A DNA stretch of 64,000 bases from Thermodesulfobium acidiphilum (GCF_003057965.1 NZ_CP020921.1:879001-943000), one strand, 5' to 3'; numbered from the stretch's first letter, positions 1 to 64,000 are shown. Program-made: numbers and translations. Notes: a model not told the origin generated them from the sequence alone.

Positions 1-104
1 GTTGCCATAATCCAACCGTTCCAAATTGACCAAAGAAAATATACTACTGCATCAATCTGAACCTTTTGATCACCAATTTGAAGCCAATCTACTGGAAAGA
101 TCAT
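1..104 (-). CDS. N-terminal fragment of an unidentified protein, cut by window edge
   Basis: The start codon ATG (complement of 102-104) follows a strong ribosome-binding site, AGAAAGGAGGC, read on the minus strand at 110-118. The 34 visible codons begin MIFPVDWLQIG and then become hydrophobic and tryptophan-rich (YFLWSIWNGW), which suggests the first membrane segment of an integral membrane protein. The rest lies outside the window. I do not recognise the family from this fragment. The 149 bases between this gene and the end of rho are extremely AT-rich and hold no recognisable gene. Confidence 0.6.
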   Translation of the reverse strand, partial: MIFPVDWLQIGDQKVQIDAVVYFLWSIWNGWIMA

Positions 105-253
105 ATTGCCTCCTTTCTAAGATATATTTTACTTATAATGTATACTAATATATTAATCTCAGTAATTCAAGTATTATACTTGTATTTTTATATAATAATA
201 ATTTATCTTTCTATAAATAGAGTTTTATATAATTTATAAAACTAGTAAAGTTT

Positions 254-1858
254 TTAAAACTGTCCCCCTCTTTCATCTATCTTAGCTAAAAACTCTTTGT
301 TATTTTTAGTTTTCTTAATATATTCAAGAATTAATTCAGTAACGTCACTTCCTTCTCTTGAGGACAAAACTCTTCTTAAATGCCAAATTTTTCTTAATTC
401 TTCAGGTGTTAAGAGAAGTTCTTCCTTTCTAGTACTAGATTTCTTTAAATCTATTGCTGGGAAAATTCTTTTATCTGCAAGTTTTCTGTCTAATATCAAT
501 TCCCAGTTTCCTGTTCCTTTAAATTCTTCAAAAATGACGTCATCCATTCTGCTTCCTGTTTCCACAAGGCAAGTAGCTAAGATTGTAAGGCTTCCACCCT
601 GTTCCACACATCTTGCTGCACCGAAAAATCTCTTTGGTTTGTGTATAGCAGAAGCATCAATTCCACCTGAAAGAGTTCTACCGGTTGTTTGAATTGTGGT
701 ATTGTATGCTCTAGTTAACCTGGTAATAGAATCCATAAGTATAAGCACATCTTTACCAATCTCTACTAACCTTTTTGCTCTTTCAAGAGCTAGTTCAGAT
801 ATTCTTGTATGATTTTCTTGTTCTTCGTCAAAAGTCGAACTTATTACTTCACCTCTTACAGATCTCTTCCAATCAGTTACTTCTTCAGGTCGTTCATCAA
901 TTAAGACTACCATAAGATGAGTATCTGGATGATTAATTTCTATTGATTGTGCAATTTTTTTTAGAAGAGTAGTTTTACCAGCTTTTGGGGGCGCAACTAT
1001 TAATCCCCTTTGTCCCTTGCCTATTGGAGTAAAGAGATCGATAATTCTTGTCGATTCATCTTCTGATGAATTTTCTAATTTAAACCTTTTGTGAGGAAAA
1101 ACAGGCGTTAATGATTCGAAATGTTTTCTGTTCTTTAGTTCTTCTGGTAAAATATCGTTTATATGATCTATTTTTATTAAACTGTAATACCTCTCACTAT
1201 CTCTTGGTGGCCTAGTAAGCCCAGAAATTTCATCCCCCTGAAGAAGTTCAAATCTCCTTATTTGAGATGGAGCTACATAAATATCATTTGGTGATGGCTT
1301 ATAACCATTTACCCTTAAAAATCCGTATCCTTCCTGAGTGATATCGAGTATCCCACTTGATCTTACAAGATCATCTCTTTTGTCATCTCTAGGATATTGC
1401 CTATCTTTAAAGGTATAAAATTCTTTTTTTTGGAAAGTAGTGGCTTCTTTAACTTGAATGTTATTTTTATTGATCTCTTCTTGTGTTTTGGTAGGTTTTA
1501 CTTCTTCGGTAACTAATGCCTGTGTTTGTTCCTGATTTGTCGAAACAGCGTTTTCTTTTTTTCTCGTGCTCTTCAGTTCAATTTTTGCATCAGAAATTTT
1601 ATCAAGCAATGATTCTAAATTAGTGTTATTTAAAGGTGTTTCAATTTCACCTTTACTTTCACTCTTTATACTCTCTTTGGTTGACTTTGTTTTTTTATAC
1701 TCTTCTTCTTTGCCCTCAGTTTTCTTTATAGCGTTCAAGATTTTCTCAATTAATTCTGTTTTTTTCATAATGAAATAACCGGTGACTCCTACTTGTTTTG
1801 CAATTATTCTAAGCTCTTTTACAGATTTTTCATTTAATTCTTCGTTAGTAAATTTCAT
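254..1858 (-). CDS. rho: Transcription termination factor Rho
   Basis: Hexameric RNA-dependent ATPase that ends transcription of untranslated RNA. The 534-residue protein has an N-terminal helical Rho_N/SAP-like segment (about 1-45), a long lysine/glutamate-rich linker (about 45-150) not present in the short E. coli form, an RNA-binding cold-shock-type domain (about 165-235), then the ATPase core: Walker A APPKAGKTT, Walker B VLILMDSIT, and the conserved ETGSRMDD and STRKEE loops. The ATG is the only possible start because TAA and TGA lie in frame just upstream. The best Shine-Dalgarno (AGGAGG, 1896-1901) is about 37 nt from the ATG, far too distant for normal use, so the leader may be regulated (see findings). 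It is separated from hflX by about 70 nt. Confidence 0.97.
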   Translation of the reverse strand: MKFTNEELNEKSVKELRIIAKQVGVTGYFIMKKTELIEKILNAIKKTEGKEEEYKKTKSTKESIKSESKGEIETPLNNTNLESLLDKISDAKIELKSTRKKENAVSTNQEQTQALVTEEVKPTKTQEEINKNNIQVKEATTFQKKEFYTFKDRQYPRDDKRDDLVRSSGILDITQEGYGFLRVNGYKPSPNDIYVAPSQIRRFELLQGDEISGLTRPPRDSERYYSLIKIDHINDILPEELKNRKHFESLTPVFPHKRFKLENSSEDESTRIIDLFTPIGKGQRGLIVAPPKAGKTTLLKKIAQSIEINHPDTHLMVVLIDERPEEVTDWKRSVRGEVISSTFDEEQENHTRISELALERAKRLVEIGKDVLILMDSITRLTRAYNTTIQTTGRTLSGGIDASAIHKPKRFFGAARCVEQGGSLTILATCLVETGSRMDDVIFEEFKGTGNWELILDRKLADKRIFPAIDLKKSSTRKEELLLTPEELRKIWHLRRVLSSREGSDVTELILEYIKKTKNNKEFLAKIDERGGQF

Positions 1859-1930
1859 GGTGTTTTATCAAGACTTGGGGTTGTCCCTTGTCCTTCCTCC
1901 TTTCGTTTTTAAAATTAAGTTAAGTCAAAT

Positions 1931-3187
1931 TTAAATAATATAGTCATTTAAAAAGTCTGCATAGTCTTGAGGTATGTCTAAAGTAATTTTTACTCCAGAT
2001 GTAGACCATTCTTTTTCTAATATCTTTCCAGAAAAGTTCTTAATTAAATTAATAATTTTGGTTTTTTCATGGGGTAAAAAAATTTTAATTATTATTCTGT
2101 TTGGATATAAAAAATATTTTATTTTCGCTAGTAATTCATTAATTCCATAACCAGTTACAGCACTTATAAGACAATATGGTTTATATAATTGTGCAAGATC
2201 ATGAATGTTTGTTAAATTTGTACATTTATCAATTTTGTTAAAAACAAGAACACCTGGAATATCATTTGAATTTATTTCCTTGAGCACATCGTTAACACTT
2301 TTAATATCCTGTTTTATAATTTCAACAGGCTTTGAGGCATCCACAACATGTAATAGAAGGTCTGATTCACTAATTTGAGATAATGTAGCCTTGAAAGCTT
2401 CTACTAATCTATGAGGTAGTTTTCTTATAAACCCTACTGTGTCTGTAAGAAAAACTTTTGTATCATCATCAAACTTTATTATAGCAGTTTTTGTGTCAAG
2501 TGTAGAAAATAGCTGATCTTTTACTAAAACGTTTGAACTAGTTAAAATATTCATAAGAGTAGACTTCCCGGCATTCGTATAGCCTACTAAAGATATATTT
2601 GGAAAATTTGAAACATTTCTTCTCTTTTTTATAATTCTATTTCTCTTTTCAATCAACTTTATTTCATTCTTTAATTTACTAATTTTTAAACTTAACGCTC
2701 TTTTATCTATTTCCTTTTTTGTTTCGCCTGGCCCCCTAGTGCCTATTCCCCCACCTAATCTAGATAAAACTTGTCCCCATCCAGAGGTTTGAGATAATAA
2801 GTAGTTTAACCTTGCTAATTCTACTTGTAATTTACCTTGTTTTGTACTGGCTCTTTTAGCAAAGATTGAAATAATTAACAAACTCTTATCAACTAATTCA
2901 ACATCCCAAAAATCACTAAGAAACCTGAAAAAATGCGGATCTACTTCATCATCTATTATAACAGCTTCAATTTCATTTTCTAAGATTATTTTTTTTATCT
3001 CTTCAGCCTTGCCCTTACCAATAAAGAAACTTGAGTCTTTATTTTTTAATTTATATAAAATCGAAACTACTGGTTCAAAATTTGCTGTTAAACAAAGTGC
3101 CTTCGTTTCATCTAAGAAGTACTCTACATTTTCATTTGAATGATATGTTTCTAAAATTAATGCTCTTTTAGGCTTACTTTTTAACAA
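1931..3187 (-). CDS. hflX: GTPase HflX
   Basis: Ribosome-associated GTPase of the Obg-HflX superfamily, known in other bacteria to split stalled or heat-damaged 70S ribosomes. The 418-residue protein has the N-terminal HflX domain, a coiled linker with the glycine-rich LSRLGGGIGTRGPGE signature (about residues 140-160), and a G domain with G1 GYTNAGKST, G3 DTVGF and G4 NKID. The start appears to be TTG; it lies 5 nt after the dapL stop, so translation is probably coupled. No ATG is available nearby. Length is normal for the family. Confidence 0.95.
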   Translation of the reverse strand: MLKSKPKRALILETYHSNENVEYFLDETKALCLTANFEPVVSILYKLKNKDSSFFIGKGKAEEIKKIILENEIEAVIIDDEVDPHFFRFLSDFWDVELVDKSLLIISIFAKRASTKQGKLQVELARLNYLLSQTSGWGQVLSRLGGGIGTRGPGETKKEIDKRALSLKISKLKNEIKLIEKRNRIIKKRRNVSNFPNISLVGYTNAGKSTLMNILTSSNVLVKDQLFSTLDTKTAIIKFDDDTKVFLTDTVGFIRKLPHRLVEAFKATLSQISESDLLLHVVDASKPVEIIKQDIKSVNDVLKEINSNDIPGVLVFNKIDKCTNLTNIHDLAQLYKPYCLISAVTGYGINELLAKIKYFLYPNRIIIKIFLPHEKTKIINLIKNFSGKILEKEWSTSGVKITLDIPQDYADFLNDYII

Positions 3188-3192
3188 ATTTT

Positions 3193-4359
3193 TTAAAATT
3201 GTATACTTTTCGACTTCATTCTTTCAATAGCCTCTTTGATCCTATCTTCACTTACAGTAATAGCAAATCTAACATATTTATTCCCCTCTGAACCATAGCC
3301 GCTTCCAGGAGTAACTACAATATTTGTTTCTAATATTAATCTTTCTGTAAAGGATGAGGCATCAAAATCTTTTGGTGTTTTTACCCAAAGATAAAAAGAA
3401 CCTTTAGGAGGTTTTATATCTGATCCTAAACTTTTCAGACCGTTAACCAATAAATCTCTTCTTCTAACATAAATGTTATTCATTTTTGCTATGAAATTGG
3501 AATCATCCCTTAGCGCTACCTCAGATGCCTGTTGAATTGCAACGAAAAGTCCTGAATCAACATTTGTTTTTATAATACCCAAGGCTTTGATAGCCTCACT
3601 CGATCCTACAACAAAACCTACTCTCCATCCTGTCATATTGAACATTTTTGACAGGGAATGAAATTCAACACTTACTTCTTTTGCGCCATCAATCTGTAAC
3701 AAACTAGGGCTTACATAATTATCATAAGTCATCTCAGAATATGCCATATCATGGCAAATTAGAAAATCATATTTTTTAGCATAATAAACAGCTTTTTCAA
3801 AAAATTCGAGATTAGCTACAGCTCCAGTTGGATTATTTGGATAATTTAAAAATAAAATCTTTGTCTTTTCCAAAATTTCAACAGGTATTTTTTCAAACTC
3901 AGGTAAAAAATTATTTTCTTCGTTTATGGGCATAAAGTAAGGTGTTCCACCAGCAAGAATTGTTGCGACATTGTAAACTGGATAAGAAGGGTTTGGTACC
4001 AGTGTATAATCACCTTCATCAACAAAAGAAAAAGGAATATGTGCAATTCCTTCTTTAGAACCAATCAAGGCCATTACCTCTTTATCTGGATCCAGGCTAA
4101 CGTTAAACCTTTTTAAAAACCATTCGGAAATAGTCTTTCTAAAAGAGTAGGTTCCTTCATATGGTGGATATCTGTGATTTCTAGGGTCTTCAACAAATTC
4201 TTTCATTGCATTGACTACAAACATTGGGGTTGGTAAATCTGGATCACCTATACCAAAATCTATTAAGTCTCTACCTTCAGCTCTAAGTTTATTTTTCTTT
4301 TTATCAATTTCAGAAAATAGATAAGGTGGTACATTCTGTATTCTTTTCGCGGTTCTGAT
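3193..4359 (-). CDS. dapL: LL-diaminopimelate aminotransferase (DapL type)
   Basis: PLP-dependent fold-type I aminotransferase converting tetrahydrodipicolinate to LL-diaminopimelate for lysine and peptidoglycan synthesis. Family marks are GIGDPDLPTP near the N terminus, NPSYPVY, NYPNNPTGA, and the PLP lysine in EFHSLSKMFNMTGWRVG. An assignment as a broader aspartate-type aminotransferase is less likely but possible. The start is odd: an open frame runs back into the neighbouring tRNA-Gly gene, but no ATG, GTG or TTG occurs in frame between the tRNA and the conserved domain. The perfect Shine-Dalgarno GAGGAGG (complement of 4370-4376) sits 8 nt before ATC at 4357-4359, which matches the expected N terminus, so I place the start there (388 residues). 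Either AUC is the initiator or a base is wrong. Confidence 0.88.
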   Translation of the reverse strand: MRTAKRIQNVPPYLFSEIDKKKNKLRAEGRDLIDFGIGDPDLPTPMFVVNAMKEFVEDPRNHRYPPYEGTYSFRKTISEWFLKRFNVSLDPDKEVMALIGSKEGIAHIPFSFVDEGDYTLVPNPSYPVYNVATILAGGTPYFMPINEENNFLPEFEKIPVEILEKTKILFLNYPNNPTGAVANLEFFEKAVYYAKKYDFLICHDMAYSEMTYDNYVSPSLLQIDGAKEVSVEFHSLSKMFNMTGWRVGFVVGSSEAIKALGIIKTNVDSGLFVAIQQASEVALRDDSNFIAKMNNIYVRRRDLLVNGLKSLGSDIKPPKGSFYLWVKTPKDFDASSFTERLILETNIVVTPGSGYGSEGNKYVRFAITVSEDRIKEAIERMKSKSIQF

Positions 4360-4418
4360 TTTTAGTTCCTCCTCAATGAAGATATTTATTTTAATCCTAA
4401 GTTTATTTTTATAGAATA

Positions 4419-4493
4419 TGGAGCGGGAAATGGGATTCGAACCCACGACCCTCGCCTTGGCAAGGCGATGCTCTACCGCTGAGCTATTCCCGC
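4419..4493 (-). tRNA. tRNA-Gly (GCC), CCA encoded
   Basis: The minus strand folds as a full cloverleaf: acceptor GCGGGAA/TTCCCGC, D arm GCTC/GAGC, anticodon arm TCGCC-TTGCCAA-GGCGA with anticodon GCC, and T arm GTGGG-TTCGAAT-CCCAT, followed by discriminator T and an encoded CCA. It lies 12 nt downstream of tRNA-Leu and just upstream of dapL, so the three could share a transcript. Confidence 0.97.
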
Positions 4494-4505
4494 ATTTGCT
4501 TTTTC

Positions 4506-4589
4506 TGGTGGGCGAGAAGGGACTTGAACCCCCACGGTTTTATCCACCAGATCCTAAGTCTGGCGCGTCTGCCATTCCGCCACTCGCCC
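4506..4589 (-). tRNA. tRNA-Leu (TAG), CCA encoded
   Basis: Class II tRNA on the minus strand: acceptor GGGCGAG/CTCGCCC, anticodon arm CCAGA-CTTAGGA-TCTGG with anticodon TAG, a longer variable arm (TGGATAAAACCG), T loop TTCAAGT, then discriminator A and an encoded CCA. It is in tandem with tRNA-Gly, separated by a 12-nt spacer. Confidence 0.96.
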
Positions 4590-4655
4590 CAGTGACTATG
4601 ATGTATTATAGTTATAAATTTTTTTTTGTCAATTGTTTTTTAAGAAATTTCAAAA

Positions 4656-5525
4656 TTAATCGATAAAACATTTTATAATTTCTTCGTAATCACTATGTCT
4701 TCTATCTCTAAAAAAAGGCCATATTCTTCTTACTTTTTCACTTTGATCTAAATCAATGTTTACATATAATATTTGTTCTGTTTCTTTTGCCCTTTCTAGA
4801 TATTCTCCTTGAGGACCACAAACAAAACTATTACCCCAAAATCTTATTTTTTGCTTTTTGTTTGATTCTAGGCCTACTCTGTTAACCGATATTACTGGCA
4901 GCGAATTTGCAATTGCATGAGATCTTTGAATTGTGAGCCAGGAATCTAATTGTTTTTTTTGTTCTAATTTACTATCATTTGGATCAAATCCAATTGCTGT
5001 AGGATAAATTAGTATTTGCGCACCCTTAAGAGCCATAATTCTTGCAGCTTCTGGAAACCATTGATCCCAACAAATTAAAATCCCTATTTTTCCCAGACTA
5101 CATTTTATTGGCTCAAAACCAAGATCTCCCGGCGTAAAATAATATTTTTCAAAATAACCTGGATCGTCTGGGATATGCATCTTTCTATATTTCCCAGCTA
5201 TTTTTCCATCTTTATCAAAAAGTATTACACTGTTATGATATATGCCTTGAGACCTTTTCTCAAAATATGGAAAAACTATTGCAATGTTATTTTTGCGAGC
5301 AAAGTTTTGAAAATTCTTTAAAATATCTGAATTATCATCCAATGCAAGATCAAAGTTTTTTGGGTCATAGGATATACAAAAATATTTATTTAAAAACAGT
5401 TCTGAAAAAATTACAATGTCTGCACCATTTTTTTTTGCCTGTAATATTATTTTTTCAGATTGTAGGACGTTTTCATCAAATGTAAAGTTACAAATTTTTT
5501 GTACAATACAGACTCTAATTTTCAT
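4656..5525 (-). CDS. aguB: N-carbamoylputrescine amidase
   Basis: Nitrilase-superfamily amidohydrolase that converts N-carbamoylputrescine to putrescine, CO2 and ammonia. The 289-residue protein carries the family's Glu-Lys-Cys triad: Glu in FSELFLN (about residue 41), Lys in YRKMHIPDD (about 114), Cys in ILICWDQWFPEAAR (about 150). Assignment to the carbamoylputrescine branch rests on sequence flavour and on the upstream partner aguA, whose stop overlaps this start by 11 nt. The pair therefore forms a translationally coupled agmatine-to-putrescine route. Confidence 0.92.
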   Translation of the reverse strand: MKIRVCIVQKICNFTFDENVLQSEKIILQAKKNGADIVIFSELFLNKYFCISYDPKNFDLALDDNSDILKNFQNFARKNNIAIVFPYFEKRSQGIYHNSVILFDKDGKIAGKYRKMHIPDDPGYFEKYYFTPGDLGFEPIKCSLGKIGILICWDQWFPEAARIMALKGAQILIYPTAIGFDPNDSKLEQKKQLDSWLTIQRSHAIANSLPVISVNRVGLESNKKQKIRFWGNSFVCGPQGEYLERAKETEQILYVNIDLDQSEKVRRIWPFFRDRRHSDYEEIIKCFID

Positions 5526-6552
5526 TTTTTAAAACCTCTCTATTAAGAAAGCCATCTGGAATATTATTAGTAGCGCAGTGCAAAGCCCCACCTTGAGTAA
5601 TTAGTATTCTTGAATCAACTGGTATTACTTCTTTGTCAAAGAATATTTTTTCAAACACCTCTATAGCATTTTCGTCTTCTTTTGAATGATATATTGGAAC
5701 TAAAACTGCAGAATTAAATATTAAAAAATTAGTGTAAGTTGCAGGTAAATAATTTCCTTGTTTGTCTCTAACTTCTGGTAAAAATATTGGAATTAAATTA
5801 AAAGGCTTATTGTTACAATCTCTAAAATTAGTTAATTCTTTTTCCATCTGATTGAGCTCATTATAATATGGGTAATTTTTATTTAATGATTTTGAATAAA
5901 CTATAGTATCTTTATTTACAAATTTAGCTAACATATCAATATGAGAGTCAGTATGGTCCCCCATCAATTTTCCACTCTTTATCCATAGAATCTTTTTTTG
6001 CTCAAATATGTTTAGAAATAATTCTTCAATAGCCTCTTTAGAATATTGAGGATTTCTGTTTTCATTAAGCAGACAATTTTGTGTAGTTAAAATTATTCCA
6101 GCAGAATTGTGATCTATACTACCGCCTTCCAATACAAAGTTTATATCCTTTTTTATTACACGTTTATCAAAAATCCCAGATGAAAATAACTTGTTATTCA
6201 AATCGTTATCAAATTCAAAATTAAACTTATTGCCCCAACCGTTAAATTTAAAATTTAAGAAAATCAAATTATCATTCTTTTTAATAAAGATTGGCCCATT
6301 ATCTCTAATCCAGGTATCATTAGTTTTAGCTTTTAGGCAGACTAGATCTTTGTAGTTGAAGTTTAATTCATTTTCACAGCTCAAATCTTCAGGAATTATT
6401 AAAATTACTTTCCCAAATTTTATAATTTGATCTATCAAACTGTGGTAAAATAAGCGAATTTTTAGCAAATTTTTGTTCCAATCAGTTTTTTCATGTGGAT
6501 AAACAAGAATTAGTCCGTCTTGTTTTTCCCACTCTGCAATTAATGTACTCAA
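5515..6552 (-). CDS. aguA: Agmatine deiminase
   Basis: Member of the peptidyl-arginine deiminase fold that hydrolyses agmatine to N-carbamoylputrescine. Typical motifs are VLEGGSIDHN, GDHTDSHID and the C-terminal catalytic cysteine in GGALHCATNNIP. I choose the TTG start at 6550-6552: GGAGG lies 7 nt upstream of it, whereas the ATG seven codons earlier (6571-6573) would place that ribosome site inside the gene and has no site of its own. This gives 345 residues. First gene of a two-gene operon with aguB. Confidence 0.9.
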   Translation of the reverse strand: MSTLIAEWEKQDGLILVYPHEKTDWNKNLLKIRLFYHSLIDQIIKFGKVILIIPEDLSCENELNFNYKDLVCLKAKTNDTWIRDNGPIFIKKNDNLIFLNFKFNGWGNKFNFEFDNDLNNKLFSSGIFDKRVIKKDINFVLEGGSIDHNSAGIILTTQNCLLNENRNPQYSKEAIEELFLNIFEQKKILWIKSGKLMGDHTDSHIDMLAKFVNKDTIVYSKSLNKNYPYYNELNQMEKELTNFRDCNNKPFNLIPIFLPEVRDKQGNYLPATYTNFLIFNSAVLVPIYHSKEDENAIEVFEKIFFDKEVIPVDSRILITQGGALHCATNNIPDGFLNREVLKNEN

Positions 6553-6573
6553 AGATAAACCTCCAATTTTCAT

Positions 6574-6620
6574 ATATTATATAATATATAATTTTAACTT
6601 CTTTATATATAATTAATACT
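6574..6620. promoter_or_regulatory. Divergent promoter region, aguA / J-domain gene
   Basis: This 47-bp gap between divergent genes is almost pure A+T. On the plus strand a perfect TATAAT at 6608-6613 ends 7 nt before the ATG at 6621, and no Shine-Dalgarno is present, so transcription would begin at or next to the start codon (a leaderless mRNA). On the minus strand similar TATAAT-like boxes precede aguA. No convincing -35 boxes were identified. Confidence 0.4.
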
Positions 6621-7430
6621 ATGACAGATAAAAATAAGAAAATTAATAAAGATATGACTAAAGAAATTTCAGAACTTCAAACCCATGTTAATAAGTTACA
6701 ACATAAGCTTGAAAATTTAAAAAGTGAATACTATTCACTCAAAAACAAATTATCTTTATTTTCTAAAACATATCAGGAAAAAATAGGAAGATTATATATT
6801 GAATTAGATAAATTAAAAATTAAAATTACCAAACTCCAACTAGATAAAAATTTAAACAAATTAAATGATGACCTTATACACCAATATATTAGAACATCTT
6901 TAATTGAAGAAGAAATAAAACTAAATGAAATTGAAGAGAAAATTTTTTATAATCTAAAGGAAGAAAAGAATAATGAAGAATTTCAAGAAAATTTAGATTG
7001 TGAAGTAGATGATAAAATAAAAATTTTTTACAGAAAACTTGCTTCAAAATTTCATCCTGATAAAGCAAAAGGTGAAGAGGAAAAAATATTGTTTCATAAT
7101 TTAATGTCAGAAATTAATTTAGCATATAATCAAGGTGATTTAAAAAAATTACAGGAATTAGCTGATTCTTTAATTAACGAATTTGATAATTCTTTAATTT
7201 CTCAAATTAAAATTTTAAAGAAGAGGATAATAACTTTAAGCAAAGAAATTGATGAAATTACTTTTAAGATTCATGAGCTAAAAAGTTTAAGCATATATAC
7301 GTTATATGTTAAGGTTGTAGAAGCAAAAGAGTATGGTATTGATCTGCTGTCACAAATTGAATCATCAATTTTAGCAGAAATAGAAAAATATAATAAAAAA
7401 TACAAAGATTTTAGAAAAATTGAGCTATGA
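6621..7430 (+). CDS. Coiled-coil protein with central J-domain-like segment
   Basis: The 269-residue protein is highly charged. Residues about 5-120 and 190-260 look like long coiled coils (heptad leucine/isoleucine with lysine and glutamate). Between them, at about residues 130-180, is YRKLASKFHPDKAKGEEE..., which contains the HPD tripeptide flanked by helices in the arrangement of a DnaJ J-domain helix II/III; this would predict contact with DnaK. The usual glycine-rich and zinc domains are absent. The gene overlaps the WD40-like gene by ATGA, so both proteins are probably made together. No signal peptide. Function beyond a chaperone-recruiting scaffold is unknown. Confidence 0.7.
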   Translation: MTDKNKKINKDMTKEISELQTHVNKLQHKLENLKSEYYSLKNKLSLFSKTYQEKIGRLYIELDKLKIKITKLQLDKNLNKLNDDLIHQYIRTSLIEEEIKLNEIEEKIFYNLKEEKNNEEFQENLDCEVDDKIKIFYRKLASKFHPDKAKGEEEKILFHNLMSEINLAYNQGDLKKLQELADSLINEFDNSLISQIKILKKRIITLSKEIDEITFKIHELKSLSIYTLYVKVVEAKEYGIDLLSQIESSILAEIEKYNKKYKDFRKIEL

Positions 7431-9247
7431 AAAGCGAATCCATAAAACTCTTTGACAATAAAAATCTTAATATTTCGTTAAATTCTACACTCTTAAATAA
7501 GATTGTAATAAGAAGTATTGAAGAAATAGATATAATGGGGTTAAATACTAAACAAGAGAAGAAACCTTCTAATGCTAATAAATTTTATTTAGATATTTTA
7601 CATAAAATTCATTGGAATAACTCTTATCCTACTTCCTCATCAATTTCGAAAAAAGCGAAATTCTTGATTGTTGGTTTTTTTAACGGGTTTATAAACTTTT
7701 GGTCTATGATAGATGGCCTATACCTTGGGAAAATCCAGCTATCAAGAAATCCAATAATTTCAATTTCATCATGCGAAAATGAAGAATTAGTTGTTGTAGG
7801 AACGTGGGATGGTTATATATTTGTTTATTCTATTTTGCAAGGAAAAATTATTTATAATAGAAAAATTGAAAACAAACCAATTAGAAAGATTCACTTTCTT
7901 AACAGCTTGGATTTAATATCTTATTTAACAGACGATTCTAAAATATACTTTCTGTCTTTAAAAACCAACAAAAAACTCTTGCTTTATGAAAGTAATTTAA
8001 AGATTACTGCTTATGATATAAGGCTTAACGAGGGTCTAATTTTTTTAGGTTTCATTAATGGACTAATTGAAATTTTTAATTTCAACAGAAATGTTGTTGA
8101 AGACAAATTTTTTAAAAGCAGATATAAGATACTGAATTTATCGGTTTCAAATGATTGTAAATATTTACTTTCTGTCGATGAAGGACATTCAAATTCACTT
8201 GGTTTATATAATCTCGATTGTTTAAAGCCTATTTGTTTTTCAGACACTTTTGGAACTTGCCTGGATGCAAAGTTTGTTAACTTTTCAGATATAATTATTT
8301 CTGTTATAAATTCTTCATCTAATCTTAAAGTTTTAAGTAAAAAGGAATCTCTTATTTCAAAAGTTGTTATAGTCAATAACAAAGATACTCTAGATTTGTT
8401 AAAGAAGGAATTTTTTGAAGTAAATGATCAAATTTCTACAGCATTTATTACTAATGATACTAAAACTATTTGTTTTGGCACAAAAACAGGATTTATTAAT
8501 ATTTTTTCTTTAGATAATAACAAATTAATTAACTCTGAACTTATAGAAATTAACGTGCCCGTTAAGAAAATTTTTATCGCTAACGGAATATCTAAATCTA
8601 TTTTTATAAATAAAAATGGAAAAGTTTATGTATATAACGAAATATACTTTAAAAATTTACATATTTTAGATATTAAAATTAATGATTCTAGTTTATTTAT
8701 ATCAGAAAATAATATCTATTGGACTAATAACAATAAAAAATTATATACGTTGAATTTTTCAGTTGAAAATAGTATTATCCAATCATTTGATATCGATTTT
8801 ATTCCTCAACGCATCATATTATTTAAAGATTTTTTCTACTTATCAACTTATGATGGACAAATTTTTATTTTCGATTCTGTTTCAAAAAAATTAGTTGATT
8901 GTTTTCATTCAGAAATTGAAAATGGTAAATTTGCAGTAAATGAAAAATTTAATATTATATGTTATTATGATAACAAAAATTTGAAACTTTATGATAGATT
9001 GGGTAAGTTATTGAAGGAAATAAAATTTAATTTTAGCAAAGTTAGCTTATTAACATTCTCAAGTGATGGTGTGCACTTTGCTTTTGCCAATGATGACGAA
9101 ATCTGTTTGTATGACCTGGTTTCATCCGAAAAATTAAAAACTTTTGCAGGTCATTACGATAAGGTAGCATATATTAAATTTAGAGAAAATTCAAATATTC
9201 TTTTATCTATAGGTTTTGATAAAATAGTTAATTTTTGGAAATTTTGA
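7427..9247 (+). CDS. WD40-like beta-propeller protein
   Basis: The 606-residue cytoplasmic protein is made of repeating beta-strand units of about 40 residues, many with a hydrophobic-G-x-x-x-G-x-hydrophobic core such as VGTWDGYIFVYSI, LGFINGLIEIFNF and GFDKIVNFWKF at the very end. The last repeat contains FAGHYDKVAYIKF, close to the GH...WD pattern of WD40 repeats. It probably folds as one or two propellers and acts as a protein-binding platform. It starts inside the stop of the J-domain gene (ATGA). No enzymatic motif is visible and I cannot name a closer family. Confidence 0.7.
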   Translation: MKSESIKLFDNKNLNISLNSTLLNKIVIRSIEEIDIMGLNTKQEKKPSNANKFYLDILHKIHWNNSYPTSSSISKKAKFLIVGFFNGFINFWSMIDGLYLGKIQLSRNPIISISSCENEELVVVGTWDGYIFVYSILQGKIIYNRKIENKPIRKIHFLNSLDLISYLTDDSKIYFLSLKTNKKLLLYESNLKITAYDIRLNEGLIFLGFINGLIEIFNFNRNVVEDKFFKSRYKILNLSVSNDCKYLLSVDEGHSNSLGLYNLDCLKPICFSDTFGTCLDAKFVNFSDIIISVINSSSNLKVLSKKESLISKVVIVNNKDTLDLLKKEFFEVNDQISTAFITNDTKTICFGTKTGFINIFSLDNNKLINSELIEINVPVKKIFIANGISKSIFINKNGKVYVYNEIYFKNLHILDIKINDSSLFISENNIYWTNNNKKLYTLNFSVENSIIQSFDIDFIPQRIILFKDFFYLSTYDGQIFIFDSVSKKLVDCFHSEIENGKFAVNEKFNIICYYDNKNLKLYDRLGKLLKEIKFNFSKVSLLTFSSDGVHFAFANDDEICLYDLVSSEKLKTFAGHYDKVAYIKFRENSNILLSIGFDKIVNFWKF

Positions 9248-9296
9248 TTTATAATTAAGAAAATTAATTCAAAAGTAGCTATTAGGGAGGATATTT

Positions 9297-9767
9297 ATGA
9301 AATATTTTATTGCAGTTTTTATTTTTATAGCTTTTTTATCTTTAAACTCTCTAAGTTTACAAGCCAAAACACTAGAGTTTAATAAAGAAAATTTTCTGAA
9401 AGGTTTTAATTCAACTAAAGAATGTTATTTAAACACTAAAACCCCCACTGATTTTGTAATATGTTCATCGGATGTATATGAAAAGGATAAAAAAGAAAAA
9501 TTTTTCGACGATAGCTTTAAAATGGGATATGATTTTTCTGCATGGTATATAATGAATAAGTATAGCCTGAAAGAGGATTTTAATCAATTAGAACTTGCAA
9601 TTACTAGAGATTATTTCCTTGGATTTAGACAATATCAAGTTGATTTTAATATCAATGATAAAACTCTTTTCGTTTTAACAGGTGTAGATCAACAAAAAAC
9701 GAAGGATTGGATAATGCGTTGGGCAAACATATTAAATGAGGACCCTTATGCCTCAAAAGAACAATAA
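9297..9767 (+). CDS. Secreted hypothetical protein
   Basis: A clear signal peptide (MKYFIAVFIFIAFLSLNSLS, cleavage likely after LQA) leads a 156-residue protein, so the mature part should be periplasmic or extracellular. GGGAGGAT precedes the ATG at good spacing. The mature region is mixed alpha/beta with aromatic residues (MGYDFSAWYIM, GFRQYQVDFN) and two cysteines near the N terminus of the mature chain. I do not recognise the family. It lies 49 nt after the propeller gene and 6 nt before a PAS-GGDEF gene. Confidence 0.7.
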   Translation: MKYFIAVFIFIAFLSLNSLSLQAKTLEFNKENFLKGFNSTKECYLNTKTPTDFVICSSDVYEKDKKEKFFDDSFKMGYDFSAWYIMNKYSLKEDFNQLELAITRDYFLGFRQYQVDFNINDKTLFVLTGVDQQKTKDWIMRWANILNEDPYASKEQ

Positions 9768-9773
9768 ATTATA

Positions 9774-11063
9774 ATGGATCCTGATGATGTAGAACAACTA
9801 TCATTTAATACATTTTCTTATTTTACAAACAATGTTCTCCTAAACGAAGAAAAGCTTAAAATTTTACTTTTTAATATTCTTGAAAATTTTGAAGATGCAA
9901 TAGTTATATATGATAATAACTTAAGATGTATTTTCTATAATTCGAAATATTTAAACATATTGAATTTAAATTCGAAAGAAATCAATTTTTTTAATCATAC
10001 CTTAAAAGAAGCTAATAATCTTTTATCAAAAAAGGTTATAAATCCAACTGTTTTCTTAAATAGGAATTCTGAAATTTTAGATTTAAGCAGGGAAACTTCT
10101 GATATTATAGAGTTAACAAATGATACTATTTTAGAAAGGCACTCTATCCCCTTTTCAGGTAGTCCGGATTTTAAAGGGAAAATAATAATTTATAAAGATA
10201 TCACGAAAAAGATACAAGAGAATATATCAGCAAGTTTGGATCAAGAAATTATAACCACAGTTATTCAAAACCTACCATTTTATTTGTTAATTGTAGATAG
10301 AAATAAAAATATTATTTTTGCCAATCAGCAGGCAAAAAACTTTGATAACTTAAGTTCTACTTGTTACAAACTACTCTTTGGCAGAGAAAATCCATGTGAG
10401 AATTGCCAATTAGAAATCGTTGTTAGCCAAAAAATTAATTATGCTTTTGAAACAAATTTTAAAAATAACAAGACTTTTTCTGTAATAATATCAAACTTAA
10501 AAAGTTCGTTAGACAATGATTTGGTTTCAATTTTTGCAATGGATATTTCAAAACACAAAGAGGTGGAAAGTAAAAATCTTTATCTTTCTTATATTGATCC
10601 ACTTACGGGGATTTTGAATAGAAGAGGATTTTTTGTATTTATCAAAAGTAATTATGAAAGAGTAAAATTAAATAATAAAAAATTATTCTTATTCTTCTTT
10701 GATATTGATGGACTTAAGAAAATTAATGATAGTTATGGTCATATCAATGGAGATATTGCAATAAAAAATATTGCAAAGATATTGAAATCTGCGCTCAGAG
10801 ATAGTGATTTGCTGGCTCGTTTTGGAGGGGATGAATTTGTGGCGTTGGTGGTGTGTAACTCACAAAGCAATACAGATCAAATATTGAATAGGATATCTAA
10901 AAAAATTCATGATTTAAATTCTTCAAAAATCTTAAACTTTAATTTGTCAGTATCTTGTGGCATATCAGAAGTAAAACCTGATCAGCTTCAAGAAATTGAT
11001 AAAATAATTCATAAAGCTGATCAGGCGATGTATTTAGAAAAAAAACAAAAGAAAAAACTTTAA
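9774..11063 (+). CDS. PAS-GGDEF diguanylate cyclase
   Basis: The 429-residue soluble signalling protein probably makes cyclic di-GMP. Residues about 25-140 and 160-260 resemble PAS sensor domains; the second contains CYKLLFGRENPCENCQ, a cysteine-rich loop seen in PAS domains that may sense redox or bind a metal. The C-terminal GGDEF domain (about 270-429) has FDIDGLKKIND, the intact active-site motif RFGGDEFVALV, and NLSVSCGIS. No membrane segment or clear inhibitory RxxD site was identified. It ends the plus-strand group that starts with the J-domain protein, and its stop directly abuts the convergent dehydrogenase gene. Confidence 0.9.
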   Translation: MDPDDVEQLSFNTFSYFTNNVLLNEEKLKILLFNILENFEDAIVIYDNNLRCIFYNSKYLNILNLNSKEINFFNHTLKEANNLLSKKVINPTVFLNRNSEILDLSRETSDIIELTNDTILERHSIPFSGSPDFKGKIIIYKDITKKIQENISASLDQEIITTVIQNLPFYLLIVDRNKNIIFANQQAKNFDNLSSTCYKLLFGRENPCENCQLEIVVSQKINYAFETNFKNNKTFSVIISNLKSSLDNDLVSIFAMDISKHKEVESKNLYLSYIDPLTGILNRRGFFVFIKSNYERVKLNNKKLFLFFFDIDGLKKINDSYGHINGDIAIKNIAKILKSALRDSDLLARFGGDEFVALVVCNSQSNTDQILNRISKKIHDLNSSKILNFNLSVSCGISEVKPDQLQEIDKIIHKADQAMYLEKKQKKKL

Positions 11064-12032
11064 TTAAAGAACCTCAGAGTTAACACAATATTTTGGTTTT
11101 CTCCCTTCTAAGACATCTAAAAGATTTTCGGCTGCAAGTTGCATCATATTTAATCTTGTTTCATATGTTGCTGTTCCTATATGAGGCGTAATAATAACGT
11201 TCGGTAGGTTTAAAAGTGGACTATTAAAAGGAATCGGTTCAGGATCTACTACGTCTAAGGCAGCAAAGGCAATTTCTTTATCCAATAAAGCTTTATAAAG
11301 ATCTTCTGTTACCACAATTGGTCCTCGTGCTGCATTTATTAGAATTGCAGTTTTTTTCATTCTCTTAAAAACTTCGTAATTAAATTTTCCTCTAGTTTCA
11401 GGAGTTAGTGGTGATAAAACAACCAAATAATCTGAAGTTTCTATTAGCTCATCGAAGCTAACATATCTGGCGTTTAGACTCTTATCATTAGGATTTGGTT
11501 TTCTATTGTGATATATTACATTCATTAATGAAGCCTTAGCTCTTCTTGCTAAAGCAGATCCAACATTACCCATTCCAAAAATGCCAAGTGTTTTACCATG
11601 TAAATCATGAGATAAAGGATACCCAAAATTTTTAATCCATTTGCCCTCTTTAACATAATTTACAGCATTTATAATATCTCTTGCTGCACAAATTAATAAA
11701 CCATAAGTAAGTTCAGCAGTTGCTTCAACAACGACATGTGGAGTATTACATACTGGTATTTTTCTTTCAGTACAATAATTTACATCAATATTATCATAGC
11801 CCACAGCACACTGACTAACAACTTTAAGTTTTTTTGCATCTTCTAGTAAGGTTTTTGTTACAGGATAGAACGTAGAATAAAGTCCATCTGCATCTTGAAG
11901 CCAACTCTTTATAACTTCCTGAGGAGGTTGACTTTCTTCTTCCCAGCAAACAAGGTTAACTCTTTCTTTAAGCCAATTGTATGGCTCATCTAATATTTTA
12001 TTTGTCATTACCACTTTAGGTTTTGAAGACAT
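11064..12032 (-). CDS. 2-hydroxyacid dehydrogenase (glyoxylate/hydroxypyruvate reductase type)
   Basis: NAD(P)-dependent D-2-hydroxyacid dehydrogenase of 322 residues. It shows the Rossmann motif LGIFGMGNVGSALARRA, the conserved INAARGPIV segment with the catalytic arginine region, the Glu in DVVDPEPIP, and the catalytic His in ITPHIGTAT. Sequence style is closest to glyoxylate reductase/D-glycerate dehydrogenase, but phosphoglycerate or lactate cannot be excluded as substrate. GGAGG precedes the ATG. It follows wrbA by one base on the same strand, suggesting an operon. Confidence 0.88.
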   Translation of the reverse strand: MSSKPKVVMTNKILDEPYNWLKERVNLVCWEEESQPPQEVIKSWLQDADGLYSTFYPVTKTLLEDAKKLKVVSQCAVGYDNIDVNYCTERKIPVCNTPHVVVEATAELTYGLLICAARDIINAVNYVKEGKWIKNFGYPLSHDLHGKTLGIFGMGNVGSALARRAKASLMNVIYHNRKPNPNDKSLNARYVSFDELIETSDYLVVLSPLTPETRGKFNYEVFKRMKKTAILINAARGPIVVTEDLYKALLDKEIAFAALDVVDPEPIPFNSPLLNLPNVIITPHIGTATYETRLNMMQLAAENLLDVLEGRKPKYCVNSEVL

Positions 12033-12033
12033 T

Positions 12034-12711
12034 TTATCCTCCTTTTATTTTTTTATTATTAAGAGAAACTAAAGTTTTAAAATATTGTTCTCTATTTTCG
12101 CAAATATTTTTTGTAATAAGTGCTACATATTTCCCCTGAAAAAAGGCGCCATCTACTTCATTTTGAGAAACACTTCTAGAAGAATTTTCACCAGCAACAC
12201 AAGAAGCTCCGTAAGGAGAGCAACCAGTTATTTCACTCATAATTGTTTGACCTTTAAACAAATAAGGCAAACCGACGATTATCATTCCTTGATGAAACAA
12301 ATATGGCAAAAAGGTTAGAATAGTAGACTCTTGTCCTCCGTGTTGAGTATTAGAAGAAGTAAAAACGCTGCCAACTTTTCCAAATAGTTCTCCTCTTGAC
12401 CATATGCCCCCAGTGCTATCTAAAAATGTTTTCATTTGTGCGCACATGTTCCCAAATCTCGTAGGAGTCCCAAACACTATTGCATCACTATTCGTTAAAT
12501 CGTCTAATGAAACCTCAGGAATTGTTCTCCTTATTTTTTGTTGAATATCCTTTGCACCCATTTTTTCTATAATATCGTCAGAAAGAGTTTCTGGAACTCT
12601 TTTTATGCTTACTTGGGTACCTTCTACACTACCCGCTCCACTGCTAATAGCCTTAGCAAGTCTGTGAACATGGCCATACAAAGAATAATATACAATTAAT
12701 ACTTTAGCCAA
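12034..12711 (-). CDS. wrbA: NAD(P)H:quinone oxidoreductase, WrbA family flavodoxin
   Basis: FMN-binding flavodoxin-fold protein reducing quinones by two electrons. It begins AKVLIVYYSLYGHVHRLA (FMN phosphate loop), then GTPTRFGNMCAQMKTFLD and FTSSNTQHGGQE, all WrbA hallmarks. I place the start at TTG 12709-12711, 8 nt after AAGGAG; the TTG six codons upstream would overlap that site. This gives 225 residues, normal for the family is about 200. Sits directly upstream of the hydroxyacid dehydrogenase gene. Confidence 0.92.
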   Translation of the reverse strand: MAKVLIVYYSLYGHVHRLAKAISSGAGSVEGTQVSIKRVPETLSDDIIEKMGAKDIQQKIRRTIPEVSLDDLTNSDAIVFGTPTRFGNMCAQMKTFLDSTGGIWSRGELFGKVGSVFTSSNTQHGGQESTILTFLPYLFHQGMIIVGLPYLFKGQTIMSEITGCSPYGASCVAGENSSRSVSQNEVDGAFFQGKYVALITKNICENREQYFKTLVSLNNKKIKGG

Positions 12712-12832
12712 GACTTTCACTCCTTTCAATATTTAAAATTATATATCGATTCCTAATCACTTTTCTATTTTTTATAATAGAATCCTTTAATACTTTTCAA
12801 AATTTCACTTATTATGTTATAATTTAGCAACT

Positions 12833-12908
12833 GCCGAGGTAGCTCAATAGGCAGAGCAGCTGATTTGTAATCAGCAGGTTGTCAGTTCGACTCTGATCCT
12901 CGGCTCCA
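12833..12908 (+). tRNA. tRNA-Thr (TGT), CCA encoded
   Basis: Complete cloverleaf on the plus strand: acceptor GCCGAGG/CCTCGGC, D arm GCTC/GAGC, anticodon arm GCTGA-TTTGTAA-TCAGC with anticodon TGT, T loop TTCGACT, discriminator T and encoded CCA. A TATAAT at 12818-12823 stands 9 nt upstream and is probably its -10 box; the -35 is weak. The following 155 bases to the next gene hold no recognisable feature. Confidence 0.97.
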
Positions 12909-13063
12909 TTTTTTTGTAAGAGTTATAGCTAAAAGCAGGATATCTATAAAGTTGTAACTTTTAATAAAATTTTTGATTATTTTATCTGATTTTCATGTAA
13001 TGATACAATTCAATCAGCCAAATGGTCTTAAGAGAAAAGTAAAGTTTATTTTTTTATGATCCC

Positions 13064-13411
13064 TTAGAAAGTTATTACTTCAAATCCATTATTAATAAAT
13101 CTCGCCATTCCGGCATGCCCAGACATATCAGACAATATATTAAGATTTCTCTTTTTTGCTTCTTCTATAGTCCCCATCATGGTTGAGCATGCTTTACACA
13201 CACCTTCAAATAGATTTAGCTTTATCGCTTTTTGTGCAAGGTTATAGAGAGGGCTATTCTCGTTATAAAGTTCTGGGATTAACTTCGTAGACTCGCCTTC
13301 TAAAACTACCCGAATATTTATTCCACTCTCACTGAGCTCAATGCCATAAAGCAATACATGAATAAAACACATCGAATCTCCTCTAAAGGCAAAAAGCACA
13401 ACATTTTTCAT
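13064..13411 (-). CDS. DsrE-like small protein
   Basis: The 115-residue cytoplasmic protein has the DsrE/DsrF-like alternating beta-alpha pattern: a first strand NVVLFAF, a region VRVVLEGE-like (IRVVLEGES), and a conserved cysteine pair in VCKACS followed by GHAGMARFI. Proteins of this fold carry persulfide sulfur or act in redox reactions; whether this one does is an inference from the CKxC motif. It is coupled to the upstream DUF255 gene through a TAATG overlap. A divergent paralog lies at 20764-21135. Confidence 0.72.
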   Translation of the reverse strand: MKNVVLFAFRGDSMCFIHVLLYGIELSESGINIRVVLEGESTKLIPELYNENSPLYNLAQKAIKLNLFEGVCKACSTMMGTIEEAKKRNLNILSDMSGHAGMARFINNGFEVITF

Positions 13412-15171
13412 TATAACTCCCTTCCTTTCAAAATATTTTTATTCTGTAAGTTCCACTCAAGAATGCACTTTACTGCAAGAGCTGTATATTGAGGATATTT
13501 TGATATTTTTCCAGAATAATTCTTTATGCTCCTTTCTATAACATCAGAAAATTCTCCCGAGACGTAATTATTTAACTTAATATTGTTCATAATCATCAAA
13601 GATGCGCTTGATGGGTACGATTCATCAAATACATCTGCAATAGTTTTAAATTCACCCATGCTAAAATACCAGAAGTCATCAAAAAAGTTATTCGCATCTC
13701 TTGTAAATTTAATTGCCAATTTTAGGTATTCTTCTTCTTGAGTAAACTGATATGCTTCTATAAGAGCATCTACAAGATAAGCGTAGTCCTCTAAAAATGA
13801 CCTTATTTTTATTTCTTTATTATAGACTCCACAATGATATAGAATGCCATCCATATATAGAAAACTTAGCAAAGATTTTAAGCAATCTTTAGCTAAAATA
13901 TAATATTTTTCATTAATTTTTGCTGCTTTAAATAAACTCTTTATCATCATAGAATTTATTGATGTAATTATTTTCTCGTCTATAAAAGGATATTTTCTCT
14001 CCTTTCTGAGATTTTTTAGTTCATTAAGCAAAGGTACTAATTCTCTTCTATCAGAATCACTTGAGAGCCTTAATATATTTCTTCCTTTAAAATTACCCTC
14101 CTTTGTAACAGATAATGCTTTTGGGTCAATGTTGTAATTTTTAAAAATTTTTAAAATTTCATCGTATTCGTATGTATAGTATTTACCCTCTATTCCATCA
14201 GTATCCGCATCGCTTGAAGAATAAAAAAGTCCATTTTTTTGCATCTTTTTAATCATAAATTCTATGGTCTTTAAAGCAATTTCCAGATATAACTCGTTTT
14301 TTGTGATCTGATATGTATCCAGATAAATCTGTGACAAAAGAGCGTTATCATAACCCATCTTTTCAAAGTGCGGTACGAACCAGATATTGTCTGTACTATA
14401 CCTGCAAAATCCACCGTCTACAAGATCGTAAAATCCGCCCATTGACATATTTTTTAATGTATTTTCAACCATTTTTAAAGGTTTATTTAGTTTTGTTTTA
14501 TCATAAATATAAATTAGAGTATCTAAAAGAGAAGTTTGAGGAAATTTTGGTGCACTTGAAAATCCGCCATATACAATGTCATAATTTTCTTCGGTTTGTT
14601 TTAAGAAGAAATCAATTACATTAACATCTATTTTAACCTTATTTTCAATTTTATATAACAAATTAACATATTTTAAAATTTCATCGCCCAATTTAGTTAA
14701 CTTTGATTTATCGCTATTGTATTGATTTGAAATTGCGCGTAAAATTTCAGGAAAAGTATATCTAACAGACTTTTTTTCTAAAGGAATATAGGTTGCAGCA
14801 AAAAATGGCTTTAAATCATAGGTCATAAAGATACTAAGGGGCCATCCTCCACTGCGATTGTTAAACACTATATGAACATTCTGGTAGAATTTGTCAATTT
14901 CTGGGTGTTCTTCTCTATCTACCTTAATTGAAATAAAATTCTCATTTAAAATATTAGCAACTTCCTCGTTATTGAAAGATTCTTTTTCCATTACATGACA
15001 CCAGTGACAACTGCTATAACCGATACTAAGAAAAATAGGTTTATTTTCTTTTTCTGCTTTTTTTAAAGCCTCATTGCACCAGGGATACCAATTAACCAGA
15101 TTATAAGAATGTTGAAGCAAATACGGTGAACTCTCGTTAATCAATGAGTTCGGTTTATTAGAAATTTGCAT
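13411..15171 (-). CDS. Thioredoxin-domain protein, DUF255/YyaL family
   Basis: The 586-residue protein starts with the DUF255 thioredoxin-like domain ([17 protein letters not shown], then [10 protein letters not shown] with the CxxC pair, and VDREEHP) and continues with an alpha/alpha-barrel resembling N-acylglucosamine epimerases and glycosidases ([29 protein letters not shown]). The biochemical role of the family is unsettled. The start at 15169-15171 is chosen because GGAGG lies 6 nt upstream. It overlaps the DsrE-like gene by one base, which hints at a shared thiol or sulfur role. Confidence 0.9.
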
Positions 15172-15215
15172 ATTTTCCTCCAATCTTAGCAAACTTAAGA
15201 ACATTTAGCATAGCA

Positions 15216-15770
15216 TTAAATAGGATAATAAAGAATCATGCTTAATCTCGTAATTGAATAATAAATATTAGAGTATATGTGTGGCTTGTCAGCAAAAAAT
15301 CTTATTGAATCTCCTTTGCTAATAATTAATTCTTCTTCTCCTAAAGAAACCTTTAATTCTCCTTCAAAAACTGTAATGAATTCTTGTGTTCTATCCGGAT
15401 GCGCTATAGCTCTTATACTACTGTCTTTATCAAGTTCTACTATATAAATTTCAAAACGTCTATTTTCATCAAAAGGGAAAATGGGATATACTCTGTATTT
15501 TCCACCATCTTCTATTATGGGAGTTATATTATTAAATCTTACTACATCAACATTTGGTTTTGGGCTCTCCAGGAGTGCAGTAAAAGAAATTTTCAGTCCT
15601 GTAGTTATTTTTTTTAAAGTTGTTACTGTTGGATTTGACTCTGCTCTCTCGATTTGGCTAAGCAGTGATTTGCTAACTCCTGTAATCTCTGAAAGTTTAT
15701 CAAGACTAAGTTTTCTTTTCTCTCTTATTTTTTTTAAATTATTAGCTATTATAAAATTTAAATCGTCCAA
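15216..15770 (-). CDS. XRE-family regulator with C-terminal cupin domain
   Basis: Residues about 8-65 form a lambda-repressor-type helix-turn-helix (LSLDKLSEITGVSKSLLSQIERAESNPT); residues about 100-180 form a cupin domain (AHPDRTQEFITVFEGELKVSLG, GDSIRFFADKPH) that probably binds a small ligand. The start is TTG, four bases after AGGAGG. It is transcribed away from azlCD across a 153-bp gap containing an inverted repeat, and probably controls that exporter and itself. Ligand unknown; a branched-chain amino acid would be a reasonable guess. Confidence 0.88.
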   Translation of the reverse strand: MDDLNFIIANNLKKIREKRKLSLDKLSEITGVSKSLLSQIERAESNPTVTTLKKITTGLKISFTALLESPKPNVDVVRFNNITPIIEDGGKYRVYPIFPFDENRRFEIYIVELDKDSSIRAIAHPDRTQEFITVFEGELKVSLGEEELIISKGDSIRFFADKPHIYSNIYYSITRLSMILYYPI

Positions 15771-15822
15771 AAAACCTCCTAAAGTATTGCATGCTCAAAC
15801 AAAATGCTATACTATATCAATA

Positions 15823-15854
15823 TATTGTACAAATATATAATATAATATACAATA
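15823..15854. promoter_or_regulatory. Candidate operator between XRE-cupin gene and azlCD
   Basis: A perfect inverted repeat, TATTGTA (15823-15829) and TACAATA (15848-15854), brackets an 18-bp AT-only spacer; a shorter palindrome TTGTACAA overlaps the left arm (15825-15832). It lies in the divergent intergenic region, where the adjacent XRE-cupin regulator would be expected to bind. AT richness raises the chance of coincidence. Confidence 0.4.
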
Positions 15855-15923
15855 CACACTTTAAAATGCTTATTATTTTTATTTTAGATCATTTTTTTAT
15901 AAATTATTACTTAAGGAGAAAGG

Positions 15924-16634
15924 ATGAAAATTAGTAAAGATATTTTAAATACTACTTTCTTTCATGCTATTTTGATAACTATGCCTATAATGTTTGGTTA
16001 TGTTTCAGGAGGAATAGCATTTGGATTGTTATTGACCAGCAAAGATATTCCATGGATATTTGCACCTATCATGAGTCTTTTTATTTATGCTGGATCAATG
16101 CAATTTATAGCTATTCAGTTTTTTTTATCAAATACAAATCTTATTACAATTGCAATTATTACGTTGTTAATAAATTGCAGACACATGTTATATGGTCTTT
16201 CACTATTAGAAAAATTTAACCTTACTGGAAAATTTAAACCTTATATGATATTCACTCTTACTGATGAAACTTATGCTTTATTAACAACTTTAAAAGAAAC
16301 TAATGAAGCAAATAAATCTAAATTTTACATTTATATAAGTTCATTAAACCATTTTTATTGGGTATTTGGAACACTTATAGGCGCTATATTAGGAAATATA
16401 ATAAAATTTAATACAAAAGGTTTAGATTTTACTTTAACAGCGCTTTTTTTAGTAATTCTTATCGAACAGATTAGATCTTATAAAACTCGTTTACCTTTAT
16501 GGATTGGTGCTATCTGTGCCATTGGATCAATTGCGGTTGTAGGTAAAGAAAATATGCTTTTACCATCAATTATAATGTCCACTTTGTTTTTGATGATTTT
16601 TAAAAAAGGGATAATACAAAATGAACATAATTAA
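15924..16634 (+). CDS. azlC: AzlC family branched-chain amino acid exporter, large subunit
   Basis: Integral membrane protein of 236 residues with about six to seven hydrophobic segments and the family marks YVSGGIAFGLLL, FIYAGSMQFIAI and NCRHMLYGLS. With AzlD it forms a two-subunit exporter; the best-studied relatives export branched-chain amino acids and analogues (AzlCD in Bacillus, YgaZH in E. coli). AAGGAGAAAGG precedes the ATG. It overlaps azlD by 14 nt. Confidence 0.93.
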   Translation: MKISKDILNTTFFHAILITMPIMFGYVSGGIAFGLLLTSKDIPWIFAPIMSLFIYAGSMQFIAIQFFLSNTNLITIAIITLLINCRHMLYGLSLLEKFNLTGKFKPYMIFTLTDETYALLTTLKETNEANKSKFYIYISSLNHFYWVFGTLIGAILGNIIKFNTKGLDFTLTALFLVILIEQIRSYKTRLPLWIGAICAIGSIAVVGKENMLLPSIIMSTLFLMIFKKGIIQNEHN

Positions 16635-16962
16635 TATAATAATATCTATAGTAGCAATGACTTTAATTACATTTTTTGCAAGAGCATTTCCTTTTATTTT
16701 TTTAAGAACAAAAAACCAATCTGAAATGCTCGTTTTTATTGGAAAATATGCACCTTTTAGTGTTATAACCATTTTAGTAATCTATTGCATAAAAGATGTT
16801 TCGTTGTCAAAACCGCCATTTGGATTAAACGAATTAATTGCTATTTTATTCGTAGTTATTCTTCACCTAAAGTTTAGGAATTTCTTTGTGAGCATATTTG
16901 TAAGTACATTCGTATATATGGTTTTGGTCCAGTTAAATTTATTGAACTTTTTACGCTTTTAG
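16621..16962 (+). CDS. azlD: AzlD family exporter small subunit
   Basis: A 113-residue membrane protein with four hydrophobic segments; it begins with the typical ALITFFARAFPF-like signature (MTLITFFARAFPF) and has IGKYAPFSVITILVIY. It starts within the end of azlC, so the two subunits are translationally coupled, as is usual for this pair. It ends 4 bp from the convergent arsC gene. Confidence 0.92.
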   Translation: MNIINIIISIVAMTLITFFARAFPFIFLRTKNQSEMLVFIGKYAPFSVITILVIYCIKDVSLSKPPFGLNELIAILFVVILHLKFRNFFVSIFVSTFVYMVLVQLNLLNFLRF

Positions 16963-16966
16963 TTGG

Positions 16967-17377
16967 TTAGGTTCGAAAAAAATCTACAATCCAGTCTTTA
17001 ATCTTATCTCTAACTTCTCTAAACTTATCTAATTTTTCTTCTTTGGTTCCAGAAAACGATGCAGGATCTTCGAATTTTTTGTGAAATTGCTCCTTTCCTC
17101 CCGGAAAGTATGGGCAGCCCTCTTTTGCGTTATCGCAGACGGTTACTACATAATCAAATTCATCGTTCAGATACATATCAAAATTTTTGGAATATTGATT
17201 AGAGATATCGATCCCAATTTCTTTCATAACCTCTATGGCAAATGGATTAATAGATGTGGCAAAAGTGCCAGCGCTAAATGCTTCATAGTTTTCTGACAGC
17301 AAAGCGTTCATCAAACCTTGTGCCATTTGAGAACGAGCGCTATTGTGAGTGCACAAAAATAAAACTCTTTTCTTCAT
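16967..17377 (-). CDS. arsC: Arsenate reductase, low-molecular-weight phosphatase type
   Basis: The 136-residue enzyme reduces arsenate to arsenite using a cysteine relay and thioredoxin. The P-loop is CTHNSARS (Cys at about residue 9, CX5R), and the two further redox cysteines are in VTVCDNAKEGCPYF (about residues 80 and 87). GGGAGAG precedes the ATG. Downstream on the same strand nothing follows; upstream is an MFS carrier resembling phosphate symporters, so a role in arsenate/phosphate handling is plausible. No ArsR or ArsB is seen here. Confidence 0.93.
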   Translation of the reverse strand: MKKRVLFLCTHNSARSQMAQGLMNALLSENYEAFSAGTFATSINPFAIEVMKEIGIDISNQYSKNFDMYLNDEFDYVVTVCDNAKEGCPYFPGGKEQFHKKFEDPASFSGTKEEKLDKFREVRDKIKDWIVDFFRT

Positions 17378-17462
17378 TAATCTCTCCCAACTTAAGAATT
17401 TACTATATTATTTTATTAAACTATTGTTAAAAACTTGTTAATGAAGAATAATACGAATTTTA

Positions 17463-18824
17463 TTATTTGCCTATTATCTTAGAGTATGAGCAGTCTTCAA
17501 GACTCTTGCCTTTAGGCTCTGTAAGAACTGATGTAGTTATAATTCCCATTAAACAAATAATTGAAACAATAACAAAGGTTATATTTAAGCCAAAAAACGA
17601 TTCGGTAATAGGAAAAAGTAGTACTCCAAAAAAAGCTCCAAGTTTCCCTATTCCTGCAGATAAACCATGACCTGTGGCTCTATATTCGGTTGGAAAGAGT
17701 TCTGAAGGAAGCACAAAAGTAGTAGTATTGGGACCAAATTCAGTAAAAAGATAGCTAAGTCCATAGAGTATAAGAAATCCTGTTACATTATTTACTATGT
17801 CAGGTATTAATCCCAATAATAAAAATGAAAGTGACATAATGCTAAAACCTATAAGTTGAATATATTTCCTTCCAATTATATCCATAAATATTATTGATAA
17901 AATATATCCTGGTAGAGCAAAAACAACAAATATTAAAAGCGAATAAATCATCTTTAACTCTAAAGAAGAACTATCACATATAGCGTTCATTACAATTGGT
18001 GTAGAAATCGTGTTGCCATAATAAGCCCAATCAAGCAAAAACCAACTACCAGCTGTTCCAAATAAAGTTAAAACATGTTGCTTGTTTGAAAAAAAATCTT
18101 TTAATTTATATCTAATTCTCGAATTCAAATGTGGTGATTCATATGTCTTATCACCATTACCAATAAAATTTACAAAAGCAGTTAAGGCTGCTTTTTTATC
18201 ACATACTATTTCTGAAAGATAACGAGGAGATTCAGGCAATTTTCTTCTTAGATAAATAACCATAATAGAAGGAATAGATCCTAACCCAAGCATTAAACGC
18301 CATACAAAGTCAAGTGGGATGTGAAGTAACAATAAACTTAAAGCAACAAGAGGACCAATTATAAGACCAAGAGCTTGCATAGAAAAAACTAAACCAACTA
18401 ATTTACCCCGATCAGCTCTATTTGAATATTCACTCATTATAACAGCACTGACTGGATAATCTCCACCGATACCCAAACCTAAAATAAACCTTGAAAAAAG
18501 TAGAAACAAAAAGTTCGGCGAAAATGCTGACATTAGTGCACCAATTGTCATTATGAGAGCTTCAAGACCATAAATTTTTTTTCTGCCAAAATTATCTGCA
18601 AATCTACCAAAAAAAATTGAACCAAACAAGGCAGCCAAAAGAGAACTACTACCGAGGAGTGCAATTTCTGAACGTGTAAGTCCCCAAACCGGAGCTATTA
18701 AAGATAAAGCTACACCAATAATGAAGAGGTCATATGCATCAGTAAAAAAACCCATTCCTGAAACAAACATTGCTTTTAGGTGGTGCTTACTTAGTTTTAA
18801 TTCGTCTAAATTTTTCTCAACCAT
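17463..18824 (-). CDS. MFS transporter, phosphate:H+ symporter-like
   Basis: Major facilitator protein of about 453 residues with 12 predicted membrane segments. It carries FFTDAYDLFIIG in helix 1, the loop motif GRFADNFGRKKIYG, and GLGIGGDYPVSAVIMSEY in helix 4, all typical of the PHS (phosphate:H+ symporter) and related metabolite:H+ symporters. ATG at 18822-18824 is preferred over a TTG six codons upstream; neither has a clear ribosome site. Proximity to arsC supports but does not prove a phosphate or arsenate-related substrate. Confidence 0.8.
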   Translation of the reverse strand: MVEKNLDELKLSKHHLKAMFVSGMGFFTDAYDLFIIGVALSLIAPVWGLTRSEIALLGSSSLLAALFGSIFFGRFADNFGRKKIYGLEALIMTIGALMSAFSPNFLFLLFSRFILGLGIGGDYPVSAVIMSEYSNRADRGKLVGLVFSMQALGLIIGPLVALSLLLLHIPLDFVWRLMLGLGSIPSIMVIYLRRKLPESPRYLSEIVCDKKAALTAFVNFIGNGDKTYESPHLNSRIRYKLKDFFSNKQHVLTLFGTAGSWFLLDWAYYGNTISTPIVMNAICDSSSLELKMIYSLLIFVVFALPGYILSIIFMDIIGRKYIQLIGFSIMSLSFLLLGLIPDIVNNVTGFLILYGLSYLFTEFGPNTTTFVLPSELFPTEYRATGHGLSAGIGKLGAFFGVLLFPITESFFGLNITFVIVSIICLMGIITTSVLTEPKGKSLEDCSYSKIIGK

Positions 18825-18896
18825 ACAAAATAATTGTAACAAAAAGCTTGAATTATGTTAAGTTAAGAAATTTAAATATTAATATAATGGCTTTAA

Positions 18897-19925
18897 TTAG
18901 CTGATAGGTAAAGATACAAAATTTAAATCAAAAGTTGTTTCTATTGAAAAAATATGTCTCTTTAAACAACATTTACATGGCATATTATATAAACCTTCTT
19001 TAAACGAAGAACGAAAATCTTTATATTTTTTTGAATTCCAAATTTCAGTTAAATCATCTGTTTCAATTTTACCAAATATTAACTTCTTATAATTTTTGTT
19101 GTCTATTGAATCAGAAATCAATGGTAAATTTGTAAAAACGCAGGGAGATGCTGAACCATCGCTGCCAATAAAGAGGCTTTTTTCGGGATTTTCACTACAA
19201 GTTCTTAATGTCTCTGTCAGTATTGGTATGTTACAATAAATTTCTAAGCCATAATCCCTTCCACGTTCAATTAAATTTTTAATTTTTTTTTGGAATTCAT
19301 GTGATTCATTTAGGTTATTAAATTTCAATGATTCATTTTTAAATTTTGATGTAGGTATAAAGTCAAGCGTTGAGATAACTACCTGATTTATTCCTCTACC
19401 CTTCAATAAATCTGTTAATTTATAAATATTTTCTAATTCAGATGGAAATAATAAATATGCGATATTTATCACTGGCAGATTACTTTTCAACTTCTTTTTT
19501 ACTTTGTTTATTTCATTTATTGCGCTTAAAACTCTTTCTATCGAAGTTCCTTTTCTATATAGATCATTATTTTTGTCAACTCCAGCCAGTGAAAAAGAGA
19601 TATTGTCCAATTCTGAATCGACTATTTTTTCAGATAACCCTTTGTCAATAAGATTTGCATTTGAAGTGGTACCTACTCTACAACCAGATTTCTTAGCAAT
19701 TTCAATCATATCAAATAATTTTGGGTTTAAAAATGGTTCTCCCCACCCTTGAAGATAAACAAGTTTTGTTTTATTTAAATGTGGTATTAATTTTTTAAAG
19801 GTTTCCATTTCAAAATGTCTATTAATCCAATTTTCTTTATAAACAGTGTGGGGACAATAGTTACAACTTGCATTACAAAAGGAAGTAACCTCAACTTGTA
19901 TCCAATCCCAAATTTTATTTTCCAT
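18897..19925 (-). CDS. Radical SAM protein with SPASM-like C terminus
   Basis: The 342-residue enzyme has the [4Fe-4S]/SAM motif CNASCNYCPH (about residues 16-25), the GWGEPFLNP motif (GGE-equivalent), and a C-terminal cysteine set, SPCVF and CKCCLKR, that could hold an auxiliary cluster. GGGGGT precedes the ATG. The substrate is unknown. It is divergent from a class I amidotransferase, with about 140 bp of AT-rich sequence between them. Tungsten/molybdenum cofactor and peptide-modifying enzymes share this architecture, so no specific function is assigned. Confidence 0.8.
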   Translation of the reverse strand: MENKIWDWIQVEVTSFCNASCNYCPHTVYKENWINRHFEMETFKKLIPHLNKTKLVYLQGWGEPFLNPKLFDMIEIAKKSGCRVGTTSNANLIDKGLSEKIVDSELDNISFSLAGVDKNNDLYRKGTSIERVLSAINEINKVKKKLKSNLPVINIAYLLFPSELENIYKLTDLLKGRGINQVVISTLDFIPTSKFKNESLKFNNLNESHEFQKKIKNLIERGRDYGLEIYCNIPILTETLRTCSENPEKSLFIGSDGSASPCVFTNLPLISDSIDNKNYKKLIFGKIETDDLTEIWNSKKYKDFRSSFKEGLYNMPCKCCLKRHIFSIETTFDLNFVSLPIS

Positions 19926-20065
19926 GTTTACCCCCTTAATTTCTTAATGCTATTATTATTTTAAATCAAAAATTTTTTTTATAAATTTCAATATCAGCTA
20001 TGCTAAAAATTTTATTTATGGAATATAATATAATTTTATTACTTTGAACTGCATCTGGAGGTATT

Positions 20066-20755
20066 ATGAAAATTCTTGCTATTAGACATGTGGAGGAAGA
20101 AGGACTTGGTTATTTATATAACGTTTTCTCAGAAAGAGGTTTTGGGATAGGAACTAATATTATAAGCATTTATGATGTCTTTAAAAATAATATTAGTAAA
20201 ATCGATTTGAATGAGTATAACTTTTTAGTTATTTTGGGTGGATATATGGGAGTTTACGATCATGACAAATATTCATTTTTAAAGGATGAGTTTAAAATTG
20301 TAGAAAGCGCTCTAAATAAAGATTTACCAGTTATAGGTATTTGTCTAGGTTCACAAATACTCGCACATGTTCTCGGAGCAAGAGTTTATAAAGGAAAAGA
20401 AGGCAAAGAAATTGGCTGGCATAAAATATACAAACAATACGATCATAAATTTATCCACAATTTTCCTAATGAATTTAAAGCTTTTTGCTGGCATGGAGAC
20501 ACTTTTGATCTGCCAAAGGATTCGCTTCACATATTTTCATCTGATAAATACCGAAATCAGGGGTTTATCTATAAAAATTCTATAGGCTTACAATTTCACA
20601 TAGAAGTAGACCAGAATATGATATTGAAATGGGCAAATTTATATTCTGACGAAATTAATAATGAAAAGATAAATAAGAATTCCTTAATAACAGATGTTGA
20701 AAATATCAAAAAAATCCATAGTTATCTTGTCTCGCTAATTGATAATATGTTATGA
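20066..20755 (+). CDS. Class I glutamine amidotransferase (GMP synthase GATase-like)
   Basis: The 229-residue stand-alone glutaminase-fold protein has the nucleophile elbow GICLGSQILAHVLGA (Cys at about residue 93) and the His/Glu pair in LQFHIEVD. It resembles the GMP synthase-like GATases that sit next to other enzymes and may hydrolyse gamma-glutamyl compounds. GGAGG lies 6 nt before the ATG. It converges with the second DsrE-like gene, 8 bp apart. Confidence 0.85.
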   Translation: MKILAIRHVEEEGLGYLYNVFSERGFGIGTNIISIYDVFKNNISKIDLNEYNFLVILGGYMGVYDHDKYSFLKDEFKIVESALNKDLPVIGICLGSQILAHVLGARVYKGKEGKEIGWHKIYKQYDHKFIHNFPNEFKAFCWHGDTFDLPKDSLHIFSSDKYRNQGFIYKNSIGLQFHIEVDQNMILKWANLYSDEINNEKINKNSLITDVENIKKIHSYLVSLIDNML

Positions 20756-20763
20756 GTTTTAAA

Positions 20764-21135
20764 TTATATTTTAATACTTTCGCTATCAACAAACATAGAC
20801 ATTGCATAATAGTTCTTTCTTATATAAGATTCACATGCAATATGACCACCCAATAAACCCTTTATGGGTAAGTTTTGAGATTTACAACATTCAAGTGTAT
20901 TGTATTTGATAGCACATGTTTTACAAACACCTAAAATATTTTGTCTAATATCAACATATAAGCTATTTAGAGGATGAGATGAATCATTAAAAATTGAAGT
21001 AATTAGTACTGCTCTACACTCCAGTATAACTTTTGCCTCATTACCATTTTTATTCAGAATTTTTATATGCTTAAAAAGACGATAATATTTGCTAAAATCC
21101 GATGGATCCTCGCAGGCATAAAATAACATTTTCAT
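20764..21135 (-). CDS. DsrE-like small protein, second copy
   Basis: A 123-residue paralog of the protein at 13064-13411. The order is the same: a first beta strand (MLFYACED), EAKVILE, then VCKTCA and a GGHIACESYI segment near the C terminus. Two extra cysteines (LECCKSQ) sit between. The CKxC motif suggests a thiol or sulfur role; this is inference. GGAGGTTG precedes the ATG. Confidence 0.68.
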   Translation of the reverse strand: MKMLFYACEDPSDFSKYYRLFKHIKILNKNGNEAKVILECRAVLITSIFNDSSHPLNSLYVDIRQNILGVCKTCAIKYNTLECCKSQNLPIKGLLGGHIACESYIRKNYYAMSMFVDSESIKI

Positions 21136-21247
21136 ATTACAACCTCCTAAAAATTTATTTTATTAATAGCCATCTCTCCTCTCATAATCAAATTAAATTA
21201 TTAAATTTAATATAATGTTAATTTTTAGTTAAATCACAGTTAATAAG

Positions 21248-21991
21248 CTATTCAAATATGAAAACAACTTGTACGTTTGCTCTTACTTCTATTTCACCAC
21301 CTTCTATAGGTAGTGGCTGATTTGTCCCTGTTAAGGATTTATTGTAAAGATTTTCTTTCAAGATAGGATTTTGCATAAAAATTGGAGATACTGTTACGCT
21401 CTTTATCCCAGATATCCTATATTTAGTTTTGTCCAATACTGCATTGGCTTGATTCCTTGCATCACTCATTGCAATTTCTATTGCCTGAAGTCTAAGCTGA
21501 TTGATGTCTAATCGTTCGAATCTAATGTTATTAATTTGATTTACTCCATTATTGGTAAGTAAAGATATCATTTTGCCAGAATTTTCAACTGATGTTTTTA
21601 GAGTAAAGGATTCAGTTGCGCTATAGCCATCTAAAATTTCTTTGTTAGAATTTCTATCAAAAACGTATATTGGTTGGAGAGAAACGTTTGATGTCTTTAT
21701 ATCGTTCTTGTTAACTCCCTGTTCATAAATTTTTTGTAAAAGGCTGTTAGCCTTCTGTGATAGAGTATCCATAGCATTAGACGGATCTGGGTTTTTTAAA
21801 GTAATATCAAAGTCTATCAAAGCAATGTTTGGCCTTTCTTTTATTAAACCTGAACCTACCACCGATATAGTTTTATCGTTGTTAATTTTTAGATTGTAAA
21901 TATTTTCCGATCCAAAAGATGGGTTGTTTGCCACTATCAGAAAACAAAATATAAATATAGAAACAAAAAATATATTGTAAATTTTATTCAT
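21248..21991 (-). CDS. SIMPL domain (DUF541) exported protein
   Basis: The 247-residue protein has an N-terminal signal sequence (IYNIFFVSIFIFCFLIV) followed by the SIMPL domain: ISVVGSGLIKERPNIALIDF, then KTSNVSLQPIY and EIEVRANVQVVFIF. Members form cage-like oligomers, and some are linked to oxidative-stress tolerance; the role here is not known. It overlaps the upstream zinc-ribbon gene by 8 nt. Confidence 0.88.
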   Translation of the reverse strand: MNKIYNIFFVSIFIFCFLIVANNPSFGSENIYNLKINNDKTISVVGSGLIKERPNIALIDFDITLKNPDPSNAMDTLSQKANSLLQKIYEQGVNKNDIKTSNVSLQPIYVFDRNSNKEILDGYSATESFTLKTSVENSGKMISLLTNNGVNQINNIRFERLDINQLRLQAIEIAMSDARNQANAVLDKTKYRISGIKSVTVSPIFMQNPILKENLYNKSLTGTNQPLPIEGGEIEVRANVQVVFIFE

Positions 21992-22463
21992 CTCTAAACC
22001 ACTTTACTCTAACATACTTTTCACCCTCAGGATAAGTTATTTTAAGCTCACCTTTAAAAGCATTGTTTATTGCTTCTCCAATTCTTCTAGCAAGATGTTC
22101 ATATGTTGTTTTTATTTCTATACCATTTTCATTTTCAACAATAGATATAATCCTCTCAAGTGGCCTTCTTTCAATTTTATAAGCTTCAACATTTTTAACT
22201 GTGTTAATAATTTCTTCTTTATGATTATTTAAAAATTTTCCAGTAAGTAATACTACACCACCTTCATAATTATCTTCTATTCTTCTACATGCCGGACAAA
22301 TCATCTTTGGGAACTCTTTTGGTATAGGTTTTACCCAACTAAAAATACCATCATTAAAAACTACTCCGCATCTTTCGCAAACTGAAGGTTCAGAATATTT
22401 TTCCTTGACGAAATATGGATCGTGAAGATAATCCTTTATAAGTTTATCTTTTCTTCCGTTCAA
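21984..22463 (-). CDS. Zinc-ribbon protein, BCAM0308-like family
   Basis: The 159-residue protein has a four-cysteine zinc ribbon (VCERCGVVF ... ICPACRRI) followed by an alpha/beta region ending TTYEHLARRIGEAINNAF and a basic C terminus. This matches the conserved hypothetical family called BCAM0308, as I recall it; function is unknown, though the layout resembles nucleic-acid-binding proteins. Of four consecutive possible starts (GTG TTG TTG TTG), the last TTG at 22461-22463 is best spaced from GGAGG. It overlaps the SIMPL gene. Confidence 0.72.
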   Translation of the reverse strand: MNGRKDKLIKDYLHDPYFVKEKYSEPSVCERCGVVFNDGIFSWVKPIPKEFPKMICPACRRIEDNYEGGVVLLTGKFLNNHKEEIINTVKNVEAYKIERRPLERIISIVENENGIEIKTTYEHLARRIGEAINNAFKGELKITYPEGEKYVRVKWFRDE

Positions 22464-22493
22464 CAACAACACCTCCGTAATTTTTATTTACAT

Positions 22494-23966
22494 TTATGAT
22501 GCACTCAATCTTTTTTCTTTAGCAACAATATTATCATTATTAGAAGTTAAAATACTTATAACTACAAATATAATTAAGTTTACCATCAATGCAGCAAAAC
22601 CTGCATTTAAGTGAAGTCCAAAAATTGCAAGAGGATCCAACTTGCTAAAGGTTAAATAGACCACTAAAGTCTCTCCAACAATTAAGCCGCAAAATGAAGC
22701 AATCTTTGTAGCCCTCTTCCAGAACAATCCCAGAACGATCATAGGGAAAAATTGGGTAACTCCTGAATACCCTATTAAAAGAAGGTTAACCAATAAGTTT
22801 GGAGCAAAAATCGCTAAACAAAGAGCTGTAGCGGTAACTATAAAAACAATAATTCTTGCAACGAATTTCTGATGTGTGTGATCGGCATTAGGATTGAAAC
22901 CTCTACAATAAATATTCCTGGTGAAGATCATCGAGGTATTTAATATTAAGTCAGAAGCAGGAATCATACAAGCTAAAGCGCCAGCACCGCCAACAAGACC
23001 TAGGGCCCAACCCGGAAAAACCTTTTGAACCATTAACATAAAAGACATATCAGGATTACTTAGGCCCGGTATTATTAATAATGCCGTAAAACCAATAAGC
23101 ATGGGGAAAAGCAAACAAATCTGATATAAAGGAAGGAAAACTGCATTGTGTCTTAAAACTTCAGGACTTTTTGCGCTAAAACTGTTTGCAGAAAAGTGTG
23201 GCCACATATAAAACCCCAAACTTGTGAGTACCAGTGTAGACATCACCCAGCTCACATCAAGAACTTTAGTCCCACCAGGAAGAGCTAAGAATCCGGGCTT
23301 TGCAGCTTCTAGAGCTTCAAACATATTTCCAACACTACCAAAGAAATGGAATGGTAGATATAAACCAAAGAACACTACAGCAACTATCATTACTACATCT
23401 TTTATAACTGCAGTTGAAGCAACACCTTTAAGTCCACTAAGGTAAACAAAGATGGCTACTAGAGTAAAAGCTATTAACATTGCAGGAACCTTAGTAATCA
23501 AACCATAAGAACACGTTTGAATTATAATGCCTAAACCAGTCAATTGCAATTGAAGATATGGTAAAAGAAATAGTACGCCAATTATAGCAACTAAAATGCC
23601 TAATAGTTTACTATCGTAAATATGTTGTACCAAATCAGGTTGTGTCATCAAACTAAACTTTCTACCAATAGGAGAAATTTTTGGAAGTAGATAATATCCT
23701 ACTACATAAGCAAGTGCGCCATAGCCCAATATATAAAAAGTAGGTCCACCTCTGGCATAAGCCCAACCGCTTGCTCCAAGAAAAGCAAAGGCAGTGTATA
23801 TTTCTCCGGCTAAAATAAACCAACTAAGCCATCTACCAAATTCTCTGCCACCAATAGCCCAACCTTCTAAGTTTAGCTTTTCTTTCATACCAGGGAGCAT
23901 TCCTACAATAGTAGTAACAAAAATAAAAATAAAAATAATTCCTAAGGCTAAGAATTCATTTGACAT
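22494..23966 (-). CDS. Sodium:solute symporter (SSF family)
   Basis: Integral membrane protein of 490 residues with about 13 hydrophobic segments. Family marks are the early GREFGRWLSWFILAGEIYTAF segment and the LVGGAGALACMIPASDLILNTSMIFTRN-type core that contains the sodium-site serines. Substrate cannot be read from sequence; the neighbouring M20 hydrolase and asparaginase suggest an amino acid, peptide or organic acid. It is preceded by a DUF3311 partner gene, an arrangement common for this subgroup. Confidence 0.9.
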   Translation of the reverse strand: MSNEFLALGIIFIFIFVTTIVGMLPGMKEKLNLEGWAIGGREFGRWLSWFILAGEIYTAFAFLGASGWAYARGGPTFYILGYGALAYVVGYYLLPKISPIGRKFSLMTQPDLVQHIYDSKLLGILVAIIGVLFLLPYLQLQLTGLGIIIQTCSYGLITKVPAMLIAFTLVAIFVYLSGLKGVASTAVIKDVVMIVAVVFFGLYLPFHFFGSVGNMFEALEAAKPGFLALPGGTKVLDVSWVMSTLVLTSLGFYMWPHFSANSFSAKSPEVLRHNAVFLPLYQICLLFPMLIGFTALLIIPGLSNPDMSFMLMVQKVFPGWALGLVGGAGALACMIPASDLILNTSMIFTRNIYCRGFNPNADHTHQKFVARIIVFIVTATALCLAIFAPNLLVNLLLIGYSGVTQFFPMIVLGLFWKRATKIASFCGLIVGETLVVYLTFSKLDPLAIFGLHLNAGFAALMVNLIIFVVISILTSNNDNIVAKEKRLSAS

Positions 23967-23976
23967 AATTCAGCTC

Positions 23977-24171
23977 CTATCCATTAGAATTTTTTGTATC
24001 AATTTTATAGACAATACTAAGACATACAAATGCTACAAATATACCTGCTACCAACCAAAAAGCTAAAAATGGAAGACCCAATACGATTGGTTTTACTGTG
24101 TTCACGAAAGGGATCGCTGCAATTGTCCAAACAAATGGAATTAGAGTCAAAACGAACTTTAAAGCTTTCAT
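23977..24171 (-). CDS. DUF3311 small membrane protein
   Basis: A 64-residue protein with two hydrophobic helices (FVLTLIPFVWTIAAIPFV and FLAFWLVAGIFVAFVCL). Such proteins are regularly encoded immediately upstream of SSF symporters and are presumed small partners. A GGGGGT ribosome site precedes the ATG, and the gap to the symporter is 10 nt. Confidence 0.85.
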   Translation of the reverse strand: MKALKFVLTLIPFVWTIAAIPFVNTVKPIVLGLPFLAFWLVAGIFVAFVCLSIVYKIDTKNSNG

Positions 24172-24192
24172 ACTGATATACCCCCTTATTTT

Positions 24193-25359
24193 TTATTTCA
24201 AAAGTTTTATCGTAGAATTAATAAGAACCTTAAGACCTACCATTAAGGCATCCTCATCGATATCGAAATGGGGGTGATGATGAGGATACACTATGCCCTT
24301 AGCTGCATTGCCAGCTCCAATAAAAAAGAACGCACCCTTTATTTTTTGTAGATAATAAGAAAAATCTTCAGCGCCCATTACTGGTTTTATATGTAGAACG
24401 TTTTCTTCTCCAATAACTTCGATCGCAGAATTTTCAATTATTTTTGCAACGCTCTCGTGGTTTATTAGAGAAGGGTAGCCAAAGATAGGTTCCATAGTAA
24501 ATTTTGCACTATTTGAAGCACATATTCCCTCACAGATTTCTTTAATGCGTTTAAACATTGTCTCTCTAACTTCCTGGGAAAATGTTCTTACTGTACCCTT
24601 TATAAGAGATTTATCAGGAATTATGTTAAAAGCGGAACCTGAGTTAAAAAGGCCGATGGATAAAACAGCATTTTCCAGCGGATCTATGCTTGTAGCTGTA
24701 ATTATTTTAAGCGCAAGAATAATTTGTGCACCTGTTATAATTGGATCAATAGTTTGATGAGGCATTGACCCATGTCCTCCACGACCATTAATATTAATAA
24801 TAAATTCATCAGCACAAGCCATTAATTTATCATAACTAATCCCTATCTTTCCAGACTCAATTGGTTGCCACAAATGTGCTCCAATAATAATATCTACACC
24901 ATCCAATGCCCCCTCTTCAATTAATCTTTTAGCACCTCCAATGGGTACTTTTTCTTCGTTTGGTTGGAAGATTAGTCTTAAGTTACCTCGCAATAAATCT
25001 ATATTTTCAGAGAAAAATCTGGCAACTCCAAGAAGCATTGCTGTATGGCCATCATGTCCACACGCGTGGCACACATTAGGATTTCTTGATCTATATGATT
25101 TATCGATAGCATCATCTATAGGTAAAGCATCTATATCTGCTCTTATTGCAACTCTTTTAGGACCACTTCCTATGATCTCACATATTACGCCAGTATCGCC
25201 AATTTTTTTAGGTTTTAATCCAAAACTTTCTAATTCAGAGATTATTTTTGCTTGAGTATTAAATTCTGCTAATCCAAGCTCTGGATACATGTGAAAATAT
25301 CTTCTCATCTCTACTACATATTCAAAGATATTTTGCAAAGAGTCCAATTTGTTATACAT
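24193..25359 (-). CDS. M20-family amidohydrolase (aminoacylase/carboxypeptidase type)
   Basis: Zinc-dependent hydrolase of 388 residues that removes acyl or amino-acid groups from N-substituted amino acids. Visible motifs: RADIDALPI, the metal-binding CHACGHDGHTAMLLG, the catalytic glutamate in QPNEEKVPIGGAKR, and GRGGHGSMPH at the dimerisation domain. The exact substrate (hippurate, indole-acetyl or N-acetyl amino acids) is unclear. It heads an operon with DUF3311 and the symporter, suggesting uptake and hydrolysis of the same compound class. Confidence 0.9.
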   Translation of the reverse strand: MYNKLDSLQNIFEYVVEMRRYFHMYPELGLAEFNTQAKIISELESFGLKPKKIGDTGVICEIIGSGPKRVAIRADIDALPIDDAIDKSYRSRNPNVCHACGHDGHTAMLLGVARFFSENIDLLRGNLRLIFQPNEEKVPIGGAKRLIEEGALDGVDIIIGAHLWQPIESGKIGISYDKLMACADEFIININGRGGHGSMPHQTIDPIITGAQIILALKIITATSIDPLENAVLSIGLFNSGSAFNIIPDKSLIKGTVRTFSQEVRETMFKRIKEICEGICASNSAKFTMEPIFGYPSLINHESVAKIIENSAIEVIGEENVLHIKPVMGAEDFSYYLQKIKGAFFFIGAGNAAKGIVYPHHHPHFDIDEDALMVGLKVLINSTIKLLK

Positions 25360-25442
25360 ATATACCCCCTATTTTATTGTATTTGAATATTATAAAACAT
25401 TTAATTATGAAGTTAAATAAACAATCTTTATAATAAAACAAA

Positions 25443-26423
25443 TCAACAAGCAATTTTATTAAAAATATCCTGAATTTTTAAATGGTCATTTGTTTGGGTA
25501 AGGGCAAGACCTAAAAGTAAACGAGATTTAGATGTAGAAATTCCTTCCGAAAATATGCAACCAAAATCCTTTAGCCTGCTTGATCCACCCCTATATGAAT
25601 ATACAGGTAATACTCTGCCATTGTGACATCTTGAAGTGATTACAACTGGAATCCTTTGTTCTATGGCCATTATAATACCTTCTTCTAACTCAGGAGGCAC
25701 ATTTCCACGCCCAAAAGCTTCAATTACAATGCCCTCAGCACCATTTTTTATATAGAAGTCTATAATATCTGAAGTAATACCTGTATACGCTAAAATTGGC
25801 ACAACCTTTGGGAAGTTTTCAGGAATTTGAAACTTTATCTTTGATCTATGATTGTTGTAGAAACAAATCCTATCTATATCAACATATCCAATTATTCCCA
25901 TATTACCCGAATCAAATGTTTTAACGTTGCTTGTATGACTTTTATGAACATATAGAGCCCCAAAAATTTCTTCATTTAGAGAAACCATTATACCTCTATT
26001 TTTTGCGCAATCGTCAATAGCTATTTTTGCAGAATTTTTTATATTTCTTGGACCATCTGAATCAAACTCGGATGCATCTCTTTGAGCAGCCGTGAAGATT
26101 ATAGGCCTTTCATCATCGATAGTCAATTCCAAAAAAAACGCACTATCCTCAATGGTATCTGTACCATGTGTTATAACTATCCCACTTATATTTTTATTTT
26201 TAAGTATATCTTTAATTTTATTAGCGAGCTTTAATAAATTTTCTGGTTTCATATTGCAACTAGCAAAATTACTAAAATTTACTACTTCAAAATCTGCAAT
26301 ATCTCTAATGCCTGGCACGCTGCTTATAAGCCCTTCTCCAGTAACAGCAGGAATTGATTTTCCGGCTTCATTTTTTTTCATTGCAATTGTTCCCCCAGTT
26401 GCCACAATTACCACCTTTTTCAT
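25443..26423 (-). CDS. L-asparaginase family protein
   Basis: The 326-residue enzyme hydrolyses asparagine to aspartate and ammonia. It has both catalytic threonine motifs, ATGGTIAM (about residues 8-15) and THGTDTIEDSAFF (about residues 87-99), and the downstream QRDASEFDSDGPRN. No signal peptide, so cytoplasmic. A glutaminase or archaeal-type asparaginase activity is possible. It is upstream of the M20 gene, separated by about 80 nt of AT-rich DNA. Confidence 0.9.
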   Translation of the reverse strand: MKKVVIVATGGTIAMKKNEAGKSIPAVTGEGLISSVPGIRDIADFEVVNFSNFASCNMKPENLLKLANKIKDILKNKNISGIVITHGTDTIEDSAFFLELTIDDERPIIFTAAQRDASEFDSDGPRNIKNSAKIAIDDCAKNRGIMVSLNEEIFGALYVHKSHTSNVKTFDSGNMGIIGYVDIDRICFYNNHRSKIKFQIPENFPKVVPILAYTGITSDIIDFYIKNGAEGIVIEAFGRGNVPPELEEGIIMAIEQRIPVVITSRCHNGRVLPVYSYRGGSSRLKDFGCIFSEGISTSKSRLLLGLALTQTNDHLKIQDIFNKIAC

Positions 26424-26550
26424 TGAATGCCTCCCACAAATTTTTTATTTTAATAATACTACTTAAAGAGGTATTTTAAATTAATTTGGTTTACAATGTA
26501 AGCTATAATTGTGAGTATGATAAAATATTTGGGAGTTGAATTATTTTCAA

Positions 26551-27435
26551 ATGATTTTAAATATTTTAAAAAGAATAAGACAATATAAAATACTCACAAG
26601 TTTTTTACTTTTTCTACCTACAATGTTTATTATTTTCTGGATTATTAGCAGCGAAGTCAAAGAATTTTTTAATGCTCAATTAATCGTTGAGAATAATGCA
26701 AGAAATTTAGCCTCTTTATATGCAAGTGAAATTTCAAGAAAACTTGACTCAAAGTTTGAAGTGCTTAAATTCATTGGAAATTTATTATTGAGCAATCGGT
26801 CTTCCGGTATTTTAGTTGATAAAGAGACCGCCAATTTTATAAAATATCTAACAAAATTTTATTCTGACACACCTGCTTTTAGTATATATTCCAAAGAAGA
26901 TAAAATTATTTATACTACTCTTCCAAATATTAGTGAAGTACCTAAAATAAATTTTTTTTCCGTTAATAAAAATTCAGACTATCAGCTTGGATTAGTTCAC
27001 ATAGGCTATTTTAACACCGAAGTATTAAATGAAAGATATATATTAAGAGATACCCTTGGCAAACCACTTTATTACATCCGAACGACATATTTTTTAGATA
27101 ATTTATTTTCTAGTAATCTAAAAAGCAAAAAAATTAATTTGATAGTAAAGGATTTAAGAAACAATGAACTATTAGGAAGACTTTCTGATGGAATTTTTAT
27201 AAAAAACGCATCAAATATTACTGGAAATGAAGTAATAGTAACAGTTCCCGGTTATCCATTTGAAATAAAAGCAGTTTATCCTAAAAAACTAATTTGGGAA
27301 ACATATGTAAATATATCTTTAAAAAGATTATTTATTGAAGGGCTTGTTTTAATTTTAATGATTCTTGTAAATGCTTTTATATTTTTCTATATAACTAAAA
27401 AAAAGAGAGAGAGAAAATCTTCAAAGAATTATTGA
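26551..27435 (+). CDS. Membrane sensor half of a split signalling gene
   Basis: The 294-residue product has a first membrane helix (SFLLFLPTMFIIFWII), an extracytoplasmic domain of about 215 residues that looks like a Cache-type ligand-binding region, and a second helix (LVLILMILVNAFIFFY), then ends abruptly after KKKRERKSSKNY. That ending is not a natural protein end: after the A8/GA tract at 27397-27417 the next frame continues as ...LQRIIDFGTVLAQVNQLI and runs into the GAF domain. One base too many separates the two halves. The ATG is preferred to a TTG at 26536, which abuts the ribosome site. Confidence 0.75.
   Translation: MILNILKRIRQYKILTSFLLFLPTMFIIFWIISSEVKEFFNAQLIVENNARNLASLYASEISRKLDSKFEVLKFIGNLLLSNRSSGILVDKETANFIKYLTKFYSDTPAFSIYSKEDKIIYTTLPNISEVPKINFFSVNKNSDYQLGLVHIGYFNTEVLNERYILRDTLGKPLYYIRTTYFLDNLFSSNLKSKKINLIVKDLRNNELLGRLSDGIFIKNASNITGNEVIVTVPGYPFEIKAVYPKKLIWETYVNISLKRLFIEGLVLILMILVNAFIFFYITKKKRERKSSKNY
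27397..27417 (+). repeat. A8 plus GA repeat at the frame break
   Basis: Eight adenines (27397-27404) are followed by four GA units, a G and four adenines. The open frame of the sensor half is lost just after this tract and the GAF-PAS-PAS-GGDEF half continues in the +1 frame. Removing one A, or adding one GA unit, would fuse both halves. Such tracts are prone to slippage during replication, transcription or sequencing. Confidence 0.85.
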
Positions 27436-27466
27436 TTTTGGCACTGTACTTGCACAAGTAAATCAA

Positions 27467-29236
27467 TTGATCGCAAATGTACAAGATGAGTCAACTTTAT
27501 ATCAATCGATATGTGACATAGCTGTAAGATATGGGCATCTAAAACTTGCTTTCATTGCTAAGCCAGATAAAGATGGCATATTTAGGATTCTTGCAGCATC
27601 GGGTAATACTAAATACGCATATTCTGCTTTTATTTCGATTAGTCCTGAAATACTTGAAGGACAGGGCTCATCTGGAAAAACATGGAGAAATAAAGTTGCT
27701 AATTATGTCCAATCATTTGAAAAGGAAAGTTTTACAGCTCCCTGGAAAAATCTGGCTAAAAAATATGTAATAAAATCAAGCGCTACTATTCCAATATTTA
27801 AAGAGAATGATATTTGGGCTTGCTTATCAGTATATCACTCTGAAGAGAATGTCTTCACAGGAGATCTGAAAAAATTATTAGAAGAACTCTCAAAAGATAT
27901 TTCAATTGGCTTAGACAGACTAGATTTTAGAAAAAAAGAGAAAGAAATCTCAGAGATCAGGAAGAATATTATTGAAAACGCTTTAATTGGTATCGCACTT
28001 GTAAAAAACAGGGAGATCTTACAAGTAAACCCAAAGTTTGCTAAAATATTTGGCTACTCTGATGAAAAAGAACTCGTTGGAAAGCCAACAAAAATACTGT
28101 TTTATGATGAAGAAGAATATGAAAGAATTGATAAGTTATATAATGATTTATTTATAAACAAAAAAATTGAACTTATAGAAATTCGTCAAAAGAGAAGGAA
28201 TAATGATTTAATTATTTGCGAAGCAACAGCAAATGTTATTGACGAAAAAGAAAAGATCACTATTTGGACGGTCCAGGATATTACAGAAAGAAAAAAGGCT
28301 CAACTTGAATTAGAAAGGGCGTATTTTCTTTTAAACAACATAATTGAAAACTTACCCGATGCTACCTTTGTTATAAATTCTGAAGGAAAAATTATAGCAT
28401 GGAATAAAGCTTTGGAAACATTGACAGGCAAGACAAAAGAAATAATGTTAGGGAAAGATTATCTAGAATATTCAATATTGTTTTACGATAAACCAAGACC
28501 ATTACTAGCCAATATAATCTTAAGTAATAACGAAAAACTTTTAAAGGAAAATTACAATTTGATTTATAAATCAGACAACATAATCTATGCAGAAACTTTT
28601 TCTCCAAAAATATTTAACAATGCAGGAGCATATGTATTTGTTGCCACGTCTAAGTTAATTGATAAGAAAGGAAATGTAATAGGAGCAATTGAATCAATAA
28701 GAGATATTTCTGAAAACAAAAAAATGGAAGAAGAGCTATACGAGTTATCTATTAAAGATTCTTTAACTGATTCGTACAATAGAAGATATTTTGAAAAAAG
28801 ATTAGAAGAAGAAATTGAAAGAACAAAGCGAAATAAGATACCTTTTTCACTTATAATGTTTGATATTGATGATTTTAAAACTATTAATGACAATTATGGC
28901 CATGCGGTTGGAGACAGAGTTCTTGTAGAAATTGTAAATTTCATTAAAAATAGAATCAGAAAGACTGATTTTATAGCTAGATGGGGTGGAGAAGAGTTTA
29001 TGATACTCCTGACAAATACCAATCTACATTATGCTGAAAAATTAGCTCTTGAGCTTAAGGATGGAATATGCAGATTAAATATCCCTGAAGTTAAATTCGT
29101 AACTGCTAGCTTTGGAGTTACGAGTTATCAGCACTTTGATACAGTAAATTCAATAACTAAAAGAGTAGATGATTTGATGTATGCTGCTAAAGCTGCAGGC
29201 AAAAACTGTGTAAGGTGTAGCATATATGAAATATAA
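27467..29236 (+). CDS. GAF-PAS-PAS-GGDEF diguanylate cyclase (cytoplasmic half)
   Basis: The 589-residue region has a GAF domain (about 1-150), two PAS domains (about 170-280 and 285-420, with NIIENALIGIAL and NIIENLPDATFV), and a GGDEF domain (about 430-589) with FDIDDFKTINDNYGHAVGD and the active motif RWGGEEFMILL, so it should make cyclic di-GMP. The TTG at 27467 has no ribosome site and the frame stays open upstream to the A8/GA tract, so the real protein is probably the fusion with the membrane sensor at 26551-27435. In the present sequence it may be silent or made by slippage. Confidence 0.88.
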   Translation: MIANVQDESTLYQSICDIAVRYGHLKLAFIAKPDKDGIFRILAASGNTKYAYSAFISISPEILEGQGSSGKTWRNKVANYVQSFEKESFTAPWKNLAKKYVIKSSATIPIFKENDIWACLSVYHSEENVFTGDLKKLLEELSKDISIGLDRLDFRKKEKEISEIRKNIIENALIGIALVKNREILQVNPKFAKIFGYSDEKELVGKPTKILFYDEEEYERIDKLYNDLFINKKIELIEIRQKRRNNDLIICEATANVIDEKEKITIWTVQDITERKKAQLELERAYFLLNNIIENLPDATFVINSEGKIIAWNKALETLTGKTKEIMLGKDYLEYSILFYDKPRPLLANIILSNNEKLLKENYNLIYKSDNIIYAETFSPKIFNNAGAYVFVATSKLIDKKGNVIGAIESIRDISENKKMEEELYELSIKDSLTDSYNRRYFEKRLEEEIERTKRNKIPFSLIMFDIDDFKTINDNYGHAVGDRVLVEIVNFIKNRIRKTDFIARWGGEEFMILLTNTNLHYAEKLALELKDGICRLNIPEVKFVTASFGVTSYQHFDTVNSITKRVDDLMYAAKAAGKNCVRCSIYEI

Positions 29237-29245
29237 AATTTATAC

Positions 29246-29321
29246 TGGAGCCAACGGGCGGATTTGAACCGCCGACCTACTGATTACGAATCAGTTGCTC
29301 TGCCAGCTGAGCTACGTTGGC
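29246..29321 (-). tRNA. tRNA-Thr (CGT), CCA encoded
   Basis: Cloverleaf on the minus strand: acceptor GCCAACG/CGTTGGC, D arm GCTC/GAGC, anticodon arm ACTGA-TTCGTAA-TCAGT with anticodon CGT, T loop TTCAAAT, discriminator T, and encoded CCA. It lies 25 bp after thrC on the same strand and could be processed from the thrC transcript. Confidence 0.97.
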
Positions 29322-29346
29322 CTAGTTTAAATATTATATCAAAAAA

Positions 29347-30843
29347 TTATGATTTTATGCCTAAGATTTTCAAAATTTCATCTGACATTTGCTCTTTATT
29401 TATTACAACTTTATGAATTATGCTTTTTTCTTTTAAAGACCTTAATGGTGCTGGAATCGGAACATTTGTTTTTTCTTCCAATTCAAACATTAAATCGAAT
29501 TCACTTTTAGTAGGGTCTGGTTTTCCAAATAAAGCTTCGTAAATACTAATTGAAAATTTATATGGATTCGCAGTAGATAATATAAATGTTGGTGTAAAGT
29601 CCTTTGTTTGACTAATGTATTTTAGATAAACAGATCTGCCTACAGAAGTATGAGTATCCAAAAGATAATTGTTTTCTTTGAAATCTTTATAAATTTGCTT
29701 TTTTGTTGTCGTATCATCAACCCAATCAGCCCAAAACAGATTCTTTATTTTCGAGTGTAAATCATTATTTATCTTATATTCCCCATTTTCTTTTAGTTGA
29801 ATCATTAGATTTAAAATATAGTTTGAGTCCGAATTAGATAAATCATATAATAGTCTTTCTAGGTTACTAGAAATCAAAATATCCATTGAGGGAGAGATAG
29901 TTTTATAAAATTTTCTTTTCCTATTGTATATTCCATTGTTTATAAAATCTGTAAGAACGTTATTGCTGTTTGAAGCACAAATAAGTTTTTTTATTGGTAA
30001 ACCCATTTTTTTAGCATAATAACCAGCTAATATATTACCAAAGTTTCCAGTAGGAACAACGAAATTTATTTCCGAATTCATATCAAATAAATTGTTTTTC
30101 AAGCCCTGGATATAAGAATAAAAATAATATACTATTTGAGGAACTAATCTCCCCCAATTTATTGAGTTTGCAGAAGAAAGTTCAAAGCCATTCTGTAATA
30201 ACTTATTGTTTAAAGCCACATCGTTGAAAATTGATTTTACACTGGTTTGTACGTCATCAAAATTTCCTTTTACTGCGAAAGAGAAGGTATTTGTACCTTC
30301 TTGAGTAATCATCTGTAACTTTTGAATCTCGCTTACTCCATTATGAGGGAAAAAAACAATAATTTTAGTACCCTTTACATCCTTATAACCTTCAAGAGCT
30401 GCCTTACCTGTATCGCCAGATGTAGCAACCAAAATAACTATTTCGTTATGTATGTTATTTTTATTTTTTGCAATCGACAGTAAAAGTGGCATAATTTGAA
30501 GAGCAATATCCTTAAAAGCTTGAGTTGGACCGTGCCATAATTCAGTTATTGAGCAATTTTTATTAAAACTAAAAATTGGAGTAATAAATTTATTATCAAA
30601 TTTATCAAGATTATAAGCTTGATCTATACAATAGCTTATTTCATCATTAGTATAATCTGTTAAAAATTTCTTCAGTATTAAAAAAGCAACGTCCTGGTAT
30701 CTTTCTAATTTCGAAATTTCCTTTATATCGATTGGTGGTATTTCTTCAGGAACAAAAAGTCCTCCATCTTTCGATAAACCTTCTAGAATAGTTTCAGAAG
30801 CTAAGAGTTTTTCATTATCTCCTCTAGTACTTTTATAAAGCAT
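29347..30843 (-). CDS. thrC: Threonine synthase
   Basis: PLP enzyme converting O-phosphohomoserine to threonine. The 498-residue length and the start (YKSTRGDNEKLLASETIL, then GLSKDGGLFVPEEIP) match the bacterial/fungal-type threonine synthase. The PLP lysine is K111 in HGPTQAFKDIALQ, and VPTGNFGNILAGYYAKKMG is the phosphate-binding loop. GAGGTG precedes the ATG. It is the last protein gene of a unit with birA, the 5-FTHF cyclo-ligase and purA. Confidence 0.95.
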   Translation of the reverse strand: MLYKSTRGDNEKLLASETILEGLSKDGGLFVPEEIPPIDIKEISKLERYQDVAFLILKKFLTDYTNDEISYCIDQAYNLDKFDNKFITPIFSFNKNCSITELWHGPTQAFKDIALQIMPLLLSIAKNKNNIHNEIVILVATSGDTGKAALEGYKDVKGTKIIVFFPHNGVSEIQKLQMITQEGTNTFSFAVKGNFDDVQTSVKSIFNDVALNNKLLQNGFELSSANSINWGRLVPQIVYYFYSYIQGLKNNLFDMNSEINFVVPTGNFGNILAGYYAKKMGLPIKKLICASNSNNVLTDFINNGIYNRKRKFYKTISPSMDILISSNLERLLYDLSNSDSNYILNLMIQLKENGEYKINNDLHSKIKNLFWADWVDDTTTKKQIYKDFKENNYLLDTHTSVGRSVYLKYISQTKDFTPTFILSTANPYKFSISIYEALFGKPDPTKSEFDLMFELEEKTNVPIPAPLRSLKEKSIIHKVVINKEQMSDEILKILGIKS

Positions 30844-30856
30844 TCTTTCACCTCAT

Positions 30857-31576
30857 TTAAAAAATAATTCTTCCAGAGAATAATGAATAATATTTGCCGT
30901 TCAAAATATAAATTAATTCTCCTTCAGAGCCAATAGAATCTAAAATTGCGTTATAAACAATTTTATTTTGTTTCTCAATTTTTATAAATTCGTTTTTTAA
31001 AAAAAGTTTATTATTTATATCTTTTAATATCGTATCAAAAAAAATATCAGAAAAATTCTCTAAAATTTTCTCAAAATTTTCTAAAATATTGAACAAAAGC
31101 ATGTTAACGTTTATCTCTCTTTTAAGGATCGATTTTAAGTTGATTGCAGGATATCTAATGTTTTCAATATTTATTTCATTATTAACGTTTATTCCAAAGC
31201 CACAAATATGATAAACTTCACCATTAAAGTTAAATTTTTCTACAAGTATACCTGCAACTTTTTTATATAATAACATTACATCGTTTGGCCATTTGATCAT
31301 CGGATGTAAAGTCAAATTTTCGATAGACTTTAGCACAGCATAAGAACACATTAGAGGCAAAAGTGTATCTTTAAACGTAGAAAAATTTTTCAATGAAAGA
31401 GAAAACCACAGACCACCTTTATAGGATTGCCATAGCGAATTTCGTTGTCCTCTTCCTTTAGTTTGTTCTGATGCAACTATAACAGGCGAAAAATTGTATT
31501 TTCTTATCCAATCTTTTGATACGTCCTGAGTACTCTCAACCTTTTTTAAAAATAATATTTTTTCTAAATCTTTCAA
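30857..31576 (-). CDS. birA: Biotin--[acetyl-CoA-carboxylase] ligase
   Basis: The 239-residue enzyme attaches biotin to carboxylase carrier domains. It has the ATP/biotin motif TKGRGQRNSLWQS, the KWPNDVMLL segment and GFGINVN. It lacks the N-terminal helix-turn-helix of E. coli BirA, so it is a ligase without repressor function. The start is TTG at 31574-31576, overlapping the upstream stop as TTGA and spaced 4 nt from GGGAGG. Confidence 0.93.
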   Translation of the reverse strand: MKDLEKILFLKKVESTQDVSKDWIRKYNFSPVIVASEQTKGRGQRNSLWQSYKGGLWFSLSLKNFSTFKDTLLPLMCSYAVLKSIENLTLHPMIKWPNDVMLLYKKVAGILVEKFNFNGEVYHICGFGINVNNEINIENIRYPAINLKSILKREINVNMLLFNILENFEKILENFSDIFFDTILKDINNKLFLKNEFIKIEKQNKIVYNAILDSIGSEGELIYILNGKYYSLFSGRIIF

Positions 31577-32145
31577 GATTCCTCCCTGCAAAGGAAGCCT
31601 TTTTCAGTAACAATGATGTCCATTTTTATATCCCAAGGATCTGAGTTAATATTTTCAACTATCTGAACGTCAAACGCTACACCAATTTTCAAAGTTGTTT
31701 TTGGTAATTTTTTCAAAAATTTGTCGTAAAAACCTTTGCCAAAACCTATCCTATTAAAATTTCGATCAAATGCTACTCCAGGAATAAAAACCAGATCAAA
31801 ATTTTTTTGCTTAATTCTATTGGGTTTATACAAAGGTTCAAAAATACCATACGGTCCTCTTTCCCATATAGTATCTACAAAGCATTGAACCGGGTTAATC
31901 TTGATATTTTTTAAAGAAACAGTTGGCAAAAACACTTTTTTATGTCTTTTTAAAGCATCTGTATACAAAGTTTTAAGATCAACCTCACCCTTTATAGAGG
32001 AATATAACATCAAACTATCAGCTTCCAGATAAAAGAAACTTTTTATAATCATTAAACAAATAACCTGGCTCATAGATTTTTGAAAATCTAAACTAAGACT
32101 TTCCCTTTTTCTAAGAACTCTTTCCCTTATTAATATTTTTTCCAT
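31573..32145 (-). CDS. 5-formyltetrahydrofolate cyclo-ligase
   Basis: The 190-residue ATP-dependent enzyme converts 5-formyl-THF to 5,10-methenyl-THF. Typical features are the N-terminal KRESL...F helix, the RGPYGIFEP substrate loop, and the C-terminal GFGKGFYDKFL phosphate loop. It is coupled to birA by a 4-nt overlap and lies 20 nt after purA. Confidence 0.92.
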   Translation of the reverse strand: MEKILIRERVLRKRESLSLDFQKSMSQVICLMIIKSFFYLEADSLMLYSSIKGEVDLKTLYTDALKRHKKVFLPTVSLKNIKINPVQCFVDTIWERGPYGIFEPLYKPNRIKQKNFDLVFIPGVAFDRNFNRIGFGKGFYDKFLKKLPKTTLKIGVAFDVQIVENINSDPWDIKMDIIVTEKGFLCREES

Positions 32146-32165
32146 AAAAATTTACTTAAGGTAAA

Positions 32166-33473
32166 TTAAATTCCTAACTTTTTCAGAATTGAATCATCTG
32201 CTATAAGTGTTTGAGAACGCTTAGCACCTATACTAACGAATAAAACAGGGGTTTTTGATAGCTCTTCAATCCTTTTTATATACTTTATGGCATTCTCTGG
32301 CAAATCTTCAAATTTTTTAACGTTTGTAGTATCAGTTTTCCACCCAGGCATTTCTTCGTAAAGCAACTCAACATTATACAAATCGGATATACATGAAGGC
32401 ATTCTGTCTACGACTTTACCGGATCTTAATTTATAAGCATATGCAATTTTTAATGTATCTAAATCATCCAATACATCAAGTTTTGTAAGCGCAAAACCGT
32501 CAAAAGAATTGACAATTGAGCTATAGTGCAAGACCACTGCATCAAGCCATCCAGTTCTTCTTGGTCTACCTGTAGTAGTACCGAATTCATGCCCCTTTTG
32601 TCTGATTTTTTCACCTATATCATCAAATAACTCAGTAGGAAATGGGCCTTCGCCAACCCTTGTGGTGTATGCCTTCGCTATACCGATTATACCATTTATA
32701 AATTTTGGACCTACACCTGAACCCATACACGCACCTCCTGCAGTTGGATGTGAAGAGGTTACAAATGGATATGTTCCATGGTCCAAATCAAGTAGTGTTC
32801 CCTGAGCACCCTCAAATAAAACCTTTTGTCCATTTTTTAAGGCATCGTTGATTTCGTAAACAGAATCAATAACGTGATCTGCAAAGTATTCTTTAAATCT
32901 TAGCAACTCTTTAAAAATTGAATCAATATTTATGGAGCTTAAATCAACAAAATTACTATAAAGCTTTATTTTTTCCTCATAAGATTTGTGTAACAAATCC
33001 TTCAAATCAGACTCAGAACAATATAAATCTCCCATTCTTATTCCAACTCTACCATATTTATCCATATATGTTGGACCAATACCCCTGCCTGTAGTACCTA
33101 TTACCTTCCCATTAGGAGTTTGGTCTTTCCATCTATCTATAATTGGATGGAACGGTAAAATCAAGTGAGTCCTTGTGCTTATGAAAAGGTTTTTACATTG
33201 ATGACCTCTTTCTTTCAGGCTTTCAACTTCTTTGTGTAACATCCAGAGATTTAGGACTGCACCGTTACCAATTATGCATTTCTTGTCAGAATACAAAATT
33301 CCTGACGGTATGTTATGAAACTTATATTCTTTATCATCAACTACCACAGTGTGACCCGCATTATCTCCACCTTGATATCTCACAATCAAATTCATCCTTT
33401 GCGCAAGCCAATCAGTAATTTTACCTTTCCCTTCATCTCCCCACTGTGCTCCTACAATAACAATTCCTGGCAT
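32166..33473 (-). CDS. purA: Adenylosuccinate synthetase
   Basis: The 435-residue GTP-dependent enzyme joins IMP and aspartate in AMP synthesis. It shows the P-loop GAQWGDEGKGK, QGGDNAGHT, GTTGRGIGPTY, the VLFEGAQGTLLDLDHGTYPFVTS segment, and TTGRPRRTGW. Length and order match the family. GGAGG precedes the ATG. Confidence 0.97.
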   Translation of the reverse strand: MPGIVIVGAQWGDEGKGKITDWLAQRMNLIVRYQGGDNAGHTVVVDDKEYKFHNIPSGILYSDKKCIIGNGAVLNLWMLHKEVESLKERGHQCKNLFISTRTHLILPFHPIIDRWKDQTPNGKVIGTTGRGIGPTYMDKYGRVGIRMGDLYCSESDLKDLLHKSYEEKIKLYSNFVDLSSINIDSIFKELLRFKEYFADHVIDSVYEINDALKNGQKVLFEGAQGTLLDLDHGTYPFVTSSHPTAGGACMGSGVGPKFINGIIGIAKAYTTRVGEGPFPTELFDDIGEKIRQKGHEFGTTTGRPRRTGWLDAVVLHYSSIVNSFDGFALTKLDVLDDLDTLKIAYAYKLRSGKVVDRMPSCISDLYNVELLYEEMPGWKTDTTNVKKFEDLPENAIKYIKRIEELSKTPVLFVSIGAKRSQTLIADDSILKKLGI

Positions 33474-33493
33474 TAAACTACACCTCCAAAATT

Positions 33494-34819
33494 TTACTCA
33501 TTGCTATAAAAATCCTCTTTATTTACAAATTTTGCTTGTTCTTTTAGAAACACCAATTCTACTTTGCCCAAAGGGCCATTCCTTTGCTTAGCAATAATTA
33601 TTTCGGCAATTCTTTTCTTGTCTGACTTTGGGTTATAATATTCATCCCTATATATAAATGCTACAACATCAGCTATTTGTTCAATTTCGCCTGACTCTCT
33701 AAGATCAGAAAGTACTGGTCTTTTCTCATTTCTAGTCTCGACTGCTCTGGATAGTTGCGAGAGAGCAATTATTGGAACTTCTATCTCTCTAGCCAAAGCC
33801 TTAAGCGATCTTGCAATTTCAGCTACCTCTTGTACTCTATTTTCACTTTTTCTACCCTGCATAAGTTGCAGATAATCGACTATTATCAGTGATAATGGAG
33901 TTTCACTTTTTAATTTTCTTGACTTAGCCCTCATCTCAAGAGCAGATATATTAGGAGTATCATCGATATAAAGGTTACATTCAGAAAGCTTTGATATTGC
34001 TCTACTCAATCTGGGCCATTCATGTTCTTGAATATTTCCTGTTCTAAGGTTATGAATATCTATCATACTCTCAGCACATATCAATCTTTGAGATAATTGT
34101 TCCTTAGACATTTCAAGCGAAAATATCCCTACAGCCTTTCCGGGTTGCCCTGATAAATATCTTGCAAGATTCAAACAAAATGCAGTTTTACCCATTGATG
34201 GTCTTGCAGCAATAATAATGAGATCTGAAGGCTGAAACCCTGCTGTTAAGAAGTCAAAGTCTTTAAAACCACTAGGTTCACCTGTTATGCCTGTTTTATT
34301 TTGAAATGACTTATCAATCATTTCAAAAGTAGAAGTGAGGGCATCCGATATATGGACAAATCCTTTTCTAGATCTTTTTTGTGTAATTTCAAAAACAAGT
34401 TTTTCAGCTCTATCGAGAGCATCTTCTATGTTTTCCCTGGAAAAGCCTATTTCTACAATTTCTGTTCCAACTTCTATCAACTTTCTAAACAATGCAGCTT
34501 CCTCAACTAGTTTTGCATAATATTGAGCATTGGCAGGCGTTAATAAATTCGAAACGAGATCGGCTAGATAACTTGGACCGCCTATTTCGTCCAACAAATT
34601 TTTTGTAGACAACTTTTCTGACAAAGTTACTATGTCTACAGGATCTCCCTTGTCAAAAAGCTCTACAATAGATGAATATATATGCCTATGAGCAGTTTTA
34701 TAAAAATATTCTGGCTTAACAGTTTCAATGCACATTGCAATTGCTTCTCTACTAAGCAACATAGAGCCCAAAAGGGCTTGTTCTGCTTCTAAATTATATG
34801 GGGGAGTTCTATCTAACAT
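33494..34819 (-). CDS. dnaB: Replicative DNA helicase DnaB
   Basis: The 441-residue hexameric helicase has the N-terminal DnaB domain (PPYNLEAEQALLGSML) and the RecA-like ATPase with Walker A ARPSMGKTAF, Walker B LIIVDYLQLM, and the sensor/arginine region LSQLSRAVETR and SDLRESGEIEQ. No intein is present. It is upstream of purA by 20 nt. The ribosome site is weak. Confidence 0.97.
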   Translation of the reverse strand: MLDRTPPYNLEAEQALLGSMLLSREAIAMCIETVKPEYFYKTAHRHIYSSIVELFDKGDPVDIVTLSEKLSTKNLLDEIGGPSYLADLVSNLLTPANAQYYAKLVEEAALFRKLIEVGTEIVEIGFSRENIEDALDRAEKLVFEITQKRSRKGFVHISDALTSTFEMIDKSFQNKTGITGEPSGFKDFDFLTAGFQPSDLIIIAARPSMGKTAFCLNLARYLSGQPGKAVGIFSLEMSKEQLSQRLICAESMIDIHNLRTGNIQEHEWPRLSRAISKLSECNLYIDDTPNISALEMRAKSRKLKSETPLSLIIVDYLQLMQGRKSENRVQEVAEIARSLKALAREIEVPIIALSQLSRAVETRNEKRPVLSDLRESGEIEQIADVVAFIYRDEYYNPKSDKKRIAEIIIAKQRNGPLGKVELVFLKEQAKFVNKEDFYSNE

Positions 34820-34886
34820 GATAACTATTCACAGAAACGGTTAAAATTAAAAATGGCAAAATTGAAAGTCATTTAAAAGAATAATA

Positions 34887-35621
34887 TTAGTATGCATAGA
34901 GATTTCCATAAGGTCTGTGAGATATCGCTTTAATCTTAATAAACCTATCTTTTAAGAGTTCTACAGCATTATAATTAAATTTACTTCCATATTCGCTTAA
35001 AATATTTTTTAATATTTCATAATCATTATCATCTATATCAAGTACTACAACCTCTTTACCTATGTTGTTTATATTTACATCACCACGTATGTATATTTTT
35101 CCACCATGCATACCTGTACCAATTGCATCTGCTTTCATTACCTTAGGCGAATCAATATTTAATATTACCAAAATGCCCCCTGCCATGTATTCTCCTAAAA
35201 AGCTTCCCGCGCTTCCTCCAACCACAATCACAGGAACGTTGTTTTCAAATTCTTTCATGTGAATGCCTACTCTATAGCCTACATTTTTTTCAATAAAAAT
35301 TTTTCCGCCTCTAGCAGCATATCCTACTACGTCCCCAGCATTTCCGTGAACACATATTGTACCACTGTTTAAAGTATTTCCCACACCATCCTGTGCATTA
35401 CCAAAAAGCTCTATATTTACACCATCCATAAACATGCCAAGATCATTGCCAGCAGTGCCATATATAGTAATTTTTAAGTCACTATTTTGTATCCCATTAC
35501 CAATAAACCTTTGTCCAAGAACATTTATAATTTTAATTTCCTTATGACCTTGTCGAATAGACTCTTTAATCTTTTTGTTTAGCTGTTTTGAATCCATATT
35601 CATAGCATCTATTGTAACCAT
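34887..35621 (-). CDS. Glutamate synthase alpha, GXGXG domain subunit
   Basis: The 244-residue protein corresponds to the C-terminal structural beta-helix domain of glutamate synthase large subunit, here a separate polypeptide. Repeating glycine-rich turns are visible (GTAGNDLGMFMDG, GNAGDVVGYAARGG, GGSAGSFLGEYMAGG). It is the third of three contiguous genes that together make an archaeal-type split enzyme. GGGAGG precedes the ATG, and the gap to the FMN-domain gene is 2 nt. Confidence 0.92.
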   Translation of the reverse strand: MVTIDAMNMDSKQLNKKIKESIRQGHKEIKIINVLGQRFIGNGIQNSDLKITIYGTAGNDLGMFMDGVNIELFGNAQDGVGNTLNSGTICVHGNAGDVVGYAARGGKIFIEKNVGYRVGIHMKEFENNVPVIVVGGSAGSFLGEYMAGGILVILNIDSPKVMKADAIGTGMHGGKIYIRGDVNINNIGKEVVVLDIDDNDYEILKNILSEYGSKFNYNAVELLKDRFIKIKAISHRPYGNLYAY

Positions 35622-35623
35622 AT

Positions 35624-37138
35624 TTACCTCCCGGCAGGCTTGACGCCAAGAACTTCCAGAGTTTCTCTTGAAAGTTCCAGTGCCCTTAATCTCTCTCTAT
35701 TTCCAACTAAACTTTCTATAGCATTAATTCCTAATGCACCCATTATCTCTTTTAATTCCAGACTCCAACCTCTTATTAAATTAATGAGCTTTTTAGATGC
35801 CTCATCAGGATTGAGCCTTTCAACCAACTCTGGTCTTTGGGTAGCAATTCCCCATGAACAATTCCCTGTATAGCACTTCTGGCATAAAGTACAACCCATA
35901 GCTATTAAAGCAACAGTTCCAATAGTAACAAAATCCGCACCAAGAGCTAGAGCCTTTGCCATATCAGCGGCGTGTCGAATACCGCCAGCAGCCACAATAG
36001 AAACCTTATTTCTAATCTTCTCTTTCCTTAACCTATCATCAACTGCAGCAATTGCAAGCTCTATGGGTATCCCAATATGATCTCTAATCATGGCTGGTGC
36101 TGCACCTGTACCGCCCCTAAAACCGTCAATTACGATATAATCTGCATCAGCTCTAGCAACTCCAGAAGCTATTGCAGCAATATTGTGAACTGCTGCAATC
36201 TTAACACCTACCGGTTTAGAATAATCTACAGTCTCTTTTAAAGAAGCAATTAATTGGGCCAAGTCTTCAATTGAATATATATCATGATGAGGTGCAGGTG
36301 AGAGTGCATCAGTACCCTTTGGGATCATTCTAGTAGATGAAACTTCATTGTCTACCTTATATCCTGGCAAATGTCCACCTATTCCTGGTTTTGCTCCCTG
36401 TCCAATTTTAATCTCAATTGCAGCAGCTCTTTTAAGATATTCTGGACTTACACCAAATCTTCCAGAAGCTACTTGAACTATTATATTATCTGAATATTCA
36501 TAAAGATCCTTGTGTAAGCCACCTTCTCCAGTATTCATCAAAATGCCACACTCCCTTGCAGCCTTTGCAAGCGCTTTATGTGCATTTAACGATATAGCCC
36601 CATATGACATTGCTGCAAATATAATAGGAGAATTAAGTTTTATATTGGGTTTAATGTTATCTTTCAAAACATATTTGTTATCCCTAAATTCTAAAGATAT
36701 ATCAATTGGTTTTTCTCCTAAATAGCTTATTATTTCCATTGGTTCCCTTAATGGGTCAATTGATGGATTAGTAACCTGACACGCGTCTAATAAAAGTCTA
36801 TCAAAAATCACAGGGTACGGTTTATCATTACCTGCAGCTGTTAAAAGTATTCCCCCACTATTAGCCTGTTTCTTTATATTTTTAATGTATTCAGGTTTCC
36901 AATAATCATTGTGCTTTTGCGTGCCGGGAAATTTAATTATTTGAATAGCTTTTGTAGGGCAGATATACATACACCTTTGACAAGCTACACACTTCTCATG
37001 AATTGGTTTTACGTTCTTATCTTTGTCCTGCATAAGAGCTGAAAAACCACAATTCTTAACACATTGTCCGCACTTTATACAAACTTCTCTATCAACTTTT
37101 ATAAAAAATTCAGGAAGTAGTTTATCAAGCACAGACAT
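35624..37138 (-). CDS. gltB: Glutamate synthase, ferredoxin + FMN synthase subunit
   Basis: The 504-residue core of glutamate synthase condenses 2-oxoglutarate with ammonia. Residues about 15-70 carry two [4Fe-4S] motifs (CIKCGQCVKNCG and CVACQRCMYICP). The FMN-binding barrel follows, with GGLHKDLYEYS, GFRGGTGAAPAM and the 3Fe-4S-type cysteine group CTLCQKCYTGNC. No NADPH-binding GltD partner is nearby, so electrons probably come from ferredoxin. It overlaps the amidotransferase gene by 14 nt. Confidence 0.93.
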   Translation of the reverse strand: MSVLDKLLPEFFIKVDREVCIKCGQCVKNCGFSALMQDKDKNVKPIHEKCVACQRCMYICPTKAIQIIKFPGTQKHNDYWKPEYIKNIKKQANSGGILLTAAGNDKPYPVIFDRLLLDACQVTNPSIDPLREPMEIISYLGEKPIDISLEFRDNKYVLKDNIKPNIKLNSPIIFAAMSYGAISLNAHKALAKAARECGILMNTGEGGLHKDLYEYSDNIIVQVASGRFGVSPEYLKRAAAIEIKIGQGAKPGIGGHLPGYKVDNEVSSTRMIPKGTDALSPAPHHDIYSIEDLAQLIASLKETVDYSKPVGVKIAAVHNIAAIASGVARADADYIVIDGFRGGTGAAPAMIRDHIGIPIELAIAAVDDRLRKEKIRNKVSIVAAGGIRHAADMAKALALGADFVTIGTVALIAMGCTLCQKCYTGNCSWGIATQRPELVERLNPDEASKKLINLIRGWSLELKEIMGALGINAIESLVGNRERLRALELSRETLEVLGVKPAGR

Positions 37139-38216
37139 CTTTATTTACCTCAACTTTCAAGGGCTTGCCGGCAACAAGGGAATATACTTTTTCGAGATTA
37201 TTTTCTATTTTTCTAATTGAAGATTCTTCACTTGCCAAATAAGAAAAGTCACCTTTTTTCCCGTAAACAAGAGGCCTTAGTTTAATTCTGTCATTTAATC
37301 CCATCATATAATTATTGGTAGCAACAATTATTGCAAACGGCCCATTTAAAAGCAAATTCCCATAAGTCATTCTTAAAGCAGTATGAAGCTTTCTCTCTTC
37401 TTCAGGCATAATCTCTATATCCTTCCAAAACTTTGAAGCTACTACGTTACACGCAATTTCGAGAGGTAAACCATGTTTTCTAACAAGAAGGTCGAAAGTA
37501 TATGCAATTACCTCAGTATCAGTTAAAAGTACACACTCATAACCGTAAGTTTCTAAAAATCTTTTGTTAATACCATATGAAGAAATCTCCCCATTGTGAA
37601 CCACAGTCCAGTCAAGAATAGAGAACGGATGAGCACCTGCCCACCAACCAGGAGTATTTGTAGGAAATCTTCCATGAGCAGTCCAAATATATGCACTATA
37701 TTTTTCTAACATAAAAAAACGCCCAATATCTTCAGGATAGCCTACGCCCTTAAAAACACCCATATTTTTCCCAGAAGAATTTACATACGATCCAGGAATC
37801 CTGGTATTTATAAGCATTACCAACCTTACCACAAAATCGTTTGCATCTATATTTTTAGCTATTAACTTATCAGGTTTTGGCAATACAAAATATCTCCACA
37901 AAAGCGGAGGGTCTTTAATCTCTTTAATATTTCTGGTCGGGATCTTTTCTTGACGTTCTGTTATAAAATTTTCTTCAATTAATGAATCTACTTCCCTTTT
38001 TGCTGATTCATTATCAAACATAATGTGCAGGCAATAATAATCTGGAATTTCTGGATAAATGCCATAAGCAGCAAAACCTCCACCTAAACCGTTAGATCTT
38101 GAATGCATAACCGACATCATATCCATAATTGCATCACCAGATATGCGAACACCAGATTTATTCATGATTCCCGCTGCTGCACATCCAGATGGTATATGTT
38201 CTTCTGCAGGTATCAT
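37125..38216 (-). CDS. Glutamate synthase, glutamine amidotransferase (class II) subunit
   Basis: The 363-residue protein is the Ntn-type glutaminase domain of the split glutamate synthase; GRFPTNTPGWWAGAHPFSILDWTVVHNGEIS and TDTEVIAYTFDLL are typical. The nucleophile must be an N-terminal cysteine, but the only candidate is Cys12 (IPSGCAAAGI). AGGAGG six bases before the ATG fixes the start, so the first 11 residues would have to be removed as a propeptide. First gene of the gltB-type operon. Confidence 0.9.
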   Translation of the reverse strand: MIPAEEHIPSGCAAAGIMNKSGVRISGDAIMDMMSVMHSRSNGLGGGFAAYGIYPEIPDYYCLHIMFDNESAKREVDSLIEENFITERQEKIPTRNIKEIKDPPLLWRYFVLPKPDKLIAKNIDANDFVVRLVMLINTRIPGSYVNSSGKNMGVFKGVGYPEDIGRFFMLEKYSAYIWTAHGRFPTNTPGWWAGAHPFSILDWTVVHNGEISSYGINKRFLETYGYECVLLTDTEVIAYTFDLLVRKHGLPLEIACNVVASKFWKDIEIMPEEERKLHTALRMTYGNLLLNGPFAIIVATNNYMMGLNDRIKLRPLVYGKKGDFSYLASEESSIRKIENNLEKVYSLVAGKPLKVEVNKDVCA

Positions 38217-38358
38217 GAAAACCTCCTAAACAAATATTATTGGACTTTCTATTTTACAATAGATATTATATAGTTAGCAAATTAATTTATTTTGAGAAAT
38301 ATAAAAAATTATGGTGGTAGTATAAAATTATATTTTTATAACAAATTAAGATTATATT

Positions 38359-39260
38359 TCATTCACACCACGAAAAAGTATTTTTCCCATTATGTTTTGC
38401 ATTAAAAAGATCCCTATCAATATTACTAGTTAAATCATCCAGATCAATATTTGAATTGAAGATATCTGCGCCAATTGAAATCGTTACCTCTTCGTCAATT
38501 CCAAAATCAATTGATGATATCCCATCTCTAATTTTCTGAACAATCTTTAACAGAGTGTTATCAGAAATATCCAATACAATAATTAAAAATTCGTCCCCGT
38601 CCCACCTTATAAAGATATCTTCTTTCCTTAAAAAAGACCTTACTTCTTCTGAAACCTTTTTTAGAATTTCATCTCCTTTGGTATGTTCAAATGTATAGTT
38701 AAAATGCTTAAAGTTATCTATATCGAACATTATCGCTCCAAACGAGTCTTTTGTTAGTAATATTTCTTTATACTTATCTTCCAGGGAAAATCTATTATGT
38801 ATTCCTGTTAGAAAATCTGTTTGAGCTTTATTATTAAGTTTTTTTAGTTTTTTTAGTTTTTTTAATAAAGCTTGTCACGTTTGAAGCGCTTATAAGTAGG
38901 CAGTTTTTCCCATCTTGTTCGAATTTAAGCATTCTGAATTTTGTATGTACAATAGTTGATTTATTTAATCTTCTGAGCTTAATATATTTTTTAGTAAATT
39001 TACTTTCATCTAAATCATTTATTTTAATATTCAAATATTCCATGATATAATCCATTTTATCTGGATTAATAAGGATAAAAGGGGTCTTCTAAGCTAAGTA
39101 TCTCTTCTATTTCTAAATTTACTAGTGTAGAAAAACATTTGTTAGCATAAATTATCTTGTTTATTTCGACATCATAAATATAAAATCCCACATCTATATT
39201 TTCAAAAATAAACTTGAAAATATGGGGGTTCAGATCAAGGCTGTTCTCTGTCTTACACAC
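38359..39260 (-). pseudogene. PAS-GGDEF protein gene, broken by two frame shifts
   Basis: Three fragments in successive frames make one protein: a PAS start (39066-39260: HIFKFIFENIDVGFYIYD), its continuation PFILINPDKMDYIMEYLN in the next frame (about 38834-39080), and a GGDEF domain (from about 38840 down: AQTDFLTGIHNRFSLE, MFDIDNFKHFNYTFEHTKGDE). The breaks lie at CCCCTTTT near 39080 and in the triple A7 repeat at 38837-38863; each has one base too many. The active-site motif reads WDGDEF instead of GGDEF, so cyclase activity is doubtful. A decayed gene is the simplest reading; slippage or sequence error is possible. Confidence 0.8.
38837..38863 (-). repeat. Three tandem 9-bp repeats with A7 runs
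   Basis: On the plus strand AGTTTTTTT is repeated three times without error; on the coding strand this gives three A7 runs separated by CT, coding for KKTKKTKKT before a stop. Unit gain or loss would keep the frame, but slippage by one base within any run joins the PAS and GGDEF parts. Confidence 0.9.
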
Positions 39261-39363
39261 CAGACTCCCTATTTATAAAATTTAAGTACTTAAAAATAGC
39301 TTTTGACATTATATCACAATAAAAATATTTTATTTTTCAGAAATCATATGTTTTAAATAATTT

Positions 39364-40953
39364 CTATTTTTTAACCCAATATGGTGTCAAAATGTCCTCA
39401 AATGCAGACGTGGCAGCTATAGCTCCTCTTGAGACAGCCACGACAATTTGCTTTTCTCCTCCTACTATATCTCCTGCTGCATATACTCTGTGAACGTTGG
39501 TTCTCATATTTCTATCAACCTTTATATATCCTTCTTCATCAAGCTCAACACCTAAGTCTTTTGCAAGTGAATTGTTTGGCATATACCCAACTGCTATAAA
39601 AAGGCCGTCAAGAGCGAGAGTCTGCTCTTCACCTGTAACGTTATTTACAATCTTAATAAACTCAACTGAATCTTTCCCTAAGATTTCTTTTACCTCACTA
39701 TTCCATATAATGTCTATTCCAAGTTTGAAAAATGAATCTTGAAGGTATTTTTCTGCTCTTAGGGTATCCCTCCTGTGAATAAGAGTTATATCAGCTCCAA
39801 CGTTTTTAAGATATATTGCATCAGTTAAAGCTGTATTTCCCCCTCCTACAAGAAAAACTTTTTTACCCTTATAAAAATATCCATCACAAAGTGCACAGTA
39901 GCTTACTCCCTTGCCATAGAAAGAGGTCTCACCTGGAACATTTAGCCTTTTTTTGGATGCACCAGTTGCTAAAAGAATAGCTTTAGACTTATAAAAATCA
40001 TCAGATGTAATAACCTCAAAATAATCTTCTACTTTATTAATTTTCTTTACTTCCTCTCCAATATTAATACTTACATAATTAAGTACATGCTGAGTTAGAA
40101 TATCAACTAAGGATTTCCCTGAAATACTGATGAAGCCTGGATAGTTCTCAACCTGAGGAGTAGTAAGTACCTGACCTCCTACCATCTCACTTTCAAAAAT
40201 ACCCACTGAAAGTCCTGATCTCCTTGCGTATATTGCAGCAGAGAGGCCTGCAGGACCAGCTCCTACTATTGTTAAGTCAAATTCTTTTAATTTTTCTTTT
40301 TCGTTATGAAGAAGTTCCTGAATGCCTTTTCCAATCAAAGATAACACAAATTCTTCATTTGATTGAAGGCCAATTGCTACCTGTTCATTATCTACATAAG
40401 TAACTGGTACAGATCTAATAGCCTTTTTCTGGGCGATTTCCTTATTTTCGAATATTTCTATTATTCTTGTCTTGATATTTCTATTAATCAAACTTGCGTT
40501 TATGGCCATTATAGCTTGTTGAGGGCAATATGGGCAGGTAGGACTCACGTAAACTTCCACGACTGTTTCTTTTTTTATATCACTAATTAACGAAGCATCT
40601 TTTTCATTTAAAAATTGTTTTGTACCAGAAATTATCAAAATAGCGTTCACCAATGTGTGAGCTTCTTCTCCAATAGGAGTTCCTACGAATATTGCATCTA
40701 ACTTTTCATCATCAAATATAATTATAGGACACTTTATTTCTTCATCTATAAGATTTGAAGGTACATCGCTTTTTGATATAAATTTAACTGAAATTTTCTC
40801 TGAAACCTCTGGCAAAACTTCAAATATTTCTTTAGTATATTCGTAAAATTGATCTTTTACCTCTGGCAAAAAAACCTTTATATTTACACTTTCCTTCAAT
40901 ATCAAGAAGCTCTCTTTTAAAGAATTTTTTATCTTTTCGTCAATAATTCCCAT
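39364..40953 (-). CDS. Thioredoxin reductase-like flavoprotein with N-terminal PDO/glutaredoxin-like domains
   Basis: The 529-residue protein joins about 210 residues of tandem thioredoxin folds, the second with CPYC in YVSPTCPYCPQQA, to a thioredoxin reductase (FAD loop VGAGPAGLSAAIYARRSG, redox pair CALC in YCALCDGYFYKG, NAD loop GGGNTALTDAIYL, and YAAGDIVGG). AhpF has a similar plan. It probably passes electrons from NAD(P)H through the CALC pair to the CPYC pair and on to protein disulfides or a peroxiredoxin. AAGGAG precedes the ATG. No peroxiredoxin gene is adjacent. Confidence 0.9.
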   Translation of the reverse strand: MGIIDEKIKNSLKESFLILKESVNIKVFLPEVKDQFYEYTKEIFEVLPEVSEKISVKFISKSDVPSNLIDEEIKCPIIIFDDEKLDAIFVGTPIGEEAHTLVNAILIISGTKQFLNEKDASLISDIKKETVVEVYVSPTCPYCPQQAIMAINASLINRNIKTRIIEIFENKEIAQKKAIRSVPVTYVDNEQVAIGLQSNEEFVLSLIGKGIQELLHNEKEKLKEFDLTIVGAGPAGLSAAIYARRSGLSVGIFESEMVGGQVLTTPQVENYPGFISISGKSLVDILTQHVLNYVSINIGEEVKKINKVEDYFEVITSDDFYKSKAILLATGASKKRLNVPGETSFYGKGVSYCALCDGYFYKGKKVFLVGGGNTALTDAIYLKNVGADITLIHRRDTLRAEKYLQDSFFKLGIDIIWNSEVKEILGKDSVEFIKIVNNVTGEEQTLALDGLFIAVGYMPNNSLAKDLGVELDEEGYIKVDRNMRTNVHRVYAAGDIVGGEKQIVVAVSRGAIAATSAFEDILTPYWVKK

Positions 40954-41048
40954 ATTATCACTCCTTCTTTATATTAATAAACATATTTCAATTTTATACT
41001 TAAAATGTTAAAATTTAAATAATAAAAATTATTATCAGGGAGAAATCT

Positions 41049-41213
41049 ATGCCAAAATCAATTAGAGCTATTATGTTAATTACCGTAGCCATACTTTTGA
41101 TAGTGGCTTTTTCATTTCCTTTTAGTCTTTACGTAAGAATCATTAGCACGTTGTTTTCAATATTCTTTATATATGTAGCGCTTTTCAAACCAAATATTTT
41201 TGAGAAATTTTAA
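41049..41213 (+). CDS. Small membrane protein, 54 residues
   Basis: A GGGAG site precedes an ATG and 54 codons. Two hydrophobic stretches (IMLITVAILLIVAFSFPF and ISTLFSIFFIYVALF) are linked by a short loop with arginine, so it should be a two-helix membrane hairpin ending in a charged tail. The family is not recognised. It is the only plus-strand gene between 29.3 and 51.5 kb, divergent from the thioredoxin reductase gene and convergent with a radical SAM gene one base away. Confidence 0.65.
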   Translation: MPKSIRAIMLITVAILLIVAFSFPFSLYVRIISTLFSIFFIYVALFKPNIFEKF

Positions 41214-41214
41214 A

Positions 41215-42276
41215 TCAAAAGATGCACTGAGGATCTTCATCTAAATATCTATCCTCTTTCCTTGTCGATAGAGCGAAACATACTGCCCTGCAGCCCCTAC
41301 ATTTCATAAATTCAGAACATTCCTTGCATTTTCCGAAATAATTTTCTTGATCCCTGAGCTTATTTAATACCTCAGAATTAGCCCATATCTCTCTAAATGA
41401 ATCTCTTCTTAGATTACCAAGAGGGATCTTTAGCCTCCTGCAAGGAACAAGGGTTGCATCGCTTAAAATAGTTATCCCTGCAAATCCTGCTGCGCACCCG
41501 CCAAAACCATAAGACGTATTGCAATCGATGTACAAGGAAGCAATAGGATCGCCTGTATTTACTTTAAAATCAGAAATCAAGTTATTTTCCTTAACAAAAT
41601 TATAAATAGATCTTAACTCTTCTTTGCTTAATATTAAATCCTTGCTATCTTGCGAGTGTCCAGTGGGTACCAGCCTTGAGAAGACCAGTCCACTAACTTG
41701 CAGACTTTTGGCAACTTGAAATAGATCCTGAAAAGATTCATAGTTAATTTTAGAAATTGTAGTGTTCAAAGTTACGTCAATTTCATTTTCTCTAAGGTTA
41801 TTTATGCCGATAACGGCTTTTTTAAATGAATCTTGACCCCTAATATAGTCATGAATTTTTTCAGGACCATCCAAACTGACCTGTACCCCAGATACGTGAA
41901 AATCTTTAAGCTTTCTTGCGACATCTTTGTCTATCAGAGTAGCATTGGTAAGTATATAGTACTCTATATGCTTTTTAGAAAAAAAATCTAAAATCTCTTC
42001 CCAATCTCTTCTTACAAAAACCTCTCCCCCTAATAAATTTATATTGGGCAGAAAAGCGATTTGAGACTTCTCTGCCCAATCATGAACTACTTCTAATATT
42101 TCTTCTGTGATGCCTTCAATTTCTTTCAGACTCATCTCATTGGATATTTCATTTTCTTGATAACAGTGCCTACAGTTCAAATTGCACCTTTCAGTGATGT
42201 GTATTTGAACTGTAAATGGAACGGTCATATTAGCTGCCAAACTGACAGCTACACGATCTCCTATCAGCTCTTTCAC
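41215..42276 (-). CDS. Radical SAM/SPASM enzyme A
   Basis: The 353-residue enzyme has the radical SAM cluster motif CNLNCRHC (residues 31-38) and GGEVFVRRDW, then a SPASM-type C terminus: VPCRRLKIPLGN, CKECSEFMKCRGC and a final DPQC, able to hold one or two auxiliary [4Fe-4S] clusters. Such enzymes modify ribosomal peptides or mature metalloenzymes, and PqqE, NirJ and AhbC/D share the plan. The GTG start overlaps the stop of a 34-codon peptide gene as GTGA, so both are translated together. It is about 50% similar by eye to enzyme B just upstream. Confidence 0.87.
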   Translation of the reverse strand: MKELIGDRVAVSLAANMTVPFTVQIHITERCNLNCRHCYQENEISNEMSLKEIEGITEEILEVVHDWAEKSQIAFLPNINLLGGEVFVRRDWEEILDFFSKKHIEYYILTNATLIDKDVARKLKDFHVSGVQVSLDGPEKIHDYIRGQDSFKKAVIGINNLRENEIDVTLNTTISKINYESFQDLFQVAKSLQVSGLVFSRLVPTGHSQDSKDLILSKEELRSIYNFVKENNLISDFKVNTGDPIASLYIDCNTSYGFGGCAAGFAGITILSDATLVPCRRLKIPLGNLRRDSFREIWANSEVLNKLRDQENYFGKCKECSEFMKCRGCRAVCFALSTRKEDRYLDEDPQCIF

Positions 42277-42377
42277 TTTCGGCAGACTTTTCCAGAACCT
42301 TTCTTAAGATTATCCTTAATCTTATTCCAGAAGTCTGTCTCTTTTTCAAGAGTCTTCTTATCAAACTCTTTCTTCAT
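42273..42377 (-). CDS. 34-residue peptide between two radical SAM enzymes (possible substrate peptide)
   Basis: ATG at 42375-42377 opens a 34-codon frame ending TGA within the GTG start of radical SAM enzyme A. The product begins MKKEFDKKTLEKETDFW, is rich in lysine (11) and acidic residues, looks like one amphipathic helix, and ends GSGKVCRK with a single cysteine (C32) after a GSG turn. Its ribosome site is an exact 12-base match to the 16S 3' end, the strongest in the window, as expected for an abundantly made precursor peptide. A leader-plus-short-core reading (core after GSG) is an inference; it could instead be a small protein partner. Confidence 0.6.
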   Translation of the reverse strand: MKKEFDKKTLEKETDFWNKIKDNLKKGSGKVCRK

Positions 42378-42380
42378 TTT

Positions 42381-42393
42381 TATCACCTCCTTT
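42381..42393 (-). promoter_or_regulatory. Exceptionally strong ribosome-binding site of the peptide gene
   Basis: Read on the minus strand, AAAGGAGGTGATA pairs over 12 bases with the standard bacterial 16S tail, and the GGAGG core is 8 nt from the ATG. It is internal to the korAB/radical SAM operon and would raise peptide output above that of the enzymes. Confidence 0.75.
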
Positions 42394-42417
42394 GTTATCC
42401 ATTATTTTATCAAAGAC

Positions 42418-43437
42418 TCAGCGAAAAAAGCACTGAGGGTCTTTGTCCAGCCAGCCCTGTTTATCTTTTGACAAAGAATACGCTATCGCCCTGCAACCCC
42501 TGCATATATTCCAATACAGGCAGCTGTTGCAGCCATTTTTATAGCTGTCCCTTTCCCTAAGAGATAGCAATACTTCATTATCAGACCAGATTTCTCTTAG
42601 ATCGTCTTTCAGTATATTTCCTAAAGAAATAGGCATCCTTCTACAGGGTACTATCTCACCATCAGACAGAACTGTTATGCTTGAGAATCCAGCCGAACAG
42701 CCGCCTACAGTATCTATCTTATCTTCGAACTCGTCATCCAGCACGCAAACTCCAAGGGGATCTTCTATCAACAATTCAAATGATGTTGTATTTTTTGCTT
42801 TCAATGCTAAATAGAATTCTTTCAGCTCTGAATTTGAAAGCATGTCGTCGCGCAGCTTTGAGCCACTGCCAATGGGGACCAATCTTGAAAATCCTAGGCC
42901 ATTCACTTTCCACTCATTTGAGATATTTATCAAATCATCTAAATCTTTATAATTTAGTTTTGATATGGTAGTTTTCAAAACTACTTTAAAGTTCTCTTCC
43001 TTCAGAAATTTTACTGCTTCTTTAACTTTCGAAAAAGTGCCATTTCCTCTAATACTATCATGGGTATCCTTACATCCTTCCAAGCTTATCTGAAATCCAT
43101 CAAATCTAAATTTTTTTAAATTAGGAATCATCTCTTTATCAATGAGAGTGCCATTTGTAAGAACATATGGCTCAATATCAATTTCGTTTAAAAATTTTAC
43201 AATTTCAAAAAAATCTTCTCTTAAAAATGGCTCGCCACCTGTTAGCTTTATTAGAAGGGGGATCTCGATATCATATTTAGTCTCCCATTCTTTGATTAAA
43301 TCTTTACTGTATGTGAAGAATTTTTTCCAATCGTCGAACTTTAGTTCACTTATTTGATTCTCTTGATAGCAGTGCTTACACCTAAGATTGCACCTCTCTG
43401 TAAGATGAGCCTGAATAAAAAAGTCAAACTTTAACAT
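42418..43437 (-). CDS. Radical SAM/SPASM enzyme B
   Basis: The 339-residue enzyme has CNLRCKHC (residues 16-23), the GGEPFLREDFF motif, and a SPASM-type C terminus with VPCRRMPISLGN, CNSCLYWNICRGC and a final DPQC. It is a paralog of enzyme A but lacks the 15-residue N-terminal extension. It begins 2 nt after the korB stop without a good ribosome site, so it is coupled to korB. The paired enzymes could act on the peptide between them or on a Kor-linked protein. Confidence 0.87.
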   Translation of the reverse strand: MLKFDFFIQAHLTERCNLRCKHCYQENQISELKFDDWKKFFTYSKDLIKEWETKYDIEIPLLIKLTGGEPFLREDFFEIVKFLNEIDIEPYVLTNGTLIDKEMIPNLKKFRFDGFQISLEGCKDTHDSIRGNGTFSKVKEAVKFLKEENFKVVLKTTISKLNYKDLDDLINISNEWKVNGLGFSRLVPIGSGSKLRDDMLSNSELKEFYLALKAKNTTSFELLIEDPLGVCVLDDEFEDKIDTVGGCSAGFSSITVLSDGEIVPCRRMPISLGNILKDDLREIWSDNEVLLSLRERDSYKNGCNSCLYWNICRGCRAIAYSLSKDKQGWLDKDPQCFFR

Positions 43438-43439
43438 AC

Positions 43440-44282
43440 TTAATCCATTAGAGATTTTATGTCAGGAAAATTTTGCATTGAAACAAGGGTTTTATCCTTT
43501 ATTACAGGAATATTTTTCTCAAAAGTTAGTCTTGAGTTAGAATAAAATACTCCTAAAGGTATTTTTTCGCCAAATTCTTGAGATTTTTCAAATGCTTTTA
43601 ATTTGTCAGAAAGATCATAGTCAGCATTGAATTCATAAACTCTATTCCTATACCATTCAAAATTATTGACCTTATTAAAGCTTACACATATTTGAAGTAT
43701 ATCAACCAGTGCAAAACCTTCGTGATTTATAGCCATTTTCATGATATTTTTAAGGTGTTCGGGACTTCCAGAAAAACTTCTTGCCACAAATGAACAATCC
43801 ATTGTAATAGCAAAAGCTATAGGGTTTAAAGGTTCAGAAAGAGAACCGAAAGGTTGAGCTTTTGTACGTCTACCAAATTCTGTAGTAGGAGAAGCCTGCC
43901 CCTTTGTTAGCCCATAAACAGCATTGTTATGAACAAAAAGCGTTATATTTGGGTTTCTTCTAAATGCGTGCAAGAGATGATTTCCACCCTCGCCGTAAGT
44001 ATCACCATCTCCACCAAAAATTATTACCTTTTGTTTGTGATTGGCCACGCTAATCCCAGTAGCCACTGGCAGAGATCTTCCGTGCAGACCGTTGAAGCCA
44101 TTGCATTTTAGATAGTGCGGCAATTTGCTTGATTGACCTATTCCTGAAACTAATGTAATTTCATGCGGTTCAATTCCTAACTCAAATAATGCCTTCTTAA
44201 AAGAATCTAAAATAGCAAAGTTACCGCAACCAGGACACCAAGCTGGAACTGTATCGTTATCAAAACCTTTATAAGATCGCAT
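43440..44282 (-). CDS. korB: 2-oxoacid:ferredoxin oxidoreductase, beta subunit
   Basis: The 280-residue thiamine-diphosphate subunit carries CPGCGN near the N terminus (cluster ligand region), the TPP/Mg motif GGDGDTYGEGG and VHNNAVYGLTKGQ. The start at 44280-44282 is chosen because GGAGG lies upstream; the longer open frame runs into korA. It overlaps the korA end by 14 nt. Substrate is likely 2-oxoglutarate or another 2-oxoacid. Confidence 0.92.
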   Translation of the reverse strand: MRSYKGFDNDTVPAWCPGCGNFAILDSFKKALFELGIEPHEITLVSGIGQSSKLPHYLKCNGFNGLHGRSLPVATGISVANHKQKVIIFGGDGDTYGEGGNHLLHAFRRNPNITLFVHNNAVYGLTKGQASPTTEFGRRTKAQPFGSLSEPLNPIAFAITMDCSFVARSFSGSPEHLKNIMKMAINHEGFALVDILQICVSFNKVNNFEWYRNRVYEFNADYDLSDKLKAFEKSQEFGEKIPLGVFYSNSRLTFEKNIPVIKDKTLVSMQNFPDIKSLMD

Positions 44283-45981
44283 AAATATCCTCCAAAACCT
44301 CCTCGTAATTAAAAGGTCTACCATCGTACTTTCTAATGTAGTGTGAAAATTTAAAACCATATTCTGACTCAACTAGTTTTTGAAACTGTCCAGATGCGTT
44401 ATTTTCAATACAAATAGATAAATTAGACTTTGATATTATATTTAGAAATTCATAAGAATTTTCCCTTATTGGAAGCGGAAACACCTCACTAAAGTGTATA
44501 GCACACACTGATATTTTCTTGTTATTTACAATTTCTCTAAGGATTCCAAGATTTGACCCAAATCCAACTAAAACAATTTTCGAGTCTTTGTTACCATAAA
44601 ATTTTGGAGGAGATATATATTTTCTAATATTTTCAATTTTCCAAAAATATCTTCTCTCAAGCATTTTTTTTCTTATTTCTCCATCTTCAGTTATATGACC
44701 TACTTCATCGTGCTCATCACTATCTGTAAATACCAACTGTTTACTATCTCCTGGAACAGCTAAAGGAGTAAGAGGATTGCTCTTATTAAAGTCTAAAAAT
44801 TTATGTCTTTTATAATCTTGATAATTTTCAAAATCTGTCGATCTTAGTCTATAATCTCTGTTTTTTAACTCTATTTTAAGATCTTTTTTATAAGAATATA
44901 GGGAATCTACAAGATGTTGATCTGTTAAAATAATAGCTGGAATCTGATATTTTTCTGCTAGATCAAAAGCTTTGTTTGTAAGATGTATACATTCAAAAGG
45001 ATCTCCAGGAGCAAAGACAATTCTCGGAAACTCTCCATGCCCAGCATGAATAGCATAAAGTAATTCACCTTGCTCGGTCCTGGTAGGAAAACCCGTTGCT
45101 GGGCCTGGGCGTTGAGATAACAAAATTACTATCGGAGTTTCTGTCATCCCAGAAAGAGATAATGCTTCATTCATAAGCGCAAAGCCTCCTCCAGAAGTTC
45201 CAGTCATAGCTCTAACTCCTGCAAATGATGCTCCAATTGCCATATTAATAGCACTTATTTCATCTTCTGCTTGCTCTACTACAATGTTAAATTTTTTAGC
45301 ATGTTCCCCAATATATTGAAATACTCCAGTAGAAGGTGTCATGGGATATGCAGAATAAAATTTACAACCTGAACCTATAGCACCTATACCTATCCCCCTT
45401 ATACCACTCAACAAAATTTTTTCCTCACTATTTGAAGCTGGCAAATTTATTTTTTTCTTCATATCAAAATCGTATCCAATATCAACTGCTTTCATATTTT
45501 GTTCTATTATCTCATCAGGCTTATTAACAAAGATGTCGTGGATAACTTTATAAACGTATTTTTTATCAATTGAAAAAATATTTGCTATCAAAGCAAAAGA
45601 AACAATGTTTTCATATATATTTTTTAAGCCTGCATTTTTTAATAATTCTCTAAAAGGACAGTTTATAAACCTTTCGTCGTATTCGTTTTGTTTAAGAGAA
45701 TTAGCATCATAAATAACAATACCATTATTTCGAAGTAAGTTCTTATATTCTAAACCCTTCTTATCAAAAGTAAGAACTAAATCTAAAAATTTCTTAGGGG
45801 CAAAAATCTCATCTGTGCCAAAAGTTATCTGATAAAAGTTGTGACCCCCTCTTATCCTTGACTCATAATCCTGAAAGGAGAAGACGTTATAGCCCAAAGA
45901 GCTAAACAGTCTTGAAAATCCCTCTCCTGTAGTTTGAATGCCTTGACCTGCTTCGCCACATATTCTTATAGTGTAATTCAC
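44269..45981 (-). CDS. korA: 2-oxoacid:ferredoxin oxidoreductase, fused gamma-alpha subunit
   Basis: The 570-residue protein joins the gamma domain (about 1-180, GEAGQGIQTTGEGFSRLF) to the alpha domain (about 190-570, GSGCKFYSAYPMTPSTG, TGTSGGGFALMNEALSLSG). With KorB it oxidatively decarboxylates a 2-oxoacid to acyl-CoA, or runs in reverse for CO2 fixation, passing electrons to ferredoxin. The start is GTG after GGGAGGG. It heads the operon korA-korB-radical SAM B-peptide-radical SAM A. Confidence 0.93.
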   Translation of the reverse strand: MNYTIRICGEAGQGIQTTGEGFSRLFSSLGYNVFSFQDYESRIRGGHNFYQITFGTDEIFAPKKFLDLVLTFDKKGLEYKNLLRNNGIVIYDANSLKQNEYDERFINCPFRELLKNAGLKNIYENIVSFALIANIFSIDKKYVYKVIHDIFVNKPDEIIEQNMKAVDIGYDFDMKKKINLPASNSEEKILLSGIRGIGIGAIGSGCKFYSAYPMTPSTGVFQYIGEHAKKFNIVVEQAEDEISAINMAIGASFAGVRAMTGTSGGGFALMNEALSLSGMTETPIVILLSQRPGPATGFPTRTEQGELLYAIHAGHGEFPRIVFAPGDPFECIHLTNKAFDLAEKYQIPAIILTDQHLVDSLYSYKKDLKIELKNRDYRLRSTDFENYQDYKRHKFLDFNKSNPLTPLAVPGDSKQLVFTDSDEHDEVGHITEDGEIRKKMLERRYFWKIENIRKYISPPKFYGNKDSKIVLVGFGSNLGILREIVNNKKISVCAIHFSEVFPLPIRENSYEFLNIISKSNLSICIENNASGQFQKLVESEYGFKFSHYIRKYDGRPFNYEEVLEDIYAIL

Positions 45982-46095
45982 ATAAGCCCTCCCAAAAAGT
46001 TTATATTATAATAATAATCCTTTACAATTAAATAATCAAGTTAGTTACTATAAGATTTTGATTAAATCAGTTAATAGATTGAAAGAAAAAAAGTT

Positions 46096-46986
46096 TTAAC
46101 TGAAGAGTTTTTTTTGTATACTTTTTAAATCAAGTGATTCAAGGAATCTTTTTAGGGATTCTCTTTGTTCATCCGATAGATTTTCCCAGGGTTTTTCTTG
46201 AATTTCAATTTCTAAAGAAACATCACTGTCAAGTAGTGTTATTGATTTATAAAAAATGATTTTTTCCCTGTTTTCGTAAATTAGTTTCTTATATCTTTCA
46301 TTTTTAAGCCTATCAATATTCTTTAATAAATCTTCTACTGTATTAAACTCTCTTAATATCTCAATAGCAGTTTTCTTCCCTATTCCTTTTACACCAGGTA
46401 TTTCATCAGAAGAATCACCACATAACGCCTTCATGTCAACTATTTGAATTGGTTTAATTCCAAACTTTGTTAGAAATTTGTCCAAATCATATTTCTCAAC
46501 ATCGCTAATACCTTTTTTCATAATTAATACTTTTACCCTTTCACTCACAAGTTGCAATAAATCAAAGTCCCCGGTAAGAATTAGAACATCATAATCCTTT
46601 TTTAAAATTTGTTTAGCCATACTGGCAACTAAATCATCGCTCTCATAACCAGGAATTTCATAAAATCGAATATTCATTAGCTTCAAAAATTCTTTTATTA
46701 ACAGAACCTGAGAAATCAGAGATTCTGGCATCTTTGGTCTTGATGCCTTATATTCCTTAAAGCTCTCATGTCTAAAGGTCTTTTCAGGAGAATCAAAGGC
46801 TACAAAAATTGTATAAGGATCTTCTTCTTTTATTAATTTTAATAGTATATTGATAAATCCATAAAGAGCATTTGTCGGTATTCCTGTTTGAGAGGTAAGT
46901 TCAGGAAGAGCATAATAAGCTCTATAAATAACAGAATGTGCATCAATTAAACAAATTGTTCTTTCTAAATCAAAAAGATTTTTCAT
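46096..46986 (-). CDS. 5'-3' exonuclease (DNA polymerase I exo domain-like)
   Basis: The 296-residue flap-type nuclease is a stand-alone version of the PolI 5' nuclease domain. It shows IDAHSVIYRAYYALP, FVAFDSP, GYESDDLVAS, ILTGDFDLLQL and the H3TH segment CGDSSDEIPGVKGIGKKTA, including the metal-binding aspartates. It may remove RNA primers or flaps. It overlaps ruvB by 17 nt at the end of the yebC-ruvCAB unit. Confidence 0.92.
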   Translation of the reverse strand: MKNLFDLERTICLIDAHSVIYRAYYALPELTSQTGIPTNALYGFINILLKLIKEEDPYTIFVAFDSPEKTFRHESFKEYKASRPKMPESLISQVLLIKEFLKLMNIRFYEIPGYESDDLVASMAKQILKKDYDVLILTGDFDLLQLVSERVKVLIMKKGISDVEKYDLDKFLTKFGIKPIQIVDMKALCGDSSDEIPGVKGIGKKTAIEILREFNTVEDLLKNIDRLKNERYKKLIYENREKIIFYKSITLLDSDVSLEIEIQEKPWENLSDEQRESLKRFLESLDLKSIQKKLFS

Positions 46987-47929
46987 AATTGTTATTCTCT
47001 AAATAATTTAGCGCGTTTTCAGTTAATATTCTTCCTCTTGGGGTTCTTTGAATAAAGTCAATCTTTAAAAGATATGGTTCACATAGATCTTCAATTGTCT
47101 CAGGGCTCTCACCCAAAAACTGAGAAATATTGTCAATACCTGCAGGCCCACCCTTGAAAATATCCTTTAAGGCTCGCAAATATTTTCTATCAAGGTCATT
47201 TAAGCCCAAATCATCAATATTTATAATTTCTAAAGACCTTTTTGCAGCCTCAACGTCAATTAATTTAATTTTATTTACCTGGACGTAATCTCTTACTCTT
47301 CTAAGAAGTTTATTCGCAACCCTTGGAGTAAATCTCGATCTTTTAGCCAAAAATTTGGACGCCTCTTCTTCTATATCCAAATTAAGAAATTGAGCAGATC
47401 TTTTAATAATAGCAGTTAGTTCTTCTACCTGATAAAATTCAAAATATCCATGAATTCCAAACCTGTCGATTAATGGAGAGGAAAGTAAGCCCGGTTTTGT
47501 AGTAGCACAAATTAAAGTAAAAGGAGGAAGGTTTAATCTGATACTTTGAGCTCCTACTCCTTTTGAAACACTTATGTCTACAATATAGTCTTCCATAGAA
47601 ATATATAAAATTTCTTCTAAATTTTTCGGTAATCTATGAATCTCGTCAATAAATAAAACAGATCCTTCTTTATCTATTGACGTTAAGAGCCCGACAAGAT
47701 CAATTGGCTTTTGCAGTGCAGACGCTATAGCAAATTTAAAGTTTTTCCCCATTTCATATGCAAGTATAGAAGCAAGCGTTGTCTTTCCAAGACCTGGAGG
47801 ACCAGATAGCAATATATGGTCTAGCATTTCATTTCTTTTCTTTGCAGCATTTACAGAAATTTTCAATAGTCTCTTTATGTTTTCCTGCCCTATATATTCA
47901 TCAAAAGATTTCGGCCTTAATATGTTCAT
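46970..47929 (-). CDS. ruvB: Holliday junction branch migration helicase RuvB
   Basis: The 319-residue AAA+ motor starts LRPKSFDEYIGQENIKRLL and has Walker A GPPGLGKTT, Walker B VLFIDEIHRL, sensor ICATTKPGLLSSPLIDRFG, and the C-terminal winged helix ending QRTPRGRILTENAL. With RuvA it drives branch migration. It overlaps ruvA by 4 nt. Confidence 0.97.
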   Translation of the reverse strand: MNILRPKSFDEYIGQENIKRLLKISVNAAKKRNEMLDHILLSGPPGLGKTTLASILAYEMGKNFKFAIASALQKPIDLVGLLTSIDKEGSVLFIDEIHRLPKNLEEILYISMEDYIVDISVSKGVGAQSIRLNLPPFTLICATTKPGLLSSPLIDRFGIHGYFEFYQVEELTAIIKRSAQFLNLDIEEEASKFLAKRSRFTPRVANKLLRRVRDYVQVNKIKLIDVEAAKRSLEIINIDDLGLNDLDRKYLRALKDIFKGGPAGIDNISQFLGESPETIEDLCEPYLLKIDFIQRTPRGRILTENALNYLENNNYEKSF

Positions 47930-48510
47930 CTTATCCTTTGAATTGCCATAGTAATAATATCCTCACTCTTGATAATATTTAAGTCTTGAACATCTTTAAG
48001 TGTATCAATTACAACTTCTTTAGCCTTTTGAAAGGATACCCCTAACGAAACCAGAGCATCTACAGCTAACTTTGCCTTATCATCAAATTTTACCTCAGAA
48101 AATTCTGGAAAGCATCCTTTCAGTTCTTCGAATATTCTTTTAGCAGTCTTTTCTCCAACTCCAGGAATTGATTTCAGCGAGTCTATGCGATCACCCTTCA
48201 AATCTAAAATTAAGGTTGGGTTTGTTTTAAATGAAGATATAATCTGTAATGCTAGTTTAACTCCAATTCCATGGATTTTTAAAAGCTTTTGAAAACTTTC
48301 GAGATCTGAAATTGACTCAAAACCAAATAGTTGTTGAGATTCTCCAATGAACTGATGGCTTATATAAAGTTCAATAATATCGCCTTTCTTGTTCTTGTTC
48401 TTCTCTAAGAGATAGGGTGGCAACTTTATTAAGTATCCTAAGCCATTATTTTCCACAATTATACCATTTTCTATAAAACCGATTAAATTACCTACTATAT
48501 ATGCTATCAT
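47926..48510 (-). CDS. ruvA: Holliday junction DNA-binding protein RuvA
   Basis: The 194-residue protein starts MIAYIVGNLIGFIENG (OB domain), has two helix-hairpin-helix motifs (LLKIHGIGVKLALQI and LKSIPGVGEKTAKRIF), and a C-terminal UBA-like domain that contacts RuvB. The ATG at 48508-48510 fits the family N terminus better than a TTG five codons upstream. It overlaps the end of ruvC by 23 nt. Confidence 0.96.
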   Translation of the reverse strand: MIAYIVGNLIGFIENGIIVENNGLGYLIKLPPYLLEKNKNKKGDIIELYISHQFIGESQQLFGFESISDLESFQKLLKIHGIGVKLALQIISSFKTNPTLILDLKGDRIDSLKSIPGVGEKTAKRIFEELKGCFPEFSEVKFDDKAKLAVDALVSLGVSFQKAKEVVIDTLKDVQDLNIIKSEDIITMAIQRIR

Positions 48511-48964
48511 CGTATGAATATACAAGCGCTAACGCTATAGCATCAGTAACGTCATCTTGTAAATTATCGAAATTTGAACTCAAAATATATTCTACTGATC
48601 TTTTAACTTGATCTTTATTTGCAAGACCATTTCCTGATATCAAACGCTTCACTTCTTTAGGAGTATATTCTCTATATTGGATATTTCTTTTGCTTAAAAC
48701 TAATTTTATTACACCTCTTCCTTCTGATACATCCATAACTGTCTTTTGATTTTTGAAATAAAAAAGCTTTTCGATTGAACATGCCTGTGGATTGTATTTA
48801 TCGATAAGGAGATTTAATTCTTCAAATATCTTACAAAGTCTTTGATTCTGATTATAACCATGAATCTGGATTAAGCCGCAACTTTCTAATTTAATTTCGC
48901 TACTCTTTCTAACAAGTGCGTAACCAATATCTGCTACTCCCGGGTCAATACCTAAAATAATCAT
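48488..48964 (-). CDS. ruvC: Holliday junction resolvase RuvC
   Basis: The 158-residue RNase H-fold nuclease has IILGIDPGVADIGYA (first catalytic Asp at position 7), EKLFYFKNQKTVMDV (catalytic Glu), and DDVTDAIALALVY (last acidic pair). Length and order match the family. It overlaps ruvA and lies about 26 nt after yebC. Confidence 0.96.
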   Translation of the reverse strand: MIILGIDPGVADIGYALVRKSSEIKLESCGLIQIHGYNQNQRLCKIFEELNLLIDKYNPQACSIEKLFYFKNQKTVMDVSEGRGVIKLVLSKRNIQYREYTPKEVKRLISGNGLANKDQVKRSVEYILSSNFDNLQDDVTDAIALALVYSYDDSIYSR

Positions 48965-48990
48965 ACTAATTTAATTTTCTCAAAAGAGAG

Positions 48991-49752
48991 CTAATTTTCT
49001 TTCTCAACTTCTTTCATAATTTCATCAGGAATATCTATATTTGAATATACATTTTGGATATCGTCGTGGTCTTCTAGTTGTTCAAGAAAGCCCAAAACCT
49101 TTTTTGCATCTGAAACGCTATTAATTTGGACATAAGTTGAAGGTACCATAACCAATTCGCAGCTAGTAATGTTGAATTTATGTTCTTTTAGTTTGCTCTG
49201 AACCTGATAAAGGTTTTCTGGTTCGGTTGTTATTTTGGTCTCCCCATCGCTTTGTTCTACATCATCAATAGAAAGATCTTCTTCAAGAGCTAATTCCATA
49301 ATTTTTTCTTCATTTTCGCCTTCAATAATAATCTCGCCTTTTCTTGAAAACATCCATGCAACCGCTCCAGCCTCAGCCATATTCCCACCATATTTAGAAA
49401 AAATCTTTCTAATTTCAGGAGCAGTTCTATTTTTGTTATCAGTAGTTACTTGCATCAACACTGCAATACCTAATGGTCCATATCCTTCATACATAAGTTC
49501 TTCATAGTTAGTACCATCATTAAGCTCACCAGTACCTTTTTGGATAGCTCTTTTGATATTATCAGAAGGCATATTAACGCTCTTTGCCTTTTCAATTGCT
49601 ATTCTCAGCCTTGGGTTAGCTTCAGGATTTCCACCACCAGTTCTTGCGGCAACGGTCAATTCTCTTGCAAGTTTTGTAAAAATCCTTCCCCTTATAGCAT
49701 CTTCTTTTGACTTCTTATGCTTAATATTTGCCCATTTAGAATGACCAGAAAT
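48991..49752 (-). CDS. yebC: YebC/PmpR-family protein, apparent AUU start
   Basis: The 253-residue protein belongs to the TACO1/YebC family, which act as regulators or ribosome-stalling relief factors. Conserved parts: SGHSKWANIKHKKSKED at the N terminus, RTGGGNPEANPRLRIAI, AGAVAWMFSRKG. The family N terminus M-x-GHSKW is present, but its first codon is ATT (49750-49752), 7 nt after GGAGG, and no ATG, GTG or TTG is in frame near it. The next TTG (49657-49659) would delete 31 conserved residues. So translation probably begins at AUU. It is first in the ruvCAB unit. Confidence 0.92.
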   Translation of the reverse strand: MSGHSKWANIKHKKSKEDAIRGRIFTKLARELTVAARTGGGNPEANPRLRIAIEKAKSVNMPSDNIKRAIQKGTGELNDGTNYEELMYEGYGPLGIAVLMQVTTDNKNRTAPEIRKIFSKYGGNMAEAGAVAWMFSRKGEIIIEGENEEKIMELALEEDLSIDDVEQSDGETKITTEPENLYQVQSKLKEHKFNITSCELVMVPSTYVQINSVSDAKKVLGFLEQLEDHDDIQNVYSNIDIPDEIMKEVEKEN

Positions 49753-49830
49753 GTTTACACCTCCATAAAATTAAAAAAATTAATAAAATACATAATGAAA
49801 GAAAAATTCTAATAAATTATAACAAAAATT

Positions 49831-50259
49831 TCAAAGTCCTGTATGACCAAACCCTCTACTGTTTCTTTTTGTTTCATCCAATTTAGAAAAAATAAATTGA
49901 GCATCATAAATTCTTTGAAAAACCATTTGTGCAATTCTATCAAAGGGATTAATAGTAAAAGTCTTATCTCCAAGATTAATTAAAATAACCTTTATTTCTC
50001 CTCTATAATCAGAATCTATTGTCCCTGGACTATTTAGAACAAATACGCCTTTTAAAGCAAGACCGCTTCTTGATCTTATTTGAGCCTCATATCCTGAAGG
50101 GATCTGAATTCTTATTCCAGTAGGAATTAATTTTATCTCCCCCTTTAAGAGTTCAACAGGATTGTTAATATATGCCTTTATATCATACCCACTGCTACCT
50201 TCAGTTTTTCTTTCTGGCATACAATTTTCGTTCGCTAATTCAATGCCTACGCTTATCAT
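49831..50259 (-). CDS. dut: dUTP diphosphatase
   Basis: The 142-residue trimeric enzyme hydrolyses dUTP. All five motifs are visible: SSGYDIKAY, RSRSGLALKG, GTIDSDYRGEI, RIAQMVF and the C-terminal RNSRGFGHTG. The ATG overlaps the stop of tyrS as TAATG. Confidence 0.96.
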   Translation of the reverse strand: MISVGIELANENCMPERKTEGSSGYDIKAYINNPVELLKGEIKLIPTGIRIQIPSGYEAQIRSRSGLALKGVFVLNSPGTIDSDYRGEIKVILINLGDKTFTINPFDRIAQMVFQRIYDAQFIFSKLDETKRNSRGFGHTGL

Positions 50260-51440
50260 TAATTAATCCTTAAAAACACTTTTCTTCCCACTTTCAATCT
50301 ATGTTCTCCCTTTTTAACAACAAATTTTTCATCAGTTACAGTTTCCTCATCTATTTCTATTGCGCCCTGAGAAATAAGTCTTTTACCTTCACTTGAACTC
50401 TTCAATAGTCCAATATCTACCAAAAGTTTCGGCAACCAGGCTTCGTCTTCATTTTTATATGGCCACTGATATACTGGAGCATCTTCAGGAAAAGTTCTTT
50501 TCTCGAAAGTAGTTTCAAATGTCTCTTTAGCTTTTAGTGCTTCTTCCTCAGAAGAGTACATTTTGGTTATTTCAAAAGCAAGAATCTTTTTGATATCCTT
50601 TGGATTTTTATATTTTTCAAAAAAACCAGAAATTTCGTCTTCTCTAAAATCTGTTAGTAAAACAAAATATTGTTTTAAAAGTTCATCTGGTATAGACATC
50701 AGTTTTCCAAATATATTTTTCGGATCTTCAGCAATGCCTACATAATTTCCAAGACTTTTGCTCATTTTTTGTTTTCCATCAAGACCAGCAATAATTGGCA
50801 TAGTTAAACATACTTGGGGTTCCATCCCCATTTTTTCCATCAAGTCTCTTCCTATCAACAAATTAAAGGTTTGATCTGTTCCACCAAGTTCCACATCAGC
50901 TTTGATTGCTACAGAATCATATGCTTGCAAAAGGGGATATAAAATTTCATGTAAGCTAATTGCTTCATTTGTTTTCAATCTTTGTGAAAACGTCTCCCTT
51001 TCAAGAATTCTTGCTACAGTAAATTTTGCACTAATTTTAATTAACTCTTCCAAACTAATTTTAGATAACCATTCAGAATTATATTTTATAATAGTCTTTT
51101 TTTCATCCAAAATCTTAAAAGCTTGGGTTTTATAAGTCTGGGCATTCCTTTTTATTTCATCAACACTAAGAGCAGGTCTAGTTTTAGACTTGCCAGTAGG
51201 ATCCCCTATTAAAGTTGTAAAATCACCAATAATCAAAATAACAGTATGGCCAAGATCTTGAAAATTTTTTAACTTTCTAAGTACAACCGTATGACCCAGG
51301 TGTAAATCTGGTGCTGTAGGATCTATTCCAAGCTTAATGTTTAACTTTCTACCTGACTTAATCTTTTTTTCAAGATCTTCGAGAGGGATAATCTCTTCTG
51401 CTCCTCTTTGGATTAATTTAATCGACTCTTCAAAGTTCAA
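50259..51440 (-). CDS. tyrS: Tyrosyl-tRNA synthetase
   Basis: Class I synthetase of 393 residues charging tRNA-Tyr. It has GIDPTAPDLHLGHT (HIGH-type), GGTDQTFNLLIGRDLM, KMSKSLGN, and an S4 RNA-binding domain at the C terminus (LISQGAIEIDEETV). The start is TTG at 51438-51440, 7 nt after AAGGAGGG; a longer open frame upstream has no ribosome site. It is coupled to dut. Confidence 0.95.
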   Translation of the reverse strand: MNFEESIKLIQRGAEEIIPLEDLEKKIKSGRKLNIKLGIDPTAPDLHLGHTVVLRKLKNFQDLGHTVILIIGDFTTLIGDPTGKSKTRPALSVDEIKRNAQTYKTQAFKILDEKKTIIKYNSEWLSKISLEELIKISAKFTVARILERETFSQRLKTNEAISLHEILYPLLQAYDSVAIKADVELGGTDQTFNLLIGRDLMEKMGMEPQVCLTMPIIAGLDGKQKMSKSLGNYVGIAEDPKNIFGKLMSIPDELLKQYFVLLTDFREDEISGFFEKYKNPKDIKKILAFEITKMYSSEEEALKAKETFETTFEKRTFPEDAPVYQWPYKNEDEAWLPKLLVDIGLLKSSSEGKRLISQGAIEIDEETVTDEKFVVKKGEHRLKVGRKVFLRIN

Positions 51441-51559
51441 AAAAAACCCTCCTTTCAAAGTTACATAAGGAATGATATCATATACAAGACAGACTTTGAA
51501 TATCATGTTATAATTTACTTTCGTTTAAAATTTATAGAAAGAGAAAATGGAGGAATTAT

Positions 51560-51853
51560 ATGCCCGTTACAAAAACTGCAACTAGAGCATTAAGAAAAAG
51601 TTTAAGAAAAAAACAACATAATCAATCGTTAAAATCTGCTGCAAAAACTATTATTAAAAATTTTGAGAAATTTATTTCAAGTGAAACAGCATCAGAACAA
51701 AAAGAAAAAGCCATAGAGCTATTTAAAAAAGCAGTGAGCTCGGTTGATAAAGTTGCAAAAAGAGGCATTTTTGCTAAAAATAAAGCTGCAAGAAAAAAGT
51801 CTCAACTTCAAATAAAACTTAATAACTTTCTGAATCAGAAAAAAGAGTCCTAA
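51560..51853 (+). CDS. rpsT: Small ribosomal subunit protein S20
   Basis: The 97-residue, lysine-rich helical protein has the S20 pattern TRALRKSLRKKQHNQSLKSA and KRGIFAKNKAARKKSQL. GGAGG precedes the ATG. Its last 35 bp overlap the end of the convergent holA gene. It is divergent from tyrS, with about 120 bp between. Confidence 0.96.
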   Translation: MPVTKTATRALRKSLRKKQHNQSLKSAAKTIIKNFEKFISSETASEQKEKAIELFKKAVSSVDKVAKRGIFAKNKAARKKSQLQIKLNNFLNQKKES

Positions 51854-52685
51854 GTATTAATTGCAAAGAATCATCATTTGACAGAAGGCCAGATTTAAGC
51901 TGACCTTCTGTTTTTATTACTCTTAATAGTACTTTACCGACTTTTTCCGAAGTAATTTTGGCATTAAGAACGTGCTTTAATTGCCAGATTTTACTTGGAT
52001 CAGGTCGTAAGAGGTTGTGGTATTTTAAATTAAAATATGCAAAAATTAAATCCCTTTTCAATATCTCAATCAGAACAAAAACTTCATCTGATTTTATATT
52101 AAATACAGAAATATCCTTAACTTTTTCCCCTTCAAAAAATAATTTAGAGATATCCCAGATTTTCTTTGATTCTAAAATATGTAAACCAGAGCCTAAAAAT
52201 AACTTTAAAAGTTCATTTTTGGTCCACTCATAATTTTTTTCATATTTAGCATACATTTCTCTTGCAAGTTTTTTATCAAGTTTAAACTTATATCTACTAA
52301 AAAAATTTTCAAGCGCATTCGCTACAAAATTAAAATCTTCTTTAAAGACTTTTATCCCTCTATTTTCGAGTCCTTTAAGTGTCATCGCGTTTATTTTTTC
52401 ACAAACAGCAAATAACTTTTTATCTTCAGAAGATTTTATTTCGAGAAGTAATTTCGCAATTTCTTTTGTAATTTCAAAAACTTTAAAATACACATATTCT
52501 TCTCCAAAAAGCGATGTAAGACTAAAACTATTCCTAAGCTCTTCAGGCGTATTTATCTCAGCAACGTTTATGTTTTGGTCTTTAAAAAAGCCATCAAGAA
52601 AGTCATGCCATAAAGAAAGATTTCCTACGAACAAATTTTTTAAGCCAAATTCAATTTTATATTTTTCTTCATTTTTCTTTATCAT
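51819..52685 (-). CDS. holA: DNA polymerase III subunit delta
   Basis: The 288-residue protein resembles HolA: LFVGNLSLWHDFLDGFF at the start, an N-terminal RecA-like part without a P-loop, and a helical C-terminal collar (GKVLLRVIKTEGQLKSGL). It helps load the sliding clamp. Sequence conservation is low, as usual for HolA; position next to rpsT and comEC matches common gene order. It overlaps rpsT tail to tail. Confidence 0.83.
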   Translation of the reverse strand: MIKKNEEKYKIEFGLKNLFVGNLSLWHDFLDGFFKDQNINVAEINTPEELRNSFSLTSLFGEEYVYFKVFEITKEIAKLLLEIKSSEDKKLFAVCEKINAMTLKGLENRGIKVFKEDFNFVANALENFFSRYKFKLDKKLAREMYAKYEKNYEWTKNELLKLFLGSGLHILESKKIWDISKLFFEGEKVKDISVFNIKSDEVFVLIEILKRDLIFAYFNLKYHNLLRPDPSKIWQLKHVLNAKITSEKVGKVLLRVIKTEGQLKSGLLSNDDSLQLILRTLFSDSESY

Positions 52686-52687
52686 TT

Positions 52688-54319
52688 TTACCTCTTTTCA
52701 TAATTATATATGTTTGGATAAATTAATCTATAATCACGATAGATTTTAATTACATCCTCATCACAAAGAACGATTATATCTTTAAAAGGTTTAAAAATCT
52801 GAGTTCTTGATATAGAAAAGCTAGTGGTAGGTGCTTTTACAACGCAATTTTCACCTTGTCTAATAAATTCAAATCTTCCTTCGCCAGATTCTATAACTAC
52901 CCCTTTTTTATCATTGTAAACCTTTATATCAGTTGTCTTTATAAACAATAATGAGCTGATCAAGAATACTATAAAAATATAAAAAATAACAGAATTATAC
53001 TTATTAAAAATTACTAGAGCTAGGATCAAATAATAAAGATATACGCTAAAGAGAGGCATTTTAGCAAATAGAACTGAAGACAGGGGAAAATTTGACCACC
53101 CTTTAACAATGTAAATTACTAAATCAGTTATATAGGTAATAAAGTAGCCGATGTATTGTGAAAAAAAACCTGAAATTGTCATAAAAAAACTCAATACAAA
53201 TCCTATAAGTAAAAATATTTCTAAAAATGGTGTAATAAATATATTAGTAAATAGCGAAAGAAAGGAAACGTTATTAAAATAATTAACTATAACTGGGAAT
53301 AGAAATATAAATACAGAAAACGAAAGCAAAAATAATTCAATCACATAGTTTTTAAAATCAAGTTTTCTTCTTATCTCACCTGCAAAAAACATCGCAAATA
53401 TGCATAAGAATGTTAGTTGAAAGCTAATATCAAATAAAGTATAGGGATCAAATATTAGAAATAAAATCATAACCAATAATGTTAAATTAAATGAAGAATA
53501 ATTGATCCTAAAAAGTTCAGCTAAAGCGACAAATAAAATTAAACCACCAGCTCTTATAACAGGAGGGTCAAGACCAACGTTTAAACAAAACAAGGATGTA
53601 AAAAATGAGATAACAATAAATGATAAGATAGGATTGATGGACATCCTCTTCAAGAAGTAAAAAAATAGTGAAAAAATCATTGATACCTGAGCTCCTGAAA
53701 CAACCAAAATGTGCAAAAGACCTGTTCGATTAAAAGCATTGTAGACCTCTTTGGGAGGTTGAAAAAGATCATCCCCATATAGCATAGCTCCAAATACTTT
53801 CCCTGTTTGATCTGGCATATTCTTTTTAATAGCGTCTTCAACATATTTTTTGAAGAAAAAGATGTTATTTTCACCTGTTTTTTCGATTTTATTTGCTATT
53901 ATTAAAGAATTACCAATTATTTCACCGTCAAATAAGATATTATCTCCTTGTTGAAAATTTGTTTTTCCTCTGTATATTACCCTTTCAATTTTAGATGAAA
54001 AGTATTTTGGACTCTGTAGAAAAACTTTTAACAAGTTATTTTTTTGATTAATTACAAAAGCTGAAAAGAAGAAACTTTTATAACTAAATTTTGATAAATC
54101 CCTACAGTATGAGATTGCTAAACCGCTAAACAACAATGCTAGGGAAATTAAAATTATTAGTATATAAAATTTGATTTTTCCAATCTCAAAGGAAATTAAA
54201 AAAAGTAGTAGTGAAGTAAAAAAATATACAAGCAAAGCAAAAATTGAATAATTATAGTATAAAAATATACCGCTACAAAATGATAATGAAGGTAATATTA
54301 AAGGATATCTCCAGATCAA
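52688..54319 (-). CDS. comEC: ComEC/Rec2 family competence protein
   Basis: The 543-residue membrane channel protein imports single-stranded DNA in transformation. About ten hydrophobic segments are present; the core VFGAMLYGDD, FNRTGLLHILVVSGAQVSM and the later membrane block are the ComEC competence domain. The metallo-beta-lactamase domain of full-length ComEC is missing; only about 70 residues follow the last helix. The TTG start overlaps comEA's stop as TTGA. Confidence 0.9.
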   Translation of the reverse strand: MIWRYPLILPSLSFCSGIFLYYNYSIFALLVYFFTSLLLFLISFEIGKIKFYILIILISLALLFSGLAISYCRDLSKFSYKSFFFSAFVINQKNNLLKVFLQSPKYFSSKIERVIYRGKTNFQQGDNILFDGEIIGNSLIIANKIEKTGENNIFFFKKYVEDAIKKNMPDQTGKVFGAMLYGDDLFQPPKEVYNAFNRTGLLHILVVSGAQVSMIFSLFFYFLKRMSINPILSFIVISFFTSLFCLNVGLDPPVIRAGGLILFVALAELFRINYSSFNLTLLVMILFLIFDPYTLFDISFQLTFLCIFAMFFAGEIRRKLDFKNYVIELFLLSFSVFIFLFPVIVNYFNNVSFLSLFTNIFITPFLEIFLLIGFVLSFFMTISGFFSQYIGYFITYITDLVIYIVKGWSNFPLSSVLFAKMPLFSVYLYYLILALVIFNKYNSVIFYIFIVFLISSLLFIKTTDIKVYNDKKGVVIESGEGRFEFIRQGENCVVKAPTTSFSISRTQIFKPFKDIIVLCDEDVIKIYRDYRLIYPNIYNYEKR

Positions 54320-54897
54320 AAAGTAATAAGCCCTTTCAATCTATTAATTTTTGCGCTTGAAAAGTTTAGTCGTTGTTTAAAGTCTTCAATATCTTTAAAC
54401 TTTGATTTATTTCTTTCATCTATTATTTTCTCTGCAGTAACTTTACCTATCCCAGGCAGGGAATCAAGTTCTTCTAAAGACGCCAGGTTAATATTTATCA
54501 GTAAGCTTTGGTTAGAATCAGAACTACTTTTAAAAGGGATCTTTATTGTTTGATTTTGTCTGAGAACTTTATTTAAAGTTAAAGTTGAAGTATCTGCATT
54601 ATCCAGACAGCCACCAGCTATTACGATAAGATCTTGAACTTTTGAACCATATGGAACATGATATTTACCAGGATTTTTAACAGCTCCTTTAATCTGAACC
54701 AAAATTTCTTTTTCAGCGATAGAAGAATTAATCTTTACGCTGTTTTTTTTGCTTTTATTATTATATTGATTGTTATTTTCATTCTGTACGTCGCCAAAGG
54801 AACTTGAATTATTATTTGTTCCCTGACTGAAACCCCAATATGCAACGACAAAAGCTATAAAGATTAGTGAAAATATGATAGATAATTTTTCTCTCAT
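54316..54897 (-). CDS. comEA: ComEA family DNA-binding competence protein
   Basis: The 193-residue protein has a membrane anchor (LSIIFSLIFIAFVVAYWGF), a low-complexity asparagine-rich stalk, an SLBB domain (VQIKGAVKNPGKYHVPYG), and a C-terminal helix-hairpin-helix pair (NINLASLEELDSLPGIG) that binds double-stranded DNA outside the membrane. It is coupled to comEC and follows leuS by 7 nt. Confidence 0.93.
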   Translation of the reverse strand: MREKLSIIFSLIFIAFVVAYWGFSQGTNNNSSSFGDVQNENNNQYNNKSKKNSVKINSSIAEKEILVQIKGAVKNPGKYHVPYGSKVQDLIVIAGGCLDNADTSTLTLNKVLRQNQTIKIPFKSSSDSNQSLLININLASLEELDSLPGIGKVTAEKIIDERNKSKFKDIEDFKQRLNFSSAKINRLKGLITF

Positions 54898-54904
54898 GCA
54901 ATTT

Positions 54905-57385
54905 TTATTTAACTACTATGTTAAAAATTTTGTTTTTCACATAAATTTTTTTCAAAATCTGTTTCCCCTCTATAAATTTTTTTACTCTAAGACTAGACAT
55001 TACTTTGTCTGTTATAGCTTCTTCTTCCAAATCCTTTTCAACCATAATCTTATCTCTTAGCTTCCCATTAACTTGTATCGCAATTGTGCATATATCATCT
55101 TCAAGATAATCTGGGTCTACCTCTGGCCAGCTTTGAAAACATACAAGATCGGTGTGTCCCATTTTTGACCATATTTCTTCAGATATATGTGGCGCAAAAA
55201 CCGAGAGAATTATAGTAAACGTTTCAAATATTTTCTTTATTAATTCAGGCCTTAACTTTTTGTTTCTAAGAGAATATGAAAAATCATTAGTAAATTCCAT
55301 CAATGCTGCTATTGAAGTATTGAAGTGAAACTTATTTTCTATGTCGTTACCAGCTTTTAAGAGGGTTTTATTTAGTTTTTTGTAAATGTTAACTTCATCT
55401 TCAGTAAGGTCGCTTCCTATTGAAGCTTCTACATTCTTTATTGAATCTAAGTTTTCATTAAAAAGTTTCCATATTCTTGCCAAAAAGCGATGAGCACCTT
55501 CTACTCCTTGATCGCTCCATTCGAGATCTTTTTCGGGTGGTGCTGCAAAGAGAATAAATAACCTGGCCGTATCAGCCCCATACGTTGAAATTATTTCTTC
55601 AGGATCAACAATATTGCCCTTAGATTTAGACATCTTTTCGCCGTCTTTTAAAACCATCCCCTGAGTCAAAAGATTAGAGAAAGGTTCGTCAATATTTAAA
55701 AATCCTAAATCTCTCAAAACTTTTATAAAAAATCTGGAATAAAGAAGATGTAATACAGCGTGCTCTACACCACCAATATATTGATCTACACTCATCCAGA
55801 ATTTAGCTTTTTCTAAAGAAAATGGTTCATTATTGTTCTTTGGATCACAAAATCTAAGGTAATACCATGAAGAATCAACAAATGTATCCATAGTATCTGT
55901 TTCTCTTCTGGCATCTGAACCACAAATTGGACACTTTGTCTTTATGAATTCATCAATATTTGACAAAGGAGATCCACCCGTGCCTGTAAATTCTACATTT
56001 GTTGGTAAAATAACAGGCAGGTCTTCTTCTCTCAATGGTACTATTCCACACTTTTCACAATAAATTATTGGAATGGGCGTTCCCCAATACCTTTGCCTTG
56101 ATATAAGCCAATCCCTTAACCTTATTTGTTTTGAAAAACTAGCCATTTGTTCTTTTTGAAACATTTCAACAATTTTCTTTTTTGCATCTGAACTTCTTAG
56201 GCCTGATATGTGTGGTGAATTTACAACAATTCCTTCTTCTTCATAAGCCTTATCTTCTTCATAAAATCCATTGCTTTCAGGTTTAATTACATATTTTATA
56301 GGCAAATTTTTTTCTTTAGCAAATTCAAAGTCTCTAGAATCATGAGCTGGAACCCCCATTACTGCTCCGGTACCATAACCCATAAGAACATAATTAGAAG
56401 CATAAACCTGTATCTTTTCATTTGTAAGAGGGTTTATTACCTGGATCCCAAGCGCTACACCTTTTTTTTCAGTCACCCCCACTGTAAATCTATTTTGTAC
56501 TCTTTCCCTTTCATACTCTTTAATGAATTCTTTTAATTCATTGTTATCTTTACTTTCCAAAATACTCTTAACTATTGGGTGTTCAGCTGAAACTACAAGA
56601 AACGTAGCACCTCCCAAGGTATCTGCTCTAGTTGTAAAAACTTCAATAAAATCATCTTTGTATCCTTCAACTTTTTCAGCTAACTTGAATCTTATCATTA
56701 CACCTTCTGATAGACCTATCCAGTTTCTTTGCATAACTTTTACTTTCTGAGGCCAACCGTCTAACATATCGAGATCTCTCGAAAGTTCTTCAGCATAGTT
56801 TGTAATCTTAAAAAACCACTGCTCTAATTCCTTCAGTTCAACTTCACTTTTACATCTCCAGCATCTTCCCTCTTCAGCCTGTTCATTTGCTAGCACAGTC
56901 TTACATTCTGGGCACCAATTTACCTTTGATTTGTTCTTATAGACCAAACCCTTTTTATAAAATTGAAGAAATAGCCATTGATTCCATTTATAATAATCTG
57001 GAAAACAGGTAGCAATTTCTCTATCCCAATCATAACTTATACCCAAAGAATTAAGCTGTCTTTTCATATTTTCGATATTTTTTATGGTCCACTCATATGG
57101 GTGTACTCCATATTTTATGGCTGCATTTTCTGCAGGCATCCCAAATGCATCCCACCCCATTGGATGAAGTACATTATAGGATTTCATTCTATAATAGCGA
57201 GCGACCACATCTCCTATTGTATAATTTCTAACATGCCCCATATGCAAATTTCCAGATGGATAGGGAAACATTTCTAAAATGTACATTTTTTTGTTCCCTT
57301 TTTCGTCATCTGTTTTAAAAGCCTTTTTTTCTCTCCAAACATTTTGCCACTTTTTTTCTATTGTTTCAAAAGGATATAAGCCCAA
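54905..57385 (-). CDS. leuS: Leucyl-tRNA synthetase
   Basis: Class I synthetase of 826 residues charging tRNA-Leu. It has the HIGH motif in PYPSGNLHMGHVRNY, a zinc-knuckle CPECKTVLANEQ with CWRC, the CP1 editing domain (TTRADTLGGATFLVVS, GTGAVMGVPAHDSRD), KMSKSKGN and an anticodon-binding domain. The start is TTG, 9 nt after GGGAGG. It leads the leuS-comEA-comEC-holA unit. A tRNA-Leu(TAG) gene lies at 4.5 kb. Confidence 0.96.
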   Translation of the reverse strand: MGLYPFETIEKKWQNVWREKKAFKTDDEKGNKKMYILEMFPYPSGNLHMGHVRNYTIGDVVARYYRMKSYNVLHPMGWDAFGMPAENAAIKYGVHPYEWTIKNIENMKRQLNSLGISYDWDREIATCFPDYYKWNQWLFLQFYKKGLVYKNKSKVNWCPECKTVLANEQAEEGRCWRCKSEVELKELEQWFFKITNYAEELSRDLDMLDGWPQKVKVMQRNWIGLSEGVMIRFKLAEKVEGYKDDFIEVFTTRADTLGGATFLVVSAEHPIVKSILESKDNNELKEFIKEYERERVQNRFTVGVTEKKGVALGIQVINPLTNEKIQVYASNYVLMGYGTGAVMGVPAHDSRDFEFAKEKNLPIKYVIKPESNGFYEEDKAYEEEGIVVNSPHISGLRSSDAKKKIVEMFQKEQMASFSKQIRLRDWLISRQRYWGTPIPIIYCEKCGIVPLREEDLPVILPTNVEFTGTGGSPLSNIDEFIKTKCPICGSDARRETDTMDTFVDSSWYYLRFCDPKNNNEPFSLEKAKFWMSVDQYIGGVEHAVLHLLYSRFFIKVLRDLGFLNIDEPFSNLLTQGMVLKDGEKMSKSKGNIVDPEEIISTYGADTARLFILFAAPPEKDLEWSDQGVEGAHRFLARIWKLFNENLDSIKNVEASIGSDLTEDEVNIYKKLNKTLLKAGNDIENKFHFNTSIAALMEFTNDFSYSLRNKKLRPELIKKIFETFTIILSVFAPHISEEIWSKMGHTDLVCFQSWPEVDPDYLEDDICTIAIQVNGKLRDKIMVEKDLEEEAITDKVMSSLRVKKFIEGKQILKKIYVKNKIFNIVVK

Positions 57386-57614
57386 CTATATTGCCTCCCC
57401 AATTTTTAGTATAGTATCTGGAATATTATAAACCTAAATCATAATTTTATAAATTTTAGACTTATTTAAATATAATTAAAGTTTTTAGCTAAAATATTTA
57501 TTAATATATAAAAAATTCTTATAAAAAAATTTTGCTAATAGTGCTATTATTTAATTAAAAGCTTAATTTTGTAAGTCTTTTTATTACAAAAATAAATTTT
57601 CAAAGGAGGGTAGT

Positions 57615-58076
57615 ATGAAAATCCTGGTAGGGGTTAACGATTCAAATGACTCCCAAGACGTTGCAAGATGGGCAATTAAATTTGCAAGCCAGGATAAAAA
57701 TGGAGAGGTTATCTTAGTCTTTGTAGAAAAGAGAATGCCATTTATCTCTTATGAAGACATTACTGACGAACAACTAATGGCACTAGCACAATTAGACGGA
57801 GAAATAATTTTCGAAAAGTGCTTAAAGGGGTTGGATACTAAGGGTGTTATAATTCATGAAAAAATTGTTTTGGGAGATCCGAGCACTGAAATTTTGAAAA
57901 TTGCCAAAGAGGAGAAAGTAGATTTTATTGCTTTGGGCACTAGAGCGCTCTCACCTGTGTGTAAAATGTTTATGTGTTCCGTTTCAGAAAGAGTTATTAA
58001 AAAATCCACAATACCTGTAATAATAAATAGATTTCCATTCGAATCAGAAAAAATTTTGCAAACTGCTAATACCTAA
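57615..58076 (+). CDS. Universal stress protein (UspA family)
   Basis: The 153-residue protein has the Usp fold: ILVGVNDSNDSQDVARWAIKFA at the start and the ATP-binding type motif GDPSTEILKIA ... ALGTRALSP. The usual G2xG9xGST pattern is altered (GTRALSPVCKMFMCSVSERV), so ATP binding is uncertain. AAAGGAGGG precedes the ATG. The gene stands alone, with about 230 bp of AT-rich DNA upstream that probably holds its promoter but shows no clear box. Confidence 0.92.
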   Translation: MKILVGVNDSNDSQDVARWAIKFASQDKNGEVILVFVEKRMPFISYEDITDEQLMALAQLDGEIIFEKCLKGLDTKGVIIHEKIVLGDPSTEILKIAKEEKVDFIALGTRALSPVCKMFMCSVSERVIKKSTIPVIINRFPFESEKILQTANT

Positions 58077-58145
58077 AGGAGGAATAAAATTTAAAAATAT
58101 GCACTTTTTTCCTAAAAATCATCTCTTCAACACATGGGTTTCACG

Positions 58146-58178
58146 CACACCTGGCTTACAATAATAAAGCTGGGTGTG
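58146..58178. terminator. Hairpin between convergent uspA and GGDEF-EAL genes
   Basis: CACACCTGGCTT and AAGCTGGGTGTG pair over 12 positions (two are G-T) around an 8-9 nt AT loop. On the plus strand it is followed by TGATTTTAAAATATTT, a short U-rich tail, so it may end uspA transcription. It probably stops transcripts from both sides. Confidence 0.55.
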
Positions 58179-58192
58179 TGATTTTAAAATAT

Positions 58193-60877
58193 TTAAAAAT
58201 TTTCTTTTAACTCGCGTTTCCTTTTGCGATATTCTTTAATAATGGCTCTTTCAAGGTTGTTTTCAATTTCTCTTATTTTATTCCAATTATCTTCAATTGG
58301 GTTTTTATTCATAACATTTACAGCATTATAATATTCTTCGTAATATTTAAATACTAAGCTATCTTCAGGTATTCCCATATTTTTCATATCAATGTAAAGC
58401 TGGCTGTTTTTAAAATCTTTAAAAGATAAAATATCCTCTATATGAAAACCAAAGTATATTGACCTTTCCAATATACCATGTTGAACCAATTGCTTTGAAT
58501 ATATTCCTAATAAACTCTTTAAGGAGCGAAATCTATAAGATCCAGAAATCAAAAAATCTCTTAACAGATCTTTTGGCATTGGTTTTGCAATTGCGTAACC
58601 TTGAAGTAAGGGAACTCCCATTGAAATCAGAGCATCAAATATATCGGGAGTTTCTACACCTTCTACTACAAAATATATTCCTTTTGCTCTGGCAAGACCA
58701 AAAATAGATTCTACGAAGTGAAGATCCTGAGGATTCTTTTCTAAACCCCGAATAAAGCTCTGATCTAACTTTATCTTATCGATTGATAAATTTTTTATTC
58801 TTAACAATGAAGAATAAGCGCTACCTACATCATCAAGTGCAAGTCGAACCCCAATTTTTTTTAATTCTGCAAGATACTCTATTGCTTTCTCTATCTGGGC
58901 AAATTCAGTCCTTTCAAGTATTTCAAAAAATATCTTTGAGGGTTCTAATTTGCTTTTTTGTATAATATTCTTTGCGATCTCAACAAATTTTTCTGAAACG
59001 AAACCAGGTTCAACGTTCACTGAAACAATTAAAGAAAAACCATCATCTTTTAATTCTTCGAGATCTCTAAGTGCAATTGTTAACACCTGTCTAGTTAATT
59101 CTAAAAGATTATCATTTGTAAATTTTGAGAGAAATTTTTCGGGATAAAGGATATCACCTGAATCATCTAAAAGTCTTGCAAGAGCTTCAACTCCAACTAT
59201 ACTTGAAGTTTGGTTATCATAAATTGGCTGATAATAAACTACTACTCTATCCTTTTCCAACAACATTTGATAATGATTTTGTTTCTTTGTTATTTCATCA
59301 CCATATATAGTCCAAAAATTAGACCTGTCTTGCTTATGTTTTTTACTATCATAGAGGGCTTGCAGCGCATTTCTTATCATTTCATTCTGGCTTTCAACTT
59401 TTACATAAGGGAAAAGACTCACACCCATACTTAAACCAATTATATTAACCACAGAACTATCCTTTAAATGAATTGGATCAAGTATATTCTTTTCAATCTT
59501 TTTAAATATTACAGAAAGCTTATCTCTATCCTGACAATTTTCAAATATAATTGCAAATTCATCTCCAACAATGCTAAACCTGCATATAAAATCTGTTTTT
59601 CTAAGAGATGTTTTCAATCTTGATGCAACTACTTTTAATACTTCATTGCCAGCTAAATAACCGAATTTCTCATTGATTGTTCTAAAGCGATCAATATTTA
59701 TTATTGCAAGTGCCATAGGCCAACCAAATCTCTTTGCTCGCAAAAAGGCATTTTCAAGTTCTCTCTCAAGCATAATCCTATTTGGAAGTCCTGTTAAGGG
59801 GTCGTAGCTTTCTTGGTACTTCAATTCTTCGCTTAATTTACCTCTTTCTGTTACATCTATAACAGTCCAGATTACATATTTCACGTTATCTTGAGCTTCT
59901 ATTAGAGTGCCAGAAATATCTGAATATAAGATTGTTTTATTTTTTTTAAGAAAACAAACGTTTCTAAGTACTGCGCTCTTGTTCTGAAAAACTGTTTCTT
60001 TAGTAAATTGCCCAACTTTTTCATAGGTTTCATCATCAGGATAAAACTCTCTTATTTTTAAACCAATTATCTCCCTTTCATCCTCAAAACCTAACATAAC
60101 TGCAAAAGTTTTGTTCGAGCTAATTATTTCCCTTTGAGGATATTTAAGCATCACAATTCCAACTCCTGCATTGTTTAACAAGGCATTTCTTAATTGAGCA
60201 AGTTTTATTTCTTTATTAACTATATCAATATGCTCTAAACCCATACCTATAGCGTATGAAATTCTTTCTAAGGTTTCTCTAACTAAAGCATCCTCAAAAA
60301 AATTTTCTTCAGAATGATAAAAAGAGATTATTCCCCATATGTTGTTATTTCTAAAGATCGGAAATGCAGCACCTGACGATAAATTATATTTTTTTGATTT
60401 TTCATACCAAATTTTTGGCACCGGGTCTCTTAAAAAGTTCAAATAAACAGGTTTCTTTTCCCTAAATGCTTTACCTACCATTCCTTGGCCTTCAGGTATA
60501 TCTGAACGAACAGATATATTTATGCCATTTAAAATTCCTGGAATGCCAGATATACTCTTAAATTCTATTTCTTCATTTTTGTTTGTAGTCCCAATAAAAA
60601 CAAGTTTTATATCGGTATGCATAAATATTAGTTCACATATTGTCTTAAGGAAAGAATTTTCATCTTTTATTTTATAGGCTATTTGATTTATTTGAAACAA
60701 TAAAACGTTTAACTCTAGTAAATTAGATAAAGATTCTTTATTTTTATTCAAACTTCTTAATTGAAATTTTTCATCTGCTTGTAGAAAAAAAGAATGGTTC
60801 GTTTTTTTAATTGAATTTTTCTTGTGAAAAAAATTTTTGGACTTAAATTTTTTTGAGTTATCGTTATAACTTTTCAT
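58193..60877 (-). CDS. GAF-PAS-GGDEF-EAL cyclic di-GMP protein
   Basis: The 894-residue soluble protein has a charged N terminus, a GAF domain (about 50-215, with KIWYEKSKKYNLSSGAAFPIF), a PAS domain (about 230-350), a GGDEF domain (about 360-515) whose active-site motif is altered to SIVGDEFAII, and an EAL phosphodiesterase domain (about 530-780) that keeps GVEALARL, ILERTEFAQ, LDDVGSAYSSL, IDKIKLDQSF and VEGVETPD. It is therefore more likely to break down than to make cyclic di-GMP. About 110 residues of charged helix follow. Its GAF region resembles the one at 27.5-28 kb. Confidence 0.9.
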   Translation of the reverse strand: MKSYNDNSKKFKSKNFFHKKNSIKKTNHSFFLQADEKFQLRSLNKNKESLSNLLELNVLLFQINQIAYKIKDENSFLKTICELIFMHTDIKLVFIGTTNKNEEIEFKSISGIPGILNGINISVRSDIPEGQGMVGKAFREKKPVYLNFLRDPVPKIWYEKSKKYNLSSGAAFPIFRNNNIWGIISFYHSEENFFEDALVRETLERISYAIGMGLEHIDIVNKEIKLAQLRNALLNNAGVGIVMLKYPQREIISSNKTFAVMLGFEDEREIIGLKIREFYPDDETYEKVGQFTKETVFQNKSAVLRNVCFLKKNKTILYSDISGTLIEAQDNVKYVIWTVIDVTERGKLSEELKYQESYDPLTGLPNRIMLERELENAFLRAKRFGWPMALAIINIDRFRTINEKFGYLAGNEVLKVVASRLKTSLRKTDFICRFSIVGDEFAIIFENCQDRDKLSVIFKKIEKNILDPIHLKDSSVVNIIGLSMGVSLFPYVKVESQNEMIRNALQALYDSKKHKQDRSNFWTIYGDEITKKQNHYQMLLEKDRVVVYYQPIYDNQTSSIVGVEALARLLDDSGDILYPEKFLSKFTNDNLLELTRQVLTIALRDLEELKDDGFSLIVSVNVEPGFVSEKFVEIAKNIIQKSKLEPSKIFFEILERTEFAQIEKAIEYLAELKKIGVRLALDDVGSAYSSLLRIKNLSIDKIKLDQSFIRGLEKNPQDLHFVESIFGLARAKGIYFVVEGVETPDIFDALISMGVPLLQGYAIAKPMPKDLLRDFLISGSYRFRSLKSLLGIYSKQLVQHGILERSIYFGFHIEDILSFKDFKNSQLYIDMKNMGIPEDSLVFKYYEEYYNAVNVMNKNPIEDNWNKIREIENNLERAIIKEYRKRKRELKENF

Positions 60878-60902
60878 AATCTAGACAAAAGCCTCTTTAA
60901 AA

Positions 60903-60930
60903 ATTATATTTAATAAATAACTGATAACAA
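60903..60930 (-). promoter_or_regulatory. Candidate promoter of the GGDEF-EAL gene
   Basis: On the minus strand, TTGTTA (60925-60930) and TATAAT (60903-60908) are spaced 16 bp apart, about 25 bp before the ATG at 60877. The -10 is perfect; the -35 matches at four of six positions. The G12 run lies about 60 bp further upstream. Confidence 0.4.
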
Positions 60931-60990
60931 AAATAAACTTTTTTGAATTTGTAAAAATTTTTCTGAAGTGCTTTTTAACAGTATGTGTAT

Positions 60991-61002
60991 GGGGGGGGGG
61001 GG
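60991..61002 (+). repeat. G12 homopolymer run
   Basis: Twelve consecutive guanines follow ATGTGTAT in a region that is otherwise about 75% A+T. With 12 Gs a frame from the preceding ATG ends at once (TGA); with 11 it reads on through AEKHQKVVNLIQGKSEIRK before a stop. Such runs change length readily. Confidence 0.95.
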
Positions 61003-61520
61003 CTGAAAAGCATCAAAAAGTGGTAAACCTTATACAAGGAAAAAGTGAAATAAGAAAATAGTACAACATTAGCAAAATAAAAAAACCTATCCTTTAAAAA
61101 ACTTGAAACCATAAAAAACACTTTTAAAAATTACAAAATATATTACTCTTCTAATCAAATTAGCTATTTCTCCATCCTAAAAGCTAAAATTAAAATTAAA
61201 GAAAACATATCATTTTTTGTATAAAGCCTGATATTCAATCATGCTTTAAAATTATATCATATAGCACTTTGTTGAGCTAGAATCTCGTAGTAAATTTTTG
61301 CTTTTTAACACGATAGCTATAGTTAGCAGTTGTTTAATACTGTTAAAAAATTTTTAGAAAATTATTTTAAGAAATAACTAAACAGAATTAATAAGAACTT
61401 AAAAATTTTAGCGCATCCAAACCAAAATTTATGTTTATTCCAAGTTGAATATTAAATATGATGACAAAATAAAAATATTTGTTTTATCGTATGAAGTATA
61501 TGCTAAACTATGTTATAGTT
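61003..61520. other. Gene-poor AT-rich stretch, possible gene remnants
   Basis: No intact gene can be supported here. On the plus strand short stretches such as KHQKVVNLIQGKSEIRK after the G run and KKPILKNLK near 61080 look protein-like but are closed by stops within 25 codons, which suggests a decayed gene of unknown type. The rest is low-complexity A+T. A TATAG-like box near 61512 may serve the leader that follows. Confidence 0.45.
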
Positions 61521-61621
61521 TCTCCGAGTTTGCATTTCTAAAGCTTAAATGCTATGAGTACAAACCGATACGGTAGTTTTGGAAACGAAACTGCCCCCAC
61601 ATTTGGAAAGGAGGAAATTGT
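61521..61621 (+). ncRNA. Structured leader ahead of a 22-codon ORF
   Basis: Two good hairpins can form. The first pairs GTTT (61528-61531) with AAAC (61562-61565), encloses the GCATTT/AAATGC stem (61532-61537 with 61547-61552), and leaves a one-sided bulge. The second is a 9-bp stem, 61572-61580 with 61587-61595, with a GGAAAC-type loop. CCCCCAC, then GGAAAGGAGGAAATTGT and an ATG follow. The layout is that of a riboswitch or attenuator, but it matches no class I can name with confidence. Confidence 0.45.
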
Positions 61622-61690
61622 ATGAGATTTATACATTCAGATTATTATACTTGTTTTCTTGCCTCGCTAATTATCTTTTTCTACCCTTAG
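61622..61690 (+). CDS. Short ORF, 22 residues (possible leader peptide)
   Basis: ATG follows AAAGGAGG with 8 nt spacing. The product starts MRFIHSDYYTCF and continues as a short hydrophobic stretch (LASLIIFFYP), so it would be a small membrane peptide or a leader peptide. The strong ribosome site argues that it is translated. No homologue is known to me. Confidence 0.4.
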   Translation: MRFIHSDYYTCFLASLIIFFYP

Positions 61691-61712
61691 AAAAATTTGC
61701 TTTTTTGATTTA

Positions 61713-61743
61713 AAAACCTAAAACTTAAGTAAAATTAGGTTTT
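61713..61743 (+). terminator. AT-rich hairpin after the short ORF
   Basis: AAAACCTAA and TTAGGTTTT form a perfect 9-bp stem around a 13-nt loop. It lacks a long U run after the stem, but the stem's own TTTT could serve. It separates the short ORF from gapN and could act as a terminator or attenuator. Confidence 0.4.
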
Positions 61744-61832
61744 AGTAAATAAAGAACGATTATGTCGACAAAAGTTATAACATTTATGTTGTAGCGATCC
61801 AAATTTAAAAACTTAAATAGATGGAGGTTGTT

Positions 61833-63470
61833 GTGAATCAGAAAGAAGATAACTATTTTGAATTTAAATTTCCTGTTATAAATAAAATACCAGCTAAATT
61901 TGCTCTGAAAGATCACATTGATCAAACAGAGTATCTTTGTAATGGAGAGTTAAAATCATGGAACAAAGAAAAAATCTCTATTTTCTCACCAATTTTCGTT
62001 TGTAAGGATAAAGATTCAATGCCTGAGCAAATGGTGCTGGGAAGCTGTCCATCATTAGATGAGGAAGAAACACTAAAAATTCTTGACGCCGCTGTCAAAG
62101 CATATAATGATGGCAATGGAATATGGCCATTAATGAGGGTTGAAGATAGAATAAAATGCGTTGAAAAATTTATATATTTAATGGGGGAAAATAAAGATGA
62201 AATTGTAAACCTTTTAATGTGGGAAATTGCAAAATCACATAAAGACTCAGAAAAAGAATTTGACAGAACTATAAAGTATATGATTGATACCATTGATGCA
62301 CTAAAAACTCTTGATAGAAACTCATCAAGATTTCTAATTGAAGACTCAATAATTGCACAAATTAGAAGGTCACCACTTGGCATAGTGCTATGTATGGGTC
62401 CATTTAATTATCCTCTGAATGAAACTTTTACAACCCTTATACCTGCCTTGATTATGGGAAATGTGGTTATTTTTAAGCCACCAAAACATGGTATTCTTTT
62501 ATATAGGCCATTGCTCAAAGCATTCAAGGAAGCGTTTCCACCAGGCGTTATAAACACACTTTACGGAAGAGGAAGGGTTGTAGCATCAGCTTTAATGTCA
62601 ACAGGAAAGATTAGCTGTCTGGCCTTTATTGGAACTAGCAAGGCCGCTGATTCATTACAAAAATCACATCCAATGCCTCACAGATTAAGAATGATACTTG
62701 GCCTTGAAGCAAAGAATCCTGCAATTGTTTTACCCGACGCATCAATTTCTCTTACAGTAAAAGAGTGTTTGCTTGGAGCTCTTTCATTCAATGGACAAAG
62801 GTGTACAGCGCTCAAAATACTATTTATACATTCTAAAATTGTAGACATATTCCTTGAGGAATTATCAAATGAAATCGGAAAGTTAAAAATTGGTGCTCCA
62901 TTTGACGATGATGTCTTTATAACGCCAATGCCTGATGAAAGCAGAATAAAATATTTTATTGAACTTATTGAAGATGCAAAACTTTTAGGTGCAAAAATAG
63001 TTAATAAGTTTGGTGGTTCATATAATAAAACATTCTTTTACCCTACAATTTTGTATCCCGTCAGTAATAAATCCAGAATATATAATGAAGAACAATTTGG
63101 GCCAATTATCCCAGTTGTTCCATTCTCGAATATTGAGGAACCATTAAAATATATAACTGAATCCAATTACGGTCAGCAAGCAAGTATTTTTGGGACTGAT
63201 CCAGATGTGATAGCTAAAATTATAGATATACTTGTAAATCAGGTATGTAGAGTAAATTTAAATTCTCAATGCCAAAGAGGCCCCGATATATTTCCTTTTA
63301 CAGGAAGAAAAGATTCAGCAGTTGGTACCCTTTCGGTTTCAGATGCTCTAAGATCCTTTTCCATAAGGACTCTTGTCGCTGCTAAATCAAATGATTTAAA
63401 TAAAGATTTAATAAGGAAAATTATCAAAGGCAATAAATCACAATTTTTATCAACCGATTTTATATTTTAG
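61833..63470 (+). CDS. NADP-dependent glyceraldehyde-3-phosphate dehydrogenase-like (GapN type)
   Basis: Aldehyde dehydrogenase superfamily enzyme of 545 residues. It has MGPFNYPLNETFTTLIPAL, the FIGTSKAA motif, the catalytic Cys in FNGQRCTALK, EEQFGPIIPVVPF, and CQRGPDIFPFTGRKDSAVG near the C terminus, a region shared with non-phosphorylating GAPDHs. It probably oxidises glyceraldehyde-3-phosphate to 3-phosphoglycerate, making NADPH. The GTG at 61833-61835 is chosen, 6 nt after GGAGG; the ATG four codons earlier overlaps that site. Confidence 0.85.
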   Translation: MNQKEDNYFEFKFPVINKIPAKFALKDHIDQTEYLCNGELKSWNKEKISIFSPIFVCKDKDSMPEQMVLGSCPSLDEEETLKILDAAVKAYNDGNGIWPLMRVEDRIKCVEKFIYLMGENKDEIVNLLMWEIAKSHKDSEKEFDRTIKYMIDTIDALKTLDRNSSRFLIEDSIIAQIRRSPLGIVLCMGPFNYPLNETFTTLIPALIMGNVVIFKPPKHGILLYRPLLKAFKEAFPPGVINTLYGRGRVVASALMSTGKISCLAFIGTSKAADSLQKSHPMPHRLRMILGLEAKNPAIVLPDASISLTVKECLLGALSFNGQRCTALKILFIHSKIVDIFLEELSNEIGKLKIGAPFDDDVFITPMPDESRIKYFIELIEDAKLLGAKIVNKFGGSYNKTFFYPTILYPVSNKSRIYNEEQFGPIIPVVPFSNIEEPLKYITESNYGQQASIFGTDPDVIAKIIDILVNQVCRVNLNSQCQRGPDIFPFTGRKDSAVGTLSVSDALRSFSIRTLVAAKSNDLNKDLIRKIIKGNKSQFLSTDFIF

Positions 63471-63488
63471 CAAATCTAAAGCCCAAAT

Positions 63489-64000
63489 TTAATCCTTAAT
63501 GACTAAAAATACAGCTCCTATTATCATTGCCGCGCCAATCCAAGAAGTTATTCCGAAATATTCACCGAGAACAAAGCAGTCAAGAAATGCGCCAACAAGA
63601 GGTTGAAAGAAGAAATAAAGACCTAATGATTAGGAATCTTTTTTATAATGACAGAAATAAACGTCCAGATTAAAGCAGCAAAAATCAATATCAAGCCGCC
63701 AAGTTGAAAAGATCTATCAAAACCGCTCAATCCAACTATTAGCAATACTTATGCAGTGGCAAGTATAACAGATATTGACTTCTTCAAAGTAATCTTTTCA
63801 TTTAATAACAAACGAGCAAAAATAACCATAAAAGCAGGAGTGACCGATGTAATCACCGGCCCATCTGAGCAGAAGAGAGTTTTGTACCTGCGAACTGTGC
63901 TCAAATTGAGAAAAAATATCCAATGATACCAATGCAAATAATAATTGGCATATCTTTTCTTTTTATATCCCAGGATTGGTGAGTAAAAAACCAACGATAA
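63489..64000 (-). pseudogene. Broken EamA/DMT-family transporter gene
   Basis: Read on the minus strand, the pieces SSAQMG, VITSVTPAFMVIFARLLLNEKITLKKSISVILATA, VLLIVGLSGFD and LYFFFQPLVGAFLD...AAMIIGAVFLVIKD are ordered as in the C-terminal half of an EamA drug/metabolite transporter. They are interrupted by stops (for example TAA after ILATA near 63749 and near 63630) and by frame changes. The gene is therefore not functional as read. It is cut by the window edge. Confidence 0.75.

Follow-up and report, generated by a model that had tools for sequence, protein, structure and literature searches.

A candidate family of selenocysteine-containing precursor peptides encoded beside radical SAM/SPASM enzymes in Thermodesulfobium

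What does the short reading frame between two radical SAM/SPASM genes of the sulfate-reducing bacterium Thermodesulfobium acidiphilum encode, and is its product the substrate of one of these enzymes? The frame lies on the minus strand of the window, as we call the whole 64,000-nucleotide stretch analyzed (NZ_CP020921.1:879001-943000), in a closed 1.77 Mb genome (G000) whose phylum comprises four genomes, all of one genus (G000, G001, G002, and G003). The initial annotation described korA, korB, a radical SAM gene (B), the short frame, and a second radical SAM gene (A) as running in one direction, with 2 nt between korB and B and a 12-base match to the anti-Shine-Dalgarno sequence. All of these parts are found in that layout (Table 1), the coordinates bear out the 2-nt gap, and the 12-mer AAAGGAGGTGAT lies 4 nt 5′ of the ATG at 42377. 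The reading that we favor, at a probability of about 0.8 and from sequence comparison, is that the frame specifies a new family of precursor peptides that contain selenocysteine (Sec) and are modified by enzyme A.

Table 1. Coordinates of the features of the locus within the window
Feature	Position	Strand	Evidence
korA, fused alpha/gamma subunit of a 2-oxoacid:ferredoxin oxidoreductase	44269..45981	-	TIGR03710, 588 bits (cut-off 483); Pfam POR_N and POR
korB, thiamine-diphosphate beta subunit	about 43440..44282	-	TIGR02177, 355 bits (cut-off 262)
Enzyme B, radical SAM/SPASM	42418..43437	-	Pfam Radical_SAM 86 bits, SPASM 42 bits; apparent paralogue in tree, so far this genus only
Shine-Dalgarno sequence of peptide gene, AAAGGAGGTGAT	42382..42393	-	Sequence; AAAGGAGGTGA kept in 4/4 genus genomes
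Peptide gene, 37 codons and stop if UGA is read as Sec	42264..42377	-	Purifying selection; homologues in two other phyla; tail comparison
UGA, proposed Sec codon in C-R-K-U motif	42273..42275	-	UGA in 4/4 genus genomes and both homologues; Cys aligned in relatives
SECIS-like hairpin, UAGCUGUC-AGUUU-GGCAGCUA	42231..42251	-	Inside enzyme A coding start; a double change, C-G to U-A, preserves pairing
Enzyme A, radical SAM/SPASM, proposed peptide maturase	41215..42276	-	Pfam; orthologues directly 3′ of peptide gene in three phyla

The short gene and its homologues

All four genomes of the genus have the short frame and the gene order korA-korB-B-peptide-A, with adjoining genes overlapping or only narrowly spaced (the G002 contig ends inside A). 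Between G000 and G001, the widest comparison available, its codon changes are 13 synonymous and 2 nonsynonymous, and 13 of the 15 base changes fall at third positions. Because the changes are almost exclusively synonymous and both the frame and the gene order persist in four genomes, the short frame is, by its pattern of sequence change, a real gene and no chance ORF.

Homologues occur in two other phyla. Using a profile of A and B, we found in G288, from a phylum of two genomes, the peptide MKKSLTPAARELEAAHWTALKKALTEKTVKVCRK-UGA-SS directly before an enzyme A orthologue; it has 34 codons before the UGA, the same length as in the host, a strong Shine-Dalgarno sequence, and the same KVCRK ending (tail KVCRKUSS). 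A second sampling yielded G494, where MQKWLTDEARKREEEYWTTLKKAISNQPVKACRK-UGA-NG (tail KACRKUNG) likewise directly precedes an enzyme A orthologue on a 5-kb contig. The three peptides share M1, K3, E13, W17, K21, K30, C32, R33, and K34, and the ungapped score of each pair was reached by none of 100,000 shuffles. The initial annotation had asked whether a short ORF adjoins enzyme A homologues elsewhere, and held that loci devoid of the ORF or of conserved residues in it would speak against a substrate role. The ORF is in fact paired with an enzyme-A-type gene in three phyla, as is typical of a RiPP precursor and its maturase, and its residues are conserved. The GSGxxC-type tail expected there survives in part: a Cys-containing tail is conserved in the three phyla, the GSG is not, and the constant portion is K-[VA]-C-R-K-U.

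The survey of the family's spread covered about 1270 genome scans, some overlapping, and phylum-level searches around G288 and G131 with few genomes in each. A DNA pattern for KVCRK followed by a stop matched in 19 genomes, three of which (G288 and two of the genus) have a Shine-Dalgarno-led ORF of fitting length; the matches in the other 16 lack one and were set aside as chance. Viral contigs gave a single 26-residue match and plasmids none, and no Pfam or NCBIfam model matches either the host-type peptides or those of the sister family introduced below. Ordinary gene callers stop at UGA and drop or shorten genes of this kind, so the CRKU family is probably under-counted.

The in-frame UGA

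The initial annotation closed the peptide at residue 34, on a UGA, and this is probably incomplete. The codon after K34 is UGA in all six members (the four genus genomes, G288, and G494), which is the conservation in homologues expected of a bacterial selenoprotein, and in every member the next stop comes exactly two codons later (U-K-S, U-S-S, or U-N-G). It is very likely, from these comparisons and those that follow, that Sec is inserted at this codon. Read-through would most likely give the 37-residue product MKKEFDKKTLEKETDFWNKIKDNLKKGSGKVCRKUKS, which would end Cys-Arg-Lys-Sec-Lys-Ser and carry a CxxU motif, C-R-K-U.

A competing account takes the UGA as an ordinary stop, with enzyme A modifying a 34-residue peptide that has one Cys and the downstream hairpin serving to couple the peptide and enzyme genes. 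The GTG of enzyme A (42276) does overlap the UGA (42275-42273) in the usual four-base coupling arrangement, as the initial annotation reported of the peptide's stop (the overlap stands; the codon is very probably one for Sec), and the 34 residues are well conserved by themselves. We nevertheless consider this account unlikely, on three grounds: (i) all six members use UGA, never UAA or UAG, whereas of the 1511 long ORFs in G000 only 342 end in UGA; (ii) relatives have either Cys at this position or a conserved KECK beyond it; and (iii) G288 and G494, whose enzyme genes start more than 100 nt away, also have hairpins at SECIS distance.

The second of these grounds comes from a sister family of peptides. 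One locus in G162 has both DLCYS-C-KSCK and DSCYS-UGA-KECK, each closed by UAA; G301, G397, and G398 have DSCYS/A-UGA-KECK forms that retain KECK after the UGA; and Cys occupies the UGA position in G387 (ICRQ-C-SS) and G004 (VCRQ-C-SG). The exchange of Cys for Sec is clear within the sister family and extends to the CRKU family through the similarity of its tail to those of G387 and G004. Coding conservation downstream of the UGA is weak in the CRKU family because only two codons follow, and in this genus the same bases also encode enzyme A.

The nine UGAs examined are each followed, at 20-31 nt, by a short hairpin whose apical loop contains G and U (9/9). Of the 342 long G000 ORFs that end in UGA, 24 (7%) satisfy the same rule at their stop, and none reaches the score of 8.5 given to the G000 peptide hairpin. 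Every stem substitution among the genus genomes preserves base pairing (U-G to U-A and the double change listed in Table 1 among them), while the overlapping N-terminus of enzyme A varies (AVSLAAN versus VVSLTTN). An Rfam search of the locus returned weak, unrelated matches only.

G000 encodes tRNA-Sec with an adjoining SelB gene (365 bits), SelA (532 bits), and SelD (332 bits), and among G000, G288, and G494 the selA/selB/selC/selD set is confirmed in G000 only. SelD itself contains an in-frame UGA (CAGUAAKL; L178 12036-13097, G000 1501936-1502997), so that an ordinary gene call would cut it short. This UGA is followed by a like hairpin, and the hairpin scan recovered the gene; under loose rules the selenoprotein scan also picked up two candidates that are probably false. 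For a Thermodesulfobium genome, deep-Sep reports four genes of known selenoproteins (PMC12013277).

Proposed substrate, enzymes, and neighboring genes

From these features we infer the following course of events in the cell. The ribosome would read the UGA as Sec by means of tRNA-Sec, SelB, and the SECIS hairpin, yielding a peptide composed of a helix-prone, leader-like part of 29 residues (with the constant E13, W17, and K21) and the tail K30-V-C32-R-K-U35-K-S. Enzyme A would bind the leader-like part and, using a 5′-deoxyadenosyl radical and its SPASM clusters, alter the Cys-x-x-Sec tail; SPASM maturases and SbtM (PMC11002830) suggest, as analogues, a thioether, a selenoether, or a thio(seleno)oxazole as the obvious products. 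Ribosomes that stop at the UGA could restart on A, and those that insert Sec would make the full precursor; the maturase start overlaps the Sec codon in this genus, an arrangement suggestive of competition between Sec read-through and maturase expression. The G494 locus has a terminator-like hairpin between the peptide and enzyme genes, of a kind commonly matched by chance, which would favor more peptide than enzyme.

Both enzymes have the CX3CX2C motif and the SPASM cysteines, and both exceed the Pfam Radical_SAM and SPASM cut-offs. The tree gives moderate support to a group of A, B, and the G288 and G494 enzymes (89/87), within which the latter two join A (90/87) and B falls outside; hence the A type is the one that accompanies the peptide, and B has the look, by sequence, of an additional paralogue. 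We would guess that B, in this genus, performs a second step. Near its end (42418-42450 of the window) the B gene has one T more than in the other three genomes, which gives a shorter C-terminus (FFR in place of FFAESLIK). The best NCBIfam match of A is AhbD, at 173 bits, and might be taken to mark A and B as enzymes of a heme pathway, of the AhbC/AhbD or NirJ type. This is hardly credible: the AhbD cut-off is 500, neither enzyme qualifies for the AhbC, AhbD, or NirJ families, and an AhbC-like/AhbD-like pair is encoded with HemB elsewhere in the genome and belongs to another branch of the tree.

The constant order of the operon in the four genus genomes, with its overlaps and tiny gaps, would also suit A and B as maturases of KorAB or some other metalloenzyme, the peptide being an accessory or regulatory ORF. 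We judge this very unlikely, given that, alongside enzyme A, the peptide shows the evolution of a conserved protein, and that the pairs in G288 and G494 have no korAB beside them (on a contig of only 5 kb in the case of G494). Each of these two genomes has a single enzyme at its locus, and in G288 a KorA is encoded on the same contig about 20 kb from the pair. We therefore do not regard KorAB as a general partner of the peptide and its enzyme. The link to a 2-oxoacid:ferredoxin oxidoreductase that the initial annotation suggested is unproven as a general one, since KorAB and enzyme B adjoin the pair in this genus only. Under our preferred reading, in which A is the maturase of a Sec peptide, KorAB might supply reduced ferredoxin to the radical SAM enzymes or work with their product; this too is a guess.

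The host locus has no gene for a PqqD/RRE protein, a protease, or an exporter, features that are common, though not universal, in RiPP loci. The one PqqD-like gene of G000 was rejected as a partner, being far off at 793.8 kb; its neighbors include genes for an oligopeptide transporter and a peptidase but none for a radical SAM protein (L083 5152-5505). Enzyme A is followed in this genus by a gene for a thioredoxin-reductase-like flavoprotein, and in G288 a co-directional gene for a dihydrolipoyl-dehydrogenase-like flavoprotein ends about 48 nt before the peptide gene (L045 4489-5859). These neighbors fit a redox role and may be coincidence. Between A and the thioredoxin-reductase-like gene, a plus-strand ORF (window 41049-41213), conserved in G003 and G001, encodes a 54-residue membrane protein.

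Relation to known peptide systems

To our knowledge, Sec in peptides modified by radical SAM enzymes has been described for one system, SbtA/SbtM, which judged by sequence is also the nearest precedent for the locus. There, according to PMC11002830 and PMC13188914, a UGA in a small peptide gene (selenobacteriocin; TIGR04081 for the peptide, TIGR04082 for the maturase) is followed closely by a SECIS and adjoined by the gene of a radical SAM/SPASM maturase. Among the Sec peptides in the 2026 inventory of prokaryotic selenoproteins is selenobacteriocin, TIGR04081 (PMC13188914). The present proteins fall outside that system: against an SbtM cut-off of 350, A scores 114, B 159, and the G288 enzyme 149 bits; the peptide, submitted with U as C, has no match to the SbtA model at E up to 10; the tail is CxxU here and SGUG there; and the enzymes here lack the N-terminal domain. 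The ACGX system (TIGR04340) employs a radical SAM/SPASM enzyme that belongs, broadly, with A and B, yet these reach 153 and 168 bits, respectively, against its cut-off of 400, and the peptide has no ACGX repeats.

PQQ and mycofactocin likewise join a short peptide to a radical SAM/SPASM enzyme, and as peptide-derived redox cofactors they offer an analogy. They differ in that Sec stands here in place of Glu-Tyr or Val-Tyr, that no PqqE or MftC match exceeds its cut-off, and that the host locus has no PqqD or MftB. One could imagine the matured Cys-x-x-Sec peptide as the selenium equivalent of PQQ or mycofactocin, a diffusible redox cofactor in electron exchange with flavin disulfide reductases and with the 2-oxoacid:ferredoxin oxidoreductase encoded in the same operon; we think this rather unlikely.

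A literature search of partial coverage found no description of the CRKU peptide family, which is weak evidence of novelty. If our reading is correct, the family adds a second, unrelated-looking group of Sec precursors, present in three phyla, and with it a sister family in which Cys and Sec replace each other; the peptide and enzyme A form a directly testable pair of substrate and enzyme.

The sister family (G162, G301, G397, G398, G387, and G004) resembles the host system in its enzymes, which form the sister group (99/97 split), in its Cys-x-x-Sec/Cys tail, and, in several members, in having a UGA with a SECIS-like hairpin. It is unlike the host in having a PqqD-like gene at most loci, a leader with EIPAEEFY, and a longer tail. 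Its peptide genes lie at L046 2442-2561, 3618-3737, and 5470-5589, L048 5564-5683, L086 4642-4803, and L102 1036-1158, and of the three copies in the G162 locus, two have Cys and one has UGA. Peroxiredoxin genes stand next to, and divergent from, two of the radical SAM genes considered here (L107 2259-2768 and L048 3638-4144).
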